Of a stretch of DNA of 64,000 bases, positions 1 through 64,000 are shown piece by piece. Positions within the stretch are counted from its first letter, which is position 1. Each line of letters starts with the position of its first letter. Under the pieces are notes generated by a model. It did no database searches and was not told where the DNA came from. It saw nothing but the letters and a program-made list of their open reading frames with translations. Origin of the DNA: Sphingopyxis sp. USTB-05 (lineage in GTDB: Bacteria > Pseudomonadota > Alphaproteobacteria > Sphingomonadales > Sphingomonadaceae); NCBI RefSeq assembly GCF_023822045.1, contig NZ_CP084712.1, positions 930,001-994,000 on the forward strand, given 5' to 3'. Both the position numbers and the translations under genes were made by a program.

Positions 1-13
1 GGGTGTGTGATGC

Positions 14-1090
14 GTGGCTGACGCCGGCGAGAAAAAGATCGTCGCCGCGCTTGAGCGCGAGGTCGCCGAAGAGGTCGGCAAGGAATTTCTGGCCGAGGGC
101 CATTCGCCGCACTCGCCCGAGGCGCGGGCCGAACGCGCCAAACGCGTCAAGCTGCGCGCGCGCGCCGAAGGGCTGATCCATCGCGGGCGTGAGCAATTGG
201 CGCCCGGTACCCGCGCGTACCGGATCGTGCGCCGCGTCGTCGTCGGCACCTACACCGACGGCTTCATCCATGCGGGCAATCTTGCTTATCTTGCGCTGAT
301 CGCGCTCTTCCCCTTCTTCATCCTGCTCGCCGCCGCGCTGTCGATCTTCGGCGGCAGCGTCGGGGGCGAGGCGGCCATCGAGGCGGTTTTCTCGACGATG
401 CCGCCCACTGTCGCAAAGGCGCTTTCGGGACCCATCCGTGAAGTCATGACGGCACGTACCGGCATCTTCCTGTGGCTTGGTGCGCTCGTCGCACTATGGA
501 CCGTCGGCAGCCTGATCGAAACGGTGCGCGATATCCTCCGCCGCGCCTATGGCACGCATTTCAGCAAGGGTTTCTTTCACTACCGGCTGCTGTCGATCGG
601 CATCATTACCGGCGCGGTCGTCCTGATGCTGCTATCCTTCAGCATGCAGGTGCTGATCGTCGGCGTCGAACAGTTCGTGACCCGTGTGCTGCCCGAGCGA
701 TATCAATCCTTCGGCATCGTGCTGATCTCGCGCGGGGTATCGGGCTTTGGCCTGTTCCTCGCAATCTATATGCTCTTTTACAGCCTTACGCCGTCGAAAT
801 ACCGGCGGCGGCAATTCCCGAAATGGCCGGGCGCGCTGTTCACGACGCTTTGGTGGGTCGGCGTCACGCTCGCTCTGCCGCCGTTGCTTGCCAGCCTCCT
901 CAGCTATGACGCAACCTACGGCAGCCTCGCGGGTGTGATGGTCGCGCTCTTCTTTTTCTATCTCGTCGGATTGGGTATGGTGATGGGCGCCGAACTCAAC
1001 GCCGCGCTCGTCGAGGTTGAGGATTTGGGCCACGACGCTATTGGGCGCGTCGACGATGTGATTATTGAAAAGACCGGAGACAAAAAATGA
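14..1090 (+). CDS. YihY/BrkB family inner-membrane protein
   Basis: A 358-residue polytopic membrane protein. The first ~75 residues are charged and probably cytoplasmic. Hydrophobic segments follow from about residue 90 to 335, with the Gly/Phe-rich character of the YihY/UPF0761 (formerly BrkB, 'RNase BN') family. Members are inner-membrane proteins of unknown transport role; the old tRNA-processing assignment was withdrawn. GTG at 14 is the first possible start, because an in-frame TGA lies at 8-10. The stop overlaps the fabI start (ATGA), which implies co-translation. Family assignment is firm, function is not known. Confidence 0.85.
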   Translation: MADAGEKKIVAALEREVAEEVGKEFLAEGHSPHSPEARAERAKRVKLRARAEGLIHRGREQLAPGTRAYRIVRRVVVGTYTDGFIHAGNLAYLALIALFPFFILLAAALSIFGGSVGGEAAIEAVFSTMPPTVAKALSGPIREVMTARTGIFLWLGALVALWTVGSLIETVRDILRRAYGTHFSKGFFHYRLLSIGIITGAVVLMLLSFSMQVLIVGVEQFVTRVLPERYQSFGIVLISRGVSGFGLFLAIYMLFYSLTPSKYRRRQFPKWPGALFTTLWWVGVTLALPPLLASLLSYDATYGSLAGVMVALFFFYLVGLGMVMGAELNAALVEVEDLGHDAIGRVDDVIIEKTGDKK

Positions 1091-1914
1091 CGGGTCTGAT
1101 GACTGGCAAGCGCGGGCTGATTATGGGCCTCGCGAACGACAAGTCGCTGGCATGGGGTATCGCCAAGGCGCTGCACGGCGCGGGTGCCGAACTCGCGATT
1201 TCGTACCAGGGCGACGTGATGCTGAAGCGGGTGAAGCCGCTCGCCGACGAACTCGGCTGCGATTTCCTGATCGATTGCGACGTGTCCGATATGGACAATC
1301 TCGATGCGGCGTTCGCGACGCTCTCGTCGCGTTGGCCGACGATCGACTTCGTCGTTCACGCGATCGGCTATACCAACAAGGAAGCGCTGCGCGGCCATTA
1401 TGCCGACGTCACGCTCGACGACTTTCTGATGACGATGAACATAAGCGTCTACAGCTTCACCGCAGTCGCACAGCGCGCCTCGGCGATGATGACGCCTTAT
1501 GATCCAGAGACGGGCAATGGCGGCGGCTCGCTGCTGACGCTCAGCTACTATGGCGCCGAAAAGGTGATCCCACACTACAACGTCATGGGCGTGGCGAAGT
1601 CGGCGCTGGAAACCAGCGTCAAATATCTCGCCAATGATTACGGCCCGCAGGGCGTGCGCGTGAACGCGATTTCAGCCGGGCCGATCAAGACGCTCGCTGC
1701 ATCGGGCATCGGCGATTTCCGCCTGATCCTGAAATGGAACGAGCATAACGCCCCGCTGCGCCGCAACGTCACCATCGACGATGTCGGCGGATCGGCGCTC
1801 TATCTGCTCAGCGATCTCTCCTCGGGCGTTACCGGCGAAACGCATCATGTCGATGCGGGTTATCACACCGTCGGGATGAAACAGGAAGACGCGCCGGACA
1901 TCTCGCTTGTCTGA
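1087..1914 (+). CDS. fabI: Enoyl-[acyl-carrier-protein] reductase (NADH) FabI
   Basis: Catalyses the last reduction of each fatty-acid elongation cycle (trans-2-enoyl-ACP to acyl-ACP) with NADH, in the cytoplasm. The protein has 275 residues, close to the usual 260-275. The Rossmann start carries the FabI hallmark GLANDKSLAWGIA (residues ~13-25). The active-site pair Tyr164 and Lys171 sits in the PHYNVMGVAK motif (YX6K), and a further Tyr of the FabI pattern lies just upstream. The next gene starts inside its last codons. It is the only enoyl-ACP reductase gene seen in this window. Confidence 0.97.
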   Translation: MTGLMTGKRGLIMGLANDKSLAWGIAKALHGAGAELAISYQGDVMLKRVKPLADELGCDFLIDCDVSDMDNLDAAFATLSSRWPTIDFVVHAIGYTNKEALRGHYADVTLDDFLMTMNISVYSFTAVAQRASAMMTPYDPETGNGGGSLLTLSYYGAEKVIPHYNVMGVAKSALETSVKYLANDYGPQGVRVNAISAGPIKTLAASGIGDFRLILKWNEHNAPLRRNVTIDDVGGSALYLLSDLSSGVTGETHHVDAGYHTVGMKQEDAPDISLV

Positions 1915-2437
1915 CGAAATCGGCATCCGCGCCGCGACGGCGACGGATGCCGAGGCTGTCGACACGATTATCCGGGCCGCGTTTGCGGGAACGGACTTCG
2001 GCCATCAGGGCGAAGCCGAACTCGTACGCATGATCGAGGCGGACGGCGATGCGCTCGTCTCGCTCGTTGCTGAACGGGGTGGCGCGATCGTCGGGCATAT
2101 GTTGTTCAGCCGGATGGAGGTCGAGGCCGATGGCGCCGCGCTAGTAGGTGCCGGTCTTGCGCCGGTATCGGTTGTGCCAGGATTGCAAGGGCAGGGTATC
2201 GGCGCCGCGCTGATCCGCGCCGGGCTTGAGAAACTCCGCGAACAAGGCGTGGGCATAAGCTTCGTGCTCGGTCACGAAAGCTATTACCCGCGTTTCGGCT
2301 ATTCGCCGGGCCTCGCCGCGCGCTTCGCATCGCCCTTTGCCGGACCGCATTTCATGGCGATGATGCTGGACTCGGGCGCGGCTTGGCCGCTAGGCGGACG
2401 GGCCGAATATGCACCCGCATTCGGCCGGATGGGATAG
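1907..2437 (+). CDS. GNAT family N-acetyltransferase
   Basis: A 176-residue protein starting at TTG 1907, eight bases inside the end of fabI. The acetyl-CoA loop of the GNAT fold is visible as [17 protein letters not shown] (about residues 90-106), followed by the Phe-Gly-Tyr segment 'YPRFGY' typical of the YhbS-like subfamily. Substrate unknown: members acetylate small amines or proteins. It probably sits in one transcript with fabI and aroC, which starts 4 bases after its stop. The TTG start is inferred from the overlap and the absence of an earlier candidate. Confidence 0.85.
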
Positions 2438-2441
2438 GGCA

Positions 2442-3518
2442 ATGAGTTTCAACAGCTTCGGACGCGTTCTTCGCTTCACGACATGGGGGGAAAGCCACGG
2501 CCCAGCGCTCGGCGCCGTCGTCGACGGATGTCCGCCGCGCCTGTCGCTGTCCGAAGCCGACATACAACCCTTTCTCGACAAACGCCGCCCCGGGCAGTCG
2601 CGCCATACGACGCAGCGGCAGGAACCCGATCAGGTCCGCATCCTCTCGGGAACCTTCGAGGGCAAGACGACGGGCACGCCGATCAGCCTGATGATCGAGA
2701 ATGTCGACCAGCGGTCGAAGGATTATGGCGACATCGCGCAGGCCTATCGCCCCGGTCACGCCGATTACGCCTATGACGCCAAATATGGCATCCGCGATTA
2801 TCGCGGCGGCGGCCGATCGAGCGCGCGCGAAACTGCGGCGCGCGTTGCTGCTGGCGGTGTCGCGCGGCTCGTGATCCCCGAAGTGCAGATCCATGCTTGG
2901 GTCGCCGAAATCGGCGGTGATGCGATCGATCCCGCGAATTTCGATCTCGAGGAAATCGACCGCAATCCCTTTTTCTGTCCCGACCCCGCCGCCGCGCAGC
3001 GCTGGGAAGGGCTGATGGACGCCGCGCGCAAGTCGGGCAGTTCTCTGGGCGCGGTGATCGAATGCGCGGCGAGCGGCGTTCCTGCCGGTTGGGGCGCGCC
3101 CATCTATGCCAAACTCGACAGCGATCTTGCCGCCGCGATGATGGGGATCAATGCCGTGAAGGGCGTCGAGATCGGCGCGGGCTTCCAAGCAGCACGCCTT
3201 CGCGGCGAGGAAAATGCCGATCCGATGCGCCCCGCGACCGACGGCAGCAACCGTCCCGATTTCCTGTCGAACAACGCCGGCGGTATCGCTGGCGGCATTT
3301 CGACCGGCCAGCCCGTTGTCGTGCGCGTCGCGTTTAAACCGACCAGTTCGATCCTGACCCCCGTGCCGACGGTGAACAAGGCGGGCGAAGCGACCGACAT
3401 CGTCACCAAGGGCCGTCACGACCCGTGCGTCGGCATCCGCGGCGCGCCGGTTGTCGAGGCGATGATGGCGCTTGTCCTCGCCGATCATAAATTGCTGCAC
3501 AGGGCCCAAAACGGCTGA
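2442..3518 (+). CDS. aroC: Chorismate synthase AroC
   Basis: Converts 5-enolpyruvylshikimate-3-phosphate to chorismate, the last common step of aromatic biosynthesis; needs reduced FMN. The protein has 358 residues, the usual length. The N terminus [20 protein letters not shown] is the family signature. Other conserved blocks are [27 protein letters not shown] and GGISTGQPV. An upstream ATG at 2409 exists, but it lies inside the acetyltransferase gene and would add 11 non-conserved residues, so ATG 2442 is chosen. Confidence 0.97.
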
Positions 3519-3525
3519 TGACCTA

Positions 3526-5304
3526 GTGGAGTTCGTCGCCGCATTTATCGCGGAGCAAAAGGCGGTTATCGGCCTGTTCGTGCTCGCGGGCATGTTCGCG
3601 GCTTTCGTCTGGGAACGCTTCTCGCCGTCGGTCGTCGCGGTTGCCGGTGCGGGTATGATGCTCGCGCTGGGTCTGCTCGATGAAAAGGGTGCTTACGGCG
3701 TCTTTTCCAACAGCGCTCCGCTCACCGTCGGGGCGATGTTCATCCTCTCGGGCGCGCTGATCCGTACCGGGGTGATCGACAAGGTCGGCAACTATGTCGT
3801 CGACCGCGCGAAGCGAAACCCGCGCCTCGCGGTGATCGAGGTGTTCGGCGGCGGCCTGCTCGTGTCGGGCTTCATCAACAGCACACCCTTCGTCGTCGTC
3901 ATGATGCCCGTCTGCTTCCGGCTCGCCGAGGCGCTTGGCGTGTCGCCCAAGAAATTGCTGATGCCGCTGTCGGTGATTGCGGTGCTCGGGGGCTGCCTGA
4001 CGCTGATCGGCACCTCGACCAATCTCGTCGTTGCCGGGATCGCCGAACAGGCAGGGCTCGGCCATTTCGGACTGTTCAGCATTACGCCTTATGGCCTTGC
4101 GGTCGCGGCGGCAGGCGTCGTTGGACTCCTGATCATGGCGCGCTTCCTACCGTCGGACTATCCGCGCATCGCCGAAAAGGCGAACGGGGCGGAACAGCTT
4201 TATCTGACCGAACTCGGCCTTGGCGAAGATGATCCGGCCATCGATATGTCGCTCGACGCCGCCAGCCTCGGCATTGCGCCGTCGCAGATCGTCGGGGTGC
4301 TTGCCGGCGGGCGCCTGATCACGGGGGCGGATGCACAGAATCACCGGCTCGCGCCCGGTAACCGAATCGTCGCCCGGCTCGATGGCGCTGCGCTGATGAC
4401 GATTCGCAGCGAGAAGCGCTTTGCGATCGGCATCGGAGAGAACCCGGATGCCGAATCGACCGTCGTCGAGGTGACGGTTTCGCCAAGCCACCGCTCGATC
4501 GACCGGCCGCTTGCCGAAATCCCCTTCCTCCAGCGCCAGCGGGTCCGCATCCTCGGCGTAACTCGCTTTCGCCATCTTCCGGGGCCGACTTTGTCGGAAA
4601 ACCGCATCCGCGCCGCCGACCGCCTGCTGATCGACGCCGACGACGCGAACATCGCGCAGCTGCGCGACAATCCCAATCTGATCGGCCTCGCAATGGCGTC
4701 GGTCACCGCCTTCCGCCGCCGCCGGGCATGGATCGCGATCCTCGTGATGGCAAGCGCGGTGCTGTTGTCGGCAACGGGCGTCATGTCGATCGGCATCGCC
4801 GCCTTCATCGGCGTGGGGATCGTGCTGCTGACGCGCTGCATCGATGCGTCCGAAGCGTGGGGCAGTATCGACGGCGACGTATTGATCCTGATCTTCGCGA
4901 TGCTCGCGGTTGGGGCTGCGCTCGAACAGGCGGGCTCGGTTGCGCTGATGGTCGGCGCGCTCGAACCGGTGCTGACCGACGCGCCGCAATGGGCAGTGAT
5001 CGCGATCGTCTATTTCTCGGCATTGTTGCTGTCCGAATTGCTCAGCAACAATGCCGTCGCGGCGCTGATGGGGCCGCTTGTCATTGGCATTGCCGAAGCG
5101 ACGGGAGTCGCGCCGCAGCCGCTGCTGATCGCGCTGATGCTCGGTGCCTCGGCCTGTTTTGCGACACCGGTCGGTTACCAGACAAACACGCTCGTCTATG
5201 CCGCGGGCGATTATCGCTTCATGGATTTCGTGCGCATCGGCGTGCCGCTCAATATACTCACGGGTGTCGCCGGCTGCGCCGCGCTTGCCTTCTGGACACC
5301 CTGA
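3526..5304 (+). CDS. SLC13-type permease with central TrkA-C (RCK-C) domains
   Basis: About 592 residues. Two hydrophobic halves (residues ~10-210 and ~400-590) resemble the DASS/ArsB superfamily, with SNSAPLTVGAMF-like and 'LIGTSTNLVVAG' hairpin motifs. They flank a soluble middle that contains two TrkA-C-like segments (around residues 215-380). This is the layout of the SLC13-family permeases often annotated as sodium:sulfate or citrate carriers; the ion is not predictable here. GTG 3526, seven bases after the aroC stop, is preferred over ATG 3472, which lies inside aroC. It may belong to the fabI-aroC transcript. Confidence 0.82.
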   Translation: MEFVAAFIAEQKAVIGLFVLAGMFAAFVWERFSPSVVAVAGAGMMLALGLLDEKGAYGVFSNSAPLTVGAMFILSGALIRTGVIDKVGNYVVDRAKRNPRLAVIEVFGGGLLVSGFINSTPFVVVMMPVCFRLAEALGVSPKKLLMPLSVIAVLGGCLTLIGTSTNLVVAGIAEQAGLGHFGLFSITPYGLAVAAAGVVGLLIMARFLPSDYPRIAEKANGAEQLYLTELGLGEDDPAIDMSLDAASLGIAPSQIVGVLAGGRLITGADAQNHRLAPGNRIVARLDGAALMTIRSEKRFAIGIGENPDAESTVVEVTVSPSHRSIDRPLAEIPFLQRQRVRILGVTRFRHLPGPTLSENRIRAADRLLIDADDANIAQLRDNPNLIGLAMASVTAFRRRRAWIAILVMASAVLLSATGVMSIGIAAFIGVGIVLLTRCIDASEAWGSIDGDVLILIFAMLAVGAALEQAGSVALMVGALEPVLTDAPQWAVIAIVYFSALLLSELLSNNAVAALMGPLVIGIAEATGVAPQPLLIALMLGASACFATPVGYQTNTLVYAAGDYRFMDFVRIGVPLNILTGVAGCAALAFWTP

Positions 5305-5400
5305 CCGAGCGATAGGCCCGGCAGCGATTGCCCGCGGCGCGTCACCCTGTTACCCCGCTCGCATAACGATCCGTCCCTGGGGCGGAACAGGGAGTAATTT

Positions 5401-6753
5401 ATGGGCCATCGCCTGACTTTGTACATTCTTATCGGGATGATCCTCGGCGTCATCACCGGCTATCTGGTGCGGGTATATGTGCCCGCCGACAGCGAAGCCT
5501 TTGCCTATTGGCTGCGCAGCTTCAGCACGCTGTCGACGATCTTCCTCAACCTGATCAAGCTCGTCGTTGCGCCGCTGATTCTCGGCACGCTTGTCGCGGG
5601 AATCGCGCATATGGGCGACAGCTCGGCGCTCGGCCGCATTGGGACGCGCGCAATCGCATGGTTCATCCTCGCCAGCCTGATCTCGATCAGCCTGGGCCTG
5701 ATCATGGTCAATTTCTTTGAGCCGGGTGCGGGGCTCAACCTCACCGTCGGTGCGCATTCGATTGCAGAGGTTGGCGAGGTCAAAAAGCTCGACCTGTTTG
5801 AATTCATCGAACATGTTTTCCCGAAGAATATCTTCCAGGCGATGGCGGACAACAATGTCCTCCAGATTCTTGTTTTCGCGCTGTTTGCGGGCGTTGGCCT
5901 GACGGCGATCGGCGAAAAAGGGAAGCCGCTGGTTCGCGGCGCCGAGGCGCTTGCCGAATTGATGCTCCAAATTACCGGCTATGTGATGCGCCTCGCGCCG
6001 ATCGCGGTATTCGGTGCGCTAGCCGGCGTTGTCGCGAAATATGGCCTCGGCATCCTCGGTACTTATGCCGAACTCGTCACCGAATTCTACCTCTCGCTCG
6101 TCGTGCTGTGGGTCATCCTGCTCGGTGCGGGCGCGATCTTCCTTGGCCGCCGGATATTCTCGCTGATCCGCTATATTCGCCAGCCGCTGCTGATCGCTTT
6201 CTCGACCGCGTCGTCGGAGGCTGCGATGCCCAAGCTATTCGAACAGCTCGACCGCTTCGGCGTGCCGCGCCGCATTTCGGGCTTCGTGCTGCCGCTGGGT
6301 TACAGCTTCAACCTCGACGGTTCGATGATGTATGCGAGCTTCGCGACGCTCTTCATCGCGCAAGCCTATGGTATCGAGCTGTCGATCACGCAGCAGATTC
6401 TGATCCTGCTGACGCTGATGGTGTCGTCGAAGGGGATCGCAGCGGTGCCGCGCGCCAGCCTCGTCGTCATCACCGCGACGCTTGCGATGTTCGATCTGCC
6501 GGTCGAGGGCGTTGCGCTGATTTTCGCAATCGACCAGTTCCTCGACATGGGGCGCACCGCGACCAACGTCGTCGGCAACGCCGTGGCAACAAGTGTGATC
6601 ACCAAGTGGGAAGGCATGCTCGAAGAGCCCGAACCCGCCGACCTCGAGCGGCCGCATGCGCCATCGCACACACCGCACCATGGAACCCGTGGGCTCGATC
6701 TTCGTGATGACATAGCAGAGGGTGAAAACAAGCCAGCGGCCGATAACGCGTAA
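5401..6753 (+). CDS. Dicarboxylate/amino acid:cation symporter (DAACS), DctA-like
   Basis: A 450-residue secondary transporter of the DAACS/SLC1 family, with roughly eight membrane helices and two re-entrant hairpins. Visible signatures are the serine-rich hairpin FSTASSEAAMP (around residue 265) and GYSFNLDGSMMY in helix 7, close to the NLDG motif of C4-dicarboxylate carriers. The C-terminal ~40 residues are charged and cytoplasmic. An AGGGAG ribosome-binding site lies just upstream of ATG 5401. A paralogue follows 48 bases downstream, so the pair is probably co-transcribed. Substrate is inferred from the motif only. Confidence 0.88.
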   Translation: MGHRLTLYILIGMILGVITGYLVRVYVPADSEAFAYWLRSFSTLSTIFLNLIKLVVAPLILGTLVAGIAHMGDSSALGRIGTRAIAWFILASLISISLGLIMVNFFEPGAGLNLTVGAHSIAEVGEVKKLDLFEFIEHVFPKNIFQAMADNNVLQILVFALFAGVGLTAIGEKGKPLVRGAEALAELMLQITGYVMRLAPIAVFGALAGVVAKYGLGILGTYAELVTEFYLSLVVLWVILLGAGAIFLGRRIFSLIRYIRQPLLIAFSTASSEAAMPKLFEQLDRFGVPRRISGFVLPLGYSFNLDGSMMYASFATLFIAQAYGIELSITQQILILLTLMVSSKGIAAVPRASLVVITATLAMFDLPVEGVALIFAIDQFLDMGRTATNVVGNAVATSVITKWEGMLEEPEPADLERPHAPSHTPHHGTRGLDLRDDIAEGENKPAADNA

Positions 6754-6801
6754 CGCGCGAGCTTCGGGCCGCCCAACCGGGGGCGAGCAAGGAGCTGAGC
6801 C

Positions 6802-8127
6802 ATGGCCGAAGCAGCGGCGATCGACGGGGTGCACCGTGACGAAGCGCGTGCGAGACGGCTGCGCTGGCGGATGCTGGTCGGGTTTCTCGCGGGCCTCATT
6901 ATAGGGCTTGGCGTTCACTATGGCGCGCCGGATGCGGCGTGGGTCGAAACCGTCACAACCTATGTGACGGGACCGATCGGGCAGATATTCCTGCGCCTGC
7001 TTTTCATGCTTGTGATCCCGCTGCTCGTATCGGCGCTGATCGTCGGCGTCGCCGAAATGGGCGAGATGCGGGCGCTGAAATCGGTCGGTTTGCGCACGCT
7101 CGCCTATACGGTCGTCGTCTCGGCAATTTCGGTCGTCATCAGCCTTGCCGTCGTCAATTTGCTCCAGCCGGGCGCGGGGGTCGATCCCGCGCTCGCGCGT
7201 TCGCTGATGGCCGAGGGGGCGGCGGGCGCGCAGGCGATCGCCGACCGCGCGGGCGAGGCGAAGACCGGGATGGATGCGGTCGTCGCGATCGTCCCCGACA
7301 ATCTCTTCGCCGCGATGGGCGAGAATGACGTGCTTGCGGTCATGTTCTTCGCGCTTTTCTTCGGCATCGGGTTGATGCTCGTGCGTACCCCGCGGACCGA
7401 GACGCTGAAGACTGCGATCGAGGGCGTGTTCGAGGTGGTGATGAAGCTCATCGGCATCGTCATCCAGCTCGCGCCGATCGCCGTCTTCTGCTTCATGTTC
7501 AACCTTGCGGCGCAGTTCGGCTGGGACCTGATCATCCGCCTGTCGGCCTTTGTCGGCGTCGTGCTGCTTGCGCTCGCGCTTCAGATGTTCGTCGTCTTTC
7601 CGCTGCTGCTCAAGACCCTTGCGGGCAAATCGCCCGTCGCCTTCTTCCGCGAAACGCAGGAGGCGTCCGTCATGGCATTCGCGACCGCCTCGTCGAACGC
7701 GACGCTTCCGACCGCACTCCGCGTCGCGCACGACCGCCTCCGCCTGCCCGACAAAGTCGCACGCTTCGTGCTCACCATCGGCGCGACCGCGAACCAGAAC
7801 GGCACCGCGATGTTCGAGGGTGTCACGGTGATTTTCCTCGCCCAATTCTTTGGCATCGACCTGACGCTCGACCAGCAGTTGGTCGTGATGCTGGTTTGCA
7901 TTTTGGGCGGCATTGGGACGGCTGGCGTGCCGGCGGGATCGCTCCCCGTGATTGCGCTGATCCTCGCGTCGGTCGGGGTGCCGCCGGAAGGGATTGGGCT
8001 GATCCTCGGCGTCGACCGTTTCCTCGACATGTGCCGCACGACGCTTAACGTTGTCGGCGACCTTGTCGCCGCGACGGTCGTTTCGGCGGGCGTGAAAGAT
8101 CCGCCGCCCGCCGGTCAAGCTTCCTAA
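6802..8127 (+). CDS. Dicarboxylate/amino acid:cation symporter (DAACS), second paralogue
   Basis: A 441-residue DAACS/SLC1 transporter. The hairpin reads FATASSNATLP and the helix-7 motif NQNGTAMFE, closer to the NMDGTALYE form of glutamate/neutral amino-acid carriers than to the NLDG form of its upstream neighbour. The two genes therefore look like diverged duplicates with different substrates. A long hydrophilic insert (~residues 125-155) separates helices 3 and 4. The stop overlaps by four bases the stop of the convergent glycine-rich lipoprotein gene, leaving no room for a separate terminator. Confidence 0.88.
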   Translation: MAEAAAIDGVHRDEARARRLRWRMLVGFLAGLIIGLGVHYGAPDAAWVETVTTYVTGPIGQIFLRLLFMLVIPLLVSALIVGVAEMGEMRALKSVGLRTLAYTVVVSAISVVISLAVVNLLQPGAGVDPALARSLMAEGAAGAQAIADRAGEAKTGMDAVVAIVPDNLFAAMGENDVLAVMFFALFFGIGLMLVRTPRTETLKTAIEGVFEVVMKLIGIVIQLAPIAVFCFMFNLAAQFGWDLIIRLSAFVGVVLLALALQMFVVFPLLLKTLAGKSPVAFFRETQEASVMAFATASSNATLPTALRVAHDRLRLPDKVARFVLTIGATANQNGTAMFEGVTVIFLAQFFGIDLTLDQQLVVMLVCILGGIGTAGVPAGSLPVIALILASVGVPPEGIGLILGVDRFLDMCRTTLNVVGDLVAATVVSAGVKDPPPAGQAS

Positions 8128-9050
8128 TTATCGCGGACGCGGCCTTCACGATTGGGCTCCGGCGCCTGGCGTGCCGGGCGTGGTGCCTCGCGCACAACGG
8201 GAGCAGGTCGCGCTGCGGGCGGCGGACTCGCGACCGGAGCCGGGCGCGGCCGCCCGGCGCCCGCGCCGCGGTCGGGGCGGCCGCCATTGCCATCGCCGCG
8301 GTTCCAGCCGCCGGGGCGGCCCTCCCCGCGATCGGGACGACCGGGATTGCCCGCGGCAGGCGGCGTAGCGGGACTTCCGGGGCCACGGCCGGGCCGTGTG
8401 CCACGCGGGCCGTCGGGATTGCCATCACCGCGGCCCCATCCTCCGGGTCGGCCGGGGCGACCGTCGCCGCGGTCGGGGCGTCCGGGATTGCCGGCGGTAG
8501 GCGGCGTCCCAGGATTGGCGGGGCCGCGCCCGGGGCGCGTACCGCGCGGGCCGTCATTGTCGTGATCGCCGCGATTCCACCCACCCGGGCGTCCCGGCCG
8601 ACCGTCGCCCGGTCGCCCGTCGTTGTCGCCGCGGTTCCAGCCGCCGGGGCGGCCCGGCTTCCAATCGCCACGTCCGCCATGATGTTTCCACCAAGCGCGG
8701 CGCCCGCCCCAATAATTCAGATATTGGCCGCGCAGCGGATAGCGGTTGCGGTAATTGTCGAACATCCACATCCCATAACCGGGATAATAATAATCGTCGT
8801 ACCAGCCGCCGCCGAAGCCGATCTGGGCGAAGCCGCCGCCATAGTCCGACGCGTCGTAGCAGTCGTAACCATAGCCATCGTCATAGGCATAGCCGTCGCT
8901 ATCATAATAGGCGTTACCATAGCGCGCGGCGCAATCGCCGCCCGAGGCATAGCTCGAACCATAGACGTCGCCATAATAGCAGCCGCCGAGCATCGTAGTC
9001 GCCAGTGCGCCGAACGCGATGGAGATGGGGCGCTTCAAACTCTTCGCCAT
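8124..9050 (-). CDS. Gly/Pro/Arg-repeat lipoprotein
   Basis: 308 residues. The N terminus has a lipoprotein-like signal ending in LGGC (Cys24). A Tyr/Gly/Asp-rich region follows (~25-100) containing WYDDYYYPGYGMWMFDNYRN. From residue ~115 the protein is built of imperfect repeats of GRPGGWNRGD, PRGTRPGRGP and AGNPGRPDRG, and it ends in a Pro/Ala/Arg-rich tail. No catalytic domain is visible. An envelope or surface role is inferred from the signal and composition. The repeats give long open frames on the opposite strand, which I regard as artefacts. Arginine-rich basic repeats could bind anionic polymers, but this is speculation. Confidence 0.75.
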   Translation of the reverse strand: MAKSLKRPISIAFGALATTMLGGCYYGDVYGSSYASGGDCAARYGNAYYDSDGYAYDDGYGYDCYDASDYGGGFAQIGFGGGWYDDYYYPGYGMWMFDNYRNRYPLRGQYLNYWGGRRAWWKHHGGRGDWKPGRPGGWNRGDNDGRPGDGRPGRPGGWNRGDHDNDGPRGTRPGRGPANPGTPPTAGNPGRPDRGDGRPGRPGGWGRGDGNPDGPRGTRPGRGPGSPATPPAAGNPGRPDRGEGRPGGWNRGDGNGGRPDRGAGAGRPRPAPVASPPPAARPAPVVREAPRPARQAPEPNREGRVRDN

Positions 9051-9221
9051 GGGCTTGTCCTTTTGGGTCCAACGGTTGCGACCCGTCCACTTGTTGCATG
9101 AATTGTACGAGTCGAGTTGAATTTGCGGTGAATGCCGTCAAGTGTTCGGCAACGCCTTACTTGCATCGATGTCAGTAGTTGGTTACGCCTTGTATCGGAA
9201 CATGATGACGAGGATCGACCG

Positions 9222-10628
9222 ATGAACGCGCCGACGAATATCCAGCCCGCGAACACCCAATGGTCCGAAAAGCGTTTCGGTCCCGATACGCAGCATTGGC
9301 TGCCGCGCAACTCGGGCTCGACGCTCGACCATATCCCCGGCGAAGACGGTTTGCCCGTGCTCGGCACCACGCTCGACCAATTGCGCGACTATCCAGGCTT
9401 TGCGAACCGGATGGTCGCGAAATATGGCCGCGTCTATCGAAGCAACAGCTTTGGCGGGCGCAGCGTCGCGCTCCACGGTCCCGAGGCGAACGAACTTGTG
9501 ATGTTCGACCGCGAGAAGATCTTCTCGTCCGAACAGGGCTGGGGACCGGTACTCAACCTGCTCTTCCCGCGCGGTCTGATGTTGATGGATTTTGAAAAGC
9601 ATCGCGCCGACCGCAAGATATTGTCGGTCGCGTTCAAACCCGAACCGATGCGCCACTATGCCGATTCGCTGAACGAAGGGATTCGCGACCGTGTCGGCCA
9701 GTGGAGCGGCAAGACGTTCAAATTCTATCCGGCGATCAAGGAACTGACCCTCGATCTCGCTGCGACCAGCTTTCTCGGTATCCCGTGGGGACCGGAGGCG
9801 GACAAGGTCAACAAGGCCTTCGTCGACATGGTGCAGGCGTCGATCGGCGTCGTCCGCGTGCCCTTGCCCTTCACCGCGATGGGCCGCGGCGCAAAGGGGC
9901 GCGCCTTTCTGGTGGAATATTTCGGCAAGATGGTCCCCGAACGGCGCGAGGGCACGGGCGAGGATATGTTCAGTCAGATTTGTCGGACGCGCGACGACAA
10001 TGGCGAATATATGTCGGTCGAGGCGATCGTCGACCATATGAACTTTCTGATGATGGCCGCGCACGACACGATCACCAGCTCGATCACGACGCTCGTCTGG
10101 GAACTCGCGCGCAATCCGGAATGGCAGGACAAGCTGCGCGAGGAAATGCTGAGCGTCGCGCCGGCGGGCGAGGGCGTCGGGCATAACAGCCTTGGTCAGC
10201 TCGAAATGACCGAATGGGCGTTCAAGGAAGCGCTGCGGCTCGTCCCCCCGGTCCCGAGCTTCCCGCGCCGAGCGCTCAGGGATTTCGAATATGGCGGCTA
10301 CCGCATCCCCGCGGGCACCTCGGTCGGCGTCAGCCCTGCCTATACGCATATGATGGAGGAGCATTGGCCCGAGCCGGCAAAGTTCGACCCGATGCGCTTT
10401 TCGCCTGAGGTCGCGCGTGAGCGGCACAAATATGCGTGGGTGCCCTTCGGCGGCGGCGCGCATATGTGCCTTGGCCTTCACTTCGCCTATATGCAGGCGA
10501 AAATCTTCTTCCACCATGTCATCACAACGCACCGCATCATCGTGGCGGACGGCTATGCGCCCGAATGGCAGGTGCTTCCGATCCCGCGGCCGAAGGACGG
10601 GCTGACCGTGAGTTTCGTTCCGCTGTGA
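9222..10628 (+). CDS. Cytochrome P450
   Basis: A haem-thiolate monooxygenase of 468 residues, probably soluble. The I-helix oxygen-activation motif is AAHDT (279-283), the K-helix ExxR is E336-R339, and the haem loop FGGGAHMCLG carries the axial ligand Cys416. The A-A-H-D-T form replaces the commoner AGxxT. No N-terminal membrane anchor is present. ATG 9222 follows a GAGGA-type ribosome site; 90 bases of open frame upstream show no conservation features. No ferredoxin or reductase gene is adjacent, so its electron partner is encoded elsewhere. Substrate unknown; sterol-, fatty-acid- and xenobiotic-type P450s are all possible. Confidence 0.92.
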   Translation: MNAPTNIQPANTQWSEKRFGPDTQHWLPRNSGSTLDHIPGEDGLPVLGTTLDQLRDYPGFANRMVAKYGRVYRSNSFGGRSVALHGPEANELVMFDREKIFSSEQGWGPVLNLLFPRGLMLMDFEKHRADRKILSVAFKPEPMRHYADSLNEGIRDRVGQWSGKTFKFYPAIKELTLDLAATSFLGIPWGPEADKVNKAFVDMVQASIGVVRVPLPFTAMGRGAKGRAFLVEYFGKMVPERREGTGEDMFSQICRTRDDNGEYMSVEAIVDHMNFLMMAAHDTITSSITTLVWELARNPEWQDKLREEMLSVAPAGEGVGHNSLGQLEMTEWAFKEALRLVPPVPSFPRRALRDFEYGGYRIPAGTSVGVSPAYTHMMEEHWPEPAKFDPMRFSPEVARERHKYAWVPFGGGAHMCLGLHFAYMQAKIFFHHVITTHRIIVADGYAPEWQVLPIPRPKDGLTVSFVPL

Positions 10629-10796
10629 TCTGAGGGCGAAACGACCGGCGCTCCGCCGCAAACGGAGGGGGCCTCTGGCCGATGCCGATGGCTGCCGGAG
10701 CGTGAAAATTGCGCTGTTGATAGCGTTCCCATGCGGCTATGCTGCCATTGACTGGGTCGCGTTGAAACCGAGCGGCCTCGGCGTGGGGAGGGCAAA

Positions 10797-12200
10797 TTGG
10801 CGTCACATATGGTCGATGAACTGATCCGCGCCGTCAGCGACGTTATCGGCGCGCACGGGCCCGCGGTGAACGCCGCGCAAAGCTACGCGCCCAGCGATTA
10901 CAGCATCCATTTCTTCCTGCAAATCGCGGTGATCCTGCTCGTGTGCCGCGTCGTCGGCTGGCTCGCGCACCGCTTCATGAGCCAACCGCAGGTGGTCGGC
11001 GAGATGATCGCCGGCGTCGTGCTCGGCCCGTCGCTCTTCGGGCTATTCTTTCCCGAATTTCAGGCAGCGCTGTTCCCGAAAGAGACGCGCAATATTCTAT
11101 ACGTCGGAGCGCAGTTCGGCGTCGGGCTCTACATGTTTCTGGTCGGAACGACGCTGCGCCTCGATCATTTCCGGTCGAAGGCGAAGAGCGCGGTCGGCGT
11201 GTCCGTGGCGGGCATCGTCGCGCCCTTCCTGTTTGCTGCGGCGATTACTCCCTTCCTGCTCGACATCCCCGGCCTTTTTACCCAGGGGCTGGGCCAAGGC
11301 AGCGCGACTTTGTTCATGGGCGCGTGCATCGCACTCACCGCCTTCCCGATGCTCGCGCGCATCATCAACGAACGCGGCCTTGCGAACACCTCGCTAGGCA
11401 CGTTGACCCTGACTGCCGGCGCTTTCGACGATGCCGTGTCGTGGTGCGTGCTGGCAATCGTGCTTGCGACCTTCGGCGCCGGCGCGGGCGTCGCGCTGCT
11501 TGCGATTGTCGGCGGGGTGGGCTTCGCGCTTTTCATGTTCTTCGTCGGCCGCAAACTTCTGATCCCGCTCGGCCGCGCTGTCGAGGCGAAGGGCGAGTTG
11601 ACGGATGGGTGGCTGGCGGTGGTGTTGATGGCCTATGCGATGGCGGCGTTTTTCATGGACGCGGTCGGCATACACGCGGTGTTCGGCGGATTCCTGCTCG
11701 GCGCATGCATGCCGCGCGGGCTGTTGACCGAAGAGATCAAGAAGAAGATCGAGCCGATGACGGTCGTTTTTCTGCTGCCGATGTTCTTCACTTATTCGGG
11801 CCTCAACACACAATTGACCACGGTGAACAGCCTGTCGCTGCTGGCGATCGCAGCGGGCATATTGTTCGTCTCAATCGCGGCGAAATTCGGAGCCTGCTGG
11901 CTTGCGGCACGCCTTGCGGGGGAAGATAATCGGACGGCGATGGGCATCGGCGCATTGATGAACGCGCGTGGGCTGATGGAATTGATCATCATCAACATCG
12001 GCCTGCAAAAGGGAATCATCGGCCCGACCTTGTTCGCGATCATGGTCCTGATGGCGATCGTCACCACTGTGATGGCGGGACCGTTGTTCGAACTGCTCTA
12101 TGGCCGCAAGGCGCGCGAGCAGGGGGAACTCGGTGCGCTGGGCACCGAAGGGCCCGATGACGCCCGCGCCAAAGAACGGCTGGCCACCGAACCCGCCTGA
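10797..12200 (+). CDS. CPA2-type cation:proton antiporter (KefB-like membrane domain)
   Basis: 467 residues with 12 or so hydrophobic segments and the Na_H_exchanger fold of the CPA2 family: 'VVGEMIAGVVLGPSLFG' near residue 65, the 'GAFDDAVSW' Asp pair in the ion-binding helix (around 210) and a terminal 'NARGLMELII' segment. No TrkA-N domain follows, unlike full-length KefB/C, so it is a bare exchanger, probably for Na+ or K+ against H+. TTG 10797 has GGAGG five bases upstream; ATG 10809 is the alternative start and would remove four residues. The ion specificity is unknown. Confidence 0.85.
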   Translation: MASHMVDELIRAVSDVIGAHGPAVNAAQSYAPSDYSIHFFLQIAVILLVCRVVGWLAHRFMSQPQVVGEMIAGVVLGPSLFGLFFPEFQAALFPKETRNILYVGAQFGVGLYMFLVGTTLRLDHFRSKAKSAVGVSVAGIVAPFLFAAAITPFLLDIPGLFTQGLGQGSATLFMGACIALTAFPMLARIINERGLANTSLGTLTLTAGAFDDAVSWCVLAIVLATFGAGAGVALLAIVGGVGFALFMFFVGRKLLIPLGRAVEAKGELTDGWLAVVLMAYAMAAFFMDAVGIHAVFGGFLLGACMPRGLLTEEIKKKIEPMTVVFLLPMFFTYSGLNTQLTTVNSLSLLAIAAGILFVSIAAKFGACWLAARLAGEDNRTAMGIGALMNARGLMELIIINIGLQKGIIGPTLFAIMVLMAIVTTVMAGPLFELLYGRKAREQGELGALGTEGPDDARAKERLATEPA

Positions 12201-12270
12201 ATCGGCACAAGCGCCGTCATCGAGCGGGACGGCGCTTTCAACGAGCGGAAAATTATGCTGTGCGGGACGA

Positions 12271-12987
12271 GTGAAGACTCTGCGCCCCTATCTGATCTGG
12301 TTCGGCGCCGCGGTCCTTGTGACCATCGGTGCGATCCTTGGCATGCAGTGGGTGCGAGCGCATCCCGAGCATGTTCCGGGGACACGCTTCGAACTCGCGC
12401 ATCCATGGGGCTGGGCCACGCACCGAAAGCTGGAGACGCTCGCCAGCGACGACACCGCCTGTTTCGCTGCGTTCGACCGTGCGGGGGCGGGCTATCTCAG
12501 GCGCCCCGCGATCGGCACTGGCATGTGTCGCGCGAGCCAGCGAATGATCCTGACCAGCAACAAATTCGCGCCGACGATGCGCCCCGCGAATGTCGCGCCC
12601 GGCTGCGCGGTCACGGCGGCTCTCATTCTCTGGAATCGCGACGTCATTCAGCCGCTCGCCGAAAAATATTTTGGGCAAAAGGTCGTCGAACTCGAAAATC
12701 TTGGCAGCTATAATTGCCGCAAGATCGCGGGCGAGCAGGCGCAGAGCCAGCATTCGACCGCCAACGCGATCGACATTTCGGCCTTCGTCCTTGCCGACGG
12801 CACGCGCATCTCGCTGATCAACGACTGGGCGCCCGGCGACAAGCGCAGCGAGTTCCTCCACGAAGTCCGCGACGAAAGCTGCGGCCTGTTCAGCACGATA
12901 TTGTCGCCCGATTATAATCGGGCGCACGCCGACCATTTCCATCTCGACATGGCGGCGCGGACGGCGGGCTGGACCGTCTGCCGCTAA
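12271..12987 (+). CDS. Extensin-like C-terminal domain protein (M15-like fold)
   Basis: About 238 residues. One N-terminal membrane segment (LIWFGAAVLVTIGAILGM) is followed by the extensin-like C domain common in alphaproteobacteria. Motifs HSTANAIDIS and DHFHLD resemble the metal ligands of VanY/M15 D,D-carboxypeptidases, and several Cys residues suggest a periplasmic disulfide-bonded protein. A role in cell-wall peptide cleavage is inferred from those motifs, not proven for the family. GTG 12271 is chosen because the upstream extension overlaps the antiporter gene. Its stop overlaps the convergent methyltransferase stop by four bases. Confidence 0.8.
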   Translation: MKTLRPYLIWFGAAVLVTIGAILGMQWVRAHPEHVPGTRFELAHPWGWATHRKLETLASDDTACFAAFDRAGAGYLRRPAIGTGMCRASQRMILTSNKFAPTMRPANVAPGCAVTAALILWNRDVIQPLAEKYFGQKVVELENLGSYNCRKIAGEQAQSQHSTANAIDISAFVLADGTRISLINDWAPGDKRSEFLHEVRDESCGLFSTILSPDYNRAHADHFHLDMAARTAGWTVCR

Positions 12988-13715
12988 CGCCCGATACGCG
13001 GGATGAGCATTCCGACGCGCCTGCGATAGCCGACATAGGCCTCGCCGAAGATGTCGATCAGATCGCGTTCCTCGTAACGGATCGCGATCAGCATATAGAT
13101 CGACACGCCGACCGCGAGCAGCAGATGCCCGACCGTCATCACCGGCGTCGCCCAAAAAGCGATGAAGAAGCCCGAATAGAGCGGATGGCGGACGAACCTG
13201 TAGAAGAAAGGTTGGCGAAGTACCGGCGGCGCTGCCGCACGCTCGCGGAGCGCGAACCAGGCCTGTTGCAGTCCGAACAGTTCGAAATGATTGATCAGGA
13301 AGGTGCTCGTCAGCACGATCAGCCAGCCACTAGCGAACAGCAACCAGAGGATCGCGGCGCCCGCACCATGGGTCACGGTCCACACCGGCGCGGTTAGCTG
13401 ATGCCAGAAGGCCATCAGCACGATCAGCGCCGCGCTGGCGAACAGCACATAGGTGCTGCGCTCGATCGGCACGGGGACGATGCGCGTCCAGCCCGCCTTG
13501 AACCCCGGCCGCGCCATCACGCTGTGCTGGATGCCGAACAACGCGATCAGCGCCGTATCGATCAGCGCGGCTTTACCGGGCGATGCCACGCGCGCGAAGT
13601 CGACCGTCACCGGCACAAGCGAAAGATTGCCGACGAAGGCGATCAGGTACAAAAAGGTCGCGAAAAAGATCGCATAAGCCACTGCGGCATAAAGCAAATA
13701 GAGCGCACGCATCAT
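12984..13715 (-). CDS. MddA/NnrU-like membrane methyltransferase (ICMT-like fold)
   Basis: 243 residues with five or six membrane helices. The C-terminal region RFVRHPLYSGFFIAFW followed by a 'RYEERDL...FGEAYVGYRRRV' tail is the SAM-binding signature of isoprenylcysteine-methyltransferase-like proteins. Overall it is closest to the group that contains methanethiol S-methyltransferase MddA and NnrU. It begins 55 bases after sufA and may be the last gene of the suf transcript. Two adjacent ATGs are possible starts (13715 and 13712), with AGGGG five bases before the first. Substrate (methanethiol or another thiol) is inference. Confidence 0.7.
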   Translation of the reverse strand: MMRALYLLYAAVAYAIFFATFLYLIAFVGNLSLVPVTVDFARVASPGKAALIDTALIALFGIQHSVMARPGFKAGWTRIVPVPIERSTYVLFASAALIVLMAFWHQLTAPVWTVTHGAGAAILWLLFASGWLIVLTSTFLINHFELFGLQQAWFALRERAAAPPVLRQPFFYRFVRHPLYSGFFIAFWATPVMTVGHLLLAVGVSIYMLIAIRYEERDLIDIFGEAYVGYRRRVGMLIPRIGR

Positions 13716-13770
13716 GACAGCCCCTGCTATTTCAGAGGCGTTATAGCAGATTTCGCGCGGAAATGCGCGC

Positions 13771-14127
13771 CTAGACGGTAAAGCTCTCGCCGCAACCGCA
13801 CGCGCCCTTGGCGTTCGGGTTCTCAAACACGAAGCCCGCGGCGAAATCGTCCTCGACCCAGTCCATCGTGCTGCCGATCAGGTAAAGCACCGACGCGCCG
13901 TCGATATAGAAGACGCCGCCTGGGGTCTCGATCTTCTCGTCGAACTTCTGCTCTTCGGTCACATAATCGACCGAATAGGCGAGGCCCGAACAGCCGCGGC
14001 GCGGCGTCGACAGGCGCACGCCGATCGCGCCCTCGGGCGCCGACGCCATCAGCTTCGCGATGCGCGCTTCGGCTCCGGCGGTGAGGGCGACGGCGGCGGG
14101 GCGTGCGCGGGTTTTCGTCTCGGTCAT
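13771..14127 (-). CDS. sufA: A-type iron-sulfur carrier SufA/IscA family
   Basis: 118 residues. The HesB/IscA fold is recognisable and the three cluster-binding cysteines are Cys46 (RRGCSG) and Cys110/Cys112 (GACGCGESF). A-type carriers accept Fe-S clusters from the SufBCD scaffold and hand them to apo-proteins. ATG 14127 shares one base with the stop of the preceding DUF59 gene (TAATG), so translation is coupled. An 18-codon upstream extension would lie inside that gene and is rejected. Confidence 0.93.
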   Translation of the reverse strand: MTETKTRARPAAVALTAGAEARIAKLMASAPEGAIGVRLSTPRRGCSGLAYSVDYVTEEQKFDEKIETPGGVFYIDGASVLYLIGSTMDWVEDDFAAGFVFENPNAKGACGCGESFTV

Positions 14128-14597
14128 TACAGCATTCCCAGTTCGAGGCGCGCTTCGTCGCTCATATTCTGTGGGCTCCACGGCGGATCCCAGACCAGAT
14201 TGACCTCGGCATCGCCGACGCCCGGAACCGCACCGACGCGCAATTCGACCTCGGCGGGCATCGATTCAGCGACCGGGCAGTGCGGCGTGGTCAGCGTCAT
14301 CGTGACCATCACATGACCCTCGTCGATCTCGACATTGTAGATGAGGCCAAGATCATAGATGTTCACCGGGATTTCCGGGTCGAAGATGTCCTTCAGCGCG
14401 TTGATCACGGCTTCGTACAGGTCGCCGCCGACCGCGCCGGTTTCTACCGCCGCGGGCTTGGCCGCAAGAAAGCCTTCGAGATAGTCGCGCTTGCGTTCAA
14501 GCTTTTCGGGCGCAGTCTCTGCATCCTCGACGCGCGCCTTGGGCGGCGCCTCGACGCTCGCGACTTCTTCAACCTTGATCATCCGATCCTCGCTCAT
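14127..14597 (-). CDS. SUF-associated DUF59 (MIP18-family) protein, SufT-like
   Basis: 156 residues. The N-terminal ~50 residues are charged and unconserved-looking. The MIP18/DUF59 domain covers ~55-150, with DPEIPVNIYDLGLIY and a 'TTPHCPVAESMP' block that holds the family's conserved Cys. DUF59 proteins assist Fe-S cluster assembly or delivery, shown for SufT in other bacteria. It overlaps sufS (four bases) and abuts sufA, so it belongs to the suf operon. Confidence 0.9.
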   Translation of the reverse strand: MSEDRMIKVEEVASVEAPPKARVEDAETAPEKLERKRDYLEGFLAAKPAAVETGAVGGDLYEAVINALKDIFDPEIPVNIYDLGLIYNVEIDEGHVMVTMTLTTPHCPVAESMPAEVELRVGAVPGVGDAEVNLVWDPPWSPQNMSDEARLELGML

Positions 14598-15838
14598 CCG
14601 AAAATCCTCTCGACGCGGGCGAGGCCATCGATCAGCGCCGCCACATCGTCGTCATTATTGTACACACCGAAGCTCGCACGCGCGGTCGCAGCTACGCCCA
14701 GATGCTCCATCAGCGGCTGTGCGCAATGGTGCCCGGCGCGGATCGCGACCCCGCTTTCGTCCAAGATAGTGCCGATGTCGTGCGGATGAACCCCCGCCAT
14801 CGCAAAACTCACGATTCCGGCACTGTTTTCGGGGCCGAAGAGCGTGATGCTGTTCTTGCGCGCGAGTGCTTCGCGCAGTGTGCCGACTAGCGACACCTCA
14901 TGCGCGTGGATCGCGTCGATGCCGATCGCTTCGACATAATCGACCGCCGCCGCAAGCCCGATCGCCTCGATGATCGCGGGCGTGCCGGCCTCGAAGCGGG
15001 TGGGGGCGGGGGCGTAGGTCGTCTTGGCGAACGTCACACGGTCGATCATCGAACCGCCGCCCTGCCAGGGCGGAAGCGTGTCGAGCTTGTCGCTCCACAG
15101 CACGCCAATCCCCGTAGGGCCGTAAAGCTTGTGGCCCGAGAAAGCGTAATAGTCGCAGCCGAGCGCCGCGACATCGACCGGCAGCCGCGGCACCGCCTGA
15201 CAGCCGTCGATCAGCAATTCGGCGCCGACGCGGTGCGCGATCTCGGCAGCGCGTGCGACGTCGAGCGGGCTGCCGAGCACGTTCGAGACATGCGCGAAGG
15301 CGACCATATTATGTTCGGGGGTCAGCAGCTTTTCGGCGGCGTCGAGGTCTATGCAGCCGTCCGTGGTCAGCGGACACACATCAACCTGCCAGCCTGCAAG
15401 CTGCCAGGGCACGATATTGCTGTGATGTTCGAGCATCGACAGCAGTACGCGACCCTTCTTCGGATGCGAATAAGCGACCAGATTGATCGCCTCGGTCGCG
15501 CCGCGCACGAATGCGATCTCATTCTCTCGCGCGCCGATAAAGGCCGCAATCCGCCGTCGCGCCGCTTCATAGGCGAGCGTCATGTCGGCCGACCGCGCAT
15601 AGACGCCGCGGTGAACGGTCGCATAGTCGCGGCCCATTGCGTTCACGGTGGCGTCGATCACCGCCTGTGGCTTCTGCGCGGTCGCGGCTGTGTCGAGATA
15701 GTGCCAGCCCGGCGTCAGGCCGGGGAATTGATCTCTAATCCCGTTCGTGTCGAGCGACGTTGAGACACCCCTAATGCGCGCACTACCGTTGGGCATCGCG
15801 ACTTCGCTCGATGCGAACGGGGACGGGAGGTTGGTCAC
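14594..15838 (-). CDS. sufS: Cysteine desulfurase SufS
   Basis: A PLP enzyme (group II desulfurase) that takes sulfur from cysteine for cluster assembly. 414 residues. The PLP lysine lies in SGHKLYGP, and catalytic Cys372 lies in RAGHHCAQP. GTG 15838 overlaps the sufD stop (GTGA). The first ~33 codons are odd: conserved SufS sequence only begins at about 'RDQFPGL', and the 28 or so residues before it are a translated copy of a dispersed palindromic repeat. ATG 15796, inside the repeat, is the only other plausible start. No SufE gene is visible in the window. Confidence 0.94.
   Translation of the reverse strand: MTNLPSPFASSEVAMPNGSARIRGVSTSLDTNGIRDQFPGLTPGWHYLDTAATAQKPQAVIDATVNAMGRDYATVHRGVYARSADMTLAYEAARRRIAAFIGARENEIAFVRGATEAINLVAYSHPKKGRVLLSMLEHHSNIVPWQLAGWQVDVCPLTTDGCIDLDAAEKLLTPEHNMVAFAHVSNVLGSPLDVARAAEIAHRVGAELLIDGCQAVPRLPVDVAALGCDYYAFSGHKLYGPTGIGVLWSDKLDTLPPWQGGGSMIDRVTFAKTTYAPAPTRFEAGTPAIIEAIGLAAAVDYVEAIGIDAIHAHEVSLVGTLREALARKNSITLFGPENSAGIVSFAMAGVHPHDIGTILDESGVAIRAGHHCAQPLMEHLGVAATARASFGVYNNDDDVAALIDGLARVERIFG
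15734..15822. repeat. Palindromic dispersed repeat (copy R1) inside the 5' end of sufS
   Basis: About 90 bp with ~30-bp imperfect inverted arms, centred on TCGAGCGA(A/C)GT and its complement TCGACTTCGCTCGA-like arm. A close relative lies at 31434-31522; a shorter palindrome of similar composition is at 38537-38603. This copy is read in frame within sufS, where one arm encodes GVSTSLDTNGI. The same peptide is encoded in the equivalent frame of the 31.4-kb copy, confirming the repeat origin. Confidence 0.85.
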
Positions 15839-16560
15839 ACCAACTCTCCCAGCTTCGCGAGCGCCAGCGCCTGCAGCTGTTCTTCATCCTCGGCGCCATC
15901 GAACACGCCGGCAACGAACGCCTGCAGCATCAGCTTCTTCGCCTCGCCGGGCGGCAACCCGCGCGACTGGAGGTAATAAAGCGCCATGGCGTCGAGTTCG
16001 CCGATCGCGCAGCCGTGCGCGCATTTCACATCGTCGGCAAAGATTTCGAGTTCGGGCTTGGCGTTGGCGGTGGCGCTGCGGTCGAGCAGCATCGCCTTCA
16101 CATCCTGCTCGCTGTCGGTCTGCTGCGCATCGCGCGCGACGGCGACTTTGCCGAGATAGGTGCCGGTAGCGGTCCCGCCGAGCACCGACCGCACGACCTG
16201 CAGCGACGTCGCGCCGGGTTCGGCGTGGGTGACGGTGGTGACGATCTCCAGATTCTGCGTACCGCCGCCGATCTGCGCCGCGCCCAGGTGGAAGTCGGCG
16301 CCCTCGTGCAGGATTACATTGAGTTCGATGCGGCCATAAGCGCCGCCGATGTTGAGCACATGCAGCGATGCGGCCGCGCCCTTGCCGAGCACCAGGTCGA
16401 TCTGCCGGATCTCGCCGGCGTCCTGCACGATCGCGCGCGCAAACTTGCCGCCGGCAGGCACGATGATGCTCTCGGGCGCAGGTAGCGGCCATGCCGCGGT
16501 AACCGCGTCGATGTCGCTATAGCGCCACGCTTCGTCGCGGCGGGTGGGGAGGGCGGTCAT
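15835..16560 (-). CDS. sufD: Fe-S cluster assembly scaffold SufD
   Basis: 241 residues, a short SufD. The beta-helix region and C-terminal helices carry the family pattern: DVKCAHGCAIGELD (around 185), the conserved SufD Cys/His block, and 'YYLQSRGLPPGEAKKLMLQAF'. SufD partners SufB and SufC in the SufBC2D scaffold. ATG 16560 overlaps the stop of the 104-residue gene upstream; a much longer open frame back to 16980 runs through sufC and is a shadow. Confidence 0.92.
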   Translation of the reverse strand: MTALPTRRDEAWRYSDIDAVTAAWPLPAPESIIVPAGGKFARAIVQDAGEIRQIDLVLGKGAAASLHVLNIGGAYGRIELNVILHEGADFHLGAAQIGGGTQNLEIVTTVTHAEPGATSLQVVRSVLGGTATGTYLGKVAVARDAQQTDSEQDVKAMLLDRSATANAKPELEIFADDVKCAHGCAIGELDAMALYYLQSRGLPPGEAKKLMLQAFVAGVFDGAEDEEQLQALALAKLGELV

Positions 16561-16867
16561 GGCCGGCGCTCCGCCCATTTGCGGCGAAAATCGGCGAGCA
16601 GCGTCGATTTGCGCTTGTCGATGCACGCCTTGACCTCGGCCTGGCTCGACGCCCCCTTTTTCACGCAAGCCGCGCTCGTCTTGCAGAGCTGTGCGTCGAG
16701 GCGCGCGTTGCCGCTGCTTTCGCTGAGGTCGCAATGGTAACGCCCTTTGGCGTCGCGGCCGACCATTACTGCAAGGCTTCCCAGCTTCTGTGCGATCACG
16801 ACGATTTCCTCGTCGGTCGGCACTGGTTCGGGCGCCTGCGCAATTGTCAGAAGGGCGAGGGCGAGGA

Positions 16868-16871
<4 letters not shown>
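16557..16871 (-). CDS. Small secreted protein within the suf operon (unknown)
   Basis: 104 residues. The first ~14 residues (MILALALLTIAQAP) look like a short signal peptide, so the mature protein would be periplasmic. The rest is polar, with three spaced Cys residues (in HCDLS, QLCKTSAACVKK and KACIDKRK) and a basic C terminus. It overlaps sufC at its start and sufD at its stop by four bases each, so it is translated with the operon. I know no family for it. A secreted product encoded in a cytoplasmic cluster-assembly operon is unexpected. Confidence 0.72.
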
Positions 16872-17611
<740 letters not shown>

Positions 17612-17613
17612 GA

Positions 17614-17825
17614 TTAAGCCTGATAGGAATTGATGAGTTCTTTGAGCTTTTCAGCGAGCCCACGTGCTGAATCCACTGTCAGAACCACGATTGTGTCTTG
17701 GTCTTCATCCCAGTTCCGCTCTTGGCGAATGGTAATGTTTCCATAAGCGTTGATGTAAGCAGCGACGCCTTGGACGCTGTGCTGAACGACGTCTTCGTTT
17801 TCAGCGTTCCACTCAAAATCGTCGC

Positions 17826-17829
<4 letters not shown>
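17614..17829 (-). CDS. Small protein between sufB and sufC (unknown)
   Basis: 71 residues, acidic, no signal or membrane segment. The sequence alternates short beta-like stretches ([23 protein letters not shown]) and ends in an amphipathic helix ([15 protein letters not shown]). ATG 17829 overlaps the sufB stop by four bases, and the stop is two bases from sufC. Base composition is less GC-rich than the flanking suf genes, with TTT/AAT-type codons, which may mean a later arrival. No family recognised. Confidence 0.65.
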
Positions 17830-19309
<1,480 letters not shown>

Positions 19310-19313
<4 letters not shown>

Positions 19314-19771
19314 AATCTGATCTCGTCGCCGGCCAGTGCCGGGATCGGCGGAGGGGAGGGGTGTTTCGGGGCGACGCTCAACGTCGCAAGGCTGATGTCC
19401 GCCAGCGCGCCGCGCACGGCGCCATTCACGACGCCCCAGTGCGGTTGCACCTTGCAACTGCCCTCTAGCGAACAATCATGGCGCCCTTCGGCGACGCAGG
19501 AGGTGAGGGCGATCGGTCCTTCGACCACTTCGATGATGTCGGCGACGCTGATCGCGGCCGCGGGCCGCGCGAGCCGCACGCCGCCGCCGCTGCCGCGCGA
19601 CGCGACGAGCAGGCCGGCGCGCGCGAGCTGGCTCACCAGCTTCTGCGCGGTCGGTCCCGGGATGCCCGTCTGTTCGGCGAGCATGCCCGCGTGAATCGGC
19701 ACCGACCCGCACTGGCGGGCGGCGGCGCTCATCAGCACCACGGCATAATCGGCAAGGTTGGACAGGCGCAT
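19310..19771 (-). CDS. Rrf2/IscR-type regulator of the suf operon
   Basis: 153 residues. The winged helix covers ~1-80 ([14 protein letters not shown]..., recognition helix near residues 38-50). Three Cys at 92, 100 and 106 match the cluster-ligand region of IscR/SufR proteins, with X7 and X5 spacing. An Fe-S-sensing repressor controlling its own operon is the established role for suf-linked Rrf2 proteins and is inferred here. The C-terminal ~25 residues are proline-rich and probably disordered. It is first in the operon, and a dyad lies 36 bases upstream. Confidence 0.9.
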
Positions 19772-19806
19772 ATTATTTTCCGTCGCCGTTGCGAACGATT
19801 CTTAAC

Positions 19807-19823
19807 TGGAGCAAATTACTCCA
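19807..19823. promoter_or_regulatory. Candidate operator of the suf operon
   Basis: The dyad TGGAG-N7-CTCCA (TGGAGCAAATTACTCCA) lies 36 bases upstream of the Rrf2 start, in an AT-rich stretch suited to a promoter. Autoregulation by suf-linked Rrf2 proteins is known; that this dyad is its site is inference. Confidence 0.5.
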
Positions 19824-19892
19824 CTTACATAGGCGCGCAATCGCCGCGGCGCAAGCAATCGCGGATATGCGGGGCGATAGAAAAGTTGCCCC

Positions 19893-19932
19893 AAAAAAAA
19901 GGCACCCATCCGGCCAAAGCCAAATGAGTGCC
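19893..19932 (-). terminator. Rho-independent terminator reading minus strand
   Basis: On the minus strand a nine-base-pair stem (GGCACTCAT with ATGGGTGCC, one G-U pair, 14-base loop) is followed by eight T residues. It ends a transcript coming from the AraC-like gene 150 bases away or from an unrecognised RNA between the two, and shields the suf promoter. Confidence 0.8.
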
Positions 19933-20082
19933 AAGATGAAGGTCTCAAGTCCTCGTCAGAGGATGAGCTCTTCTGGGTCGCAGGGGTGAATTATGCCCCC
20001 GCGCTGATTCGCGATTGGATGAAAACGCCAAAACGACGCGGCACGAAATTTTGATGGTTAATGCGTGCCCTAGGGCCAGGCC
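19933..20082 (-). other. Gene-free stretch with structured RNA potential
   Basis: Together with 19772-19932 this is a 311-base gap without a convincing gene. It holds a hairpin at 19944-19967 (CTCA-TCCTC-tgac-GAGGA-ct-TGAG on the minus strand) just ahead of the terminator. A 17-codon ATG frame on the plus strand from 19936 has no support. The stretch is either a long 3' UTR of the AraC-like gene or a small RNA. Confidence 0.35.
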
Positions 20083-20087
20083 CTAGG
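20069..20087. repeat. Perfect 9-bp-arm palindrome at the end of the AraC-like gene
   Basis: CCTAGGGCC-A-GGCCCTAGG overlaps the stop codon (20083-20085). As RNA it can form a 7-bp stem with a 5-base loop. There is no T run, so it is not a classical terminator; it may protect a 3' end or bind a protein. Confidence 0.5.
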
Positions 20088-20970
20088 TCTCGGAGACGAG
20101 CGGGCTGACCTTGCCCGCGAGTTGTTTGCGGCCCTTCGTCGTCGCCTCGGTATAGCTGGTCGGTTTGCCGAGCTGGCCGGGGGTCGCGCCGGCAAAGCGC
20201 TTTATCTCGCGGATCAGGTGCGACTGGTCGTAAAAGGCATCGCCGAGCTGCGCGGAGTCGAGCCCTTCGCCGCGGGCGAGCGCCGAGGCGGCGCGGACCG
20301 CGCGATATTTGCGCGCGAGCATTCGCGGCGACAGCCCGTAATAAAGCTTCGTCATGCGCTCGACCGAGCGGATCGACATGCCGGTCGCCTCGACGAGTTC
20401 GGGAACCTGCGGCGAGGGCGATGCGGTCAGCCAGCCGTCGACGGTGCGGATGAACCACATCGGCGGCTGTTCGTTGCGGGTCAGCACTTCGCGCGCGAAA
20501 TTATTGCCGATGACGAGCTTTTCCTCGACCGTCTTGGCATTTTCCAGCGCCGCCGCGACCTCGTCGATCCACGGGCCGAACAGGTCGGCGGCGTCCATCG
20601 CACGGTCGGTCAGCTTGTCGGCATCGTCGCCCATCAGCGCCGCCCAGCCCCCGGGCAACATGCCGAATCCGAACAATTGCGCCGGGCAATTGCTGATCGC
20701 GCGGACGCGCGCACTTGTCGGCCCGATGATGTTGGCGCGGCAGACGGTCGCGCGATAGCCGTCCTCAAAGACATATTCGCCGTCGGCATTGGTCACGAAA
20801 CGGAACTGCGGGCGGTCCGCCCGCTCATATTCGTCGAACCGTGGAAGGTTCAGCCGCGCGAAATAGAAGCTCGACACCATTTCCGCCAGATCGGGATCTG
20901 GCGGGAAATAGTGCAATTCGAACGGCGCACTGCCGTCCACGCCCACGAGCGAGGAAGAAATATCCGACAT
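20083..20970 (-). CDS. AraC-type transcriptional regulator
   Basis: 295 residues. The C-terminal ~100 residues form the double helix-turn-helix of the AraC/XylS family: first HTH near 'VPELVEATGMSIRSVERMTK', second near 'LGDAFYDQSHLIREIKRFAG' with the typical 'F.Q.HLIREIKRF.G.TP' ending. The N-terminal ~180 residues are a possible ligand domain without a recognised family. It stands alone, with no obvious target next to it other than the divergently placed repeats and the suf operon downstream. Confidence 0.87.
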   Translation of the reverse strand: MSDISSSLVGVDGSAPFELHYFPPDPDLAEMVSSFYFARLNLPRFDEYERADRPQFRFVTNADGEYVFEDGYRATVCRANIIGPTSARVRAISNCPAQLFGFGMLPGGWAALMGDDADKLTDRAMDAADLFGPWIDEVAAALENAKTVEEKLVIGNNFAREVLTRNEQPPMWFIRTVDGWLTASPSPQVPELVEATGMSIRSVERMTKLYYGLSPRMLARKYRAVRAASALARGEGLDSAQLGDAFYDQSHLIREIKRFAGATPGQLGKPTSYTEATTKGRKQLAGKVSPLVSET

Positions 20971-21072
20971 CAGACCCAGACCTCTGGCTCCCGTGACCCG
21001 GTTGCCTTATTTTTTCTGGATCAAATCATTTGCGTTTCGTCCCCGCGCGTCAAGCGCCAATCGTCAATTTAC

Positions 21073-22887
21073 TTAACCCTTCTGCGCGGCGATCCACATA
21101 TCGACCCGCCGTTCGAGGACATCGAGCGGTACCGGACCCGATTCCAGCACGACGTCGTGGAAGGTACGGAAGTCGAACTTGTCGCCGAGCGCCGCCTGCG
21201 CGCGGCCGCGCAGTTCCATGATCTTGAGCTTGCCGATCAGATAGGCGGTCGCCTGCCCCGGATAGACGATATAGCGCTCGATCGCCTTTTCGATGTCGCC
21301 GTCGGGGTTGGGCGTATTGTCCTTCAGATATTTGATCGCCTGCTCGCGGCTCCAGCGCTTGTCGTGGATGCCCGTGTCGACGACGAGCCGGCACGCGCGC
21401 CACAGCTCCATGCCGAGCCGGCCAAAATCGCTATAGGGATCGGTATAGAAGCCCATGTCCTTGCCGAGTTCCTCGGTATAGAGGCCCCAGCCTTCGGTGT
21501 AGGCGGTGAAGCCGCCGAAGCGGCGGAAGGCGGGCAGGCCGGTGAGTTCGGTTTGTACCGCGCGCTGCAAATGATGTCCGGGAACGCCCTCATGATAGGC
21601 CAGCGCCTCAAGCTCGGTCTTCGACATATCCTTGAGGTCGAAAAGATTCACATAATAGATGCCCGGACGCGACCCGTCGGGCGACGGTGAGGAGTAAAAG
21701 GCCTTGCCCGCCGATTTCTCGCGGAATGCCTCGACCGCCTTCACCTGCAAATGCGCCTTGGGCAGCGTGTTGAAGAAGGCGGGCAGGCGTGCTTCCATCG
21801 CCTTCACCTTGGCATCGACGTCGGCGAGATAGGCTTCGCGGGTCGTATAGAAATATTGCGGGCTGGTGCGCAGGTGCGCGAAGAATTGCTGCAGCGTGCC
21901 CTTGAATCCGACCTTCGTCATGATCGCCTTCATCTCGCCATGGATGCGCGCGACTTCGGCGAGGCCGAGGTCGTGGATCTGCGCCGCCGTCATGTCGGTC
22001 GTCGTGTAGTTGGCGAGGAGCGCCTCATAATAGGCCTTGCCGTCGGGCAGCCGCCACACGCCATCTTGCGTCGGCGCGCTCGCCTGCTGGCGCTTCATTT
22101 CGGCGAGCAGACGGTCATAGGCGGGGCCGGCGCTTTCGGCCCACGCCGTTTTTGCCGCCGCGACCAGCCGCGCTTTCTCGGCGGCTTCGATATCGAGTTT
22201 GCCGACCTTCGCGACGATGTCTTCGACCACCGCATTGTCGGGCTTCTGCAGATTGCCGATGTCGGAGATGAGGTACGCATAGACCCACTTCGGCGGCTGG
22301 ATGCCCTTTTTCGCGCGTTCGGCGGACTGCGCCGACAGCGCATCGAGTATGGGGCCCAGCCCGCGGATGCGCTCGATATAAGCTTCGGCTTCGGCGGCGC
22401 TGGCGATGCGGTGGATGTTGATGAGGAAGGCGGGCATCTGACTCTGCGCGCCGTTCATCTGGTCAAAGATATAGCCATGGTCGCGGAACGGAAACAGGCG
22501 GTCGGCCCGCGCGGCCTGCGTGTTGAACAGTTCGAACGACAGCGCTTCGTCGGCGGTCAGTCGGGCCGGATCGAAGCTTGCGCGCATCGCGGCCGCCGTC
22601 GCTTGCTGAAGCTTGTGGTTCGCGACCGCGGTTTCGTCGGAGACATCGTTCCATTTGCCATAGTCGCCATCACGAATCCCGCGCCGCGCCTTGGCTTCGG
22701 GTGAAAGCGAGAGTTGCGCTGCGTCATAATTTTCAAAGAATTGCGCAAGGTTCGCGCCCGCCGGCGCGGCTTCGGGTGCAGCAGCGACGGGTGCCGGCGC
22801 TTTCTGCACCGCGGCCGGGGCACATCCCGCCACGGCGAGCAGCACGAGGCCGGTGGACAGGCGAGCGATAATCTTGAGGTGCGACAC
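21073..22887 (-). CDS. DUF885 family lipoprotein, putative metallopeptidase
   Basis: About 604 residues. GTG 22887 has GGGAG six bases upstream and gives a lipoprotein signal (TGLVLLAVAGC). The DUF885 domain fills the rest. Its hallmark HEGVPGHHLQ resembles an HExxH zinc site, and a distal Glu-rich 'YTEGWGLYTEELG' block fits the third ligand. A peptidase role on the outer face of the cell is inferred from the zinc-like motif. An upstream ATG (22980) overlaps pyrD and would disrupt the signal. Its start region lies 70 bases from the divergent pyrD start. Confidence 0.85.
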   Translation of the reverse strand: MSHLKIIARLSTGLVLLAVAGCAPAAVQKAPAPVAAAPEAAPAGANLAQFFENYDAAQLSLSPEAKARRGIRDGDYGKWNDVSDETAVANHKLQQATAAAMRASFDPARLTADEALSFELFNTQAARADRLFPFRDHGYIFDQMNGAQSQMPAFLINIHRIASAAEAEAYIERIRGLGPILDALSAQSAERAKKGIQPPKWVYAYLISDIGNLQKPDNAVVEDIVAKVGKLDIEAAEKARLVAAAKTAWAESAGPAYDRLLAEMKRQQASAPTQDGVWRLPDGKAYYEALLANYTTTDMTAAQIHDLGLAEVARIHGEMKAIMTKVGFKGTLQQFFAHLRTSPQYFYTTREAYLADVDAKVKAMEARLPAFFNTLPKAHLQVKAVEAFREKSAGKAFYSSPSPDGSRPGIYYVNLFDLKDMSKTELEALAYHEGVPGHHLQRAVQTELTGLPAFRRFGGFTAYTEGWGLYTEELGKDMGFYTDPYSDFGRLGMELWRACRLVVDTGIHDKRWSREQAIKYLKDNTPNPDGDIEKAIERYIVYPGQATAYLIGKLKIMELRGRAQAALGDKFDFRTFHDVVLESGPVPLDVLERRVDMWIAAQKG

Positions 22888-22957
22888 GAATTTCTCCCGG
22901 TTTTTCCGATGCGGACGGGGCTTGCCATAGCGTCCTCGCGCGCGCAATGGCGGGGCC

Positions 22958-24031
22958 ATGTCGCTCTTCGCCTCGCTCACCGATAGCGCTTATGCGCTCG
23001 TCCGTCCGGTCGTCCACGCCACCGATGGCGAGGCGGCGCATAACCTTACGCTCAGCGCGCTCCAGCCGCTGCCGCGCGCGCGCCATGCGCTGACCAGCCC
23101 GGCGCTCGCGACCGAGCTGGCGGGGCTGCATTTCCCGAACCCGGTCGGCCTTGCGCCGGGTTTCGACAAGGATGCGCGCGTCGCGCATGTCATGCCGCAT
23201 TTCGGCTTTGGCTTTGTCGAGGTCGGCACGCTGACCCCGCTGCCGCAGGACGGCAACCCGCGGCCGCGGCTGTTCCGCCTGGTCGAGGATCGCGCGGTGA
23301 TCAACCGTATGGGGTTCAACAATGGCGGGCAGGAGAAGGCGGCCGAACGCATCGCGTGCCTGCGCCGCTATGGCCTGCCCGTGCCGCTGGGCATCAATAT
23401 CGGCGCGAACAAGGATAGCGCCGACCGCATCGCCGACTATGCCAAGGGTACCACCGCGATGGCCCCGCTCGCCGACTATCTGACCGTCAATATCAGCTCG
23501 CCGAACACGCCCGGATTGCGCGCGTTGCAGGACAAGGGCGCGCTGGAGGCGCTGCTGGACGGCGTCGCGGCGGCACAGCCTGCCGGCGCAGGCAAGCCCA
23601 TATTCCTCAAGGTCGCGCCCGACCTGGAGCCCGCCGATATCGACGACATCGTGGCTGTTGCGTTCGACAAGGGGCTTGCCGCGGTCATCGTCTCGAACAC
23701 CACGATCGTGCGTCCCGCGCTCGCGTCGCGCCACGCGGAAGAAGCCGGCGGCCTTTCGGGTGCTCCGCTCGCCGAACTGGCGCTGCAACGGGTGAAAGAT
23801 TTCCGCACCGCGAGCGGCGGCAAGCTCCCGCTCGTCGCCGCGGGCGGTATCTCATCGGCCGAGCAGGCTTGGGACCGGATCCGGGCGGGCGCCACTCTGG
23901 TGCAGATTTATTCGGCGATGGTCTACAAGGGCCCAGGCCTCGCGGCGCGGATCGCGCATGGACTGGAGAAGTTCGCGGAGCGCGATGGTTTTGTGCGTGT
24001 GTCGGACGCTGTGGGGACGGGCGCGGCCTGA
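22958..24031 (+). CDS. pyrD: Dihydroorotate dehydrogenase (quinone), class 2
   Basis: Oxidises dihydroorotate to orotate in pyrimidine synthesis, passing electrons to quinone at the inner membrane. 357 residues. The N-terminal ~45 residues form the membrane-associated helices of class 2. FMN-binding blocks are NPVGLAPGFDKDA, 'INRMGFNN', 'VNISSPNTPGLR' (class-2 catalytic Ser) and 'VAAGGISSAEQAW'. The gene is divergent from the DUF885 gene, and a repeat follows directly after its stop. Confidence 0.96.
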   Translation: MSLFASLTDSAYALVRPVVHATDGEAAHNLTLSALQPLPRARHALTSPALATELAGLHFPNPVGLAPGFDKDARVAHVMPHFGFGFVEVGTLTPLPQDGNPRPRLFRLVEDRAVINRMGFNNGGQEKAAERIACLRRYGLPVPLGINIGANKDSADRIADYAKGTTAMAPLADYLTVNISSPNTPGLRALQDKGALEALLDGVAAAQPAGAGKPIFLKVAPDLEPADIDDIVAVAFDKGLAAVIVSNTTIVRPALASRHAEEAGGLSGAPLAELALQRVKDFRTASGGKLPLVAAGGISSAEQAWDRIRAGATLVQIYSAMVYKGPGLAARIAHGLEKFAERDGFVRVSDAVGTGAA

Positions 24032-24032
24032 A

Positions 24033-24207
24033 CCTTCCCCCTTGATGGGGGAAGGATACGCAGCCTTGCCGCAGAGCGGCTAGGCTAAGTTGGATGGGGG
24101 TGATGGTGCGCCATTGCGCGGCGGCTTCAGGCCGAAAGCACACCCCTACCGCTGCGACTAGCGAACAAGTTCGAAAGTCTCGCTGCCTCCCCCATCAAGG
24201 GGGAGGA
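24033..24207. repeat. Dispersed ~175-bp repeat with CCCCCTTGATGGGGG ends, copy C1
   Basis: Both ends carry a short palindrome (CTTCCCCCTTGATGGGGGAAG at left, CTCCCCCATCAAGGGGGAG at right, with the flanking inner sequence GATACGCAGCC and GCAGCGAGA-like). The interior contains a GTGATGGTGCGCCA segment. A second copy in opposite orientation lies at 27803-27975. This looks like a non-autonomous element or an extended REP-type unit. Confidence 0.85.
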
Positions 24208-24255
24208 GGTGGTGTGGGGTTGCCTTGACCGGAGGCGCGCGCCAATGTCGCGCGC

Positions 24256-25947
24256 ATGTTGAAAAGATTCCTCCCTCTCGCCGCCCTTCTTTCCGTCACC
24301 GTCTCTTCGCCCGCGCTTGCGCAGGGCGTCACCTCGTCCGCCGATCCGCGTGCGACCGAGGCAGGGCGCGAGATTCTGCATCAGGGCGGGACCGCCGCCG
24401 ACGCCGCGATCGCGATGGTCGCGGTGCTGACGCTGGTTGAGCCGCAGTCTAGCGGTATTGGCGGCGGCGGCTTCATGGTCCACCACAATGCCAAGGACGG
24501 CAGCATCTCGACGATCGACGGGCGCGAAATGGCGCCCGCAGCGGCCAAGCCCGAACGTTTCCTCGGCCCCGACGGCAAGGCGCGCGGCTATATGGATGTC
24601 ATTCCCGGCGGCCTGTCGGTGGGTGTGCCCGGCAATGTGCGCCTGATGGAAATGGCGCACAAGAAATGGGGCAAGCTTGAATGGAAGGCGCTGTTCCAGC
24701 CCGCGATCAAGCTTGCCGAAGAAGGCTTTATCGTCACCCCCGCGCTCAACACCTGGCTCGTCCAGTTCGAGCCGATGTGGAAGGAGTTTCCCGCTCCGAA
24801 GGCGATCTATTATGTCGACGGCAAGCCCGCCCCTGTCGGCACGCGCATCAGGAACCCAGCTTATGCCAAGCTGCTCCGCGATATAGCGGCGCGCGGTCCT
24901 GAGGCCTTTTATTCGGGTGCCAATGCCAAGGCGATCAGCGACGCGGTCGCCAATGCGCCGCGCCACCCGACGCAGCTCACGGTCAAGGATATCGCCGCCT
25001 ATAAGGCGAAGGAGCGCCCCGCGGTTTGCACCACCTACCGCGTCTACAAAGTCTGCGGCATGGGCCCGCCATCGTCGGGCGCGACCACCGTTTTCGGCAT
25101 TCTCGGCATGATCGAGGGCTGGGATATGAAGACGATGGGCAAGGATAATCCGATGAGCTGGCACCTGCTTTCCGAAGCGATGCAGCTCGCCTACGCCGAT
25201 CGCTCGGCCTATCTCGGCGACGGTGATTTCGTCGATGTTCCGGTGAAAGGCCTGCTCGACAAATCCTATCTTGCCGAGCGCCGCCAGTTGATTTCGCCTT
25301 ATGGCGCCGCGGGCAAATATGAACCCGGCACGCCGCCGGGCGCGAAGCCGCGCGCCGCCGCGCCGCCGGTGCAGGAACAGGGGACGACGCATTTCGTCAC
25401 CGCCGACAAGGACGGCAACCTCGTCTCGATGACATCGACGATCGAAAGCATCTTCGGCAGCCAATTGATGGCGAACGGCTATTTCCTCAATAACGAACTG
25501 ACCGACTTCGACCTCGCCCCGACCGAGGGCGGGGTGCCCACCGCGAACCGCGTCGAAGCGGGCAAGCGTCCCTTGTCCTCGATGTCGCCGACCGTCGTTT
25601 ACGGCCCCGACGGCAAGGTCGTGCTCGCAGTCGGGTCGGCGGGCGGCAAGCGCATCATCATGCATGTGACGAAGGTGCTGGTCGGCGTGCTCGACTGGGG
25701 CCTCGACGCCAAGCAGGCGATGGAGCTTCCGAACCTGTTCTTCGGTCAGCAAGGCGTGCTGATCGAGAATAACGAGGCGGGCAAGGCGATCGCCTCGAAG
25801 ATGAAACCTTTCGGTTACAGCTTCACCGCGACGAGCCTCGGCTCGAAGCTCAACGCTGTCGAACGCACCGCCGACGGCTGGCGCGGCGCGGCCGATCCGC
25901 GCGGCCCCGGCAGTTCGTCGATCGACGGCGCACCGGCGCAGAATTGA
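24256..25947 (+). CDS. ggt: Gamma-glutamyltransferase
   Basis: Periplasmic Ntn hydrolase that cleaves or transfers the gamma-glutamyl group of glutathione. 563 residues with a signal peptide (first ~22 residues, ending SPALA). The precursor self-cleaves before Thr377 in EQGTTHF, which becomes the nucleophile of the small subunit. Other blocks are 'SSGIGGGGFMVHH' (large subunit) and 'RPLSSMSPTVV' and 'GSAGGKRII' (substrate and oxyanion contacts). Start and signal fit the family. Confidence 0.95.
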   Translation: MLKRFLPLAALLSVTVSSPALAQGVTSSADPRATEAGREILHQGGTAADAAIAMVAVLTLVEPQSSGIGGGGFMVHHNAKDGSISTIDGREMAPAAAKPERFLGPDGKARGYMDVIPGGLSVGVPGNVRLMEMAHKKWGKLEWKALFQPAIKLAEEGFIVTPALNTWLVQFEPMWKEFPAPKAIYYVDGKPAPVGTRIRNPAYAKLLRDIAARGPEAFYSGANAKAISDAVANAPRHPTQLTVKDIAAYKAKERPAVCTTYRVYKVCGMGPPSSGATTVFGILGMIEGWDMKTMGKDNPMSWHLLSEAMQLAYADRSAYLGDGDFVDVPVKGLLDKSYLAERRQLISPYGAAGKYEPGTPPGAKPRAAAPPVQEQGTTHFVTADKDGNLVSMTSTIESIFGSQLMANGYFLNNELTDFDLAPTEGGVPTANRVEAGKRPLSSMSPTVVYGPDGKVVLAVGSAGGKRIIMHVTKVLVGVLDWGLDAKQAMELPNLFFGQQGVLIENNEAGKAIASKMKPFGYSFTATSLGSKLNAVERTADGWRGAADPRGPGSSSIDGAPAQN

Positions 25948-25995
25948 ACCAACGATAACAGAACAACACACCAAATCTCCCTGGAGAGAGGCAGA

Positions 25996-27801
25996 ATGAA
26001 GCTCGTAAATCCCCATCTCGACCATTTTCCGAGTCTGGTCGCGATGTTCTTCGACCGTGCGGGGCGCCGCGGCGAAGATCCTTTCCTGTGGCGCAAGGCC
26101 GATCGCTCTTGGCAGCCGCTGAGCTGGCGGCAAGTCGCCAATCAAGTGTCCGCGCTTGCGCACAGCCTGCGCGAACTTGGCCTCAAGGAAGGCGACCGGG
26201 TGGTGCTGGTCAGCGAGAACCGGCCCGAATGGTGCATCGCCGACATGGGCATCATGGCGGCGGGTTGCATCACCGTGCCCACCTATACGACCAACACCGA
26301 ACGCGACCATCAGCACATCCTCGACAATAGCGGCGCGAAGGCGGTGATCGTCTCGACTGCCAAGCTTGCGCGCACGCTGATGCCCGCGGTGATGCGTTCC
26401 GAGGCGCATATCGTGATCAGCATGGAAAGCCTGCGCGTCGGCCAGCAGGGCGAGGTTGCGGTCTATGATTGGGAACCGCTCGTGCAGGGGGGCGAGGCAT
26501 GGCTTGAGGAAACGAAAGCGCGTGGGCTCGCAATGAAGCGCGAGGATACCGCCTGCCTTATCTACACCAGCGGCACCGGAGGCGCGCCGCGCGGGGTGAT
26601 GCAGCATCATGGCGCAATCCTGCACAATGCAGCGGGTGCGGCCGAAGTGCTCGTCAACGACTTTGGTATCGGCGACGAGGAAGTGTTCCTGTCGTTCCTG
26701 CCGCTCAGCCACGCCTATGAGCATTCGGGCGGCCAGTTCCTGCCGATCATGGTCGGCGCGCAAATCTATTATAGCGAAGGGCTGGAAAAGCTCGTCTCGA
26801 ACATCGAGGAGACGCGCCCGACGATCATGGTCGTTGTCCCGCGCCTGTTCGAGGTGATCCGTGCGCGCATGATCAAGTCGGTTGAGAAACAGGGCAAACT
26901 TGCGAACTGGATGCTGCGTCAGGCGCTGCGCGTCGGCGAAAAGGATTATGAGCGGCGCATGGGCGTGCTCGACCGTCCGGTCGACCTTATCCTAGACAAA
27001 TTGTTCCGGCCCAAGATCGGCAAGCGTTTCGGCGGCCGGATGAAGGCGCTGGTGTCGGGCGGCGCGCCGTTGAACCCCGAAATCGGGGTGTTCTTCCACT
27101 CGATCGGGCTGACGCTGTTGCAAGGCTATGGGCAGACCGAGGCGGGGCCGGTGATCAGCTGCAATCGCCCGAGCGCCGGGATCAAGATGGATACTGTCGG
27201 CCCGCCGCTGATGAACACGGAGGTGCGCATCGCCGACGACGGCGAAATCCTTGTGCGCGGCGAGCTGGTGATGAAGGGCTATTGGCGCAACAAGGCCGAG
27301 ACCGAGCGTGTGCTCGTCGATGGCTGGCTCCACACGGGCGACATCGGCCATATCGACGACAAGGGCCGCATCGTCATCACCGACCGCAAGAAGGACCTGA
27401 TCGTCAACGACAAGGGCGACAATGTCTCGCCGCAGCGGGTCGAGGGCATGCTGACGCTCCAGCCTGAAATCCTGCAGGCGATGGTCTATGGCGACAAGCG
27501 CCCGCATATCGTCGCCATTCTTGTCCCCGATCCCGAATGGATGGCCGAATGGGCCGAGGCGGAAGGCTTGCCCAAGGATCTCGAGCGGCTACGCGAGCAT
27601 GAGAAATTCCGCGGCGCGATCCGCGCCGCGGTCGACCGCGTCAACGGCCAGCTCTCGGTGATCGAAAAGGTGCGCAAGTTCGACTTCGCCGACGAAGCCT
27701 TTACGATCGAGAATGAGCAGATGACGCCCTCGATGAAAATCAGGCGCCATATCCTGAAGCAGGTCTACGAAGACAGGATCGCGGCGCTATACAAGGCTTA
27801 A
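25996..27801 (+). CDS. Long-chain acyl-CoA ligase (AMP-binding, FadD15-like)
   Basis: 601 residues, the length of the FadD15/ACSL type. It activates fatty acids through an acyl-AMP. The P-loop reads YTSGTGGAPRG (second Thr of the usual TSGTTG is Gly), followed by 'GYGQTEAGPVISCN' (A5) and 'GWLHTGDIGHIDDKGR' (A7) and a C-terminal 'TPSMKIRRH' lysine block (A10). An ATG with GGAGAGAGG upstream starts at 25996. It lies 48 bases after ggt; both are enclosed by inverted repeat copies. Confidence 0.93.
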   Translation: MKLVNPHLDHFPSLVAMFFDRAGRRGEDPFLWRKADRSWQPLSWRQVANQVSALAHSLRELGLKEGDRVVLVSENRPEWCIADMGIMAAGCITVPTYTTNTERDHQHILDNSGAKAVIVSTAKLARTLMPAVMRSEAHIVISMESLRVGQQGEVAVYDWEPLVQGGEAWLEETKARGLAMKREDTACLIYTSGTGGAPRGVMQHHGAILHNAAGAAEVLVNDFGIGDEEVFLSFLPLSHAYEHSGGQFLPIMVGAQIYYSEGLEKLVSNIEETRPTIMVVVPRLFEVIRARMIKSVEKQGKLANWMLRQALRVGEKDYERRMGVLDRPVDLILDKLFRPKIGKRFGGRMKALVSGGAPLNPEIGVFFHSIGLTLLQGYGQTEAGPVISCNRPSAGIKMDTVGPPLMNTEVRIADDGEILVRGELVMKGYWRNKAETERVLVDGWLHTGDIGHIDDKGRIVITDRKKDLIVNDKGDNVSPQRVEGMLTLQPEILQAMVYGDKRPHIVAILVPDPEWMAEWAEAEGLPKDLERLREHEKFRGAIRAAVDRVNGQLSVIEKVRKFDFADEAFTIENEQMTPSMKIRRHILKQVYEDRIAALYKA

Positions 27802-27802
27802 C

Positions 27803-27975
27803 TCCTCCCCCTTGATGAGGGAGGCAGCGAGACTTGCCAGCGTGCTGGCTAGTCGCAGCGGTAGGGGTGCGGTCTCGGCCTGAACCGGCGGAGCGATGAC
27901 GCACCATCACCCCCATCCAACTCCGCCTAATCGCTCCGCGACAAGGCTGCATATCCTTCCCCCATCAAGGGGGAA
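27803..27975. repeat. Dispersed ~175-bp repeat, copy C2 (inverted relative to C1)
   Basis: Reads CTCCTCCCCCTTGATGAGG at left and CTTCCCCCATCAAGGGGGAA at right, with TGCGCATATCC-like inner flank and a GCACCATCACCCCCATCCAA interior matching the complement of copy C1 (24033-24207). The two copies enclose ggt and the acyl-CoA ligase. Confidence 0.85.
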
Positions 27976-28050
27976 GAGAACATAAGCAGGCGGGGTTGCG
28001 ACCCGAAGAGCTCGGCGCAAACCGGTCCCCGCCTGCGACTGAACCTTGGC

Positions 28051-28497
28051 TCAGCCTTTGTCCCCCGCCGGTTTGCGATAGGGGACGAATTCACCAAAAA
28101 CACAAGTAGGGCCGCGGATTCCGCTCGACCGGTCGACCAGGTGGAAGAAATCGCCTTCGCAGGTCGACGACCCGAACTGGCGTACCACCATGATGTCGCT
28201 GTCCCGCGCAAGACCCGGACAACTACTCTTCAAGTCATTCCTGTATACCAGATTACCGCTGGAACGATAGAGCAAGATGCTATCCGACACGCGAATGGTA
28301 TCATTACTTCGATAATTGGGAAGGCAGCGGACGGGCGGCCCCGGAACCTTGCCCGCGAGCTGCTTGTCGAGCCGCTCCGCCTGTTTGGGGGTCAGCGCGG
28401 CGGCACCGGGCTCGCCCGAACCGGCGGGCGCGCAGCTTGCGACCAGCGGCGCTGCCGCAGTCAACAGCGCGGCAGCCATCAGGTTCAGCTTCGCCAT
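28051..28497 (-). CDS. DUF6491-like lipoprotein
   Basis: 148 residues. ATG 28497 yields a lipoprotein-type signal (AAPLVASC, Cys near 22). The mature part has the DUF6491 pattern common in sphingomonads: a 'RCLPNYRSNDTIRVSDS' start, 'LVYRNDLKSSCPGL', and a final 'STCEGDFFHLVD...TCVFGEF' with paired Cys. Function unknown, envelope location inferred. Longer frames upstream run through gloB on the same strand and are rejected. Confidence 0.75.
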   Translation of the reverse strand: MAKLNLMAAALLTAAAPLVASCAPAGSGEPGAAALTPKQAERLDKQLAGKVPGPPVRCLPNYRSNDTIRVSDSILLYRSSGNLVYRNDLKSSCPGLARDSDIMVVRQFGSSTCEGDFFHLVDRSSGIRGPTCVFGEFVPYRKPAGDKG

Positions 28498-28558
28498 GAA
28501 TATGCTCCTTGAGATCGGCCATAATAGCCTTTGCGGATGAATAGGTGCTGAAGCGGCA

Positions 28559-29287
28559 TCATGCCGCATCCTTGAGCGCGCGGATACGGCCGAGTTCGGC
28601 CGCGCTCGGCGCGCGGAGAAAGGGGTTGGTCGCGCGCTCCTCGCCGATGCTCGTCGGCACCGTGGCCTCGCCGGCGGCGCGCGCGGACTCGACCGCGGCG
28701 AGCCGTTCGGCCAGCGCGACATTGTCGGGCTCGACCGTCACCGCAAAGCGTGCGTTCGACAGCGTATATTCGTGCGCGCAGTAAACGCGCGTCGCATCGT
28801 CGAGCGTGCCGAGTTTCTGCATATTGGCGAACATCTGTTCGGCGGTGCCCTCGAACAGGCGGCCACAGCCCATCGCGAACATCGTGTCGCCGACGAAGAT
28901 CGCGGCATCGTGCGTGAAATGATAGGCGATATGGCCGGCGGTATGCGCGGGTACATCCCAGACGTCGGCGACATGTTCGCCCAGTCGCACCTTGTCGCCG
29001 CCCTTTACCTGCACGTCGAGCGTCGGGATGCGGGCATATTCGGCGGCGGGGCCGGTGATCGTGCAGCCAGTCGCTTCCTTGATCGCCGCGTTGCCGCCGG
29101 TGTGATCGGGATGCCAGTGAGTGTTCCAGATATCGGTAATCGTCCAGCCGCGTTCCGCCGCTGCCGCAAGTACCGGCTCGGCGACGGCGGGGTCGACGAC
29201 CATCGTCGCACCGCTTTCAGGGTCATGGACCAGCCAGACATAATTGTCGCTGAGGACGGGAATTCGGACGATGTCCAGCGCAGCCAT
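28559..29287 (-). CDS. gloB: Hydroxyacylglutathione hydrolase (glyoxalase II)
   Basis: Hydrolyses S-lactoylglutathione to lactate and glutathione, the second step of methylglyoxal detoxification. 242 residues. The metallo-beta-lactamase metal motif THWHPDH supplies His57, His59, Asp61 and His62. Further ligands lie in PAHTAGH (His) and FVGDTMF (Asp), and the C-terminal glyoxalase II domain begins near residue 165. It lies in a minus-strand group with gloA and another VOC gene. Confidence 0.95.
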   Translation of the reverse strand: MAALDIVRIPVLSDNYVWLVHDPESGATMVVDPAVAEPVLAAAAERGWTITDIWNTHWHPDHTGGNAAIKEATGCTITGPAAEYARIPTLDVQVKGGDKVRLGEHVADVWDVPAHTAGHIAYHFTHDAAIFVGDTMFAMGCGRLFEGTAEQMFANMQKLGTLDDATRVYCAHEYTLSNARFAVTVEPDNVALAERLAAVESARAAGEATVPTSIGEERATNPFLRAPSAAELGRIRALKDAA

Positions 29288-29355
29288 GATATCTCCTTTC
29301 CAGCGTCTCGCCCCTTCAAGACGGAGCGGCGGCGCCGGGGCCTTGGTCTGCCTGC

Positions 29356-29763
29356 TCAGCCCAGAAGGGCGTCATATCCCCGCTCGTTGAACTCGATCAG
29401 GCAGAATCCGTTGCCGAAAGGATCGGCGAACATCGCCTGTCTGCCATAGGGAAGATCCAATGTCTCGCCTTCCTGCACCGCGCCTGCGGCAAGAGCTCGC
29501 TGGGCCGCGTCGTCGAGGCTGGCGACCGAAAAGTCAGGATGCACCGGCGTCCAATGCCGGTTGTAGCGGCGGAAATCGCCGCCACGGGGGCCGATCGTCG
29601 ACCCGGCGGGCTTGGCGATCAGATAGATGGGCACCTCGCACCCGGTCAGTTCGACGATATCATCGTCGAACCGCCGGGCCGCGGTCAGCCCCAGCGCATT
29701 TATATAGAAATGCTCGCCAGCGGCGAGGTCGGGCACGTCGATATTGATCAACAGGCCCGGCAT
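29356..29763 (-). CDS. VOC (glyoxalase/bleomycin-resistance) family protein
   Basis: 135 residues forming two beta-alpha-beta-beta-beta modules of the VOC fold, beginning 'MPGLLINIDVPDLAAGEHFY' and ending 'FADPFGNGFCLIEF'. The metal ligands of true glyoxalase I are not all evident, so the substrate is unknown. It sits 10 bases downstream of gloA on the same strand and 69 bases before gloB, so a role beside the glyoxalases is likely but inferred. Confidence 0.85.
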   Translation of the reverse strand: MPGLLINIDVPDLAAGEHFYINALGLTAARRFDDDIVELTGCEVPIYLIAKPAGSTIGPRGGDFRRYNRHWTPVHPDFSVASLDDAAQRALAAGAVQEGETLDLPYGRQAMFADPFGNGFCLIEFNERGYDALLG

Positions 29764-29773
29764 CGCGCCGCTC

Positions 29774-30211
29774 CTACCAGGCGCCGGTGTTGGGCATCGA
29801 CGCCCAGGGTTCCTGCGGCGGCAGATGGCCTTCCTGCAGCAGTTCGACCGAAATGCCGTCGGGCGAGCGCACGAACGCCATATGGCCGTCGCGCGGCGGG
29901 CGATTGATCGTCACTCCGGCGTCCATCAGCCGCTGGCAGGTCGCATAGATATCGTCGACGCGATACGCGAGATGACCGAAATTGCGCCCGCCCGAATATT
30001 CCTCGGGCGCGCTGCCGTCGGCGGGCGGCCAGTTATAGGTCAGCTCGACCTCGGCCATGTCGCCCTGTCCGGGGGCGGCGAGAAAGATTAGCGTGAACCG
30101 GCCTTGTTCGCTGTCGAAACGGCGCGTTTCCTCCAGCCCGATCAGCTTGAAGAAATCGACCGTGGCGTCGGGATCCGATACGCGGATCATCGTGTGAAGA
30201 TATTTGGTCAT
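29774..30211 (-). CDS. gloA: Lactoylglutathione lyase (glyoxalase I)-like VOC protein
   Basis: 145 residues. Starts with the classic 'LHTMIRVSDPDATVDFF' (first metal His), then 'LIGLEETRRFDSEQGRFTLIFL', 'VELTYNW' (Glu), 'GHLAYRVDD' (second His) and 'ISVELLQ' (second Glu). All four metal ligands of glyoxalase I are thus in place. It converts the methylglyoxal-glutathione adduct to S-lactoylglutathione. It precedes the VOC and gloB genes, giving a glyoxalase cluster. Confidence 0.88.
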   Translation of the reverse strand: MTKYLHTMIRVSDPDATVDFFKLIGLEETRRFDSEQGRFTLIFLAAPGQGDMAEVELTYNWPPADGSAPEEYSGGRNFGHLAYRVDDIYATCQRLMDAGVTINRPPRDGHMAFVRSPDGISVELLQEGHLPPQEPWASMPNTGAW

Positions 30212-30220
30212 CCGCCCATA

Positions 30221-30658
30221 TTAGGCGCGAAGGGGGCGATCTTCAAACGCTTCGAACAGGGATACGAATGCATCGGGCACCGGGGCGGTTGCACCCTGTG
30301 CCTCTTCGACATGGACGCTGACTTCCAGCCCCGTCGCGCGCAGATCGTCCTTTCCGGCGCCGTGCAGTTCGAACAGGAAGGTCATCGAACTGCGGCCGAC
30401 GCGCGAGCAGCGCACGCAAATGTCGATTTCCTCGTCGAGCAGGATCGGCACCTTATAATCGACCTCGGCACGCGCGACGTGGAATTCGGGGCTGTCATTT
30501 GCGGGCCAGCGATCATAAACCCCCGCCGCGCGCCAATATTCGGTGATGCCGATATCGAAATATTCGAGGTAACGGCTGTTGAAAACCACGGCCTGCGCGT
30601 CGATCTCGGCATAGCGGACACGCTTTTTGACGCTGAATTTGAAATCGCTGCGGGCCAT
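30221..30658 (-). CDS. Acyl-CoA thioesterase, 4HBT/YbgC-like hotdog fold
   Basis: 145 residues. The hotdog start 'VRYAEIDAQAVVFNSRYLEYFDIG' carries the Asp of the 4-hydroxybenzoyl-CoA thioesterase group (D..A.VF..rYl.yf). The natural acyl-CoA substrate is not predictable. It lies 9 bases after the alpha/beta hydrolase gene and 9 bases before gloA, so it is in the same minus-strand transcript. Confidence 0.88.
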   Translation of the reverse strand: MARSDFKFSVKKRVRYAEIDAQAVVFNSRYLEYFDIGITEYWRAAGVYDRWPANDSPEFHVARAEVDYKVPILLDEEIDICVRCSRVGRSSMTFLFELHGAGKDDLRATGLEVSVHVEEAQGATAPVPDAFVSLFEAFEDRPLRA

Positions 30659-30667
30659 GATGATCCT

Positions 30668-31429
30668 CTAGTTGGTCGCGAGCCGCGCGACGGTGTCGAT
30701 AAGCAGCGCGATATCGGTGTCGCGCGACAGGCGGTGGTCGCCACCCTTGACCAGCGTCACCTGCACATCCGCGCTCGCAAGCGCCGCCGACAGGCGCAGG
30801 CTGATATCGGGTGGTACGTCGCCATCCTCTTCGCCGTGGAGCAGGCGAACAGGGCAGGCGAGGGGGATTTCGGCCGCTAGCAGCCGGTTCGCCTCGCCCG
30901 ACTGGAAAAAGCCGCGCGTCGTCACATAGGGTTGGTCGCTGTACGGCGTTTCCTCGACCAGCGCGCCCTCGGCGAGGATGATCGCCTTCTCGGCATCGCT
31001 GAAACCCCAGTCGGTAAAGTCGGGCGCCGCGGCGATCCCGACGAGCCCCGCAACCCGGCCCGGCCCGTCGCGCTGAACAAGCGCCAATGCGGTCAGCAGC
31101 ATCAGCCACCCGCCCATTGACGATCCGACGATGATCACGGGTCCCTCGGCCTTCGCATCGATCAGGTCGAGCACATCGCCGCGCCAGTCGAGCAGGGTCT
31201 GGTCGGCGAAAAGGCCGTCCGACAATCCGCAGCCGGCGTAATCGAGCAGCAGGCAGGCATGGCCCTCGGCCGCCGCCCAGTCGAACAATGCGGTCGCCTT
31301 GCCGCCCGCCATGTCCGACATATAGCCGGGCAGGAAGACGATCGTCGGGCCGGCACCCGGCGTATGGCGATAGGCGAGCCGCGGGCGGCCCGAACGGTCG
31401 AGATAGCTGGGTACGGTAGGGTCGCCCAT
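30668..31429 (-). CDS. Alpha/beta hydrolase
   Basis: 253 residues. The nucleophile elbow is GSSMGGW (Ser near residue 105), the oxyanion region is 'FLPGYMSDMAGGKA', the acid lies in 'LLHGEEDGDVP' and the His in 'KGGDHRLS'. It resembles the small palmitoyl-esterase/ABHD10-like subgroup. It appears to be the first gene of a minus-strand unit with the thioesterase and glyoxalase genes; a palindromic repeat lies only 5 bases upstream of its start, so the promoter may lie in or beyond the repeat. Confidence 0.85.
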   Translation of the reverse strand: MGDPTVPSYLDRSGRPRLAYRHTPGAGPTIVFLPGYMSDMAGGKATALFDWAAAEGHACLLLDYAGCGLSDGLFADQTLLDWRGDVLDLIDAKAEGPVIIVGSSMGGWLMLLTALALVQRDGPGRVAGLVGIAAAPDFTDWGFSDAEKAIILAEGALVEETPYSDQPYVTTRGFFQSGEANRLLAAEIPLACPVRLLHGEEDGDVPPDISLRLSAALASADVQVTLVKGGDHRLSRDTDIALLIDTVARLATN

Positions 31430-31433
31430 TCTC

Positions 31434-31522
31434 TAATTCCGTTCGTGTCGAGCGAAGTCGAGACACCCATCGGGATAGCGCGAGGCCGAGGGGCATCTCG
31501 ACTTCGCTCGATGCGAGCGGGA
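31434..31522. repeat. Palindromic dispersed repeat, copy R2
   Basis: The inverted arms (CGTTCGTGTCGAGCGAAGTC... and ...GACTTCGCTCGATGCGAGCG) are separated by about 25 bases. It is very similar to the copy inside sufS (15734-15822). Here it is intergenic, immediately upstream of the hydrolase gene. Confidence 0.85.
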
Positions 31523-31551
31523 TTCAGGCGTACCAGTAGGGCGCACGCGGA

Positions 31552-31806
31552 TCAGATGACCCAGTCGATCGTGCTCATCTGCATGACGGCCTGCCCCTTG
31601 GCGCGCCGCTTTTCGACCATGATATGGTTGAGCCGCTGGATCGTGTCGCTGCCGGTCGTGATGCACCAGCCGGGAACGACCGCATGGACGAGCGCGCAGA
31701 GGCCGCCATAGATCATCGTGACGCCAAATTTCGACGCGACGCCGAAATGTTCGATGTAATTTTCATCGACGCTCTTCGGATGGTCGACGAACAGGCGATT
31801 GAACAT
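31552..31806 (-). CDS. DUF6356 family protein
   Basis: 84 residues. 'MFNRLFVDHPKSVDENYIEH' at the start, a single hydrophobic segment (FGVTMIYGGLCALVHAVVPG) and a 'RLNHIMVEKRRAKGQ' basic stretch match a small family found in sphingomonads. One membrane helix with a cytoplasmic tail is likely. Function unknown. A GGAGCCACCCCC-type leader lies just upstream. Confidence 0.72.
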   Translation of the reverse strand: MFNRLFVDHPKSVDENYIEHFGVASKFGVTMIYGGLCALVHAVVPGWCITTGSDTIQRLNHIMVEKRRAKGQAVMQMSTIDWVI

Positions 31807-31877
31807 GGGGGTGGCTCCTTTTCGGCTGTCGTCGCCCTAGCGGCGGCCGGCGAGTCCCGCAAGGCCGGCGCGGCTGA

Positions 31878-32252
31878 TCACTCGATCAATCGGCTCGGCC
31901 AGCCGATGCGCACCAGCGTCTCGTCGGGGTCGGAAAGCGCGAATTCATACATTCCCCACGGCTTGTGCGTCGGCGTTTTTATGGGGCCGAGGATCGCGTC
32001 GCCGACGACCTCCGCAAGCTCGGCAACGCTGTCGGTGTAAAGGTAGAGGCCAAACGGATTCTGATTGCGTTCCGGCCAGGTCGGTCCCGATTCATTGGTC
32101 AGGTGAAGCTGCCATCCCTTGCCGTCGTCGAGCAGGCGATAGGTGCCGTAATCGCTGACGACCGACAGGCCGAGTCTTTCGTAAAAGGCTGTGCTCGCAT
32201 CGAGATTGCTGCACGGCAAAATCGCCACGATGCTGTGGGTCGGATCGGTCAT
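31878..32252 (-). CDS. VOC family protein (bleomycin-resistance-like)
   Basis: 124 residues with the VOC pattern: 'SIVAILPCSNLDASTAFYERLG' at the start, 'WQLHLTNE' mid-way, and 'MYEFALSDPDETLVRIGWPS' at the end. Members bind antibiotics or metabolise small molecules; nothing here discriminates. It is separated from the glyoxalase cluster by the DUF6356 gene and is divergent from thrS. Confidence 0.83.
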   Translation of the reverse strand: MTDPTHSIVAILPCSNLDASTAFYERLGLSVVSDYGTYRLLDDGKGWQLHLTNESGPTWPERNQNPFGLYLYTDSVAELAEVVGDAILGPIKTPTHKPWGMYEFALSDPDETLVRIGWPSRLIE

Positions 32253-32398
32253 GCTGGCAACTCCATCAAGGGCGCCCTATTTATGACGGGCAACGCCCCC
32301 GAACACAAACCTTGCCCGAACGTCGCACCCCTTGCGGCGGCGCAGCATGACTGGCAAAGGGGCGCCCGCACTTTTGCGCAAGAAAGGCCCGTTTTTCG

Positions 32399-34402
32399 AT
32401 GTCCGACATGATCCGCGTCACCCTTCCCGATGGCTCTGCCCGTGAAGTCGTGCGCGGGACTACCGCGCTGCAGATCGCGGCCGACATCGGCCCCGGCCTT
32501 GCCAAGGCCGCGCTCGCCGCGAAAATCGACGGTGAACTGCGCGACATCATGCGCCCGCTGGACGAAGACACGAACCTGTCGCTGGTGACGAGCCGCGACG
32601 AGGCCGATGCGCTCGAACTCTTTCGCCACGACTACGCGCATGTGCTGGCCGAGGCGGTGCAGAACCTGTTTCCAGGGACGCAGATCACCTTCGGCCCGTC
32701 GACGGGCGACGGCTTTTATTATGACTTCGCGCCGACCGCCGAGCATGGCCCGTTCCGCGACGACGAACTGCCGCTGATCGAGGAGGAGATGCGCAAGATC
32801 ATCGCCGCCGACCTGCCGCTGACGCGCGAGGTTTGGGAGCGCGACAAGCTGATCGCCAAATGGGCCGCCGAGGGTGAGAGCTTCAAGGCCGAATGGGCGG
32901 CCGAGCTGCCGCAGGGCGAGGAACTGACTGTTTATCGCAGCGGCGACGGCTGGATGGACATGTGCCGCGGCCCGCACCTCGCCTCGACGGGCAAGCTCGA
33001 CCCCGCCGCGTTCAAGCTGACGCGCGTGTCGGGCGCCTATTGGCGCGGCGATCAGAAGAATGCGCAATTGAGCCGCATCTATGGCACCGGTTGGCTCAAC
33101 AAGAAGCAGCTCGCCGAGCATCTCGTCCGGCTGGAAGAGGCCGCAAAGCGCGACCATCGCAAGATCGGCCGCGAGATGGAGCTGTTCCACCTGCAGGAAG
33201 AGGCGCATGGCAGCGTCTTCTGGCACCCCAAGGGCTATCGCATCTATCGCGAGCTTGAGGCCTACATGCGCCGCGCGATCGACGGCTCGGGCTATCAGGA
33301 GGTCAAGACCCCGCAGGTGATGGACGCCAAGCAGTGGGAGCAGTCGGGCCACTGGGGCAAATATCGCGAGAATATGTTCGTCATCCCCGACGAAGTCCCG
33401 AACATCGAGGACGAAGGTCCGATCGTCTCCGACGGCGCCGAATGGATGGCGCTCAAGCCGATGAACTGCCCCGCGCACGTCCTGATCTTCCGTCAGGGGA
33501 TGAAGTCGTATCGCGACCTTCCGCTGCGCATGGCCGAAATGGGCTGCTGCCACCGCAACGAGCCGCATGGCGCGCTGCATGGCATCATGCGCGTGCGCCA
33601 GTTCACGCAGGACGACGGCCATATCTTCTGCCGCGAAGATCAGATCGTCGAGGAAGTGCGCGCCTTCTGCCAACTCCTTGACCGCGTCTATCGCGAACTC
33701 GGCTTCGAAAAATATGCGGTGAAGCTCGCGCTGCGCCCCGAAAAGCGCTTCGGCACCGAGGAAATGTGGGACAAGGCCGAGGCGGAACTGCGCGAAGCCG
33801 TCGCGCGCGCGGGCATGGCGAATGACGATTATGGCTGGGAAGAACTGCCGGGCGAGGGTGCCTTTTATGCGCCCAAGCTCGAATTCCACCTGACCGACGC
33901 GATCGGCCGGACCTGGCAGTGCGGAACGATCCAGTCCGACCGCGTGATGCCCGAGCGTCTCGATGCGAGCTATATCGGTGAGGATGGCGAGCGCCATCGC
34001 CCGGTAATGCTCCACCGCGCGATCCTCGGCACCTATGAGCGTTTCATCGGCATATTGATCGAACATTTCGCCGGCCGCTTCCCGACCTGGCTCGCGCCGG
34101 TGCAGGCCGTCGTCGCGACGATCGTCAGCGACGCCGACGAATATGCCAAGGACGCGGTCGCCCAGCTCACGGCGGCGGGCATCCGCACCGACATCGACGT
34201 CCGCAACGAGAAGATCAACTATAAGGTCCGCGAACACAGCCTCGCCAAGGTTCCCTATCTGCTGGTGGTCGGCAATCGCGAAGCGGAGGAAGGCACCGTC
34301 GCGATCCGCACCCTCGGTCAGGACGGCCAGCGCATCATGCCGCTCGCCGAAGCGATCGCGATGCTGAAGGGTGAGGCGACCCCGCCCGACCTGCGCAGTT
34401 GA
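32399..34402 (+). CDS. thrS: Threonyl-tRNA synthetase
   Basis: 667 residues, full-length class II enzyme. Order of domains: TGS (1-62), the editing N2 domain (~63-240, containing the [11 protein letters not shown] motif), the catalytic core (~245-530) and the anticodon-binding domain (~545-650). The zinc ligands are the Cys in MNCPAHV, a His in [11 protein letters not shown] and a later His. Start ATG 32399 gives [12 protein letters not shown]. The stop overlaps the TTG start of the phosphoesterase gene. No T-box leader is present, as expected in a proteobacterium. Confidence 0.97.
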
Positions 34403-35265
34403 TCGCGCCCGAGAAGCGTCGTCCGCGCCGATGGCTGCGCTGGCTGTTGCTGCTGGCGTTCGTCGGCGCGGCGCTTCTCGCCAAGGGCTATTGGAACGCG
34501 ACGCGCGATCCGCTGATCCGCAGCGCAAGCGTCGAAGTGGGCGACTGGCCAAAGGGGCAGGGACCAGTCAGGATCCTGTTGCTCTCTGACACGCATGTCG
34601 CCGGCCCCGACATGCCGCCCGCGCGGCTGGCGCGGATCGTCGGCGAACTCAACCGGCTGAAGCCAGATCTGGTCCTGATCGCGGGCGACCTCGTCAGCGA
34701 AAGGCGCGGCGCCACGCATATTTACACGCCTGCCGAGGTGGTGGCACCGCTTGGCGGCCTTCGCGCGCCATTGGGCGTCGTCGTCGCGCCGGGCAATCAC
34801 GATCATTGGTTCAAGCCCGACGCGCTGCGCGGCGAACTCGAAAAGCTCGGCATTCGCGTGCTACAGAATGAAGCCGTCAAGATCGGACCGCTGGTCGTCG
34901 GCGGAGTCGACGATGATTATTCGGGGCATGACGATGTACCCGCCACCTTCGCGGCGATGGACCGGCTCGGCGCCGGCGTGCCGCTGCTGCTGACGCACAG
35001 TCCTGACATCGTTCCCGACCTGCCACGCCCCGTCGCCGCGGTCTTCGCGGGCCACACGCACTGCGGCCAGATTCGCTTCCCCTTCATCGGCGCCTTGACC
35101 TATGTTTCGCGCTACGGCGACCGCTTCGCGTGCGGCGATATCGACGACAAGGGCCAGCGCGTCTTCGTCGGCGCCGGACTTGGCACCAGCCTGTTGCCGC
35201 TCCGTTTCAACACCCCGCCGGACGCTTGGCTCGTCACGCTGGGGCCCAAGGCCGCCGCGAAGTGA
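34399..35265 (+). CDS. Membrane-anchored metallophosphoesterase
   Basis: 288 residues. An N-terminal membrane helix ([18 protein letters not shown]) follows a basic stretch. The calcineurin-like motifs follow in order: LLSDTHVAG (Asp/His), LIAGDLV, GNHDHW, LLTHSPD and GHTHCGQI. It resembles the YaeI/UDP-diacylglucosamine pyrophosphatase-like group, but the substrate is not known. TTG 34399 overlaps the thrS stop, and its own stop overlaps the next start (GTGA). Confidence 0.87.
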
Positions 35266-36023
35266 CCGATCTTGCGCATCTCGCCGGACTCGCCCCATGG
35301 ACCTTCGCCGGCGCCGCAGCGATGACGTTCGGCGCCGCCTTCGTGCGCGGCCTCACCGGTTTCGGCATGGCGATCATCCTCGTGCCCTTGCTCGGGCTGA
35401 TCATGCCGCCGGGCGAGGCGGTGGTGCTGGGCATCCTGCTGCAATTGCTGATCGGCCCGGTCGGTTTTCAGCGCATCGCCGCCGGTGCCGACCGCCGCAC
35501 CGCATTCCCGATCGGCGTGCTCGCGATGCTCGCGACGCCGCTAGGCATGCTTGCGCTGAAGGCCGTGACGCCTGACATCGCCCGCTTGCTGATCGCGATC
35601 ATCGCTATCGCCGCCTTCCTGCTGATCCTGATGCCGCAGCATCCCGATGGCCATAAGCCGGGGCGGATGTCGATCGGCCTGACCGGCATCGCCTCGGGCA
35701 TTCTCACGGGCTTTGCCGCAATGCCGGGGCCGCCGGTCGTGCCCTTTTACCTGCGCCAGCGGATCACGCCCGATGTCGCGCGCGCCTCGATGATGCTCGT
35801 CTTTTTCGCCACCGCGATCGCCGGGACGCTCGCCTCGCTCTGGCTCGGCCTCGCCACGATGAAGCTCTTCATCCTGTCGCTGTTGCTCTTTGTCCCGATG
35901 GCGCTCGGCGACCATGTCGGAACGCGGCTGTTCGGCCGCGTGCCCGTGCCGGTGTGGCGCGGCATCGTTGCAGTAGTCCTCGGTATCGCCGGCCTGTCGG
36001 CGCTGCTCCGCCTGCTGAACTAG
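35262..36023 (+). CDS. TSUP (TauE/SafE) family membrane permease
   Basis: 253 residues with seven or eight hydrophobic helices. The two TSUP repeats are visible: 'GAAFVRGLTGFGMAIILVPLLGLIMPPGEAVVLGI' and, in the second half, 'GLTGIASGILTGFAAMPGPPVVPFYL'. Members export sulfite or sulfoacetate or related anions; specificity unknown. GTG 35262 overlaps the phosphoesterase stop. Its stop overlaps the convergent ABC permease stop by four bases. Confidence 0.87.
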   Translation: MTDLAHLAGLAPWTFAGAAAMTFGAAFVRGLTGFGMAIILVPLLGLIMPPGEAVVLGILLQLLIGPVGFQRIAAGADRRTAFPIGVLAMLATPLGMLALKAVTPDIARLLIAIIAIAAFLLILMPQHPDGHKPGRMSIGLTGIASGILTGFAAMPGPPVVPFYLRQRITPDVARASMMLVFFATAIAGTLASLWLGLATMKLFILSLLLFVPMALGDHVGTRLFGRVPVPVWRGIVAVVLGIAGLSALLRLLN

Positions 36024-38521
36024 AGGCTGCGCAGCGCCTGCGCGGGTTTCGCCGACAAGAGCGGCCAGCTTCCCGCAATCCCGATCAGAAAGGACAGCCC
36101 TGCGCCGCCGAGCAGGGTCAGGCCGACGATCAGCGGGTCGGGCGCGAAGTCGAAATCGAACAATTGCGTCACGACATACCACGCGCCCGCAAGGCCCAGC
36201 CCCAGCGCCAGCACCGCAAGAATGCCCGCGAGCACCGCATATTCCATGCCCTGCGCGCCGAGTATCTGACCCCGCGTCGCGCCCAGCAGCTTCAGGATCA
36301 CGCTATCGTAAACGCGCCGCTCGCGGCTCGCCGCAATCGCGCCGATCAGCACCGCGATCCCGGCCAGGATCGCGATGCTCGCTGCCGCGGCGATCGCCTG
36401 GCTCATCTGCGTCAGCAGCGTCGTCACCTGCGACACGACATCGCGCACCGCGATCAGTGAGGCCGACGGGAAAGCGCGCGGGATGCTGCGCGAAAGGGCG
36501 GTTTCGGCTTCGGGCCCAACGGCCACGGTCGCGACCATATTATGCGGCGCCGCGTCGAAAGTGCCGGGCGAGAAGACGAGCACATAGTTCAGCCCGAAAT
36601 TGTCCCAATTGACGGTGCGGAAGGATGCGACCTTCGCTTGCACTTCGACCCCAAGCACATTGACCGACAGCGTATCGCCCAGTTTCAGCCCGAGCGAGGT
36701 GGCCACCTCCTGCTCGACGCTGACCAGCGGCGGGCCCTTGTAATCGGCCGCCCACCATTGGCCGCCGACCAGTTCGCTGCCGTTCGGAAGCACGGGGCTA
36801 TAGGTCAGCCCGCGGTCGCCGCGCAGCACCCACGCGCCCTCCGGCAGTTCGGCAAGCTCGTCGACGCGCTGGCCCGCAAATTCGGTGACGCTGCCGCGCA
36901 GCGCCGGAATCATGTTGATCTCCGCCTTGGGGTCGGCCCCCGTCACCATCGTCCGAAAGCGCGCGGTCTCGGTACGCGGCACGTCGAGTACGAAAAAGCT
37001 CGGCGCGCGCTGCGGCACGGTCGACCGGATTTCGGCGGTGATGCTCGTCTGAATCGCCGCGAGCGTCACGAAGAGCGTGAGCCCCAGCCCCAGCGCCACG
37101 ACGAGCGCGCCGGTCGCAGCGCCGGGGCGGTGCAGGTTCGCGAGCGCCAGGCGGAACAGCGGGCGTTTCGGCCGCGGCAGGCGGCTCGCGGTGCGCCGCA
37201 CCAGCCAGCCAAGCCCGACGAGAATGAGCAGCAGTCCGATCGCCGCCCCGATGAAACCGAGCGCGAACAACGGCTCGCGCGCGGTGCCGACCGCCAGCGC
37301 GATGATCGCCGCGAGCGCTGCCGCGACGGCAACGACCGTCTGCCGATCGATCCGCGCCGCGCCGCTCACCGTCGCGCGGTAAAGCCCGGCGGCGGGAACG
37401 TGCCGCGTCGCCGCAAGCGGGGGCAGGGCAAAGGCGATCGCGATCAGCAGGCCATAGGCGGCGCTGACGGCAAGCGGCAGCGGATAGATGGCAACGCCCG
37501 GCTTGACCGGCAGCACATCGCCCGCAATCGCGCCGATGATCGCGGGCGCAAGTGCGCCGACGACCAGCCCGGCGATGATCGACACCGCCGCGACCGCGAG
37601 AATCTGCAGTCCGTAAATGCGCGCCACCGTGCCGCTGTCGGCGCCCAGCACCTTCAGCGTCGCAAGGCCGGGGCGCTTGCCCGCAAGATAGCTCGCGACG
37701 CCATTGCCGACGCCGATCCCGGCAATCACCAGTGCGGCGAGACCGACGAGCGACAGAAACTGGCCCATGCGCTCGATAAAGCGCCGCGTGCCGGGCGCAC
37801 CGTTGCTGCTGTCAGTGATGTCCCATCCCGCATCGGGGAATTCGGCGGTCAGCGCCTTGCCGACCGCTTCGGGGTTCGCGCTATCGGGCAGGCGGACGCG
37901 ATATTTGCTTTCGTAAAGGCTGCCCGGCTGGATCAATTGCGTCGCGGGCAGGTCGGAAAGGCCGATCATCGCGACGGGACCAAGCGTGAAGCCTTCGCCC
38001 AGGCGGTCGGGTTCTTCGGCGATGATGCCGTCGATCCGGAATGTCTTTTCGCCGAACTTCACGTCACCCCCGACTTGAAGGTCGAGGCGAGAGGCAAGGT
38101 CCTTGCCGATCCAGATGCCGCCCGCCGGTGGTGGGCCCTTACGTGCGCCGCTTTCCAGCCGCATCGTGCCATAGAGCGGATAGGCGCCGTCGACTGCTTT
38201 CAGTTCGGAAAGCAGCGCCTCGCCGTCGGGATCGTTCGCCATCGCGCGCAGCCGCACGGTTGCCGAGGGCGTGCCGACGCGGCGAAAGCCGGCCATTTCT
38301 TGAGGAGTGGCCTCGCGCTGCGGCAGGCTGAATTCGACATCGCCGCCAAGGATCGTCTGCCCGCGCACTTCGAGTTCGGAGGTGATGCCGCGCGTCAGGC
38401 TGCCGATCGCCGCGAGCGTCGCGACGCCAAGGAACAGGCAGACGGCGAGGAGGCGCAGGCCGCGGATACGCGTCGCAAGGTCGCGGCGCGCGATCCGCCA
38501 GAGTGTAGCGAGCGGGAGCAT
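36020..38521 (-). CDS. ABC transporter permease, YbbP-like (FtsX family)
   Basis: 833 residues. Two FtsX-like membrane modules occur: one TM after the N terminus, three near residues 255-400, then a central group of TM segments (~395-480), and a final group at 720-830. Two large periplasmic MacB-type domains lie between. The ATPase gene is encoded 94 bases upstream. The E. coli YbbA-YbbP pair has the same arrangement. ATG 38521 gives 'MLPLATLWRIARRDL'; a start ten codons earlier (38551) would include the edge of a palindromic repeat and is rejected. Confidence 0.9.
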   Translation of the reverse strand: MLPLATLWRIARRDLATRIRGLRLLAVCLFLGVATLAAIGSLTRGITSELEVRGQTILGGDVEFSLPQREATPQEMAGFRRVGTPSATVRLRAMANDPDGEALLSELKAVDGAYPLYGTMRLESGARKGPPPAGGIWIGKDLASRLDLQVGGDVKFGEKTFRIDGIIAEEPDRLGEGFTLGPVAMIGLSDLPATQLIQPGSLYESKYRVRLPDSANPEAVGKALTAEFPDAGWDITDSSNGAPGTRRFIERMGQFLSLVGLAALVIAGIGVGNGVASYLAGKRPGLATLKVLGADSGTVARIYGLQILAVAAVSIIAGLVVGALAPAIIGAIAGDVLPVKPGVAIYPLPLAVSAAYGLLIAIAFALPPLAATRHVPAAGLYRATVSGAARIDRQTVVAVAAALAAIIALAVGTAREPLFALGFIGAAIGLLLILVGLGWLVRRTASRLPRPKRPLFRLALANLHRPGAATGALVVALGLGLTLFVTLAAIQTSITAEIRSTVPQRAPSFFVLDVPRTETARFRTMVTGADPKAEINMIPALRGSVTEFAGQRVDELAELPEGAWVLRGDRGLTYSPVLPNGSELVGGQWWAADYKGPPLVSVEQEVATSLGLKLGDTLSVNVLGVEVQAKVASFRTVNWDNFGLNYVLVFSPGTFDAAPHNMVATVAVGPEAETALSRSIPRAFPSASLIAVRDVVSQVTTLLTQMSQAIAAAASIAILAGIAVLIGAIAASRERRVYDSVILKLLGATRGQILGAQGMEYAVLAGILAVLALGLGLAGAWYVVTQLFDFDFAPDPLIVGLTLLGGAGLSFLIGIAGSWPLLSAKPAQALRSL

Positions 38522-38536
38522 CAGGGCAAAACCTCC

Positions 38537-38603
38537 AAGACCCGTTCGCATCGAGCCCTGAGCGCGCGTACCGCGGGCAGTCGAAGGGCTCGATGCGAAC
38601 GGC
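38537..38603. repeat. Palindrome between the ABC permease and ATPase genes, copy R3
   Basis: CGTTCGCATCGAGCCCT and its exact complement flank a 33-base loop region. The 17-bp arms resemble the TCGA-type repeats at 15.7 and 31.4 kb. It separates two genes of one operon, so it may act at the RNA level. Confidence 0.85.
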
Positions 38604-38615
38604 GCTGGGGAGAAC

Positions 38616-39317
38616 TCACGCCGCCCGCTCTTCGATTTTCCCGTCGTGCATCACGACCACGCGGTCGCAATGTTCGGCGAGTTCGGGGTCGTGGGTGATG
38701 ATGAGCAAAGTCGCGCCCAGCGCGGCGCGGCGCGCAAAGATCAGTTCGATGATCGACTGGCCCGTCGCGGTGTCGAGATTGCCCGTCGGCTCGTCGGCAA
38801 AGATGATGGCGGGCGAACTTGCCATTGCGCGCGCGATGGCAACGCGCTGCTGTTCGCCGCCCGACAATTGCGCGGGATAATGTGTGAGGCGGTGGCCCAG
38901 GCCGACGGCTTCGAGTTCGGCGGCGGCGCGGCCGAACGGATCGGCAATCCCGGCGAGTTCGAGCGGCACGGCGACATTTTCCAAAGCGGTCATGGTCGGG
39001 AGCAGGTGAAAGGCCTGCAGCACGATGCCTATGCGGCCGCGCCGCGCGCGCGCCAGATCATCCTCGTCCATCGTCGCGAAATCGAGCCCCGCGACGTTGA
39101 TGCTGCCGCCGTTGGCGCGTTCGAGCCCCGCGAGCACCGCCATCAGCGAGCTTTTGCCCGACCCTGACGGTCCGAGCAGCGCGACCGAGGTGCCTGCGGG
39201 AACTTCCAGATCGACGCCGCGCAAAATTTCGACAGGGGCCTTGTCGCTTCCGAGCGTCAGCGTCACATTATGGGCGGCGATCGCCAGGTCTGGCGAAGGT
39301 CGAGGCGCGTCGGTCAA
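38616..39317 (-). CDS. ABC transporter ATP-binding protein, YbbA/LolD-like
   Basis: 233 residues. Walker A is GPSGSGKSS, the signature is LSGGEQQRVAIARA and Walker B is IIFADEPTGNLD. It pairs with the FtsX-type permease downstream and probably exports a lipid or lipoprotein-type substrate; YbbA-YbbP is poorly characterised. TTG 39317 has AAGGG seven bases upstream. The 43 codons upstream of it on this strand lie inside the divergent esterase gene. Confidence 0.9.
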   Translation of the reverse strand: MTDAPRPSPDLAIAAHNVTLTLGSDKAPVEILRGVDLEVPAGTSVALLGPSGSGKSSLMAVLAGLERANGGSINVAGLDFATMDEDDLARARRGRIGIVLQAFHLLPTMTALENVAVPLELAGIADPFGRAAAELEAVGLGHRLTHYPAQLSGGEQQRVAIARAMASSPAIIFADEPTGNLDTATGQSIIELIFARRAALGATLLIITHDPELAEHCDRVVVMHDGKIEERAA

Positions 39318-39333
39318 GAAGGGACCCTTTGAA

Positions 39334-40047
39334 ATGAGAACGGCCGGATGGCGCTCTTTGTTGATATATGGTTGCGCAATTGCGCTTTGCCAACCGCTCG
39401 CCGCGTGCGGATCGGCGGAAAACCCGTCGGCTTCGACCAATGACAAGGTCGCGGCGAAAACGGCGCCGGTGATCCCCGCCGACGCACCGCTTGTGATCGC
39501 GTTCGGCGACAGCCTCTACGCGGGATACCAGCTTGGCCCAAAGGAAGGCCTCGCGCCGCAATTGCAGGCCGCGCTTGCGGACGACGGCGTCGTCGCGCGC
39601 GTGCAGAATGCGGGTGTCTCGGGCGACACGACCGCCGCGGGGCGCCAGCGCCTGACCTATGTGCTCGACAATGCAAAGACAAAGCCCTCGCTCGTCGTGC
39701 TCGGCCTCGGCGGGAACGACATGCTGCGCGGCATCGGTCCCGACCAGACGCGCGCCAATCTCGACGCGATGCTCGCCGAGCTAAAGAAGCGTGATATTCC
39801 GGTGTTGCTCACCGGCATGTTGGCCGCGCCGAATCTCGGCAGCGACTATGCGAAGAAGTTCAACCCCATCTACCCCGAACTCGCGTCGAAATATGCGGCA
39901 AGCTTCTATCCCTTCATCCTCGACAATGTCGTCACCGACAAGGCGCTGATGCTCGGCGACAATATGCATCCCAATGCCAAGGGGGTGACGGTGGTGGCCG
40001 AGGGACTGGCGCCGCTGGTCGAACAGGCGCTGCCGAACGCGGGCTAA
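39334..40047 (+). CDS. tesA: SGNH/GDSL esterase, TesA-like (arylesterase/lysophospholipase)
   Basis: 237 residues. The N terminus is a lipoprotein-like signal (ALCQPLAAC, Cys ~25). The GDSL block FGDSLYAGY holds the nucleophile Ser, then '[10 protein letters not shown]' (Gly), 'LGGNDMLRG' (Asn) and '[10 protein letters not shown]' (Asp/His). TesA hydrolyses thioesters, aryl esters and lysophospholipids. The start lies only 16 bases from the divergent ABC ATPase start, the same neighbourhood as tesA/ybbAP in E. coli. Confidence 0.92.
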
Positions 40048-40367
40048 CTCCCCCGCGGCCCGAACAATATGATCGCCGCGCCGCCCAGGCACACGGCGGC
40101 GCCGATCAGGTCCCAGCGGTCGGGCTTCGCACCTTCGACCGCCCACAGCCACATGAGCGCCGAGACGATATAGACGCCGCCATAGGCCGCGTAGGTGCGC
40201 CCCGCATGCTCGGCATCGACCAGTGTCAGCAGATAGGCGAACAGCGCGAGCGCCGCCATGCCGGGCGCGATCCACCAGATGGACTTGCCGAGCCGGAGCC
40301 AAGCCCAGAAGGCGAAGCAACCCGCGATTTCGGCCAGCGCGGCCCCGATATAGGCAAAGGCAGTCAT
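40044..40367 (-). CDS. YnfA (UPF0060) family small membrane protein
   Basis: 107 residues with four membrane helices, close to the 108 of E. coli YnfA. The '[18 protein letters not shown]' and '[24 protein letters not shown]' segments match the family, which belongs to the EamA/SMR-like transporters. A role as a small multidrug transporter has been suggested for YnfA. Its stop overlaps the tesA-like stop by four bases. Confidence 0.9.
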
Positions 40368-40471
40368 CGCCCCACCGTGGCGCGCGCGCGACCGAAATGG
40401 AAGAAGATGATTGTCGACGCCGCGCAATTGTCCGCTCTGGGATGGGCAGCGGACGTTCAGTCACTCACTTC

Positions 40472-40566
40472 CGTCATCCCGGGCTTGACCCGGGATCCCG
40501 CTTTTTGAAGGCGCTCACTGGTTTCGACCTCAAGCGGGACCCCGGATCAAGTCCGGAGTGACGACG
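40472..40566. repeat. Intergenic CCGGG-type palindromic repeat, copy P1
   Basis: Starts CGTCATCCCGGGCTTGACCC and ends in the complementary CCGGATCAAGTCCGG... (GTCATCCCGG / CCGGAGTGACG arms), separated by about 45 bases. Similar units occur at 44584-44676 and inside the repeats at 46.3 and 63.2 kb. Confidence 0.8.
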
Positions 40567-40601
40567 AAAGATAGGGCGGCTCCCGGTCGAAACCCGCAAT
40601 C

Positions 40602-40639
40602 CAAAAGAAAAGGGGCGACCCGCAGGCCGCCCCTTCTTT
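40602..40639. terminator. Bidirectional terminator after the beta-barrel gene
   Basis: An 8-bp perfect stem AAGGGGCG/CGCCCCTT (40610-40617 and 40628-40635) with a 10-base loop. Minus-strand transcripts from the outer-membrane gene reach TTTTCTTTT after the stem; the plus side ends in CTTTG. Confidence 0.75.
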
Positions 40640-40661
40640 GTCATTCGCTGTTCCGAAAGGA

Positions 40662-41120
40662 TCAGAAAGCGAAGCCGACGCCGACGACGAAGGTGTCGAA
40701 GTCGCCGAAGTTGTTGATGAACTGGTGACGATATTCACCCTTGGCATAGAGGTTCTGGCCCAGCTTGTGCTGGTAGCCGGCGCCGACGTACGGATCATCG
40801 ACGTCGCCGAAGGTGTAGCCGCCGGTGGCGTAAAGCTTGCCGTTCGCACCGATCTTGGCGCCCGCGCGGCCGCCGGCCGAGAACTGGACCTTCGCGCCGT
40901 CGACGAGGACCTTGTCACCCGCGATTTCGGCACCGAGGAAGGTCGAGCTGCCGAGGTCGAAGTCATAACCGGCGGCGGCGCCGAGGGTGGCTTCGTCCTG
41001 GCCATTGCCGGTGATCAGACCGCCGCGGACTTCCACGCGGCCTTCGCCGCCGGGTGCTGCGAGTGCGGGGGTTGCAACGATGGCCGTCAGGAGAGCGGCT
41101 GCAACTGCGAATTTCTTCAT
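40662..41120 (-). CDS. Small outer-membrane beta-barrel protein (porin/opacity-like)
   Basis: 152 residues with a signal peptide (MKKFAVAAALLTAIVATPALA). The mature part alternates hydrophobic and polar residues in short strands (e.g. GAKIGANGKLYATGGYTFG, QNLYAKGEYRHQF) and ends in a C-terminal Phe (VVGVGFAF), the outer-membrane insertion signal. About eight strands fit an OmpX/opacity-like barrel. Function unknown. A terminator lies after it. Confidence 0.82.
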   Translation of the reverse strand: MKKFAVAAALLTAIVATPALAAPGGEGRVEVRGGLITGNGQDEATLGAAAGYDFDLGSSTFLGAEIAGDKVLVDGAKVQFSAGGRAGAKIGANGKLYATGGYTFGDVDDPYVGAGYQHKLGQNLYAKGEYRHQFINNFGDFDTFVVGVGFAF

Positions 41121-41359
41121 GTTTTTTTCCTTCTGCTTTTAATCGGGTCACGCCCTTTGGGTCGCGACCGACCCCGTAAATGGGGCTCGCGGCTGTCGCT
41201 GCAATGAACGGATCGTTCAGAATGTGACAATTTTCTTACCTGTGTTATTTTTACCACACAGTATAGAATAGGTATGCGACCGCATAGCCCGGAAAACCGT
41301 GCATTTTGAACGCAGCTATTATGGTGAAGGGCGGCGCGGAGGCGCCTTTTGCCGGCAGC
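41121..41359. other. Intergenic region upstream of the beta-barrel gene
   Basis: 239 bases without a gene. AAGGAAAAAAAC at its low end provides the ribosome site for the outer-membrane gene (minus). The middle (~41221-41275) is AT-rich and holds TGTG...CACA half-sites. A weak hairpin GGCGC-ggag-GCGCC followed by TTTT at 41333-41350 reads toward plus, away from rlmN, and lacks an associated gene. Confidence 0.3.
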
Positions 41360-42607
41360 CTAGCCCAGCGCGGCCTGCTTCTCTTCGGCTATCCGGTCGA
41401 GCTCGGCACGAGTCGGCTTGGTCGCCGCGCTCTTCAACTGGCCGCACGCGGCCATGATGTCGCGTCCGCGCGGGGTGCGCACCGGTGCCGAAATCCCCGC
41501 CTTGAAAATCAGGCTGCTGAACGCGCGCACGCGTTCGGGCGTCGAACATTCATAAGGGGCGCCGGGCCATGGGTTGAAGGGGATCAGGTTGACCTTTGCG
41601 GGCAGCTTATACTGCTTGATCAGCCGGACGAGCTCGCGCGCATCCTCGTCGCTGTCATTCTTGTCCTTGAGCATCACATATTCGAAGGTGATGCGCCGCG
41701 CGTTGTTCGCGCCGGGATAATCGGCGCACGCCTGCAACAATTCCTCGATGCCATATTTGCGATTGAGCGGGACGATCTCGTCGCGGATTTCCTTCGACAC
41801 CGCGTGGAGCGACACCGCTAGATTGACGCCGATCTCTTCGCCCGCGCGCGCCATCATCGGCACCACGCCGCTGGTCGACAGCGTGATACGCCGCTTCGAC
41901 AGCGCCAAGCCGTCGCCGTCCATCACGATCTTGAGCGCGCCCTTCACCTCGTCGAAATTATAGAGCGGCTCGCCCATGCCCATCATCACGATGTTGGTAA
42001 GCATTCGTCCGTCGGCGGTATAATGACCAGCCTCGTCGTCGGCATCGTCGTCCTCGGGATCGGGGCCGAAGCCCGCCATCGTTCCCTTGGGCCATTCGCC
42101 GAGCGCGTCGCGCGCGAGCAGAACCTGCCCGACGATCTCGCCGGCGCCGAGGTTGCGGACGAGACGCATCGTCCCGGTGTGGCAGAAACGGCAGTTGAGC
42201 GTGCAGCCGACCTGGCTCGACACGCACAGCGTTCCCCGATCGGCGTCGGGGATGAAAACCATCTCATATTCCTGGCCGTCGGCGGCAGCGAGCAGCCATT
42301 TGCGCGTACCGTCGTTCGATGCCTGCGCCTCGCGCACCGTCGGGCGGCCGATGATGAAGCGGTCGGTGAGCCAGGGCCGCATTGCCTTGGCGATATCGGT
42401 CATCGCCTCGAAATCGGTGACGCCGCGGTGATAGATCCAGTGCCAGATCTGCTTGGCGCGCAGCTTCGCGGCCTTTGCGTCCAGACCCGCTTCGACCAGC
42501 ACTCCGCCGATCGCGTCGCGCGTCAGTCCGACCAGGTCGATGCGGTTGCCGCCGCGCAAGGGAACGGTGCCCGTCGTGACGGGGTCGATATGGCCAGGAA
42601 TCTGCAT
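41360..42607 (-). CDS. rlmN: 23S rRNA (adenine-2503-C2)/tRNA methyltransferase RlmN
   Basis: Radical-SAM enzyme that methylates A2503 of 23S rRNA and A37 of some tRNAs. 415 residues. The cluster motif reads CTLNCRFC (CX3CX2C), with '[14 protein letters not shown]' and 'TLSTSGVVP' and the methyl-carrier Cys region near the C terminus ([17 protein letters not shown]). An acidic loop of about 15 residues ([14 protein letters not shown]) is inserted after 'MAGFGP'. ATG 42607 is chosen; the open frame to 42766 runs through a repeat. Confidence 0.95.
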
Positions 42608-42660
42608 GATGCGCGGCCATATAGTGGGGAAGGGGCAAAAGAGCAATCTTCCGGCATCGA

Positions 42661-42795
42661 TCCTCCCTGTCGCGCAGCGATGGGGAGGGGGACCGCGCCC
42701 GTAGGGCGTGGTGGAGGGGCCGCGACGCCGCGTTATAGCCCCTCCGTCAGCGCTTCGCGCTGCCACCTCCCCATGGCTTCGCCACGGGGAGGATT
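42661..42795. repeat. Intergenic hairpin repeat with CCTCCCC arms
   Basis: Begins TCCTCCCTGTCGCGCAGCGA and ends in the complement-like GCTTCGCCACGGGGAGGA. Two nested palindromes (GGGAGGGGGACCGC and CCCCTCCGTCAGCGCTTCGCG) lie between. It is a dispersed-repeat type distinct from the others in the window; no second copy is seen here. Confidence 0.6.
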
Positions 42796-42803
42796 GTCTG
42801 AGC

Positions 42804-43547
42804 TTACAACGCCTTCAGCCGTTCCAGCACCTGCGGCACCGTCCCGCTCGCCTCGGCATTACGCAGCGGCAGGACATTCTGCACCAGGATTTCCGCGGGC
42901 GTCGGCTCTACGGCAAACAGCGCCATCACCTCGTCGGCGAACTCATCGAGCGGCATATAACCCTCGCGCGTCGATTGTCCCGGCGTCAGGTCGGTGCGGA
43001 CGGCGGGCGGCGCCAGTTCGATCACTTCGACCTTGCCTTCCAACTGGATACGCAGCGCGACCGAATAGCTGTGGACCGCGGCCTTGGTCGCCGAATAGGT
43101 CGGCGCCTTGGGGAAGGGCACAAAGGCGAGCCCTGATGTCACATTGACAATCGCGCTGTCCGCCTGCGCCGCCAGATGATCGACCAGCGCATCGATCAGC
43201 CGGATCGGGCCGAGGATGTTGGTCACGACCGTCGCTTCGGCCTGCGTCAGGTCGCGCTTCGCGCTTACGTCCTCGGCATTCATGATACCGGCATTGTTCA
43301 CCAGCACGTTGAGGCTCGGAAATTTCGCGACGATCTCTTTCGCGAAGGCCGCGATCGCATCGGCATCGGTGACGTCGAGCGACACCGCCGTCATATTCGG
43401 CCGGCCCGCGATCGTCGCCTCCAGCTTTGCGGCATTGCGCCCGGTGACGATGACCGTGTTGCCCGCATCGTGCCAACGCTGCGCGAGCGCCAACCCAATG
43501 CCCGAACCCCCGCCGGTGACGAGGATGGTGTTGCCTGTGGTTTTCAT
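42804..43547 (-). CDS. Short-chain dehydrogenase/reductase (DltE-like)
   Basis: 247 residues. Classical SDR: the cofactor loop TGGGSGIG near residue 11, NNAG at 85 or so, catalytic Ser in 'VNVTSGLAF' and YSATK (Tyr and Lys near 156-160). The substrate is not predictable; the 'DltE' annotation common for relatives carries no reliable function. Divergent from the HxlR regulator gene at 43661, which probably controls it. Confidence 0.9.
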
Positions 43548-43609
43548 ATTTGCCTCCTTTGGGGGTGGTGAGAAGGCCTAGATATCCCCATACTCTCCAA
43601 AAGAAAGTA

Positions 43610-43625
43610 GGCACCCAAAAGTGCC
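43610..43625. promoter_or_regulatory. Candidate operator between SDR and HxlR genes
   Basis: The inverted repeat GGCAC-CCAAAA-GTGCC lies in the AT-richer 113-base divergent region. HxlR regulators usually bind short dyads in such spacers; the binding here is inference. Confidence 0.45.
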
Positions 43626-43660
43626 ATAGTTACCAAAAAGAGAGATTTGGATTTTCCGCC

Positions 43661-44053
43661 ATGCCCACGCCCGAAAAAACCTCTTACGACCCCAATGCGC
43701 CGGTCGACCCGCGCGTCGAAACGCTCGTCAACGAACTGATCGGCCGAGTCGCCGACAAATGGACCCTACTCGTTCTTGAGGAGCTGGAGGATCACGGAAC
43801 CTGCCGATTCACCGAATTGTCGCGCCGCGTCCCGGGCATCAGCCAAAAGATGCTGACGCAGACGCTGCGCCAGATGGAGCGCGACGGATTGTTGGTGCGG
43901 ACAGTTCACCCGGTCGTCCCGCCCAAGGTCGAATATTGCCTGACCGACCTAGGCCACAGTCTGGGCGAAGCCTTTTGCGGCGTATGGGTCTGGGCGGAGG
44001 CCAATCTGGAAAAGGTGGCACGGGCCCGGATGGCGTTTGACGAACGGACGTAA
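43661..44053 (+). CDS. HxlR family transcriptional regulator
   Basis: 130 residues. Winged helix of the HxlR/MarR type: 'IGRVADKWTLLVLEELEDHGTCRFTELSRRVPGISQKMLTQTLRQMERDGLL', then 'VVPPKVEYCLTDLGHSL'. The single Cys residues (Cys in HGTCRF, EYCLT) could sense electrophiles as in related proteins. ATG 43661 is chosen over the upstream frame. It is divergent from the SDR gene and is its probable regulator. Confidence 0.87.
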   Translation: MPTPEKTSYDPNAPVDPRVETLVNELIGRVADKWTLLVLEELEDHGTCRFTELSRRVPGISQKMLTQTLRQMERDGLLVRTVHPVVPPKVEYCLTDLGHSLGEAFCGVWVWAEANLEKVARARMAFDERT

Positions 44054-44164
44054 TGTTTCGGCAGATGTGCGCTGACGCGGTGGTCGATTGCAGTTGCGAT
44101 GATGTTGCGAAAATGAAATTAAAATGTATATCTTTTTGCGAATCATAGCAACTTGGGAAGTTAA

Positions 44165-44458
44165 ATGACACTGACGGTAGTAATAGCAGTAATATTCTCC
44201 GTCATCTTGGTAATGTTGATCTTGTCTTGGCTTATCAGCTTCGTTGCTTTCGGAAAGCTCAAGCCGGTCCCGCGCGCGGTTGCGACCGTGCTCACGGCGT
44301 GGACGATCGCGACGCTGCTATATGGCTACAACAGCGGAAGCTTTCTCTTCGCGGGCATTATATATGGTGCTGGTGCGGCCATCGTCTTTTGGGAACGCAA
44401 GTATCGGTATGAAAAGCACTGGCTACCCGATGACCATCGGACAGACACATTCAGTTAG
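44165..44458 (+). CDS. Small membrane protein, unknown
   Basis: 97 residues with three hydrophobic segments (residues ~3-28, 38-55 and 58-75) and a hydrophilic tail (ERKYRYEKHWLPDDHRTD). GGGAAG lies five bases before ATG 44165. The upstream 100 bases are noticeably AT-rich. No family recognised. Confidence 0.6.
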   Translation: MTLTVVIAVIFSVILVMLILSWLISFVAFGKLKPVPRAVATVLTAWTIATLLYGYNSGSFLFAGIIYGAGAAIVFWERKYRYEKHWLPDDHRTDTFS

Positions 44459-44583
44459 TCCGCCTCATCTGGTCCTCGCGAGTTTCCTGGGGATAGCTTG
44501 AAAAGACACTGCCCCGGTGGCGTTCGACGAGCGGAGGGTGATCCGGGGCGATTTGAAGCGACCGGGAATAGGCTCTCTTTCAT

Positions 44584-44676
44584 CGTCACCCCGGACTTGA
44601 TCCGGGGTCCCGCTTGCAGGCGAGAGCTGCCGATATACAAAAAGGAGCGGGGCCCCGTTTCAAGCCCGGCGTGGCG
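44584..44676. repeat. Intergenic CCGGG-type palindromic repeat, copy P2
   Basis: CGTCACCCCGGACTTGATCC at left, CAAGCCCGGCGTGGCG at right, about 93 bp overall, resembling copy P1 (40472-40566). It occupies part of the 309-base gene-free stretch 44459-44767; the rest of that stretch holds the hairpin below and nothing else I can support. Confidence 0.75.
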
Positions 44677-44698
44677 AAATTTCGTTATCGGAATAGCA

Positions 44699-44737
44699 AG
44701 CCGGGACCATGATCGTGCCCGAATCATGGCCCCGGCT
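44699..44737 (-). terminator. 15-bp hairpin downstream of the UrcA gene
   Basis: AGCCGGGACCATGAT and ATCATGGCCCCGGCT form a 15-bp stem (one mismatch) with a 9-base loop, 31 bases after the urcA-type stop. No strong T run follows on the minus strand, so termination may depend on Rho. Confidence 0.45.
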
Positions 44738-44767
44738 TTGACGGGCCCTGCAACTTGGGTCCGCCGA

Positions 44768-45097
44768 TCAGTTGCGGATCGAGCTGACCTTGATCAGTTG
44801 GTCGCGCGATGCGCTGGCAACCACCACATCGGCCTGTGCCGAGGCGACGCGCTTTGTGTCGCGGCGGCATTGCCGCACGTCATTCTTGCCCGCGATGTCG
44901 AAATCGGGGGCAGTTCCGCACACTTCGACGACGGCGCGCCAGATACGGCGGTCGAGCGCTTTGGTGCCGGCTTCGGTGCGGAGGTCGAGATCTTTGTGCG
45001 CCACTGCGACGCTCGGGTTCGCAGGGGCGGTTTGCGCCGAAGCAGGCTGGCCGATCGATACGGCAGCGAGGGCGGCGAGGATCAGAAGCTTTTGCAT
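44768..45097 (-). CDS. UrcA family protein
   Basis: 109 residues. Signal peptide MQKLLILAALAAVSIGQPASAQ, then the UrcA pattern: 'VAVAHKDLDLRTEAGTKALDRRIWRAVVEVCG' and a second Cys in 'VRQCRRDT', a helix-hairpin with a disulfide. A small periplasmic protein of unknown role, common in sphingomonads. The GGAGAAACAAG site precedes ATG 45097. It is divergent from the LysR gene. Confidence 0.85.
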   Translation of the reverse strand: MQKLLILAALAAVSIGQPASAQTAPANPSVAVAHKDLDLRTEAGTKALDRRIWRAVVEVCGTAPDFDIAGKNDVRQCRRDTKRVASAQADVVVASASRDQLIKVSSIRN

Positions 45098-45194
45098 CTT
45101 GTTTCTCCATCGTCCGGCTGAGGAGGGGAGGAAGCCGGTGGAGAAGCAGATAATCCATGGCCAGGCGCGAAAGGAGCAACGATGTTGCCGGGCT

Positions 45195-45214
45195 ATTCTG
45201 CAAAATTGCAGAAT
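45195..45214. promoter_or_regulatory. Perfect 20-bp dyad, probable LysR operator
   Basis: ATTCTGCAAAATTGCAGAAT is a perfect palindrome with 9-bp arms and a two-base centre (AA) in the 149-base spacer between the UrcA gene and the LysR gene. It fits the LysR consensus T-N11-A. Confidence 0.7.
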
Positions 45215-45246
45215 GAGGCCGCCCACATTATGTCGCACAAGGCGTC

Positions 45247-46134
45247 ATGTATGATTGGAACGACCTCAAGGCCTTTCTGGCCGTTGCCGAAACCGGCAGC
45301 ACGCTGTCTGCGGCGCAATCGATGCGTGTCAGCCAGACGACCGTCGCCCGGCGCATCGCGGCGCTCGAGGAAGCGACCGGCCTCAACCTGTTCGAGCGGC
45401 GACAGGCGGGCTATGCGCTGACCCCGGTAGGCGAAGCGATGCTGGCGAGCGCGATTGCCGTTCGCGACGCGGCCGACCGGTTCAGCGACGCTGCGGGAGC
45501 GCGGTCGCGCGATGCGGGCGGCACTGTCAGCGTGACGGTGATGGAAATTTTCGCGGTGACGATCCTGCCGCCGATCCTGCGCGACCTCCGCGCCGCGCAT
45601 CCGGCGATCCATATCCATCTCGACACGTCGGACGAGCCGCGCGATCTCGCCACCGGTGCCGCGGACATCGCAATTCGCAGCAGCAAGCAGCCGACCGGCG
45701 CGGGCCTCGTCGGGCGGCGCATCGCCGACAATCCGTGGACTCTCTACAGCAGCCGCGATTATGCCGACCGTCACGGCATCCCGCACACCCGCGAAGAACT
45801 GGCCGCACACCCTTTCATCGGCGGGGGCGGTGCGGTTTGGGAACCCTATCAGGCGTGGCTCCGCCAATATCGGCTCGAGGATTCGGTGGTGATGCGATAT
45901 GATACCGGGTCAGGACTCCTCGCCGGCGTACGCGCGGGCATGGGCCTCACCATATTGCCCGCCTTCATCGCGGAGCGCGAACCCGACCTGATCCGCTGCA
46001 TCCCGCCCAAGAGCGAGGATACGACGGGCCTGTGGCTGCTGACCCACGAAAGGTTGCGCCACGTGCCCCGCGTGCGCCTGGTTCTCGACTTCCTCGCCGC
46101 CGGCCTGACGAAGCTTGCGCGAAGTAACGGCTAG
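45247..46134 (+). CDS. LysR family transcriptional regulator
   Basis: 295 residues. The N-terminal HTH is 'DWNDLKAFLAVAETGSTLSAAQSMRVSQTTVARRIAALEEATG' and the effector domain follows from about 90. 'Subtle' variants are none: length and order are normal. It is divergent from a UrcA gene and shares a spacer with a strong dyad, so it probably controls itself and that gene. The ligand is unknown. Confidence 0.9.
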   Translation: MYDWNDLKAFLAVAETGSTLSAAQSMRVSQTTVARRIAALEEATGLNLFERRQAGYALTPVGEAMLASAIAVRDAADRFSDAAGARSRDAGGTVSVTVMEIFAVTILPPILRDLRAAHPAIHIHLDTSDEPRDLATGAADIAIRSSKQPTGAGLVGRRIADNPWTLYSSRDYADRHGIPHTREELAAHPFIGGGGAVWEPYQAWLRQYRLEDSVVMRYDTGSGLLAGVRAGMGLTILPAFIAEREPDLIRCIPPKSEDTTGLWLLTHERLRHVPRVRLVLDFLAAGLTKLARSNG

Positions 46135-46292
46135 CGGGAGCCGTTGGGGGCTGATCGTTCGCGGCGGGGAAATCGCTGTCCTACATTATTTGGCCGATCT
46201 AGCGTCTCGGCGATGACGAACGAGCCGCCGATCCTCCCGACCATGATTGACGCCGTTCCAGGGTCCTCGGTGCGCGTCATGCAGATCGATTT

Positions 46293-46466
46293 GCGAGTGA
46301 AGTTGCGCAGTTTTCCGCCGTTTCGAAAATGCGTCGCCTTTCCTTCTTTCGTCACCCTGGACGTGATCCGGGGGCCAGCTTACGTCGATGTGCCGCAGGG
46401 ATTCCGGATCGAGTTCGGGATAACGAAGGGGGAGGGGAAAGGCGGATCGCGAGTGAAGTTGCGCAG
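46293..46466. repeat. Composite repeat: two GCGAGTGAAGTTGCGCAG units around a palindrome (copy A)
   Basis: Identical 18-base units (46293-46310 and 46449-46466) in direct orientation enclose a CCGGG-type palindrome (~46351-46436). The same composite, inverted, occurs at 63171-63356. The gene-free interval 46135-46491 (357 bases) consists mostly of this repeat; nothing else is supported in it. Confidence 0.75.
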
Positions 46467-46491
46467 AAATCAGCCACTTCCCCAAAAGGCC

Positions 46492-46989
46492 TCAACGCAG
46501 TTTCGCGCACCCCAGGGCAGCAGCGTCGATTGCGGTCGCGGCGCCGCGCAGCCGGTAAGTGTCGGCGATCGCGCCGCCGGTCGGCGTTCCGCTTTCGACG
46601 CTCATGCTCGGTGCCGACCGCATCGCCGCGATAATCGCGGCGTCCATCCGCGTATCGCTCGCCCACCCATGCGCTCCGTTGCCGGTCAGGATGAAGCGAC
46701 GGCTGCCGATCGTCAGGCGGAGTTCGCGACCCGGCGCGCGCGCTTTCGACAAGCGGACATAAAATTGCCCGCGTATGCGCGATTTCGGCCAATAGCCGAC
46801 GCTGGCATAGGCTTTCACCTGGGGTCTGCCGATCGTGGCGGCAGGCGCGGCGAGGGCGTAGCAGCGCGGCGTCGCAGGGTCGCGAAACGCGCCCCAGCCA
46901 TCGAAAACACCAAGCGCGGTCGGACTGGCGGCAATCGCCAGGGCAGGCATCGCCGCTGCTATCAGGAAAAGGGAGGCCCAGCGCCGCAT
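46492..46989 (-). CDS. Secreted protein, IalB-like (uncertain)
   Basis: 165 residues. ATG 46989 gives a signal peptide (MRRWASLFLIAAAMPALAIA). The mature start 'LGVFDGWGAFRDPATPRCYALAAP' resembles the beginning of invasion-associated-locus-B proteins, and 'GSRRFILTGNGAHGW' is a plausible core strand pair. A final Cys (ALGCAKLR) may pair with CYAL. The family assignment is weak. It ends at a composite repeat. Confidence 0.6.
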   Translation of the reverse strand: MRRWASLFLIAAAMPALAIAASPTALGVFDGWGAFRDPATPRCYALAAPAATIGRPQVKAYASVGYWPKSRIRGQFYVRLSKARAPGRELRLTIGSRRFILTGNGAHGWASDTRMDAAIIAAMRSAPSMSVESGTPTGGAIADTYRLRGAATAIDAAALGCAKLR

Positions 46990-47159
46990 CGCGCCTCGTT
47001 CGCGCGATTGGGGATGCTTTGCAAGCATGGCTTGCACGCGCCGCCCTGTACGTTAAGGAAGGTGAACATTTTCAGGGGCCAGAATCGGGGCACGAATCGC
47101 CTCCGATGGTCTGTCCCTAAGGGACTTTTCCCGCGGAACACAGGGATGGCGGATTAAGA

Positions 47160-48275
47160 ATGAAAGCGACGATCGAACGCGCAGTGTTGTTGAAGAGCCT
47201 CGGCCACGTTCAGTCGGTGGTCGAACGGCGCAATACGATCCCTATCCTCTCTAACGTCCTGATCGAAGCCGATGCATCGGGTCAGCTCAAACTGATGGCG
47301 ACCGACCTCGATCTTCAGGTGGTGGAGACGATCGCGGCAAAGGTCGAAACGCCCGGGACGACCACTGTGTCGGCGCACACCCTCTTCGAAATCGCGCGCA
47401 AGCTGCCCGAAGGATCGGAAGTCAGCCTTGCCGCCGCCGAGGGCAAGATGCAGGTCAAGGCCGGCCGCTCGAACTTCAACCTGCCGACGCTGCCGCGCGA
47501 CGATTTCCCGGTGATCGCCGAGGGTGACCTGCCGACCAATTTCGAGCTGCCCGTCGCCGAATTGATCCAGATCATCGACAAGACGCGCTTCGCGATCTCG
47601 ACCGAGGAAACGCGTTATTACCTCAACGGTATCTTTCTGCACGTCGCCGAGGATGCGTCGGGCCCGGTGCTGAAGGCCGCGGCGACCGACGGCCACCGCC
47701 TCGCGCGCTACACCGTGACGCGTCCCGACGGTGCCTCGTCGATGCCCGACGTCATCGTGCCGCGCAAATGCGTCACCGAGATCCGCAAGCTGCTCGACGA
47801 GGCCGAAGGCAATGTCGAAATCAGCCTGTCGGCCAGCAAGGTCCGCTTCCAGCTTGGCAATGCGATCCTGACCTCGAAGCTGATCGACGGGACCTTTCCA
47901 GATTACAGCCGCGTCATTCCGACCGCGAATGACAAGCTGCTCAAGGTTGATCCGAAGAGCCTGTATCAGGGCGTCGACCGCGTCTCGACGATCGCCAGCG
48001 AAAAGACCCGTGCGGTCAAGGTCGGGCTCGACAAGGACCGCATCACGCTCAGCGTGACCAGCCCCGAAAACGGCACGGCTGCCGAAGAGGTTGCCGCGGT
48101 CTATGACAGCGACACGATGGAAATCGGCTTCAACGCCCGTTACCTCAGCGATATCCTTGGCCAGGTCGACGGCGATACCGTCGAACTCCACCTCGCCGAC
48201 GCGAACGCTCCGACGCTGATCCGCGAAAGCGAAAAGAGCCCGGCGCTCTACGTGCTGATGCCGATGCGGGTCTGA
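47160..48275 (+). CDS. dnaN: DNA polymerase III sliding clamp (beta subunit)
   Basis: 371 residues in three similar clamp domains (~1-125, 126-250, 251-371). Recognised from the start 'MKATIERAVLLKSLGHVQSVVERRNTIPILSNVLI', 'MATDLDLQV', 'TDGHRLARY' and 'SRVIP...LPM(R)' ends (C-terminal VLMPMRV). The ring tethers polymerase III to DNA. The 122 bases before it carry no second gene and probably its promoter. dnaA is not adjacent. Confidence 0.97.
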   Translation: MKATIERAVLLKSLGHVQSVVERRNTIPILSNVLIEADASGQLKLMATDLDLQVVETIAAKVETPGTTTVSAHTLFEIARKLPEGSEVSLAAAEGKMQVKAGRSNFNLPTLPRDDFPVIAEGDLPTNFELPVAELIQIIDKTRFAISTEETRYYLNGIFLHVAEDASGPVLKAAATDGHRLARYTVTRPDGASSMPDVIVPRKCVTEIRKLLDEAEGNVEISLSASKVRFQLGNAILTSKLIDGTFPDYSRVIPTANDKLLKVDPKSLYQGVDRVSTIASEKTRAVKVGLDKDRITLSVTSPENGTAAEEVAAVYDSDTMEIGFNARYLSDILGQVDGDTVELHLADANAPTLIRESEKSPALYVLMPMRV

Positions 48276-48299
48276 CGACCCGATAAAGCCCCTAAACGA

Positions 48300-48327
48300 A
48301 AAAGGCCCCGCGATTGCGGGGCCTTTT
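48300..48327. terminator. Bidirectional terminator between dnaN and the sugar dehydrogenase gene
   Basis: A perfect 12-bp stem AAAAGGCCCCGC / GCGGGGCCTTTT with a GATT loop, followed by TTTTCTT on the plus side and preceded by AAAA, so it ends both convergent transcripts. Confidence 0.92.
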
Positions 48328-48328
48328 C

Positions 48329-49672
48329 TTATCCCGCCTTCGCGACCCGCCAGATTACGCCGCCGGTATCGTCGGCCACCAGCGCGCTGCCATCCTTTGC
48401 GACCTTGACGTCGGCCGGGCGGCCGCGAGTGGTCTTGCCATCCTTGCCGAGGAACTGGTCGAGCAAGGTGACCGGCAGCGCGTCGACCGGCTTGCCGTTG
48501 GCACCGAATTTGACGAACACGACGTCATAGCCGGTGACGGGCTCGCGGTTCCACGACCCGTGGCGGGCGATCAGCGCGCCATTCGCCCAGCGGTCGCCAA
48601 GGTCGAGGCCCTGCGTGAAAGTGAAGCCCAGCGGCGCGGTGTGGGCGCCAAGGCCATATTCGGGACGCTTGACATATTGCCGGCGATCCTCGGCCTCGGG
48701 CTCGACCCGCGGATCGACGAAACCGCCCCAATAATACCAGGGCCAGCCATAGAAATCGCCTTCGGTCACGTCGGTCAGATAGTCGGGCACCAGGTCGCTG
48801 CCGAGCATGTCGCGCTCGTTTACCACGGTCCACAGCCGGTCGCTGCCGGGATAGAAATTGAGGCCGACGGGATTGCGGATGCCGGCGGCGAACGTGCGCA
48901 TATATTTATTCTCGGGCCGCACTTCGAGCACGCTGGCTCGGCGGAACTCGCGGTTCAATCCCGCTTCGCCAATATTGGAGTCTGCGCCGACGCCGATGTA
49001 GAGCCAGCCATTGGGGGCGACCGCAAGGCTCTTGGTCCAATGGCGGTTGGTCCCCTTGGCGGGCAGGTCGACGAGCTTGGTCGGCTTGCCGCTCATCTTC
49101 GTCTCGCCGGCCACATAAGGGAAGGCGAGCAGCGCGTCGGTGTTGGCGACGTACAGCGTGCTGCCGACGAGTGCCATGCCGTAGGGCGAATTCAATCCGG
49201 TGATATAGGCGGCCTTCACTTCGGCCTTGCCGTCGCCGTCGGCGTCGCGGAGCAGGGTGATCCGGTTCGCCGATGGCTTGCGGCCCGCGCCGCCTTTGCC
49301 CATCAGAGTCTTCATCACCGCGCCTTGCACGCCGCCATCCTTGCGCGGCGGGCTCTGCGATTCCGCGACGAGCACGTCACCGTTCGGAAGTACCAGCATG
49401 GTTCGCGGGTGATCGAGCCCTTCGGCGAAACGTGCGACCGCAAGCCCCTGCGCAACGCGCGGCGCTTGCCCGGCGGGCCAACTCGTCGCTTCGGGCACAT
49501 TCACCGTCGGGAAAGTCTCGGTCTTTTGCGATGCCATCACTGGCACTCGCCCGCTGAGTTCAGCGGTCGAGAAGCGCGCAACGTCGGGTCGCGACATGAT
49601 GTACAGCGTGATGCCGCCGATGATCAGCAGCAGCAACAGGGCGAGGGCGGCATATTTCAGGATCTTGCGCAT
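48329..49672 (-). CDS. PQQ-dependent sugar dehydrogenase-like (sorbosone dehydrogenase-type)
   Basis: 447 residues. One N-terminal membrane helix (AALALLLLLIIGGITLYI) precedes a six-bladed beta-propeller. Typical blocks are 'GLDHPRTMLVLPNGDVLVAES', 'PYGMALVGSTLYVANTDAL', 'LYIGVGADSNIGEAG', 'GIRNPVGLNFYP' and a C-terminal 'GRPADVKVAKDGSALVADD'. It is likely a periplasmic quinoprotein oxidising an aldose or sorbosone; the substrate is not known. Stop adjoins the dnaN terminator. Confidence 0.87.
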   Translation of the reverse strand: MRKILKYAALALLLLLIIGGITLYIMSRPDVARFSTAELSGRVPVMASQKTETFPTVNVPEATSWPAGQAPRVAQGLAVARFAEGLDHPRTMLVLPNGDVLVAESQSPPRKDGGVQGAVMKTLMGKGGAGRKPSANRITLLRDADGDGKAEVKAAYITGLNSPYGMALVGSTLYVANTDALLAFPYVAGETKMSGKPTKLVDLPAKGTNRHWTKSLAVAPNGWLYIGVGADSNIGEAGLNREFRRASVLEVRPENKYMRTFAAGIRNPVGLNFYPGSDRLWTVVNERDMLGSDLVPDYLTDVTEGDFYGWPWYYWGGFVDPRVEPEAEDRRQYVKRPEYGLGAHTAPLGFTFTQGLDLGDRWANGALIARHGSWNREPVTGYDVVFVKFGANGKPVDALPVTLLDQFLGKDGKTTRGRPADVKVAKDGSALVADDTGGVIWRVAKAG

Positions 49673-49844
49673 GACGCCTGTCTACACGGGCGAAGCGCGG
49701 CGTCAAAGGGGTTGCATCGGAGGGCGAAGGTTAACCGAAGAAGCCTGGCAATTAACCTTACCCGATCGTTCATCACGGTTAGGAACGGTGCGGTGATGGG
49801 CGGGCGTTAGGGATCGGGGCACGACGTAACGGACCAGGAACAAG

Positions 49845-50060
49845 ATGCACCTGCCTGCCCCCTTTCTCACCGATCGCGACGCGGTCGAGGATGCTCATGC
49901 GCTGATCAGCATGCACGGAGAAGAAGCAGGCTTCGCCGCCGCAGCACGGGCAGAGCAATATCGCGTCCTCGGCAACCACGTCCATTTTGCGCGCTGGCGC
50001 CAGATCGAGCGGCTGATCACCTATTTGTCGGTCGAGGATATTCTCGACACAGTGCACTAA
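49845..50060 (+). CDS. Small alpha-helical protein, DUF6961-like (tentative)
   Basis: 71 residues. 'VEDAHALISMHGEEAGFAAAARAEQYRVLGNHVHFARWRQIERLI' has the HG...A...A......G....W.. spacing of a small sphingomonad family (DUF6961). AGGAA lies before ATG 49845. It is alone in the 389-base gap between the sugar dehydrogenase and argC and is convergent with argC. No function known. Confidence 0.55.
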   Translation: MHLPAPFLTDRDAVEDAHALISMHGEEAGFAAAARAEQYRVLGNHVHFARWRQIERLITYLSVEDILDTVH

Positions 50061-50063
50061 GGT

Positions 50064-50981
50064 TTAAACTCGCAAGCCCGCAGTCTCAGGCAGCCCAGCC
50101 ATGATGTTCAGATTCTGGACGCATGCACCGCTCGCGCCCTTGCCCAGATTGTCGAGCCGCGCAACGAGACGTAGCTGACGGCCGAAAGAGTCGGAAAAGA
50201 GCGTCAACTCCATCCGGTCGGTCGCTTCGTCCTTCTGACTGAGCAGCAATTCGCTCTCGTCACCGCGCCGAACGCTGACCAGCGCCGATCCCTCGAAATG
50301 GGCGGCAATGGCATTGAATGCGGCATCGGCGGTCGGCGCGTCGAAACTCAGCGGCACCTCGACCAGCATCCCACGATACACGGGGACGACTGCCGGAGCG
50401 AACAATGGCGGATGCGTCAGGCCTGCGCCCCGCTGCATTTCGGGCACATGCTTGTGGTTCAATGACAGGCCATAGCTGCGAAACCCGATATCGGGTTCGG
50501 CTTCGAACCGTGCGATCAGCTCCTTGCCGCCGCCGGAATAACCCGACACCGCATTGACGCTGAGCCGCGCGTCGGCCGGGAGGATACCCGCTGCGACCAG
50601 TGGCGCGACGAGAGCGAGGAAACCCGTCGGATAGCAGCCCGGATTGCTCACGCGTGTCGAGGCGGCGATCGCCTCGCGCTGCCCCGCACTCAGTTCGGGA
50701 AAGCCATAGGCCCAACTCGGGGCGACGCGGTGCGCGGTCGAGGCGTCGATGACCATTGTGCTTTCGTTGCGGATCATCGCGACCGCCTCGATCGCCGCGG
50801 CGTCGGGCAGGCAGAGGATTACGAAATCGGCGCTGTTAAGCGCCTCGGCCCGGCGATTGGCGTCCTTGCGTTCCGCGTCGGGCAGGGTGATCAGTGCAAA
50901 TTCGCTCCGACCGGCAAGCCGCTCGGCAATTTCCAGGCCCGTCGTTCCCGCCGCGCCGTCGATGAAGACCGTCTGTGTCAT
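50064..50981 (-). CDS. argC: N-acetyl-gamma-glutamyl-phosphate reductase, type 2
   Basis: 305 residues, the short type-2 ArgC. Cofactor loop 'DGAAGTTGLEIAERL' at residue ~8, catalytic Cys116 in SNPGCYPTG, and the His in 'LNHKHVPEMQ'. It makes N-acetylglutamate-5-semialdehyde in arginine synthesis. It is co-directional with the NlpC/P60 peptidase and aminopeptidase genes, five bases after the former. Confidence 0.95.
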   Translation of the reverse strand: MTQTVFIDGAAGTTGLEIAERLAGRSEFALITLPDAERKDANRRAEALNSADFVILCLPDAAAIEAVAMIRNESTMVIDASTAHRVAPSWAYGFPELSAGQREAIAASTRVSNPGCYPTGFLALVAPLVAAGILPADARLSVNAVSGYSGGGKELIARFEAEPDIGFRSYGLSLNHKHVPEMQRGAGLTHPPLFAPAVVPVYRGMLVEVPLSFDAPTADAAFNAIAAHFEGSALVSVRRGDESELLLSQKDEATDRMELTLFSDSFGRQLRLVARLDNLGKGASGACVQNLNIMAGLPETAGLRV

Positions 50982-50986
50982 GATTT

Positions 50987-51931
50987 TTACCGCAGTCGTT
51001 TATAGCCGGAAACCGGCACATCATTCCCTTTCGCCGCCGAACGCTCGATTACGTCGGCCAGCGGTTCGCTGTTCACCGACATCCATCGTCGGCTGGCATG
51101 GATGATGGTCTGGCTGTCGGCCATGATGCCGACATGCCCCGGGAAGAAGACGAGATCGCCGCGTGCGAGCGCCGCCGGATCGACATCCTTGTCGGCTCCC
51201 AGCGACGCAAGCTGCAAGTCGCTGTCGCGTGGCAGTTGTACGCCCGCGGCCGCCCAAACAAGCTGGACGAGACCCGAGCAATCGATCCCCTTGGTGGTAC
51301 GGCCGCCCCAGACATAGGGTGTACCGATCATCTGCTCGGCGAGTTCGGCCGGATCACCGTTCTCGGTGCCGACCTCGACAAGCGACGCGAGGGGCAGATA
51401 ACCGTGCGAGGTCGCGAGCCATTCGCCCTCGGGCTCGCCCATCACTAGGGCGCCGCGCGGCAATACCCCGGGACCGCCGCTCGCCGCATCGGGCGCGCTG
51501 TGCAGCATGGCCTCGATCATCGCGACACGGTGTGTCGGTGCGATCGGCGCGGCGAGCGCTTCGGCGGCGAGATAGCCGACATAATGGTCCGCAAGGCAAT
51601 ATCCCCACGCCCAGCCACCGGTCAGGTCGAGCAAGGCGAAGCCTTCGCCGAACAGCAACTCGCTCGTCTGGTCGGCATCGACCGAAGGCGACGCACGCAG
51701 GGAAGCCGCGGGCAGCACGCCGCTGCGCATCATCGGTGCGGCATAATGCGGCGCGAAATGGGTTCCGGCGACGGCGATATCGGCAAGGTCGGGACGGATC
51801 GCGACGACGCGCGGATCGAAGCTTTGCGACGTGCCGGTCAGGCCAAAGCGATCGCGGCCCGCGCCGGCGGCGCCGGGACGCCCCATCCGCACGCGGTTTG
51901 CCGCTGAATTATCGCCACTTTCTGCTGTCAC
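50987..51931 (-). CDS. NlpC/P60 (C40) cell-wall peptidase with SH3-like domain
   Basis: 314 residues. The C-terminal NlpC/P60 domain contains GTPYVWGGRTTKGIDCSGLV (Cys218) and the His in 'FFPGHVGIMADSQTIIHA'. The N-terminal ~130 residues contain an SH3-like segment (TGGWAWGYCLADHYVGYLAA). It cleaves peptidoglycan peptides of the gamma-D-Glu-diamino acid type. GTG 51931 has AGGA six bases upstream. No signal peptide is visible, so it may act on recycled muropeptides. Confidence 0.88.
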   Translation of the reverse strand: MTAESGDNSAANRVRMGRPGAAGAGRDRFGLTGTSQSFDPRVVAIRPDLADIAVAGTHFAPHYAAPMMRSGVLPAASLRASPSVDADQTSELLFGEGFALLDLTGGWAWGYCLADHYVGYLAAEALAAPIAPTHRVAMIEAMLHSAPDAASGGPGVLPRGALVMGEPEGEWLATSHGYLPLASLVEVGTENGDPAELAEQMIGTPYVWGGRTTKGIDCSGLVQLVWAAAGVQLPRDSDLQLASLGADKDVDPAALARGDLVFFPGHVGIMADSQTIIHASRRWMSVNSEPLADVIERSAAKGNDVPVSGYKRLR

Positions 51932-52016
51932 TTGCCGTCCTGTAAAAAGCTGGGTTCCGCGCGGGGCGGACAATCGCGCGCCATTAGACCAGCCGACCCC
52001 TCTTTATCAAGAATGT

Positions 52017-53420
52017 TCAGGTTTTTCCGCGGCGGTCGTAGCGTGCCTGCAGCATTGCCCAGGTGGCGCGGAGCCCCAGCGCGGCGCCGCCTTTCGGACG
52101 TCCGGGCTTTGCCGACGGGCGCCAGGCGAAGGTGTCGAGATGCGCCCATGCCACGCCGTCGGGGATGAAGCGTTTGAGAAACAGCGCGGCAGTGATCGAC
52201 CCGGCGAAGGGCGAACTGCCCGCATTGCCGAGATCGGCGATGTCGGTTTCGAGCAGGTCGGCATAGCCGTCCCACAGCGGCATCCGCCAAAGCGGGTCGT
52301 CGCGGTCCGTCCCCGCCGCGAGCATCGCATCGGCGAGCGCATCGTCGTTGGCGAACAGCGGCGGAAGGTCGGGACCAAGCGCGACGCGCGCCGCGCCGGT
52401 CAATGTCGCGAAATCGACGATCAATTCGGGTTTGGCTTCACCGGCCTTTGCCAGCGCGTCGCCGAGCACGAGCCGGCCCTCGGCATCGGTGTTGCCGATT
52501 TCGACCGTCAGACCCTTGCGGCTCTTCAGCACGTCGCCAGGGCGGAAGGCATCCGATGAAATCGCATTCTCGGCAGCGGCGACAAGGCAGTGCAATCGCA
52601 CCGGCAGGCCGCTAGCCATCACCAGTTCGGCAAGCGCGAGCACATGCGCCGCGCCGCCCATATCCTTCTTCATCAACCGCATGCCTGCCGCGGGCTTGAT
52701 GTCGAGTCCGCCGCTGTCGAAGCTGATCCCCTTGCCGACCAGTGCGACGCGCGGATGATCCTCCTTGCCCCATTCGATCTCGATCAGGCGCGGCGCGTGA
52801 TGCTTCGCCGCGGCGCGTCCGACCGCATGGATCATCGGATATCCCTGCTCCAGCGCCTCACCCTTGGTCACGCTGAACTTGCCGCCATGCGCCTTCGCAA
52901 TGCGTTCGGCGGCCTTTTCGATCGCCGCAGGCCCCATGTCGGCGGCGGGCGTGTTGACGAGGTCGCGGACGAGCGCGGTCGCACGCATCTCGGCGACCAA
53001 GGGTGCGATGGCGCCCACGTCGCTGGTCAGCAGCACGCGCGGCCCCTTGGTGGGCGGGTTCGATTTATAGTCGTCGAAGCGATATTGCGAGCTCATCCAG
53101 CCGAACAGCGCCTTGCCGGGTTGCTGGCCTTCGACGCGATAACGGCCTTCGGGAAGGATCTGTCCCAGCTTGGCAAGGCACCAGGCCGACAGTTTCTGAG
53201 TGTTCGCAACCGTCGTGAGGACAGCCCATTTGTCGGGATCGTCGCCCGGCAGAATGGCATGGACGAATACGTCGGGTTTGAAACCGACCGCCGCAAGGTG
53301 TGCGCGTTCGCGTGCGCTGCGGCCTTTCAGCCATTCGTCATAGCCCTTTTTGTCGACAAGGTGGATCGGGCGCGCGTCCTGTCCCTTGTCGGGCTGGATC
53401 AGATCGGAATAGTCGGTCAT
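52017..53420 (-). CDS. Leucyl aminopeptidase family protein (M17)
   Basis: 467 residues. The C-terminal metal site is intact: 'VGKGISFDSGGLDIKPAAGMRLMKKDMGGAAH' (Lys, Asp) and NTDAEGRLVLGDAL (Asp, Glu and Arg). The N-terminal ~140 residues are a divergent macro-like domain. It removes N-terminal residues from peptides in the cytoplasm. It overlaps by two bases a plus-strand frame at 53419 that precedes the DUF3298 gene. Confidence 0.93.
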   Translation of the reverse strand: MTDYSDLIQPDKGQDARPIHLVDKKGYDEWLKGRSARERAHLAAVGFKPDVFVHAILPGDDPDKWAVLTTVANTQKLSAWCLAKLGQILPEGRYRVEGQQPGKALFGWMSSQYRFDDYKSNPPTKGPRVLLTSDVGAIAPLVAEMRATALVRDLVNTPAADMGPAAIEKAAERIAKAHGGKFSVTKGEALEQGYPMIHAVGRAAAKHHAPRLIEIEWGKEDHPRVALVGKGISFDSGGLDIKPAAGMRLMKKDMGGAAHVLALAELVMASGLPVRLHCLVAAAENAISSDAFRPGDVLKSRKGLTVEIGNTDAEGRLVLGDALAKAGEAKPELIVDFATLTGAARVALGPDLPPLFANDDALADAMLAAGTDRDDPLWRMPLWDGYADLLETDIADLGNAGSSPFAGSITAALFLKRFIPDGVAWAHLDTFAWRPSAKPGRPKGGAALGLRATWAMLQARYDRRGKT

Positions 53421-53475
53421 GCACGCGGTGCTAGGCCGCTCGGGATATTTTGTCGATTCCCGGCGTTATGTCGGA

Positions 53476-54309
53476 ATGACGACTGAAATATTCTGGCGAA
53501 ATGCCACTTCCGTTCTTGCCGGCGCGCTGTTGCTGGCCGGGTGTTCCGATGACAAGCCGACGAAGGCGGACAAGGTGGCCGCGGCGTCGGTGACCGGCGC
53601 GCCGCCACAGGGGGCGGCCGACGAAGCGGTGAAGGGCGCGCCCGCGTCGAACGTTGCCGAAAAGACCGACCTGATCGATTTCGGTTATGCCTATCCCAGG
53701 GAAGCCGCTCAAATCCCCGAACTCGCAAAGGCGCTGGATGGCGACCGGTCGGTAAAGCGCCAGGCGTTGGTTGCAGCGGCGGAGCGCGACAGGGCGGCGG
53801 CAGAGAAGGGCGGATTCCCCTATCGCGCGCACAGCCATCGCCAGATTTGGCAGCGCGTGACCAGCACGCCGCGCTTCCTCAGCCTTTCGGCAGAGATCGA
53901 GACCTATGCCGGGGGCGCCCACGGTATGCAGGGCTTCGATACGCTGATCTGGGACCGCAACCGGCGCAAGCAGATGAAGCCGCTCGACCTGTTCCAGAGC
54001 GGCGAAGCGTTCGACGCGGCGATCCGCGAGCCGTTCTGTGCGGCGATCAAGCGCGCGAAGGCCGCGAAAGGGATAGTGGCCGACGAGGCGCCCGACAGCG
54101 TCTTCGCCAAATGCCCGCCCGCGTCGGCGCAGACGGTGTGGCTCGGCTCGTCGGATGGGCGTTACCTCGACCGCATGACGATCGCCATCGCGCCTTATGA
54201 AATCGGCCCCTATGCCGAGGGCAGCTACAAGATCAACGTCCCGGTCACCGGCGCTCTGGTCAAAGTCGTGAAGGAGGAGTTCGCGCGCGATTTTCTTCCA
54301 GTCAACTGA
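53476..54309 (+). CDS. DUF4163/DUF3298 (RsiV-like) lipoprotein
   Basis: 277 residues with a lipoprotein signal (LAGALLLAGC, Cys ~22), a disordered Ala/Pro linker, and the DUF4163-DUF3298 fold that begins at about 60 ('FGYAYPREAAQIPEL', 'EIETYAGGAHGMQGFDTLIWD', 'YEIGPYAEGSYKINVP'). RsiV and PdaC are relatives; a lysozyme- or muropeptide-binding role is only inferred. Its last 31 codons and 18 bases after the stop are duplicated at 56409-56522, where an island has been inserted behind the gene. The peptide encoded by both copies is identical. Confidence 0.85.
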   Translation: MTTEIFWRNATSVLAGALLLAGCSDDKPTKADKVAAASVTGAPPQGAADEAVKGAPASNVAEKTDLIDFGYAYPREAAQIPELAKALDGDRSVKRQALVAAAERDRAAAEKGGFPYRAHSHRQIWQRVTSTPRFLSLSAEIETYAGGAHGMQGFDTLIWDRNRRKQMKPLDLFQSGEAFDAAIREPFCAAIKRAKAAKGIVADEAPDSVFAKCPPASAQTVWLGSSDGRYLDRMTIAIAPYEIGPYAEGSYKINVPVTGALVKVVKEEFARDFLPVN

Positions 54310-54327
54310 GGATGAGCGCGCGGCAAA
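54215..54327 (+). repeat. Left copy of a ~113-bp direct repeat (3' end of the DUF3298 gene)
   Basis: Matches 56409-56522 with two mismatches, both synonymous (a Lys AAA/AAG and an Ala GCG/GCC codon). It marks the left border of the 2.1-kb island. Confidence 0.95.
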
Positions 54328-54337
54328 TTTCAGCATC

Positions 54338-54393
54338 TTCTAAGGTTGGCGACGATACAGGTTTAGGGGTCAATTAAAATGTCACCGTCATTC
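54338..54393. mobile_element. Degenerate right end of the 158-bp MITE-like element (copy 0)
   Basis: GGCGACGATACAGGTTTAGG and TGTCACCGTCATTC align with the right end of the two full copies. The left part is missing. It adjoins the left copy of the direct repeat. Confidence 0.65.
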
Positions 54394-54419
54394 GTGTAAT
54401 TCGTAATTGCTGCGCGATA

Positions 54420-55298
54420 CTAAATTGGAATTTTCCTTAGCTCTTCAACTCTACTGCGGATGTTGTCTGGTATCACCACGTCCGGCATATAGGCATAAGC
54501 GCGCAGCATCACTTCCTCTGGACTTAACCCGCTTTCCCCCTCACGCCATTCAAAGGTGCGGAGCCATTCAAGCGCGGTCGTCGCCAAGCCGGTGCCAATC
54601 CATCGTTCCATATTGCGCCGCATATGCCCTCGCGCTCGCACACGGGCAGGGGACTTGCGATCATGCAATTGCGCCGGATCATCGGCCAGCATCAGGCCGA
54701 TATTGATGGATGCGCCTTTGCGGTTCTCATCACTTGGCGTCGTTGTTTCCAGCAATTCAGGAATCGAATCCCACGCCGAAAGGGACAGCAAGGATATCGC
54801 ATCCCAAATACCGTGAAGAATGGGAACATCGTCCATCGGTTTGGACAATATGTCCCTTACCTTGGCCTGATCCACTTTGCCTGTCCTGAACCACGCGTCA
54901 TGCATCAGCACGAAATTGGCGCCGAGCCATGCTTCGGGGCGGATCTCGAAATGTCGAGAGAACACCTTGCCAACATCCTTGTAATATTGTCGACGAAGCT
55001 GCTTTTCGGTCAATGGCTTATCATAAGGAAGCCATTGTTCGCGTTCCAGACTCGTTTTTGCCCAACCTACAACAATTGAATTTGCATCATGGTGAATATT
55101 TAAATCTGCTCCGACTACATAGGATTCGGAAATCTTATTATATGCAGATCGCGCAAAATTCCACGCCATTTTTTCCATTTCGTCTACATATACTGGGCCT
55201 TGTTCTATTATTCTTAGCAATCCGGATAAGTCGCTATTCAAAAATGACTGCCTCGCTGATGCGTCAAGAAACTGCTTTGGGCCTTTGCCATATGCCAT
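54420..55298 (-). CDS. Unknown protein in the MITE-bounded island
   Basis: 292 residues, no signal peptide or membrane segment, mostly helical by eye, with many Trp and Met residues ('EKMAWNFARSAYNKISESYV', 'RPEAWLGANFVLMHDAWFRTGK', 'HGIWDAISLLSLSAWDSIPELL', 'MERWIGTGLATTALEWLRTFEW'). Codon use and composition are clearly less GC-rich than outside the island, a sign of transfer. Its ATG lies 10 bases after the stop of a truncated tail, as for an immunity gene behind a toxin gene. By position it may be an immunity protein, but I recognise no family. Confidence 0.7.
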   Translation of the reverse strand: MAYGKGPKQFLDASARQSFLNSDLSGLLRIIEQGPVYVDEMEKMAWNFARSAYNKISESYVVGADLNIHHDANSIVVGWAKTSLEREQWLPYDKPLTEKQLRRQYYKDVGKVFSRHFEIRPEAWLGANFVLMHDAWFRTGKVDQAKVRDILSKPMDDVPILHGIWDAISLLSLSAWDSIPELLETTTPSDENRKGASINIGLMLADDPAQLHDRKSPARVRARGHMRRNMERWIGTGLATTALEWLRTFEWREGESGLSPEEVMLRAYAYMPDVVIPDNIRSRVEELRKIPI

Positions 55299-55308
55299 AA
55301 TTATGGAA

Positions 55309-55395
55309 TCACCTTAGCGTTCTAGGAGGTTTTGGCGGTTTCGGGGGATCTGGCACCAATTTCCCGCGTTCAATCTTCATCGGATCGACCATCTT
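55309..55395 (-). pseudogene. 5'-truncated coding tail abutting MITE copy 1
   Basis: An open frame running from the MITE edge to TGA 55309-55311 encodes about 28 residues ending KLVPDPPKPPKPPRTLR. The upstream frame is closed inside the MITE by TAA at 55399-55401. An ATG at 55392 permits a 27-residue peptide, but a remnant of a larger gene cut by the element is more likely, perhaps the C terminus of a toxin. Confidence 0.5.
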
Positions 55396-55553
55396 GAATT
55401 ACGGTGACAGTTTACCTAATCCCCAAATCGCCGTTCGGATTTGGTCAATAATTTTTTACATGACGAGGGATGCTGAGAAGAATGAAACGAGAAAATCGGC
55501 TAAAATTGATGGCGATTCAGGTTTAGGGATTAAGTGAAACGCTACCATAATTA
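55396..55553. mobile_element. 158-bp MITE-like element, copy 1
   Basis: Same length and internal order as copy 2 (56252-56409): left end GAATTACGGTGACAGTTTAC, an internal hairpin CCAAATC...GATTTGG, then TTTTTTACATGACG. The right end is decayed. No open frame of note inside. Confidence 0.85.
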
Positions 55554-55564
55554 CGTAATTTGGC

Positions 55565-56131
55565 CTAGCTTAAGCTGGCTCGATATGCGGCGAGGCGCGT
55601 TCGCAACGATTCGGCCTCGGTGCGTAGTTTGGAAGCGCGGTCAAGATTTCCGATATGTTCAGCCTTCAACGCGTCCTGTTCTTTGCGGGGTATCGCCTTC
55701 TCGATTTTGTATTCCCTTATATCCATCGGGACATATGCTTGTTCGAGTTCTTCGTCATTTAAATCGCTGACACCGCGCATAATAACGCCGCTCCAAAAGT
55801 CTTCATCAGGAACATAAGCATATTGGAAACTGATTTTCCCCGCCTCCGTCAATGTGACGGTCACGTGGTCCCAAGGCTCGCGCTCAAAGATATCGAGCGA
55901 TTTCATTTTCAAGAGATCGTTGGCGATCATTTCGTCCATATCGCCTGGCGCTTTACCCCAGTCGAAATGTCCAGGGCTGCCGTCGCGATTGCGCCAATGC
56001 GCACCTCGTTGAGAATGCATTTCATAGAGAGCGGCTTCGAAATAAATCTCATCCGCGCCTTCGGGCATTATCGACCAAAGTTTTTGGCCAATGGATTGTG
56101 TTAATTCCTCAAATTTTTCTTGGTCACTCAT
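55565..56131 (-). CDS. YezG/DUF600-like immunity protein
   Basis: 188 residues. The N-terminal helix 'QEKFEELTQSIGQKLWSIMPEGADEIYFEAALYEM' and the mid-block 'REPWDHVTVTLTEAGKISFQYAYV' match the YezG/DUF600 family, antitoxins of polymorphic (LXG/YeeF-type) toxins. A charged C-terminal extension of ~50 residues follows (RKEQDALKAEHIGNLDRASKLRTEAESLRTRL). AGGA is eight bases from ATG 56131; ATG 56137 overlaps the preceding stop (ATGA) but is only two bases from AGGA. Composition is AT-richer than the genome. No complete toxin is adjacent. Confidence 0.75.
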   Translation of the reverse strand: MSDQEKFEELTQSIGQKLWSIMPEGADEIYFEAALYEMHSQRGAHWRNRDGSPGHFDWGKAPGDMDEMIANDLLKMKSLDIFEREPWDHVTVTLTEAGKISFQYAYVPDEDFWSGVIMRGVSDLNDEELEQAYVPMDIREYKIEKAIPRKEQDALKAEHIGNLDRASKLRTEAESLRTRLAAYRASLS

Positions 56132-56133
56132 AA

Positions 56134-56251
56134 TCATTGTCCTGTGGGTGCATTTCTTATCGGCTGAGGTAGAGATGACTTTCCATTAATTGTTTCGTGG
56201 ACAACAAATCTAGTAGGTCTCTTTCCTGCATCATATTGTATTTCAACCCTA
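56134..56251 (-). pseudogene. 5'-truncated coding tail upstream of the YezG-like gene
   Basis: An open frame from the edge of MITE copy 2 to TGA 56134-56136 encodes 38 residues beginning RVEIQYDAGKRPTRFVVHE and ending RNAPTGQ. The frame is stopped inside the MITE (TAA at 56272-56274), and there is no start codon. The stop overlaps the YezG-like ATG 56137 as TGA/ATGA, the usual toxin-immunity spacing. It is best read as the C terminus of a toxin. Confidence 0.65.
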
Positions 56252-56409
56252 GAATTACGGTGACAGTTTACTTAACCCCCAAATCGCCGTTCGGATTTGG
56301 TCAAAAATTTTTTACATGACGCGGGATGCTGAGAAGAACGAAACGAGCAAATCGGCTAAAGTGGATGGCGATACAGATTTAGGGGTTAAGTAAACTGTCA
56401 CCGTAATTC
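56252..56409. mobile_element. 158-bp MITE-like element, copy 2 (intact)
   Basis: Perfect 28-bp terminal inverted repeats, starting GAATTACGGTGACAGTTTAC and ending in its complement ...CCGTAATTC. The interior holds CCAAATC-N6-GATTTGG and an AT-rich TTTTTTACATGAC run and no gene. The right end abuts the duplicated 3' end of the DUF3298 gene. Confidence 0.92.
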
Positions 56410-56522
56410 CGAGGGCAGCTACAAGATCAACGTCCCGGTCACCGGCGCTCTGGTCAAGGTCGTGAAGGAGGAGTTCGCCCGCGATTTTCTTCCAGTCAAC
56501 TGAGGATGAGCGCGCGGCAAAA
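56409..56522 (+). repeat. Right copy of the ~113-bp direct repeat
   Basis: Encodes the last 31 codons of the DUF3298 lipoprotein, without its 5' part, directly after MITE copy 2. It marks the right border of the island. Confidence 0.95.
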
Positions 56523-56615
56523 ACGCGCTAGGGGCCTCGGACGGTGTTGGCCCATAAAACTGGATTGTCGCCGCTGAATCCGCCATCCTCTCCCGGGCAG
56601 TAGGGGAGAGGGTGG

Positions 56616-57179
56616 ATGCGTCGATTTTATCGGATCGTTTCGGCTGCGGCGTTGCTGGCCGCACTCGGCGGATGCAGTTTTCAGACGGCACTGGACAAGA
56701 TGGTTTCGCCCGAGCGGCAGAAGGAGCTTGTCGCGATCGGCGAACGCTTCTGCACTGATCCCGTCAGCATGAAGAGCCAGTTGCACCCCGAAATCGCAAC
56801 CTCGGTCGAAGCTGCGGTGCCGGCGCTGCCGCGCGAATGCCCCGAAGGCAAAGCCACCTGGCAACTCGCTACCTATAATTGGAAGACCAACGTCACCCCC
56901 GGCCTGAAGGAGCAGCAGGAAGAGGCGGTGATTGTCGCAACGGGCAAGGGGAAATGGACGACCGTATCGCTGCGCTTCTATGCGCAGAATGATGCGCCGA
57001 TGCAGATCACCGAGTGGAATGTGCTGGGCAGCGCGACCAAACCGCCCGCGCTCCAATTCATCGAGCAATATGAGGCCGGGGTACGGGCGCTGCGGATCGG
57101 AGGTCCGATCGTGCTGCTCGCGATTGGCGGGCTTGTCTTCTGGCTGGTGCGGCGGCGGCGCGCAAAACGCGCCGCCTGA
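56616..57179 (+). CDS. Lipoprotein with C-terminal membrane segment, unknown
   Basis: 187 residues. Signal with lipobox LAALGGC (Cys ~20). The soluble part (~25-150) has an alpha+beta look ('VAIGERFCTDPVSMKSQLHPE', 'TVSLRFYAQNDAPMQITEWNVLG'). A membrane segment (IGGPIVLLAIGGLVFWLV) and a basic tail end the protein, so both ends may be membrane-attached. It starts 94 bases after the island. Function unknown. Confidence 0.68.
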   Translation: MRRFYRIVSAAALLAALGGCSFQTALDKMVSPERQKELVAIGERFCTDPVSMKSQLHPEIATSVEAAVPALPRECPEGKATWQLATYNWKTNVTPGLKEQQEEAVIVATGKGKWTTVSLRFYAQNDAPMQITEWNVLGSATKPPALQFIEQYEAGVRALRIGGPIVLLAIGGLVFWLVRRRRAKRAA

Positions 57180-57182
57180 CGG

Positions 57183-58721
57183 CTATTCCGCGGCTTCGAG
57201 TTCGGCGGGCGCGGTCGCGGCCGCCGCACGCGCATTGCTGAACGTCAGCACGCCGTCGGCAATCGCGCCGGTGCGCATGTCGATGCGGTCCTGCACATAA
57301 TTCTGGCTGAGCCGCCAGGGCAGCGCGACCGTGCTCTTCGGCATGATGTGCAGCGAGCGCTGGATATAGCCCGACGAGAAGTCGAAGACATTTTCTTCCT
57401 CAAGGCTCGACGGGTCGGCGAGGGCGGGCGTCGCGACGGTGGTGCGCGTGTCGCGCATATGGTTGAGCACGCGGCAGACATATTCCGACACGATGTCGGC
57501 GCGCAGTGTCCAGCTTGCGTTGAGATAGCCGAACACGGCCGAGAAGTTCGGCACGTTCGAGAACATGCACGCCTTGTAATAGAAATGATCGTGCCAATCG
57601 ACCGGGGCGCCATCGACCCGCACGGGTATCTTGCCGGCGACGGCGAGCTTCAGCCCAGTGGCGGTCACGATGATGTCGGCATCGAGATGTTTGCCGGATT
57701 TGAGCTGGATACCGGTCGCATCGAATTTCTCGATATGATCGGTCACGACCGATGCCCGGTCTGCCTTCATCGCTTCGAAGAAATCGGCATCGGGAACGAG
57801 GCAGAGGCGCTGGTCCCAAGGGTTGTAGGGCGGGGTGAAAGCTTTGGCGTCATATCGGTCGCCAAGGCTTGCCTGCAGTTTCTTGGTCAGGAATTCCTTG
57901 ACCTTCTCGGGCTTCTCGCGCGCGCGACGGAACGCGATATCTTGAAGGCGGACGTTCTTGAACCGCGTGATCTTGTACGCGAGCCCCTCGGGCAGGAATT
58001 TGCGGAGGAAGTTCGCGAAGCCGTCCTTCGCCGGCCGGATAAAATACCAGGTCGGAGTGCGCTGAAGCATCGTGACGTGGGCGGCTTCCTTCATCGAAGG
58101 GACGATCGTCACCGCGGTTGCGCCCGATCCGATCACGACGACCTTTTTGTCCTTATAGTCGAGATCTTTCGGCCAGAACTGCGGATGGATGATCTGACCC
58201 TTGAAATCCTCGCGGCCCGCGAATTGCGCATCGAAGGGCTCGTCATAGTCGTAATAGCCCGACCCGAGATAAAGCCAGCGCGCGGTTGTGGTCGACGTCG
58301 CGCCCTTGCTGTCCTCCATCGTCACCGTCCAGCGCGCGGCGGCGCTGTCCCAGTCGGCACCGACGACCTTGCTGTCGAAACGAATGCGCTCGCGAATATG
58401 GCGTTCGTCGACGATGCGGTTGAGATATTCGAGGATCGACGGGCCGTCGGCGATCGACTTTTCGTGCTTCCATGGTTCGAAGACGAAACCGAGCGTGTGC
58501 ATGTCGCTGTCAGATCGGATACCGGGATAGCGGAAGAGGTCCCAGGTACCGCCAAGCTGTTCGCGACGCTCGACGAGGGCAAAGCTGCGGTCGGGCGAGT
58601 TCATCTGCAAATGCACCGCCATGCCGATGCCCGAAATTCCCGCGCCGACGATCAGCACATCCTGATCGACCGGTGCAGCCTTCGCGTCTGCGGGGCGTTC
58701 CGTCGTCGCCGTGCCTGCCAT
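57183..58721 (-). CDS. Flavin-containing monooxygenase (Baeyer-Villiger type)
   Basis: 512 residues. FAD site GAGISGIG (residues ~22-29), NADP site GSGATA near 185, and 'FKGQIIHPQFWPKDLDYKDKK' near 150-170 in place of the Baeyer-Villiger fingerprint FxGxxxHxxxWP. It inserts oxygen next to a ketone or oxidises a soft nucleophile, using NADPH. GGGAG precedes ATG 58721. Upstream codons to 58778 are not conserved-looking. No partner is required. Substrate unknown. Confidence 0.9.
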   Translation of the reverse strand: MAGTATTERPADAKAAPVDQDVLIVGAGISGIGMAVHLQMNSPDRSFALVERREQLGGTWDLFRYPGIRSDSDMHTLGFVFEPWKHEKSIADGPSILEYLNRIVDERHIRERIRFDSKVVGADWDSAAARWTVTMEDSKGATSTTTARWLYLGSGYYDYDEPFDAQFAGREDFKGQIIHPQFWPKDLDYKDKKVVVIGSGATAVTIVPSMKEAAHVTMLQRTPTWYFIRPAKDGFANFLRKFLPEGLAYKITRFKNVRLQDIAFRRAREKPEKVKEFLTKKLQASLGDRYDAKAFTPPYNPWDQRLCLVPDADFFEAMKADRASVVTDHIEKFDATGIQLKSGKHLDADIIVTATGLKLAVAGKIPVRVDGAPVDWHDHFYYKACMFSNVPNFSAVFGYLNASWTLRADIVSEYVCRVLNHMRDTRTTVATPALADPSSLEEENVFDFSSGYIQRSLHIMPKSTVALPWRLSQNYVQDRIDMRTGAIADGVLTFSNARAAAATAPAELEAAE

Positions 58722-58915
58722 AGTTTCGTCTCCCGATTGTCTTTGGCGCCAGCTTACGCACCGCGTTGCATTTTGCAATCGAATTGACAGCGATGAAAGT
58801 ATGGGTGCGGAGGGCCGCGTCCCTTGTCGCTGTCACATTATTGTCATAGGGGCGAAACCCAATTGTCACCATTCAGCCATGATGTCGCATCAACTATAGG
58901 AAAGGATTGATCTTC

Positions 58916-60040
58916 ATGCGCCAGATCGCGGTTCTTCCCTATCGATTCGGCGGTCCTGCGCAGGATGGTCCGACCGAAATCCTGCTGATCACCTCGCGCG
59001 AGACGAAGCGTTGGGTGGTGCCGAAGGGCAATCCGCTGACGGGCATCACGCGTCACGCCGCCGCCGCGATCGAAGCGGAGGAGGAGGCGGGGGTGATCGG
59101 TGCTGTCTGCCCGACGCCGATCGGCAGCTATGAATATCGCAAGCGCCGGGCCAATGGCGCGTCGATCATGTATAATGTCGAAGTCTTCCCGCTCGCCGTG
59201 ACGAACGAACTCGACGACTGGAAAGAAATGGACGAACGCGACCGCAAATGGTTTTCGTTCCGCGACGCCGCGTCGGCCGTGGAAGAGCCCGATTTGCAGG
59301 CGCTGATCCGATCGTTCGGCGATGGCGGTTTTCGTGCCGTCGCCCAACCGCGGAGCGTCGCCCACAATGTAGCAGACAAGACAGGGGTTAGCTGGATGTT
59401 CGCATGGTTTCAGCGTTTGCTGCCGCGACAGGGAAATTTCTTTGAATTGTTCGAAAGCCACGCTGCGACGCTCGTCGCCGGTGCCAATGCCCTGTCGCGC
59501 ATGCTTCAGGGTGGCGAGGGCATGGCCGACCATGTTCAGGAAATCATCGAGCGTGAGCATGACGCCGACGCGATCACCCGTGAAGTGCTCCAGACCGTCC
59601 GCCGCACCTTCCTGACGCCTTTCGACCGCAGCGCGATCACCGACCTGATCGCCTCGATGGACGATGCGATCGACGAGATGCAGAAGACCGCAGGCGCCGT
59701 CGACCTGTACGACGTCACCGAATTCGAGCCCGAGATGCGCGACATTGGGGGCATTATTGTCGATGCGGCGCGTTTGACGGCGGAGGCGCTGCCGCTGCTC
59801 CGCAATATCGGCGCCAACGGTCCGCGCCTCCACGAACTGACCGAACGGTTGGTGCGCATGGAAGGCCATGCCGACGAAATCCATGCCGCCGGCCTCAAGC
59901 GCCTGTTCCGTGAGCATGGCGAGGCGAACCCGACGCGCTTCCTGATCGCACGCGAACTCTTCCGCCATCTGGAACGCGTCACCGACAGTTTCGAGGATGT
60001 TGCGAACGAAATCGACGGTCTCGTCATCGACCACGCATAA
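58916..60040 (+). CDS. Fusion of a Nudix hydrolase with a DUF47 (PhoU-like) Pit accessory protein
   Basis: 374 residues in one frame. Residues ~1-150 are a Nudix domain of the DIPP-like type: 'WVVPKGNPLTGITRHAAAAIEAEEEAGVIG'. The metal-binding EAEEEAG is intact, but the Arg of REUxEE is Ile. Residues 161-374 are a complete DUF47/PhoU-like domain starting 'MFAWFQRLLPRQGNFFELFE'. DUF47 proteins are usually independent partners of Pit phosphate transporters. An internal ATG (59396) preceded by AGGGG could give the DUF47 part alone. The codon just before it is TGG, one base from TGA. ATG 58916 is preferred over TTG 58907. The pit gene follows after 15 bases. Confidence 0.85.
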   Translation: MRQIAVLPYRFGGPAQDGPTEILLITSRETKRWVVPKGNPLTGITRHAAAAIEAEEEAGVIGAVCPTPIGSYEYRKRRANGASIMYNVEVFPLAVTNELDDWKEMDERDRKWFSFRDAASAVEEPDLQALIRSFGDGGFRAVAQPRSVAHNVADKTGVSWMFAWFQRLLPRQGNFFELFESHAATLVAGANALSRMLQGGEGMADHVQEIIEREHDADAITREVLQTVRRTFLTPFDRSAITDLIASMDDAIDEMQKTAGAVDLYDVTEFEPEMRDIGGIIVDAARLTAEALPLLRNIGANGPRLHELTERLVRMEGHADEIHAAGLKRLFREHGEANPTRFLIARELFRHLERVTDSFEDVANEIDGLVIDHA

Positions 60041-60055
60041 GCGGGGGCGTCTACC

Positions 60056-61069
60056 ATGCACGAACTCGCTTTTCCGCTCCTCGTCGGCCTCGTCATCCTG
60101 GCGCTGGCGTTCGATTTCCTCAACGGTCTGCACGATGCCGCCAACAGCATCGCGACCGTCGTCGCCACGCGGCTGCTGCGGCCGGTGCAGGCGGTGCTCT
60201 TCGCTGCCTTCTTCAACTTTGCCGCTTATTTCCTCTCGGTCATCTTTCCCGAACTGCACAAGGTTGCCGAGACGATCGGCAAGGGGATCATCGACAAGGA
60301 TCTGGTGACCCCCGCGGTCGTGTTCGGTGCGCTGGTCGGTGCGATGTTCTGGAACGTCGTCACTTGGCTCAAGGGCATTCCGTCGTCGTCGAGCCATGCG
60401 CTTGTTGGCGGTATCGTTGGCGCAGGCGTGGCACATGCGGGGTTCGAGGGGATCGAGTGGACCGGGCTCAACAAGACGGTCATCGCAATCTTCCTGTCGC
60501 CGCTGTTGGGCATGATGCTAGCGATGCTGGTGATGCTGATCAGCAGTTGGGCGCTGCGCCGCGCGACCGCGAGCTTCGCGGAAAAGACCTTCCGCCATCT
60601 CCACCTCCTGTCGTCGGCCGCCTATTCGATCAGCCACGGCCTGAACGACGCGCAAAAGACGATGGGGATCATTACCGTCCTTCTCTATTCGACCGGCTAT
60701 CTCGGCGGGGAATTCCATGTCCCGCACTGGGTCGCGTTCAGCTGCTACATCGCGATCGCGCTCGGCACATTGTCGGGTGGGTGGAAGATTATCGAGACCA
60801 TGGGCGGCCGCATCACCAAGCTGTCGCACCATCAGGGTTTCGCCGCGTCGACGGGCGGATCGATCATGGTGTTCACCGCCAGCCTGCTAGGCATTCCGGT
60901 GTCGACGACGCACACGATCACCGGCAGCATCATCGGCGCCGGCGTAGCGCGTCGCGCCAGCGCAGTGCGCTGGGGTGTCGCGGGCAATGTCGTCGCGGCA
61001 TGGTTCATTACCATTCCGGCGAGCGCTCTCGTCGCCGCGGCTTTCTATGGGATTACCCGGCTTTTCTGA
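60056..61069 (+). CDS. pit: Low-affinity inorganic phosphate transporter Pit
   Basis: 337 residues with about ten membrane helices. Family signatures occur twice: 'FLNGLHDAANSIATVVATRLLRP' near the N terminus and 'VVTWLKGIPSSSSHALVGGIVGAG', with the second half repeated as 'ISHGLNDAQKTMG' and 'GIPVSTTHTITGSIIGAG'. It imports metal-phosphate with protons. The DUF47 fusion protein upstream is its probable regulator. Confidence 0.95.
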   Translation: MHELAFPLLVGLVILALAFDFLNGLHDAANSIATVVATRLLRPVQAVLFAAFFNFAAYFLSVIFPELHKVAETIGKGIIDKDLVTPAVVFGALVGAMFWNVVTWLKGIPSSSSHALVGGIVGAGVAHAGFEGIEWTGLNKTVIAIFLSPLLGMMLAMLVMLISSWALRRATASFAEKTFRHLHLLSSAAYSISHGLNDAQKTMGIITVLLYSTGYLGGEFHVPHWVAFSCYIAIALGTLSGGWKIIETMGGRITKLSHHQGFAASTGGSIMVFTASLLGIPVSTTHTITGSIIGAGVARRASAVRWGVAGNVVAAWFITIPASALVAAAFYGITRLF

Positions 61070-61139
61070 ACCGGGCAGGGTTGCGTTTGAATTGGAACGT
61101 AATAAGAACATTCCTCTACGATGATGGGGAGTGCGTGCA

Positions 61140-61601
61140 ATGGCCGGCGATTTCGATTTCCAGATTGGCAGCTGGCAGGTGCGGCACCGCCGCCTGAAAG
61201 AGCGGCTTGCGAACTGCACCGAATGGGAAGAGTTCGACGGCACCTCGGACATGCGTCCGATCCTCGGCGGCAATGGCAATGTCGAGGACAATCTCCTCCA
61301 CATCCCCGGCGGAACCTATCGCGCGATCGCGCTGCGATCCTATGATCCGGCGCAAGATAGTTGGGCGATCTGGTGGCTCGATGCGCGCAGCCCGCATGCG
61401 CTCGACGTGCCCGTCATCGGCCGGTTCGAGGATGGCGTCGGCCATTTCTATGCCGACGACACGCTCGATGGCCAGCCGATCCGACTGCGCTTCATCTGGA
61501 GCCGTACAGACACTTCCACGCCGCGCTGGGAGCAGGCAATGTCCGCGGACGGCGGCGAAAGCTGGGAAGTGAACTGGACTATGGATTTCACGCGCGCATA
61601 G
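61140..61601 (+). CDS. DUF1579-like beta-sheet protein
   Basis: 153 residues, starting 'MAGDFDFQIGSWQVRHRRLKE'. Trp-rich strands ('DSWAIWWLDARSP', 'LRFIWSRTDTSTPRWEQAMSADGGESWEVNWTMDF') suggest an eight- to ten-strand lipocalin-like barrel of the DUF1579 type. ATG 61140 has GGGGAG nine bases upstream; GTG 61131 is an alternative. Function unknown. Confidence 0.75.
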   Translation: MAGDFDFQIGSWQVRHRRLKERLANCTEWEEFDGTSDMRPILGGNGNVEDNLLHIPGGTYRAIALRSYDPAQDSWAIWWLDARSPHALDVPVIGRFEDGVGHFYADDTLDGQPIRLRFIWSRTDTSTPRWEQAMSADGGESWEVNWTMDFTRA

Positions 61602-61603
61602 CC

Positions 61604-63079
61604 TCAGCGCGGACGATAATCGACGCTTGCGCCGCCGACCATCCGCACCGGCAGGTAGAGTCCATTGCCATAGGCCTTTATCTCGCCCGTCTCGAAGCTG
61701 TCGACGCGGGTACGGATGACGAAGGCGCCCTCGCGCCGCTGATCGACGGCGCGTTTGATCTTTCCCTGTAGCTCGCCAAGATCGCGGGTGAAATTCTGCG
61801 TCAGCGCCTCGGCGATCAAGGGCGCGAAACCCTCGCTGCGGCCGAGGAGAATCAGGAGGTCGCCGCCGACACCATCGGTGTCGCCGTTGATGACGAGATC
61901 GGTGAAATGCACCTCGGCCGAGCCCGGCTTGTTCGCCGGGATCGCAGTCATCCAGATGCGGCCGCGCGTCGGTTCGCCCGAGCGGATCTCCAGCTTTGCT
62001 TCGACGTCGACGCCGACCGCGATCCGACCGCCTTCGGCGCCATAGATCGTCGATTTGCCGAACTTCACCATCATCGGGCCGACCTTTGGCAATTCGAAAG
62101 GCCGCAGTGATCGTTTGGCGAGCGCACGGTCGACGACGGGCTGAAGCTGTGCGTAATCCGCGATGACGGGCACGCGCACGTCGAGATGCGGTTTCGGAAT
62201 CTCACGAACCAGCCGGGGTAGCGGCGTGGGGGTGGGGTCGGCCGGTCGGTTCGACACGAAGGTCTCGGTTACCGCTTCCAGCCCGAGATTCAGATTGATC
62301 CGCTGCCCATCCACCCGGTAGCCGCCATAAAGGATACGCTGCGGTGTCACGCGCATCCACACCGGCGGATTTTCGCGGTTGAGTTCAAGCGACGTGAAGC
62401 TCTGTCGCCATACGTCGGCGGCCTGTTTACGGATATCGATCTTTGCGATCTCGCGGTTTACCTCGCGCTCGACGTCCGCGACGACGGGCTTCAGCTTCGC
62501 GTCGGCCTGATCGGTGAAGGTGATGCGGCGGCCCAGAAAATCGATCCCGGGGGCCTTGGTCCAGCCATAGGTAATGCGCGCCTTGCCCCGGGTGCGCCAG
62601 TCGGGAGTAAGCTCGATACGGATGCGGGCGTGCGCCATCGCGGCACCGGTTGCCGTCTCGCCCTTGAGCACGCCGCCGACGTCGCGTGCCGCGATCGTGG
62701 CCCGAAGCGGAACGTCGACGACGATCTCGCTCCCTTCGCCGCGCAGTCGCAGCGGGCCGCGCGTCACTTGGCCGACGATCGTGCAGGCGATCGGCGGCGT
62801 GACCTTGACCTTCTTGCCAAAGACTTTGACCCGTTGGGGCTGGATGCAAGCGCGCTCGCGCTGGTCGATCGTCCACAGCGTCCTCGGGACCGCGCGTTCG
62901 AGCGCCTGCTTGAGCGATGCCGTGTTGGCGTTGATCGGCACCGCGATCAGCGACTTTTGCGTCGGAGAGGGCGCCTTGTCGGTGGCGCGCGGTGGCGCCG
63001 TGACCTCGGTCTGACGGTCGCAGGCGGATAAGGCGGCGGCCAGCAGCAATGTCGCGGTCGTCAGTCGAACAAGACGCAT
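61604..63079 (-). CDS. DUF4403 family lipoprotein
   Basis: 491 residues with a lipoprotein signal (LLAAALSAC). The rest is mostly beta, two similar halves (~45-270 and ~290-480): 'SLIAVPINANTASLKQALERAVPRTL' resembles the start of the second half, 'LDVRVPVIADYAQLQPVVDRALA'. DUF4403 proteins are found in the outer envelope of sphingomonads and others; the fold resembles lipid-binding tubular domains, function unproven. It is convergent with the preceding gene, two bases apart. Confidence 0.85.
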   Translation of the reverse strand: MRLVRLTTATLLLAAALSACDRQTEVTAPPRATDKAPSPTQKSLIAVPINANTASLKQALERAVPRTLWTIDQRERACIQPQRVKVFGKKVKVTPPIACTIVGQVTRGPLRLRGEGSEIVVDVPLRATIAARDVGGVLKGETATGAAMAHARIRIELTPDWRTRGKARITYGWTKAPGIDFLGRRITFTDQADAKLKPVVADVEREVNREIAKIDIRKQAADVWRQSFTSLELNRENPPVWMRVTPQRILYGGYRVDGQRINLNLGLEAVTETFVSNRPADPTPTPLPRLVREIPKPHLDVRVPVIADYAQLQPVVDRALAKRSLRPFELPKVGPMMVKFGKSTIYGAEGGRIAVGVDVEAKLEIRSGEPTRGRIWMTAIPANKPGSAEVHFTDLVINGDTDGVGGDLLILLGRSEGFAPLIAEALTQNFTRDLGELQGKIKRAVDQRREGAFVIRTRVDSFETGEIKAYGNGLYLPVRMVGGASVDYRPR

Positions 63080-63170
63080 ATGGTGCCCCTGATGCGGTAT
63101 CTGCCCCTTATAACAGCGGAGATGTTAAGCCGTTCCTTGCGCTGGCGCGGGTAAGGGAAATGGCGAAAAT

Positions 63171-63356
63171 CTCCGCAACTTCACTCGGAAACGGCGTTTC
63201 ATAGGCAAGCCGTCACCCATCTTCGTCACCCGAGACTCGATCCAGGCGCGCGCTGGCCGTGCTTGAAAAGCGGGATCCCGGATCAAGTCCGGGATGACGA
63301 AGAAAAGAAATGGAGGCAACTTTTGAAACCGCAGAAAACTGCGAAACTTCACTCGC
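63171..63356. repeat. Composite repeat, copy B (inverted relative to copy A)
   Basis: Units CTCCGCAACTTCACTCG (63171-63187) and CTGCGAAACTTCACTCGC (63339-63356) enclose a CCGGG-type palindrome (~63226-63301, GTCACCCGAG... and GATCAAGTCCGGGATGACG). The gene-free interval 63080-63444 (365 bases) consists mostly of this; no gene or terminator is supported in it. Confidence 0.75.
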
Positions 63357-63444
63357 AATTCGCTGTTCGGAGGGGCGGGCAGGCGTCATCGTGCAAGGCT
63401 ATGCGGCCCGCACAATGTAGGACAGCGATTTTCGCAAACGCTGG

Positions 63445-64000
63445 TTAGACGACGACCCCGAACAGGTCATGCTCATCGGCGTCTTCGATCGCGACGTCGA
63501 CGATATCGCCGGCCTTGAGGCTCGCCGCGACGTCGCGAAGATAGACATGGCCGTCGATTTCGGGCGCATCGGCCTGTGAGCGGCCTGTGGCGCCGATGCT
63601 GCCCTCTTCGTCGGCTTCACCGACTTCGTCGATGATGACGGGCAGGGTACGGCCGATCTTGGCTTCGAGCTTGGCGGCGCTGATCGCGGCGGTCTTTGCC
63701 ATGATGCGCTGGTAACGCTCTTCCTTGACCTCTTCGGGCACCTGATCGTCGAGCGCATTCGCTTGCGCTCCCGCGACGGGTTCGAAGCGGAAGGCGCCGA
63801 CGCGGTCGAGCTGCGCTTCGTCGAGCCAGTCGAGAAGATATTGGAAATCGGCCTCGGTCTCGCCCGGGAAGCCGACGACGAAGCTCGATCGGATCGAGAT
63901 GTCGGGGGCGATCTGGCGCCAGCTTTTCAGCCGTTCGAGCACCTTCGCTTCGTTCGCGGGGCGCTTCATGCGCTTGAGGACGCTCGGGCTCGCATGCTGG
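63445..64000 (-). CDS. rimO: Ribosomal protein S12 methylthiotransferase RimO, 3' part
   Basis: The last ~185 residues of a radical-SAM methylthiotransferase; the gene continues past the window end. '[13 protein letters not shown]', '[21 protein letters not shown]' and '[29 protein letters not shown]' fit RimO (methylthiolation of Asp88 of S12) better than MiaB or MtaB. The last ~65 residues are the TRAM domain that binds the substrate. The start lies outside the window. Confidence 0.92.

Follow-up and report, generated by a model that had tools for sequence, protein, structure and literature searches.

The replacement of toxin cassettes and the spread of orphan immunity genes are usually described as recombination, with the agent left unnamed, and the role of RAYT-like proteins is unsettled. 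Strings of immunity genes that remain at polymorphic toxin loci after toxin replacement are described in part of one account (PMC3482391), mostly immunity genes without toxins in part of a report on a Salmonella Typhi T6SS/CDI islet (PMC7400221), and short orphan immunity genes in a shared orientation, separated by conserved motifs, in part of a study of Bacteroidales rAID arrays (PMC12247911). TIRtron or TIRYT elements (largely RAYT group 1, TnpA-Y1 subclass 2.1) are presented, in sections of two further papers (PMC3733652, PMC6006769), as genes for Y1/HUH transposases that lie between long terminal inverted repeats (TIRs), the repeats occurring as dimers and clusters. No link between RAYT/TIRYT elements and polymorphic toxin/immunity loci was found among open PubMed Central titles and abstracts; one article (PMC3390384) contains the terms RAYT, toxin and immunity, with RAYTs and bacteriocins treated in separate sections in the part available.

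The locus described here, within a window of 64,000 nucleotides of Sphingopyxis sp. USTB-05, would bring these two kinds of system together. We consider it probable, at roughly 0.6, that the island is a horizontally acquired, preassembled fragment of a polymorphic-toxin/immunity array, bounded by miniature TIRtron derivatives, whose toxin bodies have been lost.

Layout of the island and its empty site

The island is an AT-rich insert of 2.08 kb between two copies of a 116-bp PdaC/DUF3298 gene end. Its features are as follows (position, strand, description, basis):

53419..54309, plus: intact PdaC/DUF3298 lipoprotein-type gene, 296 aa, whose end is duplicated (ORF, profile match)
54212..54327, plus: left (functional) gene-end copy, 116 bp (repeat comparison)
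54335..54393, unstranded: right-end remnant of a TIRtron-derived element (repeat comparison)
54420..55298, minus: putative immunity protein, 292 aa (ORF)
55309..55398, minus: 29-codon open tail from the last bases of the element, candidate toxin 3' end (sequence reading)
55393..55555, unstranded: full miniature element 1, 163 bp (repeat comparison)
55565..56137, minus: YezG-family immunity-type gene, 190 aa, ending 9 bp from element 1 (ORF, profile, homology)
56134..56247, minus: 37-codon open tail, in frame with the TIR, candidate toxin 3' end (sequence reading)
56249..56411, unstranded: full miniature element 2, 163 bp, right half aligning with the start-proximal end of autonomous TIRYT elements (repeat comparison, alignment, fold)
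56406..56521, plus: right (orphan) gene-end copy, 116 bp (repeat comparison)
56616..57179, plus: 187-aa gene, the next gene at the empty site of relative G047 (ORF, comparison with G047)

From left to right, the insert thus holds an element remnant, the 292-aa gene, a full element, the YezG-like gene and a second full element, and these coordinates confirm the order proposed in the initial annotation (gene end, remnant, gene, MITE, YezG-like gene, MITE, gene end), together with its placement of both cassettes on the minus strand (ORFs 54420-55298 and 55565-56137). The AT-richness that it had reported is equally clear, with a G+C content of 47.3% for the island (54328-56405) against 63.2% for the window; the 2078-bp segment of lowest G+C (47.5%, step 100 bases) starts at 54301. 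An Rfam scan of 53000-58000 gave no match.

The gene on the left, matched in 75 of the 80 genomes of the genus, is of the lipoprotein type, as had been claimed, and is better named for PdaC (E 6e-12 for the 296-aa product) than for DUF3298, whose profile scored below its cut-off. The two gene-end copies are 97% identical over 116 bp, and the left copy carries the base of the relatives at 54214 (29 of 29 relatives) and at 54285 (26 of 29). The relative G047 has the empty site, in which a single gene end is followed by the same next gene. Since the gene ends differ at only 3 of 116 bases, compared with 12% between the two full elements, sequence divergence suggests that the elements are older than the insertion event.

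Duplication of a gene end, with a functional copy restored on the left, is also seen with gene-end integrators, and a small integrative element targeting the 3' end of the PdaC/DUF3298 gene would account for the 116-bp repeats as an attachment duplication and for the miniature elements as passengers. This origin is very improbable, as the right duplicate begins at the end of a miniature element, inspection of the island ORFs by eye revealed no integrase, and no second copy of the gene end appears among the matches listed for other genus genomes. Y1 transposition is not known to produce such a 116-bp duplication, which counts against the array-fragment reading that we prefer.

Origin of the repeated elements

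Elements 1 and 2 are 88% identical and lie in the same orientation. The right copy, element 2, has 34-nt TIRs that are 97% complementary and folds into a single long hairpin (-41.2 kcal/mol, z -9.2). The 158-bp MITE of the initial annotation proves to be a repeated element with TIRs and no intact transposase, with a length of 163 bp rather than 158; the MITE label is apt in that both TIRs are present and the repeat derives from a full element, and misleading in that the repeat is not dispersed in the host genome, where full copies occur at this locus only, with one solitary palindrome at 3213534-3213570. Reading the hairpins as integron attC sites was abandoned, as their conservation extends beyond any core site to AATTACGG/CCGTAATT.

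In 11 inspected loci elsewhere the TIRs flank RAYT-like (TIRYT) ORFs that carry the motifs QRGN and CLMPNH[VI]H (the frame is broken in L020), and the one TIR-flanked ORF tested matches TnpA-REP 4ER8 (E 3e-4). Furthermore, a decayed transposase start survives in the right half of the element (FSRFARFVLLSIPRHV, compared with ARLPRFVLPGIPHHV in autonomous elements). Because the same ends flank RAYT-like transposase genes elsewhere and this decayed start is retained, the 163-bp repeat is, as judged from sequence comparison, an internally deleted TIRtron. The GGGGWSAS motif common to some TIRs is absent, the copies reading GGGGTTAA, GGGATTAA and GGGGTCAA. A search of this genome, run without a positive control, found no transposase relative; no exact TIR match was found in viral_contigs and no copy of the element in plasmids. 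The possibility that the element carries a promoter was rejected, since a promoter scan placed no site upstream of the YezG-type gene; the number of sites was not above that in shuffles.

Genes and open tails between the elements

The 190-aa product scores below the cut-offs of both relevant profiles (Pfam YezG, 18.6 versus 21.7 bits; TIGR01741, 18.1 versus 82.05), and is 42% identical over 130 aa to the YezG-annotated WP_026438531 (143 aa), with three relatives on plasmids that bear a YezG immunity annotation (E 2e-27 to 3e-20). By homology it is a YezG-family protein with a putative neutralising role, so that the earlier label of a YezG-like immunity gene is sustained by annotated members and not by the Pfam score. 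Among 396 genomes of the order it occurs in this genome alone, and no relative was found in the 79 other genus genomes, in viral_contigs or in phages.

Comparison of the 292-aa protein with toxin and immunity families, as the initial annotation had advised, returned no Pfam or NCBIfam match and one partial similarity, in which its C-terminal 50 aa share 44% identity with a protein from a HINT-toxin/Imm63 array in Rhizobium. This ties it weakly to that toxin array, and the gene is probably a second orphan immunity gene, its product acting as an immunity protein. It has no match in 79 other genus genomes and one weak 58-aa match elsewhere among the 396 genomes of the order. Neither the 190-aa nor the 292-aa protein matched a solved structure, and the single-sequence models of the two have mean pLDDT values of 43 and 41. 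Both island genes may be expressed and protective.

Upstream of each gene an open frame starts at an element border, as had been noted, and the TGA of the 37-codon tail overlaps the ATG of the YezG-type gene (ATGA). The two tails may be toxin ends, although, by a hand estimate, 29 and 37 codons are no longer than chance allows, and no recognisable relatives were found for either. A match of tail 2 in Shinella (E 2) was set aside as noise, the record being unannotated there, with a frame that is soon broken and no YezG relative nearby.

Longer counterparts exist in other sphingomonads. At three parallel loci (L009, L080 and L085), tails of about 130-220 codons are open from inside the TIR and are followed by small genes, one of which is Imm70, and Rhs/YD-like genes or further toxin-type ORFs adjoin them. 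These tails are judged by eye and position to be toxin ends; a Pfam scan of two of the three matched no family. Ends of the element family thus lie beside toxin-type and immunity-type genes in other sphingomonads, with tails cut exactly at them, a setting for which the initial annotation had advised a search. Its proposal that toxin bodies were lost at the element borders is supported by this comparison and by the association with Rhs described below, the island's own tails contributing no relatives.

Hairpin arrays in Novosphingobium (L037) and in a gamma-proteobacterium (L049), with mostly one small gene between hairpins, raise the further possibility of a working exchange system, in which TIRtron ends would serve as recurrent break and join points that capture and move toxin/immunity cassettes, as in rAID arrays or integrons. 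The co-oriented island genes, closely bounded by a repeated hairpin, would suit such a system, as would an Rhs core fragment that stops at a TIR in L037 and the recurrence of TIR-like ends at Rhs loci. Nevertheless, it appears quite unlikely here, given the failure to find a matching transposase in this genome, the divergence between the two elements, and the fact that neither excision nor polymorphic copy number was seen. The MITE-MITE recombination through which cassettes could come and go, as the initial annotation proposed, was likewise not observed.

Transposon ends at Rhs loci and comparison with known systems

Among the matches listed, 5 of 34 TIR clusters lie within 5 kb of an Rhs match, where 0.2 would be expected (Poisson 2e-6, with TIR-cluster and Rhs counts merged by hand and the latter taken from the matches listed), and 29 have none within that distance; this genome itself has no Rhs match among those listed. 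In a forward test with independent Rhs queries (within 4 kb), 4/34 TIR clusters were positive compared with 0/36 random and 0/36 IS sites (P 0.009). Seven of the 36 random positions had been swapped before scanning for hand-picked round numbers (two on G020, one on G028, two on G029, one on G032 and one on G067) because they overlapped a TIR cluster, an Rhs gene or one another. Of the dropped draws, the G029 pair fell at a single Rhs gene and two more contained a TIR; dropping them favoured a link with Rhs, and with the dropped places restored the comparison is 4/34 versus 3/73 (P 0.21). In addition, one IS place (G010), near an Rhs gene (4 kb) and a TIR cluster, had been excluded from the 36 IS sites, the regions compared were longer for TIRs than for controls, and L258, which was among the nine query loci, itself contained TIR-like ends.

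Owing to these weaknesses a reverse test was made post hoc, in which a TIR-like end was found within 4 kb at 6 of the 33 Rhs-core loci that had entered the set independently of any TIR search, compared with 0 of 72 control loci (Fisher 7e-4), or 3 of 75 once the TIR-bearing dropped draws are restored (P 0.02). For all Rhs-core loci of the genus the figure is 9/36; ends of this element family do recur at Rhs loci. Among the places and matches listed, Rhs lies near 1/150 IS places (a hand count, the places being concentrated in few genomes), compared with the five TIR clusters (Fisher 9e-4), and in Rhs-bearing genomes alone the listed figures are 1/46 and 5/21 (P 0.01).

Pfam families listed for 130 ORFs near the 34 TIR clusters include Imm70, RHS, GmrSD, SocA, MazE, PIN, ParD, Fic, the CAP12/Pycsar TIR domain and SMI1_KNR4 (below cut-off), and ordinary, non-toxin genes also adjoin many TIRtrons. 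The controls, which comprised 36 random sites with 143 ORFs and 36 DDE_Tnp_1 sites with 139, show few recognised conflict families among those listed (N6_Mtase/Eco57I; AbiEii, DUF6088 and KAP_NTPase); the tally covers 25 listed families, a smaller share of the total in controls, and is not counted as a test.

These data bear on a plainer account, in which miniature elements landed by chance in dispensable AT-rich foreign DNA that happened to include a YezG gene together with an unrelated one, and the tails are ordinary leaders. The short tails without relatives, the many non-toxin neighbours of TIRtrons and the restored forward test are all compatible with it, and islands generally collect such elements, the G+C of genes near TIRs being no different from that of genes near IS elements (P 0.35). 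We regard it as somewhat unlikely, since this genome has full copies nowhere but at this locus, long tails are truncated at the TIR in each of the three parallel loci, and TIR-like ends recur at Rhs loci, as do listed Rhs matches near TIR clusters.

Under the preferred array-fragment reading, genes bounded by internally deleted miniatures of a TIRtron, a RAYT-like, TIR-associated Y1/HUH transposon, would have been assembled before arrival and then gained horizontally, the minus-strand unit running from element through the 3' end of a lost toxin and an immunity-type gene to the next element. Because TIRtron ends recur at the toxin/immunity loci of relatives, it is probable that the toxin bodies had already been cut off at TIR borders when the island reached this genome. 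Insertion into the intergenic space behind the PdaC/DUF3298 gene, by whatever route the island may have entered, would have left the 116-bp duplicated gene end, and what remains would be passive immunity or its decaying relic. A broader proposal, that polymorphic-toxin evolution in sphingomonads is repeatedly driven by TIRYT (RAYT group 1) transposons, whose ends cut toxin genes near the toxin/immunity border and free tail-plus-immunity cassettes, and whose miniatures carry orphan immunity strings to new sites, is tentative and on balance doubtful. With ends that recur at toxin/immunity loci, a transposon family would nonetheless offer a concrete, testable agent of cassette replacement, and such loci would be a possible setting for RAYT-like proteins, and the TIR-linked toxin genes of relatives hint at how immunity genes are cut loose and passed on.

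Compared with TIRtrons, the island shares the TIR architecture, with a RAYT-like gene between the TIRs elsewhere, but has transposase-less miniature copies only and TIRs unmatched to GGGGWSAS; the available parts of the TIRtron accounts (PMC3733652, PMC6006769) mention no toxin/immunity loci, and the main text of the former has no word starting with 'rhs'. Displaced polymorphic-toxin cassettes, as partly described, differ in that the island's cassette borders are marked by transposon-derived elements and no delivery (Rhs) gene is left, and the Salmonella Typhi islet, from the part of its report available, in that only two genes are present here, with repeated elements between them. The rAID arrays, in the sections available, have a tyrosine recombinase, whereas none could be made out by eye in the ORFs at 50000-60000 and a decayed HUH transposon serves as the intergenic motif here. 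If the broader proposal is true, TIRYT-driven cassette movement would be the HUH-transposon counterpart of rAID arrays.

Anatomy and arrival of the island

The map of the locus drawn in the initial annotation is correct to within a few bases, and its parts are as follows.

54212-54327 and 56406-56521: two 116-bp copies of the PdaC/DUF3298 gene end with its trailer, 97% identical
54335-54393: right-end remnant of the element, 59 bp
55393-55555: full element 1, 163 bp, with 34-nt inverted ends
56249-56411: full element 2, 163 bp, with 34-nt inverted ends, 88% identical to element 1 and in the same orientation

On the minus strand the island carries two genes, each preceding one full element, and the packing is tight, with 9 bp between the end of the YezG-type gene and element 1 and 26 bp between the end of the gene for a 292-aa protein and the remnant. 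The G+C content of the insert is 47.3%, and the lowest-G+C window among sampled windows of insert length starts at 54301.

The PdaC/DUF3298 gene was matched in 75 of the 80 genomes of the genus, and in a relative with an empty site (G047) it has a single gene end, immediately behind which stands the 187-aa gene that is found beyond the island here. Both island proteins are absent from the 79 other genus genomes searched; among 396 genomes of the order, the 190-aa YezG-type protein was found in its own genome only, and the 292-aa protein in its own and one other, the latter a weak 58-residue match. The left gene-end copy agrees with 29/29 compared relatives at 54214 and with 26/29 at 54285, the right copy being changed at both (54264 is variable among the 29), which is the expectation if the left copy remained in use. 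The elements have diverged more than the gene ends (12% versus 2.6%), which, if rates were similar, places the assembly of the array before its arrival. The direct 116-bp duplication (54212-54327 / 56406-56521) begins at the end of the element; we know of no transposition product, Y1 transposition included, that accounts for such a repeat.

The element and its relatives

The full element occurs in its own genome at the island locus only; a solitary TIR palindrome lies far from the island (L050, G000:C1:3213534-3213570). Of the 80 genomes of the genus, 26 have a match to the element ends; in the order, with two candidates scored per genome, 36 of 396 genomes do, own genome included in both counts. 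In the genome collection, 42 stretches contain an exact 24-mer of the element end; 20 are labelled as sphingomonads and the others are further alpha-, beta- and gamma-proteobacteria. Eleven loci were picked for two element ends ca. 700-800 bp apart, and all 11 contain a RAYT-like transposase ORF between the ends (frame broken in L020); the one tested matches the TnpA-REP structure 4ER8. RAYT relatives flanked by TIRs are termed TIRYT or TIRtrons (PMC3733652) and for the most part match subclass 2.1, which includes RAYT group 1 (PMC6006769). The start-proximal end of these TIR-flanked transposase elements aligns with positions 66-163 of the island element, whose minus strand still shows a decayed transposase start. 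The island element is a deletion derivative of a TIRtron. A search for the transposase in its own genome, run without a positive control, found none.

Tails, immunity-type proteins and parallel loci

The frame of tail 2, upstream of the YezG-type gene, runs open from the TIR (VNCHRNS...) until a TGA, which overlaps the start codon of that gene in the sequence ATGA; tail 1 starts in the last TIR bases and stops 10 nt before the 292-aa gene. By themselves, the tails prove nothing as evidence of toxin ends. The 190-aa protein scores under the cut-offs of YezG profiles and shares 34-42% identity, over ca. 130-145 residues, with three plasmid-encoded proteins that carry a YezG-family immunity annotation (L133-L135; Acinetobacter, Psychrobacter). 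Their genes have no annotated toxin beside them in an incomplete plasmid annotation; two stand amid toxin-antitoxin genes, and the third has mobilisation and fimbrial genes nearby. The 292-aa protein had no match in the profile search, and its only plasmid match (50 residues, 44%) is to a protein of a Rhizobium array containing a HINT-domain toxin and an Imm63 protein, a possible tie to toxin/immunity genes that is a lead rather than proof.

It had been proposed that toxin bodies were lost at the element borders; this has real support from parallel loci, whereas the island's own two tails are short and a search for relatives gave no credible one for either.

L009, Sphingorhabdus sp. Alg239-R122: Rhs-like gene (by eye), small AT-rich gene, TIRtron, tail of ~132 codons whose frame is open from within the TIR, next gene, TIR
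L080, genome G029 (identified with the L041 contig, Sphingopyxis sp. HIX, by where its elements lie): LysM/YD-type gene, small gene, TIRtron, tail of ~217 codons whose frame is open from within the TIR, small ORF, Imm70 gene, TIR
L085, genome G048 (identified in the same way with the L043 contig, a Sphingopyxis MAG): toxin-type ORFs with small genes, TIRtron, further tail whose frame is open from the TIR, small gene, TIR

At such loci 'toxin-type' and 'immunity-type' are our own labels wherever no profile matched: four of ten ORFs scanned gave a match (LysM twice, Imm70, RHS repeat) and six, two tails among them, gave no family match. In L037 (a Novosphingobium MAG), which has four TIR-family hairpins within 2.4 kb, an Rhs core fragment passes DPTGL and ends at the first bases of such a hairpin, and in L164, L170 and L172 small AT-rich genes follow Rhs genes or fragments and have TIRs at most ~0.2 kb behind them.

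Cassette-like runs, in which TIR-family hairpins alternate with mostly single small genes, are seen outside the genus at L037:779-3138 and in a gamma-proteobacterium (L049:765-6837, with a HigBA-like pair by eye), and in a beta-proteobacterial MAG contig (L027) small genes, toxin-antitoxin-type by eye, are separated by several dimers of the same TIR. Conflict families beside TIR clusters (L079-L098, L163-L176) include, among those listed, GmrSD, SocA, MazE/PIN, ParD, Fic, CAP12 TIR and Imm70; families at the control sites were listed less fully.

Association of TIRs with Rhs genes

Genus-wide matches of the element ends were merged by hand into 34 TIR clusters in 25 other genomes. Among the matches listed, Rhs lies within 5 kb of five clusters (G010, G029, G033, G044, G060) versus 0.2 expected (Poisson 2e-6); outside this count, an RHS-repeat ORF overlaps a TIR in G017 (L166). 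With nine Rhs queries, an Rhs frame was found within 0.75 kb of 4/34 clusters versus 0/36 random and 0/36 IS sites (pooled P 0.009), and in 2/42 collection stretches with the 24-mer. Control draws located at Rhs genes had been excluded, and since their restoration gives 4/34 versus 3/73 (P 0.21), this nine-query comparison alone is not significant.

In the reverse direction, Rhs-core matches of the genus were merged into 36 loci, and regions around the 33 not already taken for a TIR were scanned with the 24-mer at up to six mismatches. A TIR-like end was found within 4 kb in 6/33, never more than 1.7 kb from the core, versus no site in 72 control loci or in one shuffle (P 7e-4; 0.02 with three excluded TIR-bearing control draws restored). 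Counting all Rhs-core loci gives 9/36 (P 2e-5, or 0.002 with excluded draws restored). These ends share ACGGTGACAG with the island TIR and often diverge further in, and therefore belong to sister elements; several of the degenerate or sister TIRs are of the ACGGTGACAGGTGCAATAACCCC type, and they escaped the genus-wide BLAST search with the element ends.

Degenerate or sister TIRs at Rhs cores: L288:6810-7230, L295:5934-6002, L265:9006, L272:6303, L275:4593, L276:5807

Because a partner is wanting in 27/36 Rhs loci (TIR) and, among the matches listed, in 29/34 TIR clusters (Rhs), the association amounts to an enrichment rather than a rule.

The best reading takes the island to be an imported piece of a toxin/immunity array punctuated by TIRtrons: the array, with its TIRtron-derived elements, would have been assembled before import, and toxin bodies and transposase would have been lost from it while immunity, passive or relic, stayed. 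Titles and abstracts in open PubMed Central yielded no link between TIRtron/TIRYT elements and toxin loci.
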